The notes under the pieces were generated by a model. That model saw only the letters and a program-made list of their open reading frames with translations, was not told the DNA's origin and did no database searches. From Todiramphus chloris collaris (lineage: Eukaryota; Chordata; Aves; Coraciiformes; Alcedinidae), in assembly GCA_025345505.1 (NCBI GenBank), contig JANVCC010000130.1:6147441-6211440 (forward strand): a stretch of DNA of 64,000 nucleotides, read 5' to 3'. The translations under genes and the position numbers were made by a program. Below are positions 1 to 64,000 of the stretch, piece by piece. Each line of letters starts with the position of its first letter. Positions within the stretch are counted from its first letter, which is position 1.

Positions 1-26
1 GGGGGGGGGGGGGGGGGGGGGGGGGG
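1..26. repeat. Poly-G homopolymer (G26)
   Basis: The window opens with 26 consecutive G residues, then ordinary sequence. This may be a genuine mononucleotide run cut by the window edge, or an artefact of low-quality sequence at a contig or gap boundary. It lies about 280 bases upstream of the PAH TATA-like box. Confidence 0.9.
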
Positions 27-139
27 ACAACGCAGCACCAAAGACAACGTGTGGACCTGCAAACATGAAAACAGCGGCTGATGTCGATCAGAGGGGAGGA
101 GAGCTGCTAACTCAAAGCATGCCGCTCAGATAGAAACAG

Positions 140-406
140 TGTGCTGGAGAGGCGCTCCGTGTCGGGCTGGGGCTGGCGGGGGCCAGCCCGGAGCGGCTTC
201 TCCACGTGCCAGGGGTGGGTGGGGGCGTGTGGGGAGAACGCCCCCTTGGCACCGTGTCCGGGGGAGGGAGCTGGGGAACGGGGGTGGCTTTGCCACGCTT
301 GCTCCACTTTAAATACCTTTGCACGGAGTGCTGGCTGCTGTAGGGAGGTCAGAAGGCTTCACCCACAGCGGTAAAGGGGCCCTCCCTGCGTGGGTATTGC
401 TGCAAC
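140..406 (+). promoter_or_regulatory. PAH: PAH promoter and 5' UTR region
   Basis: A GC-rich, CpG-containing stretch (about 150-290) is followed by a TATA-like TTTAAATA at 308-315. That would place a transcription start near 338-345, about 65 bases before the ATG at 407. The in-frame TAG at 341-343 closes the reading frame upstream. I saw no clear HNF1-type palindrome. The start site is inferred from TATA spacing only. Confidence 0.5.
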
Positions 407-38097
<37,691 letters not shown>

Positions 38098-39473
38098 AGA
38101 TTTACAGCGACTTGCTAATCACTGGCTACTGACTAGAAGCTGCCATGTGTGAATGCCAGCCTTAATCTTGCTTTAGTTTATTATTTTATTGTGTACTGCA
38201 CTAATGCTTATGTTATATGTCTTAATTACTATAGATTATCAGAGAAGGAGACATCTGCAGGTGACCCTTGACTCTTTAGGCTTTCAGACACTAATCCATT
38301 TTTTCACACAATGTATAAAAATGACCTTAGTTTTTGGAATTTGGGAGAAGCCTCCATAAGTCTTGTGACAAAGGTTAGAAGAAGAAGGAGATTCCCACTA
38401 CACAGAGCTATATTCTGCTGTAATTGTGAGGTTGCATTACCACCCTGGTCCCAGGAACAGTATGGCAATGACCAACAGACTAATCCACCTTGCTTTCTCT
38501 TATAGTCATTCTCCCCTCATCCTCTCCCATTTGTGCAAGGTTTCCATGGAGTCCCAAAGTCTACATGTTTCAGGGTGTATACATATACTGCTTGGCTCTC
38601 TGTACCTCTACTTTTACACAAAAGCACCTCTATCCTAATTTTTTTTTTTCCTCCAAAAATGTGATGTAGCCATTGAGCGAAAGCACAGATGCTAGCGGAA
38701 AAGACAGCATGTATGCTGCAGCCTGATTAACAAAGATTTATCACTGTGCATAAATATACTGTATTTGCACAAGAACCAATCCCAAAAAAGGTCTGTGTGA
38801 GTCAAGAAAGCTGCATGCTGTGATGTGTTATTGGTCTGCAGAGTCCCTAAGCAAGGCACTGAGAGTACTTATCTAGAGCATGGAGTCTGTGCCTCGGTAT
38901 AGTACACATGGAAAAAAAAACTCCAGAGAAGGGGTATCCAAAGGCAAGTCTGTGTTTCTTTTTGCAGTTGGATGTGAGGTCAGTTTGTCAATACTTTGCA
39001 CAAGCAAGAAACCATGCAGATGTTTTAATAAGGCATCAAGGCTCTACTAGTCCAGCCTCAGAGTTGTGCTGGCTGTAATGCTGTGTAACATCGTGGATTC
39101 AGAACTGATTCAGGACCAGTAAGCTTACAGAAAGCAGGGGGGGGACCTCTCTTAATAGACATAGACTTCCTGTGGAAGGCTGATGTGTGAAGGCTACCTT
39201 GTATTGCATGTGTCCAGTCTCCTTCCTTCTCCCACTAGAGCACTTTCTCCCTTTTTTGGTGAAAGCAGTTTTATTCTTTCTGGAGTATAGCTTGACTGAG
39301 GCAGCAAATGGAAGCAAGGGTGATTCCAGCTTAACCCAATGGCTAAGCCATGGAGAGAGAAGACCTTTGCAGTTCAGGAAGCTATTTCTGTATTGTATAC
39401 AGTAACTTTCACTTAAAGCATTTAAATGCCCTACTGAATTGGTCCACATTGTATAATGCCTACCTGTAGTTCC
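38098..39473 (+). other. PAH: PAH 3' UTR and downstream flank
   Basis: Non-coding sequence follows the stop. I did not find a canonical AATAAA in the first kilobase; TATAAA near 38,313 and CATAAA near 38,748 are weak alternatives. The UTR end is therefore undetermined. Confidence 0.4.
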
Positions 39474-39957
39474 TGTGGTGGGTTGACCTGTGGTGGGTTG
39501 ACCCTGGCACGGCACCAGGTGCCCACCAAGCCCTTCTATCACTCCCCCCGACCCCCTTCAGCACGGCACGCAGGGAGAGAATAAGACGCAAAGCAAAGGG
39601 GTGTGGGTTATGATAGGTAAGATGTTATTTTCTACTTCCTGTCCACAGGCAATGTCGGGCCAAGACCAGGAAGCAGGGCTCCAGGAACACGTAGCAGCCC
39701 CTTGGAGGACAAAGCAGAATGCCCCCCCATCCTCCTCCTGCCCTCTCCCTTTATAGTTGAGCTGATGTCATATGGTATGGAATATCACACTGGTCAGCTC
39801 AGGTCGGCTGTATCCTCTCCCCCATCCTGCCCCCCATCCTCTGGTGCCGTGTGAGCACTGGCAGTCATAACACGGGTGTGTTATCAACACCCTCCAGCTC
39901 CCAGTGCTGCAGCGTGAGGGCTGGATGGGGAAAAGCAGCTCAGCCAGACCCACTACA
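39474..39957 (+). mobile_element. Probable solo LTR of an avian endogenous retrovirus
   Basis: The 484-bp stretch starts TGTGGTGGGTTGACC and ends CACTACA, so it has TG...CA termini. It is flanked by imperfect 5-bp repeats, GTTCC (39,469-39,473) and GCTCC (39,958-39,962). Its opening, GCACCAGGTGCCCACCA, and the internal TTATAGTTGAGCTGATGTCA resemble an LTR family widespread in neoavian genomes, judged from memory. The first 15 bp are tandemly duplicated. No gag, pol or env lies beside it, so a solo LTR left by recombination is most likely. Family assignment is tentative. Confidence 0.7.
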
Positions 39958-42296
39958 GCTCCCTAGTCAAAGAAGGAAGGAGATCAGTACTTGTACATTG
40001 GAACAGAATGGAGCAAAGAAAGCATGCTTGGCATGTATCTTCAGTGTGAAAGTAGCCCATATTTTTTCCTCTTAATATAAAAGGACGCATAAGGTAACAG
40101 TGTACCACAAAAGGACAATTTCATCCTAAGGGTGAAATCTTTCAAACTAATCCTCAATCAGCTTCCCAAGTTTCTTTGCTTTTTACTGTTGTTACAAGTG
40201 ACAGCAGCAGTAAATCTATAATGATATTGAGAACCCAGCATTCATGACTGTCTTTTACACGCAAGCAGAATGGTTAAAGAGCATTGATGCCATGTGCCTG
40301 ATTCTGTGTCCCTTAAATGAGCAATAACTCCAGTGAAAGCAGCCTAACATAGCTGTTTAGCAAGACTGAGAGATGAGAAAAAGTTAAATGCTAAGTATTT
40401 TAAAAGCAGAGGAAATATATTGAAAGTAGATTTTCTTGCAAAACAAATTAGCTTGTGCATAAGTGCTTTAAATAGTACAAATAAGCTGAACTTTAAATAG
40501 TACTTCTTAATGTGTGACTTCTTATTTCCATACTTAAAGAAAAAGTTGCGTAACAAAATGCTTTTTGCATTATCTGGCCAATGTAGCTTCTCTTTGTAAG
40601 GTAACCACAGAGACTGATCAGAATTAAATACCCAGGTATAAGATGAATGCTCATTTGAGATGTGTTCCAGCTCAAGAAAGGCTCTCTTTTACTGGTTGAC
40701 TATCACTGATGTAAACAAGATCATGAAGATGATATTAAAAAAAAAGATATCTCTTGATGTGTGTAATTACCTAGAAATATACAGCAGAGCCTTGCTTACT
40801 CTATCTTTCAACGCTCTATAAATCTTTTATGGTACTCTGACTTACCTATCCCAAGCTAATCTTTTAAGTAACTTTCCTCTCTTCTATTCCATTATAATCA
40901 CATTTCTTGATGTCCCCATCTCTGTTTCAGGTAAACAAAGAAGCCCTTTCATGAGTTTCTTTTCAGTGTCCTTGGCCAAAGTCAGTGGTAATGGAGGGAG
41001 GGCTTGTCAACAACAGGTTACACAGGGAGTCCTCTGGGTGTCTTAAGATACCTAGATCTGACAGCAGCCTTGGAGAAGGGACACTTTGTTCCCCAAAGGA
41101 TGCAGCAATTATTGACACAGGATTTAAGCACAGGAAAGACTTCACAGACATATGATCTTTCAAAGCCTGTCTCTTTGCTGTTTCAAACTATGCTGGCCTT
41201 TGGCAGATAAAAGTTTTTTGTTCAAATGTAAGCATTTATTTAAATACCTAAATACCTAAATAACAGAAATATTAATGCCATATGCATCTCTAGTGAATAG
41301 CCCTGTGCTCATACAAGGTGTGTACCTGCCCTGGTAACAGATCAAAAATGGGCAGGCTGTTTGTGATGATCAGCCATGGCCTTTTAAACACTCACCCCAG
41401 GGACTGCACAAGAGGGAGTGAACCTACTCTTGGGGTGGGAGACCCCCACCTTCCAGAGGGAGAAGCTGCCTGTTCCCATGGGAGAGGATGACACACTGTG
41501 CTTCAGTTCTTGCATAGCCCTTTAGACTTCAGTACCCAGCCTGAGACCTCTCCTCCTGCCCTCCTAGATGTCCCCCAAAGTGCTGATGGCAGGGCTCTGG
41601 GATGTCTCAGCAGAACTGACATACATCATGGGTGAGGCTTTCCTAGACCTGTCCTAACCATGGATTCAAGGTGGCATTGAAGTGTCCACTGGCTAGGTAA
41701 GGACATTTTACCACCTGGAGATCCAGTGCTCTCTGTGCTGGTTCTGTGGCTGCAAAGCTGTGCTGTAAGCTTTGCCAGAGCTGCTTCAACGATCACACTG
41801 GCTGATGAGTCCAGTTTGGCTCTATAGAGAAACCTCAATTCATACACAGAACCAAGTTTAGTTCTGTATGAATGTATAGAGATGGCACTCTGACACTAGA
41901 GCAAAAGGACAGTCATAGGAGTGTGATGGTCCTGTTCTGACAATATTTGTGACCAATGCCTTAGACATGCATCTTCAGCCCTAAAGCTTTCACCTACATG
42001 TCCACATGTAGCTGGAGCAGATGACCTTGTGACATGCCTGTGGCCTGGATGTGGGGGATACATGCACCCACCCTTCATGGAAAAGACCCAGTTTGGACTC
42101 AGCTAGTCAGACTCGACTCAGCTAGTCAGACTCAGCTCATCTTGTTCTCCTGCATCCAGCCTTGCCACCACTGCTGGAGTAACATGGGAGTGGGAAGAGC
42201 CTTTTGCCCCCTTAAAGCCAGCTACTTCCCAGCCCCGCTCAGTTTGCAGCTGCAATTCAGCCACCCCTGAAGCGTCTCCTTGCCCTCCCGGACCCT
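39958..42296. other. Intergenic sequence between the LTR and the CpG island
   Basis: About 2.3 kb with no recognised gene. Composition is AT-rich at 40,050-40,950 and more GC-rich from 41,350. A 19-bp unit, ACTCAGCTAGTCAGACTCG, is tandemly duplicated at 42,097-42,134. Confidence 0.6.
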
Positions 42297-42530
42297 CTCT
42301 GGGACCTGAGCCGGGCCGGGGATGGGGTATCCCGGGATAGCCGGCGGGGCAGAGGGTGCCGCAGCCCGGCGCCGGGCAGGGTTCAGCACCGCGGACAGCG
42401 GCCGGCCCTGCCCTGCCCTGCCCATTCCTGACCGCGGGCGGCCCGGACCCTCGGCGCCCCGACCCGGGCCACACGGGCTGGCACTCACCACGCCCGGCAA
42501 AGCCCGCGGAGCCCGAGGGCTGGAGGGGCC
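42297..42530. promoter_or_regulatory. Orphan CpG island
   Basis: About 230 bp are strikingly G+C- and CpG-rich, with blocks such as CCGGGCCGGGG, GCCCGGCGCCGGGC, ACCGCGGACAGCGGCCGG and CGGCGCCCCGACCCGGGCC. The surroundings are AT-rich and CpG-poor. On the minus strand there is a good splice-donor match, GCGTG|GTGAGTGCC, at about 42,479-42,493. It could be a promoter of an unannotated minus-strand transcript or a regulatory island. No protein was recognised in either strand. Confidence 0.6.
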
Positions 42531-42680
42531 GATGTTTCTCAGAGCTCGGACTTGCCTCCTGGGTGTGGCACTTCAAAATTGACTTCAAGTTAGTCTGTCT
42601 CAGACAGGCAATTTATGGGGAAATTGAGACATTCCTAGTGCTCTGTCTTGGGCCAAGGGAAAATATGGTGCTGTCATGGT

Positions 42681-43917
42681 CATAGAATCATAGAATGGCT
42701 TAGTCTGGAAGGGACCTTAGAGATGATCTAATCCAACCTCCCCATCAAGGGCAGGGACACATCTCAGCTAGACCAGGCTGCTCAAGGCCTCATCCAACCT
42801 GGCCTTGAACACCTCCAGGGAGGGGACGTCCACAAACCCTCTGGGCAATCTATTCTGGTTTCACCACCCTTGTACTGAAGAACTCTTTCCTAAGATCCAA
42901 TCTAAACCTGTTTGCCCTCAGTTTAAATCCCTTTGCTCTTATCCCATTGCTGGAGCCTCTTGTGAAGAGTCCCTCTCCAGCCTTCCTGTAGATTCCTTTC
43001 AGGTACTGGAAGGCAGTTATAAAGTCCCCCCAGAGTCTTACCTTCTCCAGGCTGAACAATCCCAGCTCCCTCAGCCTATTCTTGTAGCAGAGGGGCTCCA
43101 GCCCCTGGATCAAATTTGTGGACCTCCTCTGGACTCGTTCCAACAGATCTATGTCCCTCTTATGGTGGGGACACCAGAACTGGACAGAGTATTTGAGGTA
43201 GAATCTCACAGGAGCAGAGTAAAGAGGGAGAATCACCTCCCTTGGTCTGCTGGCCACACTCCTCTTGATGTATCCTAGGATATGGTTGGCTTTCTGAGCC
43301 ACATGAGCACATAGTCAGCTCATGTTGAGATTCTCATAAACCAACACCTCCAAGTCCTTCTCTTCATGGCTACTCTCAACCCACTCTGTACCCAGTCTGT
43401 AATTGTGCTGGGATTGGCCCAGCCCAGATGCAGGACCTTGCACTTTGACTTGTTGAGCCTCATGCAGTTTGCATTGGCCTATTTCTCAAGCCTGTCAAGG
43501 TCCCTCTGGATGACAGCCCTTCCCTCAAGTGAGACCACTGCACCACAAACTTGATGTCATTGGCAAACTTGCTGAGGGTGCACTTGCTGTCATTGTCCAT
43601 GTCGCTGACAAAGATGTTGAACAGCACTGGACCCAGAACAGATCTCTGAGGAGCTCCACTTGTCACCAGTCTCCATCTGAACATCAACTCTTTGAGTGTG
43701 ACCTTCTAGCCAGTTCCTTATACACTGGGTGGTCCATCCATCAAATCCATATCTCTCCATCTTAGAGACAAGGATGTCATGTGGGACAGTGTCAAATGCT
43801 TTGCACAAGTCCAGGTAGATTATGTCAGTTGCTCTTCCCATATCAACCAGAGTTGTAACTCTGTCATAGAAGGCCACCACATTAGTCAGGCATGATTTGC
43901 CCTTAATGAAGCCATGT
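42681..43917 (-). mobile_element. Outer CR1 LINE, 3' segment
   Basis: This is the 3' part of a long minus-strand CR1 split by another CR1. Its 3' tail (complement of ATTCTATGATTCTATG) is at 42,681. The reverse-transcriptase core is read in degenerate frames, including [38 protein letters not shown] and [12 protein letters not shown]. The catalytic YxDD-type motif, usually FADD, reads FANDIKF here. The element continues, after the insertion, at 46,911. Confidence 0.93.
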
Positions 43918-46910
43918 AGATTGGAAGGGGGAAGGGGACACAACAGGCTGTACTAGATATGATCCCAGCGGGAGCATGCCAGGGTGTGTAGAAGTGAGTA
44001 CCAGTGAGGACTCTTGTACTGCTATCTCAGTGAGAGTAGAGGTTGGAGATACATGGGACAGCAAAGATGGAAGAGTTACTGACAGGTTGGAAGCCATGAA
44101 AAAAACTGAGAAGAGTTGGGTAGGAATTAAGGCTTCCACCCATAAAACAGTTTTGGGAAAATTAGCCCATTTCAGGTCTGTTTAGGCAAATGCACATAGC
44201 ATGGGAAACAAGCAAGAGGAACTAGAAGCCATGATGCACAAGGAAAACCACAATATAGTAGCTATCACAGAGACATGGTGGGATGCCTGCCATGACTGGA
44301 GTACCACTATCAATGGCTACAAGCTCTTCAGGAGAGATAGACAAGGTAGGAAAGGCGGAGGGATGGTCCTGTATGTAAGGGACTTTACATATTTTCAAAA
44401 TGTAATTATGATGATGACACAGTTGAGTCTCTATGGCTCAAAATCAGAGGGATGGCCAACAGAGCTGATGTTGTGGTGGGGGTCTGTTATAGACCACCCA
44501 ATCAGGACAGAAAGGTTGATGAAACATTCTACAAGCAGCTGGGAGTATTGCATTCGCTTGCCCTGGTTCTTGTGGGGCACTTCAACTTCCCAGATATTTG
44601 CTTGAAATATAACACAACAGAGAAGGAACAGTCCAGGAGGTTGCTAAAGTGTGTCGAGCATAATTTTCTTACACAACTGGTGAGCGAATCTATCAGGGAG
44701 GGCACCCTGCTAGACCTGCTTGTTGTAAACAGAGAAGGATTGATGGGTGATGTGATGGTTGGAGGCCAACTGGGGCACAGTGATCATGATATGATTGAGT
44801 TCTCTATTAGTGAAGCAGGGAAGGTTGGCAGCAGAACTACCACCTTGGACTTCCAAAGGGCAGACTTTGACTTGCTTAGAAGACTGCTTGATGGAATCCC
44901 TTGGGAAGAAATCCTGAAGGGCATAGGAGTCTAGGATAGCTGGACACTCTTTAAGAAAGAATCTTAAAGGCGCAGGAGCAAGCTGTGCCCTTGTGCCACA
45001 AGTGAAGCCAGTGGTAGAAAAGTAGAAAAAAGTCCAGCCTGGATGAACTGGCAACTCTGGCTGCATCTCAGGGAAAAAAGGAGAGTCTATCTCCTTTGGA
45101 AGATGGGACAGGACACACATGATGACTATAGAGACATTGTAAGGCTATGCAGGGACAAGATTAGAAAGTCCAAAGCCCAGCTAGAAGTTAATCTAGCTTC
45201 TGTGGTTAAAGACAACAAGAAATCTTTTAATAAATATGTTAATAGTAAAAGGAGGACAAGGGAGAGCCTCCCCCCTCTACTAGATGCGGGAGGAAACTTA
45301 GTGACTGAGGATGTGGAAAAGGCAGAAGTGCTTAATGTCTTCTTTGCTTCAGTCTTTAGTAATAGGAGCAGTTCTACTTTGAGAATCTAGACTTCTGGGC
45401 TTGAAGACCAAGGCTGTGAGTGGAGTAATGCACCTGCAATCCAGGAAGAGATGGTTGCTGACCTGCTACACCGCATAGATGTTCACAAGTCTATGGGACC
45501 AGATGGACTTCATCCAAGAATTCTGAGAGAGCTGGTGGAGATGCTCACTAAGCCACTTTCCATCATTTTTCAGCAGTTCAGGCTGACTGGGGAGGTCCAA
45601 CACACTGGAATGTGACACCCATCTACAGTATCATCACACAGCATGTGCAACACAAACGGATGATCAGGCCCAGTCAACGTGACTTTATGAAGGGCAGGTC
45701 CTGTTTGACTAACCTGATATCCTTCTACAACATGGTCACCATCTTACTGGATGAGGGAAAGGCATTGTCTATCTGGACTTTAGTAAGGCCTTTGACACTG
45801 TATCCCACAGAATTCTTCTAGAGAAACTGGCGGCTTATGGCCTAGATGAGCTTACTGTTTGCTGAGTGAAAAACTGGCTAGAAGACCAGAGACTAGTAGT
45901 TAATGGAGTTAATTCCAGCTGGCAGCTGGTCACAAGTGGTGTTCCCCAGGGCTCTGTACTGGGACTGGTCCTGTTCAGTATCTTCACCTCAATGAGAAGA
46001 TTGAGTGTACCTGTAGTAAGTTTGCAGATGACACTAAAATGGGTGGATGTGTTGATCTGCTAGAGGGTAGAGAGGCTCTGCAGAGAGATCTAGACAGACT
46101 AGATCGATGGGATGAACTGTATGAAGTTTAATAAGGCCAAGTACCTGGTTTTACACATTGTCCACAACAACCCCTGGCAACACTACAGACTCGAGGAAGA
46201 GTGGCTGGAGAGCTGCTCATCGGAGAGGGACCTGGGGGTGTTGATTGACACCTGTCTGAATATGTGCCAGCAGTGTGCCCAGGTGGCCAAGGAGGCCAAT
46301 GGTGTCCTGGCCTGTATTAGGAAAAGTGTTGCCATTAGGTCCAGGGAAGCAATCCTGCCCCTGTACTTGGCACTGGTGAGGCCACACCTCTATTACTGTG
46401 TTTAGTTTTGGGCCCCTCACCACAAGAAGGACATTGAGACACTAGAGCTTGCCCAAAGAAGAGCAATAAAACTGGTGAAGGGCTTTGAGCACATGTCTTA
46501 TGAGCAGTGGCTGAAGGAGCTGGGGTTGTTTAGCCTGGAGAAAGTGAGGCTCAGGGGAAACCTTATTACTCTCTATGGCTACCTGAAGGGAGGTTACAGA
46601 GAGGTGGGAGTAGGCTTGCTTAATCCAGCAACAGATGATAGAACAAGGGGAAACAGACTCAAGCTGCGCCAGGGGAGGTTTGCTTGGATATTAGGTATAA
46701 CTTCTTTGCTGAGTGGGTTATCAGGTGTTGGAATGGGTTGCCCGGGGTGGTGGTGGAGTCCCCATCCCTGGAGGTGTTTAAGAGCTGACTAGATGGGGTG
46801 CTTAGAGGTATGGTTTAAGGGGTGGACTTGGTAGTGTTAAGTTGATGATTGGACTAGATGATCATACAGGTCTTTTCCAACCTAGACATTTCTATGATTC
46901 TGTGATTCTA
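43918..46910 (+). mobile_element. Inner CR1 LINE inserted in an older CR1
   Basis: A 3.0-kb plus-strand CR1 copy. From 5' to 3' it has an APE-type endonuclease with NIVAITETWWDACHDWS (frame from 44,201, later shifted to 44,452-44,934), a linker region, reverse transcriptase with [16 protein letters not shown] (about 45,866-46,063) and the CR1 C-terminus with [20 protein letters not shown]. It ends GATTCTGTGATTCTATG. Frameshifts and stops, plus an apparent deletion near 45,620 where the fingers of the polymerase should lie, make it inactive. It sits exactly between the two halves of the outer CR1. Confidence 0.93.
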
Positions 46911-49475
46911 TGTTGGCTGTCACTGTTCACCTCCTTATTTTTCATGTACCTTAGTACAGATACCAGGAGGATCTGCTCCATGATTTTACATGGCACAGAC
47001 ATGAGGCTGACTGGTCTGTAGTTCCCTGGGTTTTCTTTGATTCCCTTCTTAAAAATGGGGGTCATGTTTCCCCTTTTCCAATCTGTGGGGACTTTGCCAG
47101 ACTGCCATGACTTCTCAAATATGATGGCTAATGGCCTATCAACTTCAGCCACAAGTTCCTTCAGGACCTGTAGATATATCTCATTAGGTCCCATGGACTT
47201 GTGCACCTTCAGGTTCTCTAGGTGTTCTCGGACCTGATCTGCCCCGACCCCGGGTGATTCTTCACTCTCCCAGACCCAGCCAATGTCCTCTGTGACTTGG
47301 GTGGTGTGGCTCAAGTGGTTACCGGTGAAGACTGAAGCAAAAAAGTCATTGAATATTTCAGCCTTCTCTATACCCTTGGTAACCCTGCATCCCTTCAGAG
47401 AGGCCCCACATTCTCTCTTGTTTTTCTTCTTTTTTTCTCTGACATACCTGTAGAATACTTTTCTGTTATTTTTAATGTCCCTGGCCGGGTTTGACTCCAT
47501 CAGGGCTTTAGCTTTTCTAACCTGGATTCTCATTTCACCAACAATCTCCTTGTAGTCATTCCAGGTTACCTGTCCTCCCTTCCACCTTTCGTGGATTCCC
47601 CTTTTGTGTTTGATTTCGTGCAGGAGTTCCCCATTTATCCATATAGGCCTCCTGGCATCTTTGCCTGATTTCTTCTTTTTAGGGATGCAGTGCCTTTGAG
47701 TTTGGAGGAGATGATCTTTGAAAGTCAACCAGTTTTCCTGGGCTCACAGTTCCTCCAGGTCTTTGTCCCATGGTACACTACTGAAGTCGAGGGTTTCAAG
47801 CTTGCTGACTGCCCCCTTCTTTGCTGCCCTTAGGATTTTAAACTCCACCATCTCATGGTCACTGCTGCCAAGGCTGCCCTTGAGCTTAATGTTTCCCACC
47901 AGCCCCTCCCTGTTGGTGAGAACAAGGTCTAGCAATGCATCTCTCCTCGCTGGTTCCCCTATTGCTTGGAGGAGGAAGTTCTCATCAATGCATTCCAGGA
48001 ATCTTCTGGATTGCATAAGCAATACTTTGCTGTGTTGTCTCTCCAACTGATATTGGGATGCTTAAAGGCTCCCATGAGGATTAGGGCTTGTGAACAAGCA
48101 GAAACTCCCATCTGTCTGTGAAAGGCCTCATCCACTTGGTCCTCCTAGTCAGGTGGTCTGTAGCAGACCCCCACTGTAATATCCCCTTCCCTTCCTTTCA
48201 CCCTGGCCCATAGGCACTCAGTCTTTTCATCATCACTCATCAGGTGGAGATCCCTGCATTCTAGCTGTTCATTGACATAGAGGGCAACATCCCCTCCTCA
48301 TCACCGCTGCCTGTCCTTCCTGAAGAGCTTATATCCTTCTAATCCAACACTCCAATCACAGGAGTCATTCCACCATGTCTCCATGATTCTGATTGGATTG
48401 TAGCGTTGTGGGCATGCAAGCATCTCCAGCTTCTCTTGTTTATTGCCCATGCTGCAGGTGTTTGCATATAAAGGCATTTGAACTGGGCCCCTGATGAAGT
48501 GACTGGAGCCCCTGAAGCTGACTTACTGGCTGGTATAGCCTTTAGTTTTCCCTGTTCATTGTCCATGTTGAGTGCATTGGTATTCTCAATGCATAGCCCC
48601 ATTCTGCCCCCATCCCCCTTCAAATCTAGCTTAAAGGCCTTCCAAGGCCTGCTAGTTCTTGCCCCAGGATTCTTTTTCCCCTTTGAGAGAAGCATTTCCT
48701 ATCTGTAGTCACCAAGCCTGGGGTCTTGTAAAGTAGCCCATGATTGAAGAATCCCACATCCTGCTAATGACACCAGTCATGTAGCCAGACATTAATCTGC
48801 TAGCTTTTCCTGCTCATGCCCTCATCCAACATGGCTAATGCTGGCACAGAGGCAAATACTATTTGCACTTCCAATCCTTTCACCATTTGTAACAGGGCCC
48901 TGAAATCTTTCTTCATCGTTCTCAGGTTTCTTGTTGAGATTTCATCATTGCCTACTTGGAAAATCATTAGTGGGTAGTAGTCAGATGGACGGACTAGGGT
49001 AGGAAGTTTTCTCAGTATGTCCTTGATCCTGGGCCCAGGGAGGCAACATACTTCCCTAAGGAGTAGATCAGGTCTGTATTTAGGACCTTCTACACCCCTC
49101 AAAAGCGAATGCCCAATGACAAGGACCCATCTTTTTTTCTTAACTGCAGATGTTTTGATCTTAGGCTTGCTCTGTCTTAGCCTCTGTGAATCATGCAAGC
49201 TAGGCAAGCTGTCATAGCTGCCATTGTTTGGTTTCCCTTGCAGAAGATCATTCTCATTGATATCTGGTTCACCCAGAGCAGCAAATCTACTTTGCAGGGG
49301 CACCTGGGGAGGTTCAGTGGCTACTGGAGTGCCATGCCTGCCACACCTGTCAGGAATTTGTCTCCAATGTTCCCTGCATTCTAAGTCATCCCATTCTCTT
49401 GTCTCTGGAAAGCAAAATGTGGTTGCACTGTCTTTATCCTTCCTGGTCAGGGAGGAGGCAAGAGCAATATAACAC
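46911..49475 (-). mobile_element. Outer CR1 LINE, 5' segment with ORF1 and ORF2 remains
   Basis: On the minus strand, from high to low coordinates, there is an ORF1 remnant with the esterase-type GHSLLRG motif (49,303-48,800, frame open upstream to about 49,470). Then comes the start of ORF2 (endonuclease, badly shifted, 48,700-47,750). A 278-codon frame (47,728-46,892) follows with KAEIFNDFFASVFTGNH, NPGNYRPVSLMSVPCKIMEQ and RYMKNKEVNSDSQH, cut by the inner CR1. The 5' end is not defined. The element was nearly full length, about 3.8 kb, when inserted. Confidence 0.92.
48800..49470 (-). pseudogene. CR1 ORF1 remnant with SGNH/esterase-like domain
   Basis: The minus-strand frame contains KKRWVLVIGHSLLRGVEGP, followed later by YPLMIFQVGNDEIS and KGLEVQIVFASVPAL. 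These match block I (GDSLL-type, here GHSLL) and the GxND-type block of SGNH hydrolases. Such an esterase domain is known in ORF1 of CR1-type elements. The catalytic block I Asp is replaced by His. It ends before the final catalytic block, near 48,800, by stop or shift. This is transposon-derived and not a host gene. Confidence 0.75.
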
Positions 49476-50491
49476 CGGGGTGTGTGACCCAGCCAGGATC
49501 AGCTAAGGAGCACACCAGAAATGGCTCCATCAGCACATGGAGGACAGAGAAGTGGTCTTCTCTGTGGGCCTGTAAGATAACTTTTATGGAACTTCCAGCA
49601 CACTGTAACTTGGAATATGAAGACATGAGTGCTCATCCCCAGAAACGTGTTTGCAGATGTCAAAGGATGCCATGCCCTGGCAAGAGCAGAGCTGAATCTC
49701 CCCTGAGCTTGCCTTGCCAGCTGTTATGACCCTGGCTTTTCTGAGAGTCTACCTCACTGGAGATAAAATCATGACAGAAACAAGTTCCAACAGAGGCACT
49801 TAGCCTGAGAACGCACTCAAATCTTGAAGGGCTAGGGTAGAACAGGTCAGATCCTGTGAGCAGGAAAAGCTCAGAAGTAAAAACTATTCCAGTTCAGGTC
49901 TCACTGGCAGTCCCACAATTCTGTCTGTGCAGAGAGGACATCACTTGGATTGGGCTAGGATATGAGGGAAGAGACCCTTTGGTTCCCTGGGGCAAGGTCA
50001 ATGAAGAGAAGGCCCCAGTGAGGTAAGAGGAAGGAAGACCAAGATCTGACATTGTGCATGGCAGTCCAGACAGGGAGATGTACATAGGGCTCAGGCTAAT
50101 TGTCTCTCCACAAAGAAGCCCATCTCCAGGGATGAACAGCTTGTAGACACCTTCAAACAGAGCAGGAGGGCTGCACTTTGAAGTTACCCAGAGGAGGAGG
50201 GTTATCTTAGGTTCTCACACATATCCTATGCAGGCAGTTTCCCTTGATGTGTCTGGTATGGCCAACATAAATGTCCCTACACCTAACACAGTAGAAAACA
50301 CATTGCTTTTCTGTTGTCTGGCAAGTCTGATCTCACCATCCACATGGATGAACTGCATCTTCAGCCCCACCACATGCCCTGAACTTGCTCTGGAGAATTA
50401 CTCACATCCTCAGGCAGTTTCTAATAAACAGCTGGCAATTGCAATCCACTCCTCTGTCTCTCAACAAAGACTGACTTGGTGGGGATCTCAG
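49476..50491. other. Sequence between outer CR1 and first recognised TH2 pseudogene exon
   Basis: About 1 kb that may hold the CR1 5' end and TH2 exon 1. I could not recognise either; there is no clear tyrosine hydroxylase N-terminal motif. Confidence 0.5.
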
Positions 50492-50661
50492 GCCAAAAGA
50501 AAGAGGCCAGCAAGGAGAAGGAGGTGTGTAGCATGGAGTCATTGAACAGGCAAGGCAGCCTGGACTCCAACGAGGAGGGCAAAAGAGCCACTCTCATCCT
50601 GAGCCTCACCCTCTACAATGTGAGGAAGACTGAGCTCTCTAAGGCACACAAAGTCTTTGAG
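50492..50661 (+). pseudogene. TH2: TH2 pseudogene exon 2
   Basis: The exon is open throughout and reads KKEASKEKE, later SNEEGKRATLILSL and LSKAHKVFE, matching the TH regulatory domain (EEKEGKAML... and SRAVKVFE). The donor GTACAG is at 50,662. The acceptor, GATCTCAG at 50,484-50,491, is the least certain boundary. No lesion was seen. Confidence 0.75.
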
Positions 50662-51553
50662 GTACAGACCTTACCATTCCCTTTGTCCACTGAGACATCT
50701 CTTCTGTCCCTACTGCCTTCATCTCTCCCCCTACTCTGAATCTCCCTATCTCTCTCCCTTCTCCTGCTCCCTGTTTGACTTGTGTCTCCACTTGCCTTTC
50801 ACCTTTCTCATTGTCCCTGTTTTCCTACAGCTGCTCAGAGAGGTTGGCTGGACTCTCCAGGTAAAGAGAGTGCTCTGGAGGGAGGGAGCAGTTGGACAGA
50901 GTAATTTAGAAGAATTGTCATTTTATGTAGGGGCTGTTTAGAGCAGATACCAATCTATTTCTTTCTAGCAGTTGTGGTGATCAGCCCTGACTGAAAAACA
51001 GGCCAGTATTTCAAGCATTCAGATTGTGAGGATGTTAGAAGCCGTATTTGGCATGAGATACAGAGAATACAAGAGCTGTAAAACATACAAGCATATATTC
51101 TGGGCACTTGAAGCATCCCTACCAGGTGCTCACTCTCATCCGTGAAAATTAATAACTCAAAACTATTGTATTTGTTACTTATTTTTAATCATTTGCAATT
51201 ATTTAAGGATTATGATGCTATTTTACATCAACAGATTTGCTTTCACTCTGCCAGGGGTTTAGGAGTTACCTAGCCACTCATTTGTTATTTCTGCACAGAT
51301 GAAATGCTACTCTCAATAGTATCTCATCTTTCATCTCCATCTCTCTCTACCTAATTCTATGGTTTAACCTTTAGCTCTGCCCGTATTTTAGCTCCTTCTA
51401 AAATGGGCATTATTAAGCTTTATTGCTTAACATGCATTTCTTGTTAATACCTCTTTTAGTCACCTTTTAAAGATTTTGTAGAAGCATATCTAGACTTACC
51501 TGGATTTTCAGTCTTTGGATAAGCTGTATCATATGAACCTCTGGCTCTTGCAG
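50662..51553 (+). other. TH2: TH2 pseudogene intron 2
   Basis: 0.9 kb, with a pyrimidine-rich stretch at 50,660-50,830. No other feature was recognised. Confidence 0.6.
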
Positions 51554-51728
51554 ATGTTTGAAACTCAGATCCATCACTTTGAAACCAGATGAACCAAAAA
51601 ACCCAAGAACTCTGCTGATGATCTTGACATTTTTGTTGAATGTGAAGTTCACAGTGCTGATGTTAATATCCTTTTGATCTCCTTAAAGAGAGTAGCAGAG
51701 GATGTGCAAGCTACCAGAGAAGACAAAG
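51554..51728 (+). pseudogene. TH2: TH2 pseudogene exon 3 with in-frame stop
   Basis: The 175 nt sit between CTCTTGCAG and GTAAGA. They read MFETQIHHFETR, stop, then a frame continuing LDIFVECEV and RVAEDVQATREDK. Human TH has TFEAKIHHLETRP and SEDVRS in these places. The TGA is at 51,590-51,592. Confidence 0.85.
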
Positions 51729-53357
51729 GTAAGAAATGTATGCATCTATTAGGGCTGTTCTGTTTTGTTTTTTTTTTTTTTTTAATAGCTTTTTTAGTTT
51801 TAGCATCATAAAAGTAATTTAATTTGTTTGGAAGGCAGGTGAATGTGCATTCATTTTACTACACTGCATGACTGTTTTCCCTCAATTAGGACCATTCCCA
51901 TTGGTGTGGAGAGAAAAACTTCATCAACACTAGAGATAAGTGTTCCAGTAAAAAGGGAGATGAGAGAGATAGAGCAGCAAAACCAGAAGCTCAGCTGAAG
52001 CTGGAAATTCCTCTATGTCGGGAAGATTGTATGCTGAGAGCTGAGAGCTCTGTAAAGAACAGACTTTGAGGCAAACGCATACATTTGATAGAAGCGTGAT
52101 CATATAGCAGGGGGTCTGAATGTTTCATTTGCTTGTAGTGTATTGTATTGGTTTTGTTAAAAGAAGTAGCACCTCTCAGTTTATGGTGTCCTGGATACTC
52201 CTATCTGGTTCCAGATGGACTCTCTGGGGGTAGATTGCTCCTTCAGTGTAAAGAGATAAATGCAGTAAGCTCTAAGAAGCTTCCAGAGTGCAAGAGAGAG
52301 TCAGTGTCAGCAGAGTCCGCAGGTACTGGGCAGGCTGGGAGAACCAGGCAATGAGCTTTGTGTAGAGAACAGGCCCACTGCCAAATCTGGAGTAACAGCA
52401 CCAGGCATTTTCCCAAGCACTTGAAAAGCTTGTCTGGAGGTTGTGCACCTTCAAAGGTTGCACTTTAGGAAGAGTATTTCACCTGGTGAAGTGCTGCAAG
52501 TGGCTACTCCACTGCCTGTGCTGTATTTGAGTCACCATCCCTACCAGTCATCAGGATGGGAAGTGTCTTTGCCAGAGTTAGACTGGTATTTTTCCTCTTT
52601 ACAGGAAGGTATGGGATGGGTGAGTACATCAGGCTGTTAGAGACCTTTAATATAATCCTGAGAATGCCAGAGGTGCCCCTGGGAGATGAGAAGGCTGAGG
52701 GTCCAGCTCATAGTTTGAGTTCTCTGAATACAGAATTTCTATGGGGTTTCCCATGTTTGACAAGTCCAGGAAGAAATCCCCAAGGCCCTTCTGGCTAATA
52801 AAGTTCTGTCTGGACACCTAGAGGACTTCTGATCAGGTATAAGTTTTGAGGAGATATGACCATGACAGGTATCTTGCACGCAGAACCAGTGCTACAGCTA
52901 AAGACAGTGGCTCAGCAAAAAAATTCTGGGGTGGTGTAAGACATGTGTTAGATGGGTATTTCTTCCTTCTTACTGAAAAATTGTCCATAACTGCATGGAA
53001 GAACTTGAATTTCCCAACATCAGTTGTATTTGTAGCCTTGCATCTTTGTGAACTGGCTGTGCCTGGATATAGTATAACAGAGCACAGGCTAAATTTGCCT
53101 CTTTGTACAGAGATGCCTGATTTCATGTCAAGTATGAGATTAAAGTGACCCCAAATGGATCTTTTCTGAGCTCTAACACACTAAGTCTGATCACAGTATC
53201 AGTCTTACCTCAGAAAGCAGAATCAACTTTTTTTTTTTTTTTTTTTNNNNNNNNNNNNNNNNNNNNNNNNNNNNNNNNNNNNNNNNNNNNNNNNNNNNNN
53301 NNNNNNNNNNNNNNNNNNNNNNNNNNNNNNNNNNNNNNNNNNNNNNTAAAAAAAAAA

Positions 53358-53401
<44 letters not shown>

Positions 53402-54030
53402 TTGTTTATAAATGCTGGCACTTAAGCATTTGAGCACATTTTATTTTAGTTACCAGAAAAGGTCCCCACTTCAGGGGAAGGAAACTCTTTGGAAATGCAG
53501 ATAGTACTACAATAATTTAGCTAAAACAAAAAAAAAGAAAAAAAAATTATCCAGGAGGAAAAGACTTGAAATCAAGATACTTCTTGGCCTATTTTGTTTC
53601 TAGAAAATGCATGTTTTCCTTTTAAGACATTGCTTTCACTTTTAAAGGTTTCGAAATTTAAGACTACTTTTTAGACCTGATCAAAATATTTTCTTAAATC
53701 CAAACTATAGAAATAAATTTGTTTTGCTGTGTCAAACAGAACATCTCAATTAGCCTAAGAAGGGAATTATTTTTCCTTTAAAAAGGCAATTAGAATTGAG
53801 AGGTTAATATTGAAAGTTAGTTTCAGATCATTTCAGATAATAGTTTCTGATAAATTTTGCAAGTTTGGTCAGCAAACTTATTCAACTACTAACATATGGT
53901 GACAGGTAGATATGAATATTCTTAGATACTGATGAAAAGAAAGCTTGTAATCTTCAGCACAACTTTTATTTTCTGTCTTTTAAAAACTATTTGATCCTAC
54001 TTCATTTAACTCTTGCTGCTTTCTCTCCAG
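51729..54030 (+). other. TH2: TH2 pseudogene intron 3
   Basis: About 2.3 kb including a T run (51,768-51,783) and the assembly gap. No exon or mobile element with clear ends was seen. The true length is unknown because of the gap. Confidence 0.6.
53247..53346. other. Assembly gap of 100 N
   Basis: Exactly 100 N, the conventional unknown-size gap, lie between a T run on the left (53,228-53,246) and A then T runs on the right (53,347-53,394). Sequencing probably failed in homopolymers, and sequence of unknown length may be missing. Confidence 0.98.
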
Positions 54031-54115
54031 TGTCCTGGTTCCCCAGAAAAATCCAAGATATGGACAAGTGTCACCATCTGATCACTAAATATGATCCTTG
54101 GACCATGCTCATCCT
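54031..54115 (+). pseudogene. TH2: TH2 pseudogene exon 4 with 4-nt deletion
   Basis: The exon is 85 nt instead of the 89 nt of PAH exon 4. It reads [20 protein letters not shown] then D and P, after which four bases are missing. LDHAHP then resumes in another frame. The acceptor is TCTCTCCAG and the donor GTAAAT. Confidence 0.93.
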
Positions 54116-57100
54116 GTAAATTTAGCATCCTTGTTTTTTCATTTTTTAAAAAGAAACTCTGTGTAGGGAAAGTTTTGTTCGGAAATTTCAGGAAATACTC
54201 ATGAAAGGACTGAAGAATAAAGAGTCAGATAAAGGCTGGCCATCAGTGTAATTAGGGACTGCAGAAAGAATAACTTAATATGCAGAAAATCTTAGGGGCT
54301 CTGATTCACCAAGGTACATATGATTAACATCAGACACATGCTGAAGTAATTTCTACTCAACATATTCCCTAGCATAAGCTTACATTTCACTGTTTAGTTT
54401 AAAAAAAAAGCCTTGATTATTATTTCACCCCTGATATATTCAAAGGATGCCCACTTTTTACTAGCTGGCCCACATAAGAGTCAAATTCCTCAGCCTTCTG
54501 CTTTTTGTATTTTTCTGTATTTTGACCTTAGATATTCCATATCTGCATTTTTAATTTTACATGTGCCAGGAATCTCATTCAGGTGCCAATACATAGATGG
54601 TCTCAATGAGGACAAATGTCAAAGAGCTAGTCTTTAATAAATACCAGATCTCAGATGCCGCAGAGAAGAGTATTATGCCTAAACTTGCAAAAATCATCTA
54701 GACAGAAAATAAGATAAATACATGTCAGTATTGATTAATGGATATAATACCTGAACTGAAATTTAAATATGACTGGAGAAACTCAAAATGTTTAGTTATT
54801 TCAGTTGAGGTAAGCATCTAAAGTTCAAATAAGAAGCAAGTTGGTAAGATTATAAACCTAATTTACACCTGACTTTTCCCAAGGTCTTTAGAGCCAGGAT
54901 TTTGTCAATATATGGATAATACTTTGCAGACTATTGTTAGAATGTTTGTTACAGGTTTTCCCTTAGATTCAGGAGGTAGGTCTTTGTTACAAGTGGGCAA
55001 AAAAAGGGGCTTGACTCATAACAGTTTTGTATGTGTACTTCTAGCCTTGCCATAAGCAAAAGCTCTAAGAGAAGGAAGAGAGAAAATGCAGTGTCAAGTA
55101 CTGCTGTAGTGATGATAATAGGCAAAGTACTGGGGACAAACAAACACACACTCATTTCTCATCTAAGTTTTCCAACTTTAGTACAGATGAGATGTCAGTT
55201 AAGTACAAACAAAAAAGGGACTCTAAAGGCTCATTTGCCGATTGACAAGGTAGGTCACAATTGTTGTGTTCTGTCAAACATCACATAGAAATGACACATG
55301 AAAAAGAAAAAAGCACAGACTTTGCACTGACAAAATGCAAGGAATATTTAAATGGATGTCAATAGAAGCTGCAAGATTTTGTCATTCCCTTTTCTAAATT
55401 TCTGAATTCTATTTAGATCCTTTCATTAACCTACACAATATAAATGTGATTAGTTATGTACAGTTCTATGTGGTAAAAAAAAAAATTCCAAGTCTATCTT
55501 CTATTTTTGAGAATCAATAAGTTATAATGCTCTAAGAGAGCATCATATCCTCCTTAATCAGGATGTCTTTCACTATTCCTTGTGACTTTCTGATAGAAAC
55601 AAACCAAGTATTTGCCATCTTCCTGAGCTATCTCTGAGGCTGTTTCTCATGAGATAAATGATTGTGCATTGTGTATTCTTTGAATTTTACTAAATCCTCC
55701 TCCTACTTTGTCAAGGAGGAGATAAGAGCACTGAAAGGGATGAGAGAAAGCACCAATCATGCAGAATTACCGAAGTATTGAGTGGGAATAAATCTATACT
55801 GCAGAATGCAGTGCACTGTAGAAATACCTAAACTGGCTTGAAACAAGTCAGCTCAGGCACTGAATATATTTTTTTTTCTGGCAGGAGGGAGCACAGTGTG
55901 GGCTCATTTAGTATGCTACAAAGCATGGCTCAAATATAGACAGGTTGTAAGGTACCAAATACATTGATGTACAGGTGCCTCAGCAGAGATTTTGCATATG
56001 CATTTACTACCCAATTTGGCAATTTGGGCTGTCCATCTCAACAGCTTCACTTTGCTCTTTACTATCTCTGTAATGGCCAGAAAAGCAAACCAGTGACACT
56101 GTGACACCAGTTTCTGGAGCACCCTGATACTGGCTGTAGCAGTACTCTACATAGGGTCGTGCTGCAACAGCAAGGGCAAAGCTAAGAGGTCACAGCACCA
56201 ACATTGCTAGGCTGACCCAGTGGTTTTTCCACATGTTTTGCATCGACTTGTTACAGCTACTGACAAGCAAAGGTGGCATCTGAATGAACTTACTATCCAT
56301 AACACATGACAAAAATAAATGTGCTCTTGGGATCCAGTTCTTTCCTCAGATTCACGCACACAAAACTTATTAACCACAGTATTATTGGTATTATTGCTAC
56401 ACTGAAAATTATGTGAATAAACCTAAGGGAGAAATTTGGCTTGTAGCATGCAAAGTGGTTCCAGTAAATTCTGAATATTTTAGAATAATAAATATTTGTA
56501 CAGTGATGCTGATCAACCCTGCTTTATGAGTTATATTAGTAACAGTGCCAGATTTCAGCTTTTATTCCTATTACGAATGATGTAAAATTCAAAGGAATTT
56601 GATTCTACATCTCTATTCCTATTTAATAGCTGAAGAAGCCTGCCTGGAGCTCAACTTCTAGTAAACACTGAGAGTGCAAAAAGAATACTCTGGTATTTAA
56701 TAACTAAACTGACACTTTAGACAGATACCATTGAATATGTCTTTATCATAACATGGTAATAAATAGGCAAAGGGGGCTTGAGCTGAAAGCCTGTACTTTC
56801 TACAGATTCAGTGGTTCCAATGATTTCTAGCTAGTGAGGACCCATTCTTCACCTAAAGCGTAGGGTATTGTGTGGGCACAATGCACTTTCTTTGGCAAGG
56901 TAGCACTAAGCTTGATACCATCACATCCATTGCAGCCCTATATTGCAACCTTTGTGCTTAGCACAGAAAATAAATGATTCAGAGATTCAGCTCTTCTCCA
57001 GCAGGAGTGACACACATATTTCAATTATATTTCTAATGTGATTTGTATATAAATTTTACTGTATTTGTAATGTTCTGTTACATAGTGTTTATGAATAATT

Positions 57101-57348
57101 CCAAAACCTGACCACCAAGACATGTTACTTTCATTTCTGGTCACAGACTCCGTATTTTCATCAAAATGTCATGGCTGTAACTGCTTGTAGACTTTGACTT
57201 ATGTTCTTCATAAGGGTCAAGATTCATTGCCTCAGGGAAAACAACTTACTTGAGACCTCAGTTTTCTGAATGATTCTGTTAGAAAAGTTATTTATACCCA
57301 CAAATCTCTCTTAATGTAAAACTTTTTTCAAGTCATTTTCTAACTCAG
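54116..57348 (+). other. TH2: TH2 pseudogene intron 4
   Basis: 3.2 kb of AT-rich, apparently unique sequence with no recognised feature. Confidence 0.6.
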
Positions 57349-57416
57349 GGATATGCTGACCTGGAGTATAAGAAATGGAGGGCATTATTTGCTGACCTTG
57401 CCTTTAATTACAGAGC
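57349..57416 (+). pseudogene. TH2: TH2 pseudogene exon 5
   Basis: The 68 nt have the same length and phase as PAH exon 5. They read GYADLEYKKWRALFADLAFN followed by YR, like TH GFSDQVYRQRRKLIAEIAF. The acceptor is TAACTCAG and the donor GTAAGT. The exon has no lesion of its own. Confidence 0.9.
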
Positions 57417-58555
57417 GTAAGTACTAGACTGCTGAAGAGAGACTTTAGCAGTCCACATGTGCTTTCAGGCATCTTTGTGAGCAAGAAATATCAGAGACTT
57501 AATCTTTTGTCAATGTATCAAGGCAGCTATCTTTTAGAATGGGGAATTCAGGCACAGCAGCTTTCACTCCATACAAAACAGACTTCTCCCACAGCAAAGC
57601 AAATACACCAGCAGATAAAAATTTAGGATTTCATTCGCATCTCCTTCAGTGCTGTAGTTTGTCTTAGTAGAGGTGATTTCTCAGTATGACTTTCATTTCA
57701 ATTTTGCAGTTCCTTTTAGGACTACCTCCTGAGCTGAGGCTAATTTTTTTTGCAAGAACAATGTCTAGGAACATATTTTGTCAAAGTGATTTACTATTTT
57801 TGTTATTTGTTTGATAAAACATCTCCAGTCCTGTACATTAGCTACCTAAAAACCTCCCAGGACTTGTGTGTGTAATTGTAAATATTTCTGCCTTTATGCG
57901 TAAAACTTCTCCAGACACTACTGTCTGAGAGTCAGCCAGATGTATGGGTAGAACTGGTTGTGTATTATCAGCCTCATGGTGTCCAAGAAGTGGTGAAATG
58001 TCCCAAATCTTGAAAGACTTCCAAGTACAATTTTCTCAATGCCATCATATATCACAGCGGGCACAGCACAAAAACACATATTGAACTGGCTTAGAGCTAC
58101 TGTAGAAGCAACAGTGAGGGTGAGGAGAGAAGTTAGTGATAGTCACACAGTGTATGACTGGGCATCTCTTCACTGAAGAGTTTGTGAATGCTTCTCTGCA
58201 ATGATACTGTGCTGATCATGTCCTCCAGGGATGGACCCTCCAGGCACACGCTGTTTTGGTTGCTAGATTGCCTTCAGCAGAAGTAAAGGCAGGCCTCAAG
58301 ACCTCTTTTTACTTTGTAAAGCAGAACATGGCTCCCTTTCTTACTATATCCCTCTGTTTCCTCCCCACACTGTAACAGAGGACAAAATGCAGACATTAGA
58401 GCCTACCAAGATGAAGAGTTGTTAATTATGTACTGTTTTGTCATTTCTGTCATCACTACAACAAACACTCATGGTGAAGGCAAAGAAAATAATACTTGGA
58501 AAATTAACTTGAAACCTGCTTTAGACACATGGATTATTTTCTCTCTTTATTACAG
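57417..58555 (+). other. TH2: TH2 pseudogene intron 5
   Basis: 1.1 kb with no recognised feature. Confidence 0.6.
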
Positions 58556-58606
58556 AGGAGACCCATTGCCTCACATTGAGTACACAGTGCAGGAGACTGT
58601 AACTTG
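58556..58606 (+). pseudogene. TH2: TH2 pseudogene exon 6
   Basis: The 51 nt read GDPLPHIEYTVQETVTW in the ancestral frame, like TH GDPIPRVEYTAEEIATW. The donor is GTGAGT. In the frame imposed by the exon 4 deletion a TAA occurs at 58,600-58,602. Confidence 0.9.
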
Positions 58607-61600
58607 GTGAGTTTGTTACATACGCTCCATCTCCCGGGACATCTCACTGAAGCCCCAGGAAAGACTGACGATGTGAGACAGTTAAAATATTCTAAAACCA
58701 TATTTATCCGTCTCAAATTTTACTCCCTGGTTACATGTCAACTTTGGGTCTGTTGTTTTGCTGAAAGGCATTTTCGGGGCTTGTCTTCACTATTCACTTT
58801 CTAGAACAAAATGCATTTTCCTGACCACCTCCCTGCCTGAAAATCCCATCAAGATATCAGAAACCAGAAAACACCTGGAGCCTATAGTATAACAACATCT
58901 AACTGACTTCCAAATAATCATAGCTATGGTGGTGACAAAAATATCACCTTTTCCAATCTGTTATCAGGAGAAAATACTCACTCACAGGATGGATGCACAC
59001 TTATATGCTGTGGTTAATCCAGTGCTCACAGGCCAGATGAACCTTGGTTGTTTTCCTGCAAGTATTCATGGTAAAGGAAGGTAAAGGAAAATTTTTGGAA
59101 TGTACTTCCAGGATATGTTATTTGTACTGTAAAAAAGACGTTGATGTCGTATGCAATGATGGCAAGTTACTTTTACGGGGGTGCAGCACTTTTTTGCTGG
59201 GGTTTTGTTTCTCCTGAAGATCTGCCACTCAGAAAAAAACCCCAAACCAAAAACTGCAATCAAATAAAACTTATTAATTCAAAGCATGTTTGCAGACTTT
59301 TATGTAAAGCATGTGTCATGCCAATTTCAAAGAAAGCAGAGTTCTTATTTCATATACTTCTGTTTCCACATTCTCCCAATAGCTTTCACAAATCTCAGTA
59401 AGCAGCAATAATCACACATTTGTATGATAATACAAGTATAAATATGTCTAAATGTCCCCAGTAAAAGCAGAGTCCCAGGATTGTGAAAGGTGTTATACGT
59501 GCACATAATAAGAGAGTCTTTGTTCAGAAAAGTTTATAATTTAAATAGATAACATAAAGGTGGGCAAAAGCAAGAATAGTGACCACATTTTATAACTGTG
59601 GAACTGAAAAAGGTTGACCTTAAGTGATTTGTGCAAAGTTAAACCTAAAGTTTATGTTAATAGCAGGAATTAAATCCATACACTAAATACCTCATGCCAG
59701 AACCTCAACCACAGGGACATGCTATCTTTTTACAGTGATCATTTTATTTTAAGTAAAGTCTACTGTGTCATAGAAAGCTTGTGAGGTGTTGCCCACAGTC
59801 ACATAGAAACCTTGCATCCAACTCATCCAAGCAGTCACATTTTTATTAAACTCAAATAGGTTTTTATAACATCTTTCAATTGTCAGAGATTGATGGTACG
59901 GGTCATGCTCATGATTGTTACCACCAGCCAACAATCTTGGCATAGAATGGTGTGTGGGAATGTCATGTTTAAGAAAATTTAATTTTATGTTCTTTCCTGT
60001 TTTTCTCTTTTATTGCCAACCTCCGTCATTCCAGCCCCTTCTCCACCTAGAATTAGTCCCACTGTGGTAACAGAACAGACCTTTAAAGGAGCGTTTGTCC
60101 ATTCCTCCAAACAGCCAGCCTCAGTAACCCAGGTTGTCTTGCTATGCAAAGCTGTTTCCAAAATTAGACCTCCCAATGGTTATTATGGCCCCCAGGGGCT
60201 GTGCCCTGAGGTCAGCTGCATTACAGCACAACTTAATTGAGCACTGTACAACTGAACGGGAAATTTGTAGCACAGACTAAATTCCCTTGATGTTCCCTCT
60301 GAAGAGTTGTTGGATGCCTTCAGTTTGTAGCAACATGGTTACAAAAATGAAAACTAATCAAGTGAAGAAATATGACTTTGAGAAAACAGAGGGCACAGAT
60401 GATATGAAGTTTTCAAGCAAGCTTCTTGGAATGCTCTGAAACTAAGTTGTCATAAAAGATGTGTTATGGGTAAAAGCTATATAAGAAAAAGTGAAAATCT
60501 AGGACAAAATTATGAGGATGCACGTCACATCTTTATAATAAATAATAATTAATAAATAATAATAAATAATGCCACTTTTTTTTATTTTTGTAAAAGAATA
60601 AGGAAATTTATGTAAGATAATGTCACTGGCTTTAAAGTATTTCAAGTGCCTGGCTCCATCCTTTTTTATGAGGCTTCTTTCCAGAGTATTTCATAGACTG
60701 TTCTTTCAGCAGTTTCTCTTTCCATCTGTGGACTGAAGTACCATCAAATACCATCTTAATGGTCCTTTGAGTAATAGCATCTCCATATAGTGAGGCATAA
60801 CACCTATTTGGCACACTACTTTAGGGCAAGCTAAATTGTTGTTTGGAAATGTCTCCTACTCTATTAACTTTGGAGGGAACTTGGATGATTGCATTAGAGG
60901 TATTTAGAGAGGAGGAACACTTAGCTTTGGATAATTCATCAGTAGTTTCTAAGACTGCCTATGCTTCTGTGGTAGTCAGTGTTTAGACACACAGTAGATG
61001 ATACTTTGATAAAAGAGATTGTATATGGAGAACTGTAAGCAAGCCTGCTCTCTCTAGACTGGAGTCTGGTGATGAACTGTGCACTGGTTCAGATCCTATG
61101 CAACCTCCTGAAGTCAGTAGCATTCTATGGGGAAATAATCCAGAGCAATGCTTGAACTCTAGTCCTCCTCATTTTTTCCTAATTCTTCTATGGACAAGGC
61201 CCAGTCTCCTGTGGCTTTTGCAATAGTGACAGCAGCCACTGTTTTCCTCTGTTCTTTTAAATTTTTTTTTTCCTCCTAATGTTTTCCTTTATGAACCTCA
61301 TTCAGGTTCATTACTCCCACACTGTTTAAGACATTCGAACAAATGAAAAGAACCATTACTGGGGACTGGCTATCACCTCCATAGCAACAATAGCATCACA
61401 AAAAAAATTAAATAAAAAATACAATACAAAACCAACAAAAGGTCATTTTTCCATAGCAAGCATTTCCAAGAATGATCTCAATTTTCATAAAACAATGTTT
61501 ATAAAATTCTTAACACCCTAGGGCCATGTCTGAACAAAAATAACCATTTCTATAAGGTTCTTTGCCATCCTGTTACTACTTGTTTACTTTACAATAGCTA

Positions 61601-62368
61601 TATATTCCAGTATATTCCACGGCTTTAGACTCAAGCACCATCAAGTTTGGGAGAAGCTTGAAGTCTCTGCCCAGCCCAGATCTGGTTATATATTTTTTTT
61701 CTTCAGCCAGCCTCTTTTTGTACAATGGGCTAACTGCTTCAAGAAGTTGGCATGTCTTTTAAAGACATACTCCATGCCAGGCATTTTGAACTGCAAAAGC
61801 ACAAACCTCTGCTTGTCCAGATGTTACTCTTCAATATTAGGAAATTACTTTTTTTAAAGAGGAGGTTTGTAAGAGTCAAATATAGACTATGCTTCAGCAT
61901 GGAGATAGAGGGACTGGCATTTCAAGTTGAACCCCAGCATAGAGAGGGAGGGAATACCTTACTCATTCCATCCTTAAACTGCATAACATAGAGAGGGCCA
62001 CAGCCTCAGCTTTCTCCCTGGGGTTTTCCTGACACCTCCAACACCCTTATACCTAAGCAAGAAGCACTTCTGAATCACTTCTGAAACACTTCTTCACTTC
62101 TGAGTCCTGTTACATTAAAGGAGAGTGTAGGAAGGGATAAAACAGATTTGCTGAACAGAATCCACCTTCTAAAGGAAAAGTGAAACAAAAACCCTTATGC
62201 TTTGTTACATCCACCCAGGCATCAGCTTCCAAGAACCAGGTGTCCCGAGTTCAGATTTTTAGACAACTGTCTGTGCTTGGGGTTTAAGTCTCTCTGGGGA
62301 TCTGTAGATAGGGCAGATAAGTACTACTTTATTGAGGTGGGTTATGCTATATGGCTTTTGCTTTTCAG
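58607..62368 (+). other. TH2: TH2 pseudogene intron 6
   Basis: This 3.8-kb intron separates the two halves of what is a single exon in PAH. It contains an AAT-type microsatellite at about 60,535-60,569. No transposon or gene was recognised. Confidence 0.65.
60535..60569. repeat. AAT/AATT microsatellite
   Basis: A short interrupted run of AATAAT, AATTAAT and AAATAAT units, ending before GCCAC. Confidence 0.8.
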
Positions 62369-62514
62369 GAGAGAAGTCTACACAAAGCTGCGTAGCCTTT
62401 ACGCTACTCATGCCTGTACACAGTAAGTGGATGCCTTCCAGCAGCTGGAGAAATACTGTGGCTATCAGGAGGATAGCACACCTCAACTTCAGGATGTCTC
62501 CAGATTTTTACAAG
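62369..62514 (+). pseudogene. TH2: TH2 pseudogene exon 7 with in-frame stop
   Basis: The 146 nt read REVYTKLRSLYATHACTQ, stop (TAA 62,424-62,426), then VDAFQQLEKYCGYQEDSTPQ and DVSRFLQ. TH has KEVYTTLKGLYATHACGEH and later [16 protein letters not shown]. Exons 6 and 7 together give 51 + 146 = 197 nt, the exact length of PAH exon 6. The acceptor is GCTTTTCAG and the donor GTCAGT. Confidence 0.93.
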
Positions 62515-64000
62515 GTCAGTCTTTATGACCTGTGATTTATTATAGGGTTTCCTGTGTGTACACCACACACACAAACCATCTTATAGGACCCAAGCTGTTG
62601 AGCAGAGCTGATTAGCTACAGAGTTCCCTCAGGCAAGATGAGCTGTAGCAATAGGATGTTAGTACCAGGCAAATCTAGGGACGAAGCTGTAGGTAAGTTT
62701 GTGTTTGCTCCGTGAGTAGCTGTAGTTGGCATAGCACTAACAAACTAATTCCAGTCCTGACAGCACTAGAGCCACAGCAGCAAACAGCATGACTTACATA
62801 CACAGATTTTCTACAGGTGTGACTGTATTTTATGCTTCTATAGCTATGCTGATAGTAAAACCCAAGACCCAAACACAAGTACAGGTACATACCTCTTAAA
62901 TCCACTTTTTTCCAAGTGCCTGAGACAGGATGACAACATGTGCTAGATGAAATGATTTCCAGGAGGTCCTGCTAGTCAGTCAACAAGCTGCCTTGAAATA
63001 ACACTGCTTCTTTCTGTGGCCCCACTTGCCACACTAAAATCTTTGTTATCTACCATGTGGCTGACAAGAGAATAGAAAGGCTGTAAGTGCCTAATAATGT
63101 GGCCTTTGATAAAAAGACACATAAGATTACTAGACTGACCTACTTGCTGTTAACTAGGACCTGACTAGGAAGGGGCAGGAGGAGATGAAGGAAGCCTGCT
63201 TTCTTTTTATGAGGCCACAGGCTGCTTGGCTTCCCAAAGCCAAGTGCTTTGTGTGAAATGTCTGATTTCCTACCATTATCAAGAATGACTAAAGAAAAGT
63301 TGTCTTTAAAGCCTTTAAATGCTTCTTCTCAGTGACAAGATGTGCCAGAGGGAGGAGGACAGCTGATCACTACAATAAATAAATAATGAAAAGTATGGCT
63401 TAAATTTAAATAAATAAAATTATAAACAATATTCAGGAAATCAAGTGACCTGCTCCATGTATCAGTAGGTGATGCTAGTAAGCTTGAATAAGGTTTGTGC
63501 TGTTGAAGAGTTTTCAAAGTATTGCCATTTTTAAGTAATATTAAGCTGTTTGATGACAATGTTTTTATTGCACTTTTAGTGTAAGGGAATGGAGGGTTGG
63601 CATATGAAAAGCATCTCTCATGAACACCATCACATCCAGCTGTAGGAATTTTTCTATGTATACATTACGGATTTTCTCATGTATTTTCCCTTCTATTCAA
63701 CTATCCATCTTACTTCCCTCCTGTAGTAAGTAGACTGATGAAATTTTTTTCTCATGAAGTAGTTGATCTCATTTTATTTCATTTGCACTGTAGCTGACAG
63801 CAGGAAGCTCCAGAAATCATTTGATGATGGTTTGGTTACCACAGATATTTATATTGTTTAAGTGAATCAGGTGATTTTAAAGTGGAATATTTTAGGATAA
63901 TGTAAGACTATTCCGTCATAATACTATTTGTATTGCTTGTGTTGGTTGGCAACATTTGATTGCCTGGAGTCTGGGCCTGACCACTTCTTTTGTAGGCCCT
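62515..64000 (+). other. Sequence after the last visible TH2 pseudogene exon
   Basis: I found no counterpart of PAH exon 7 (the [11 protein letters not shown] region) in these 1.5 kb. The next exon is either beyond the window or lost. Confidence 0.6.

Follow-up and report, generated by a model that had tools for sequence, protein, structure and literature searches.

A unitary TH2 pseudogene beside PAH in a kingfisher genome

Results

A disabled TH2 gene downstream of PAH

The kingfisher locus directly downstream of PAH is almost certainly a unitary (single-locus, intron-retaining) TH2 pseudogene, which means that TH2 has been lost in this bird lineage, as judged from one genome. The bird is most likely the collared kingfisher, its mitochondrial ND2 protein having 100% identity to that of Todiramphus chloris collaris. 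The window, i.e. the whole 64,000-nt stretch of DNA that was analysed, contained six TH2 exons, and six more were located in the following 18 kb (Table 1). Four disabling changes were detected: the start codon is replaced by ACA, exons 2 and 6 contain a TGA and a TAA stop, respectively, and exon 3 has lost 4 nt. An intact TH2 reading frame was absent. The two stops and the deletion had been described in the original prediction and were found to be real; the altered start codon was added here.

Table 1. Positions of PAH and of the TH2 remnant. Numbers refer to the window unless preceded by C90 (contig coordinates).
Feature	Position	Strand	Remarks
PAH, exons 2-13	4597..38097	+	intact neighbour; tblastn (human PAH query) and junction search
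PAH exons 2-5	about 4597 to 4713, 16860-17043, 24261-24349, 26503-26570	+
PAH exons 6-9	29311-29507, 29866-30001, 31312-31381, 32852-32908	+
PAH exons 10-13	33820-33915, 34212-34345, 37329-37444, 38054-38097	+
TH2 pseudogene exon 1, coding part	50464..50661	+	start codon site 50464-50466 is ACA, not ATG
TH2 pseudogene exon 2	51554..51728	+	TGA at 51590-51592, following IHHFETR
TH2 pseudogene exon 3	54031..54115	+	4-nt deletion near 54097 (DP[S]LDHGHP); 85 nt vs 89 nt in the kingfisher's own TH1
TH2 pseudogene exon 4	57349..57416	+	68 nt, as in TH1
TH2 pseudogene exon 5	58556..58606	+	51 nt, as in TH1
TH2 pseudogene exon 6	62369..62514	+	TAA at 62424-62426 (THACTQ*VDAF)
TH2 intron 6, initial part	62515..64000	+	continues past the window end
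TH2 exons 7-9, outside the window	C90:6216876-6217011, 6217650-6217719, 6219337-6219393
TH2 exons 10-12, outside the window	C90:6221716-6221811, 6227389-6227522, 6229097-6229256

The six exons within the window were ordered, phase-consistent and separated by GT-AG introns, as predicted, and all eleven introns of the twelve-exon remnant were GT-AG. The read-through length was 459 codons, ending with a normal stop at C90:6229254-6229256; the gene end previously placed at 62514, after six exons, was thus too early. An intron upstream of exon 1 was rejected as well: the apparent acceptor at 50491, taken before as the start of exon 1, is coding, with the sequence continuous from KTDLVGISG. The exon plan of TH genes was kept by the remnant, 10 of the 11 exons common with the kingfisher's own TH1 being equal in length and the exception being exon 3 with its deletion. 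A 100-N scaffold gap (53247-53346) is situated inside intron 2.

PAH and TH2 are on the same strand, with the PAH stop at 38095-38097 and the TH2 start-codon site at 50464; TH2 adjoins PAH. In the junction search, exons 2-13 of PAH joined into an open frame of 435 aa that was free of internal stops up to the stop codon, in agreement with the claim that this neighbour carries no lesion. The five CR1-like frames between the two genes gave no Pfam match. The locus had been expected to lie in a PAH-to-ASCL1 interval; ASCL1 was not found with a human query in C90:6211001-6281000, which extends to about 52 kb beyond TH2, and this interval is thus not confirmed.

Identity of the remnant

In the tree, the kingfisher remnant was placed within the bird TH2 clade (8 rows, support 100/100) with TH1, PAH and TPH outside, and the support of the overall TH2 clade was 99/96. 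The predicted TH2 identity is borne out by this placement and, therefore, the grouping with PAH or TPH that had been set beforehand as speaking against it was not what was found. In the second tree, the kingfisher row fell within Neoaves.

The read-through of exons 1-6 matched TH chains in PDB with 7e-69, TPH1 with 5.5e-44 and PAH with 1.9e-40. In the protein search with the read-through of all exons, the best hit among the matches listed was avian TH2 (4.9e-247); among the same matches, near-full-length bird TH2 rows had 71-82% identity and the first TH1 row (alligator) 61%. On these sequence scores, a chance resemblance of the remnant to TH is excluded. An origin of the remnant by decay of a TH1 or PAH copy is scarcely conceivable: the remnant adjoins PAH and has an exon plan common to TH1, but both the tree and the 71-82% against 61% identity assign the remnant to avian TH2.

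The kingfisher read-through scored 585 bits on the NCBIfam TH equivalog, 481 on the PAH and 474 on the TPH model, and five other bird TH2s scored 625-641 bits on the TH model. The score under the TH cut-off was rejected as a proof of decay since the five other bird TH2s tested were also under it. When the C-terminal half was used as the query to find truncated TH2 entries from close relatives, the top identity was 88% (pigeon) among the matches listed, the protein records being clustered at 90% with a single name per cluster.

The best window match of the chicken TH2 forward primer was at 51610 in exon 2 (16/20, the next being 15). A score of 16 was also reached by the TH1 reverse primer (16/20) and, twice, by the TPH1 forward primer (16/21), these three sites being in exons of PAH or TH2. 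The chicken TH2 reverse primer had no match above 14 in the window, and the primer test as a whole is weak.

Disabling changes in comparison with other birds

The lesion columns were counted in 43 TH2 rows taken as birds, some by tree position only, with rows P0035, P0039, P0041 and P0043-P0046 excluded. At the bird TH2 start (MKTDLVGISG), ACA in the kingfisher, the column held M in 26 rows, a gap in 15, and V and L in one each. The TGA column of exon 2 was variable (R 19, Q 14, G 5, K 3, P 1, gap 1). The deletion column of exon 3 contained S in 42 rows and I in one, and the TAA column of exon 6 Y in 38 and F in five. The G of HELLGHVP, present in 43 of 43 birds, was changed to C in the kingfisher. 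All these rows are predicted proteins, one of them (P0020) flagged as low quality, and hardly display stops because of their construction.

Relaxed constraint

In an alignment of 20 bird rows and 6 others, 18 of the 204 sites invariant across the 20 birds were altered in kingfisher TH2. When each of the 20 birds was compared with the other 19 in the same way, 0-12 of 172-216 sites were altered. The kingfisher alterations included two R to C changes in the part that a shortened product would keep. The protein change of kingfisher TH2 was 1.4- to 6.8-fold that of seven other birds. In the relative-rate test with 7 birds and 3 outgroups, the unique change was greater in the kingfisher row in 21 of 21 comparisons, which are non-independent, and p was below 0.05 in 20; the excess over Buceros with the chicken outgroup was not significant (p=0.17). 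The terminal branch of kingfisher TH2, 0.16, was not the longest, those of Geothlypis P0033 and of P0040 being 0.18 and 0.16, respectively. The comparisons indicate that the constraint on TH2 has been relaxed in the kingfisher, with the reservation that the branches of two other rows are equal or longer.

Exons 4, 5 and 7-12 were still open. Exons 7-12 carried no additional truncating change and retained both histidines of the CHELL..H motif, which we take to be iron ligands; therefore, the decay of TH2 is not far advanced.

Other family members in the assembly

The Biopterin_H search of the 1.17-Gb assembly scored 42 candidates and resulted in 35 matches. By position and one tested exon or gene model per locus, these were assigned to PAH together with TH2, to TH1, to TPH1 and to TPH2, apart from an intronless gene that lay on a bacterial contig. 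A second TH2 copy was not found in the assembled sequence, and TH1 had no lesion in the eleven exons read in the same assembly. As a separate observation, the exons examined of TPH1 and of OPN5 were still open in the kingfisher.

Discussion

Given the four lesions, the sequence does not allow a full TH2 enzyme to be made by ordinary reading. The normal start codon is unusable for translation, and a later in-frame ATG of exon 1 leads to the stop at codon 79. Starts beyond codon 79 meet the frame-shifting deletion and then the TAA at codon 213. Only a start past codon 213 escapes the lesions, and its product would be missing the beginning of the catalytic domain. As no other TH2 copy was found in the assembly, catecholamine synthesis must depend on TH1.

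It is very unlikely that the null allele is recent, segregating or private to one bird. The assembly does represent a single individual, in which exons 4, 5 and 7-12 are open; the four lesions and the scattered loss of invariant residues, however, require a long unselected accumulation. A still useful locus, giving a truncated protein that starts further downstream, a product of exon skipping or a regulatory RNA, is most improbable. The eleven GT-AG introns, the open exons 7-12 and the retained CHELL..H histidines would suit such a function, whereas the G to C change in HELLGHVP and the two R to C changes lie within the very part that would remain, and exon skipping would delete core parts since the lesions are in exons 1, 2, 3 and 6. 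Sequencing or assembly errors in an intact TH2 are extremely unlikely: the reading comes from the assembly, and intron 2 contains the 100-N gap, but the four separate lesions are of differing kinds (start codon, two stops, 4-nt deletion), they are accompanied by 18 invariant-site changes and an elevated protein change, and PAH exons 2-13 and eleven TH1 exons of the same assembly are lesion-free.

Open TH2 protein models exist in ostrich, kiwi, duck, goose, gamebirds, hummingbird, owl, falcons, parrot, passerines and hornbill, a few of the predicted bird models being partial or missing an exon. Therefore, the loss seen in this one genome postdates the bird radiation and is separate from that of placental mammals, as the original prediction of an independent loss held.

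According to PMC6585609, TH2 is present in bony vertebrates except placental mammals, and its transcripts occur in hypothalamic CSF-contacting cells of chicken, Xenopus and zebrafish, from which its role in these cells (tyrosine to L-DOPA) was inferred (Xavier et al. 2017). TH2 is thought to account for the dopamine in the 'dopamine-accumulating' CSF-contacting cells, the chicken case being one of expression (PMC6585609, PMC11774857), and the biochemistry of the chicken enzyme has been called for (PMC11774857). In the kingfisher lineage, selection on the dopamine function of CSF-contacting cells may have been lost, or the function may have been assumed by TH1; a rough reckoning from general rates and ages would date this to some 10-30 million years ago. 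It is possible, though doubtful, that TH2 was lost across a whole kingfisher clade, which among the literature matches listed would be the first such case outside placentals, with the hypothalamic CSF-contacting cells dopamine-less or run by TH1. If so, these birds would be a natural knockout separating the dopamine half of the organ from its serotonin and light-sensing half, for which the examined TPH1 and OPN5 exons are open in the kingfisher.

The kingfisher is a candidate natural knockout for the role of TH2 in the brain. Dopamine in its paraventricular organ, if present, would mean that TH2 is dispensable or replaced; if absent, that TH2 is the source.

Among the literature matches listed there was no earlier report of TH2 loss in a bird, and a term search of the kingfisher genome papers PMC9635628 and PMC10598022 gave no hit for tyrosine, pseudogene, gene loss or dopamine. 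Placental mammals lost the same gene and retained TH1 (Yamamoto et al. 2010, cited by PMC6585609 and PMC11774857), as did the kingfisher, whose loss differs in being independent, in concerning a bird and in leaving twelve exons still readable. Birds, crocodiles and lizards are reported to have lost the gene of the dopamine transporter, DAT (Lovell et al. 2015, PMC4894405). There too a gene of the dopamine system has disappeared in sauropsids, whereas the TH2 loss was seen in one bird only and affects a synthesis enzyme.

The statement that birds have TH2 is not valid for every bird, as chicken keeps the gene and the kingfisher copy is broken. Avian TH2 (Gallus gallus XP_001235001.1, P0011; Buceros rhinoceros, P0001) is the same gene by descent and belongs to the same clade, but in the kingfisher it has four lesions, altered invariant residues and no intact frame. 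The length is nearly the same, 458 aa in chicken and 459 codons in the kingfisher, and the exon 1 start KTDLVGISGQK is common to both.

Structure of the locus

The window spans C90:6147441-6211440 (+). The mitochondrial contig C709 encodes an ND2 of 346 aa that matches Todiramphus chloris collaris (P0121) at 100% along its entire length; among the 120 matches listed, other Todiramphus reached at most 99% and the remaining kingfisher genera at most 92%, so the bird is most probably the collared kingfisher (Coraciiformes, Alcedinidae). The tyrosine hydroxylase 2 (TH2) remnant lies 12.4 kb downstream of PAH on the same strand. The original prediction described a dead TH2 of six exons next to an intact PAH. 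PAH proved intact over the exons listed, and the six TH2 exons were all present in the window; the gene is longer than had been described, as another six exons were located outside the window, as far as C90:6229256 on the same contig.

Positions of PAH and TH2 exons in the window
Feature	Position	Strand	Remark
PAH exons 2-13	about 4597 to 38097	+	no internal stop
TH2 exon 1 (coding)	50464-50661	+	
TH2 exon 2	51554-51728	+	
TH2 exon 3	54031-54115	+	
TH2 exon 4	57349-57416	+	
TH2 exon 5	58556-58606	+	
TH2 exon 6	62369-62514	+	

GT...AG ends were found in all 11 TH2 introns. The lengths of exons 2-12 were 175, 85, 68, 51, 146, 136, 70, 57, 96, 134 and 160 nt. The corresponding exons of the kingfisher's own TH1 measured 175 and 89 nt and were identical in length thereafter, so only one of the 11 exons differs, by 4 nt.

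The interval between PAH and TH2 carries LINE copies at 42676-49500, presumably of the CR1 family; one on the plus strand (about 43930-46900) has apparently inserted into another on the minus strand. Five frames of these copies gave no match against Pfam. A 100-N scaffold gap flanked by long T runs on both sides is situated in TH2 intron 2 (53247-53346).

Identity of the remnant

The remnant belongs to the TH2 family by descent, not by function. In a PDB sequence search, exons 1-6 matched TH with 235 bits, TPH1 with 154, TPH2 with 150 and PAH with 142. When all TH2 exons minus the first ten codons were used as a protein query, bird TH2s were at the top among the matches listed (Buceros 82%, chicken XP_001235001.1 77%; near-full-length bird rows 71-82% identity), followed by the TH2s of crocodiles, turtles, lizards, coelacanth, sharks, fishes, monotreme and marsupials; the earliest TH1 listed was that of alligator, 61%. 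The predicted identity was corroborated by a 24-row tree, in which the remnant fell within the bird TH2 clade (100/100) and the whole TH2 clade was supported by 99/96, the kingfisher's own TH1 and PAH being placed elsewhere. A 46-row tree placed it among Neoaves and gave it no firm sister. For the chicken TH2 forward primer published by Xavier et al. 2017 (Table 2 in PMC6585609), the best window match was at 51610 in exon 2 (16/20), which is weak evidence, as the next best match scored 15 and primers for other members of the family also reached 16 in the window.

Inactivating lesions

The three lesions of the original prediction were all recovered, and a lost start codon was detected in addition. 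The start codon site (50464-50466) reads ACA, resulting in TKTDLVGISG in place of MKTDLVGISG of other birds; the corresponding column of 43 bird TH2 rows contains M 26, gap 15, V 1 and L 1. A TGA at 51590-51592 occupies a column with R, Q, G, K or P and one gap. The 4-nt deletion in exon 3 falls where birds have DPSLDHGHP or a near variant (S in 42/43, I in 1/43), and a TAA at 62424-62426 stands at a site with Y in 38 and F in 5 of the 43 rows. The terminal stop is present. Since the bird rows are predicted proteins, stops are not to be expected in them, and they indicate only the residue proper to each site.

Some bird TH2 records were irregular. The pigeon record (P0057, Columba livia) has 357 aa and is without the exon 1-2 portion, and that of the sandgrouse (P0020, Pterocles gutturalis), marked low quality, has V before KTDLEGIS where other birds have M; other bird lines may thus also have a decaying TH2, or the gene may be wrongly modelled there. 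Predicted TH2s P0016, P0017, P0042 and P0047 are without the exon-4 stretch (GYADLEYKKRRAFFADLAFNYRA elsewhere), which may reflect an unusual splice site, genuine skipping of the exon or poorly built models.

Decay beyond the lesions

At 204 positions, 20 other birds all share one residue; the remnant departs from it at 18 of them. Each of the 20 birds compared with the other 19 had 0-12 altered of 172-216 invariant residues, the highest values (Anser 12, Pterocles 10, Strigops 9) including predicted proteins with odd stretches. Of the residues invariant in 26 TH2 and TH1 rows, 12/152 were altered, including the HELLGHVP glycine (G in 43/43 birds, C in the remnant) and two R to C changes.

Tajima-type tests with seven birds and three outgroups (21 comparisons, which share data) resulted in an excess of unique change in the remnant in 21/21, 1.4- to 6.8-fold and mostly two- to threefold, with p<0.05 in 20; the exception was Buceros with the chicken outgroup (p=0.17). 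The terminal branch of the remnant in the 46-row tree was 0.16 compared with a median of 0.049. Branches equal to or above it were those of Geothlypis (0.18) and row P0040 (0.16), perhaps due to bad gene models.

Inferred age and apparent novelty of the loss

The excess amounted to about 28 changes. We assumed about 20 changes in an intact lineage since the neoavian radiation and about five times as many under neutrality, which would give decay over roughly a third of that time. From this we infer a loss on the order of 10-30 million years ago; faster mutation in kingfishers would shorten this age. Such a loss would predate the species and would be testable across kingfishers.

No report of TH2 loss in birds was found among the listed papers on TH2, which mostly excluded subscription journals. 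Passages of PMC6585609 and PMC11774857 describe the loss of TH2 in placental mammals as already known. The kind of event is known, and the kingfisher case looks new.

Other family members and contigs

The Biopterin_H search of the whole assembly (1,173,753,469 bases, 889 contigs) scored at least 42 candidates with at least 35 exon-level matches and revealed no replacement TH2 copy. By position, the matches were assigned to PAH and TH2 (C90) and TH1 (C30:7.12 Mb); the remaining ones were TPH1 (C30:5.73 Mb) and TPH2 (C1), with one exon tested in each, and an intronless gene on the bacterial contig C618. Eight aligned exon stretches of TPH1 contained no stop. OPN5, a light sensor of the avian paraventricular organ according to quail work cited in PMC6585609, had open exons in the three looked at of five matches. 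Where its counterparts of TH2 exons 2 and 3 meet, the kingfisher's TH1 has KFHWFP; this usually conserved spot reads KVPWFP in human TH and several bird TH2s.

Contig C618 (3,416,713 bases) is of bacterial chromosome size. The 10 kb read from it showed closely packed frames at 58% G+C, with intronless genes that resemble PhhA, ArgB, DapD and YidC. By its look it is an alphaproteobacterium, either contamination or a resident microbe. An intronless COX1-like frame of 609 aa (C506:41165-42502, on an 87.7-kb contig) is perhaps also bacterial. COX1-like stretches with TGA, TAG and TAA stops at C6:12999644-13000607 look like a nuclear copy of mitochondrial DNA.
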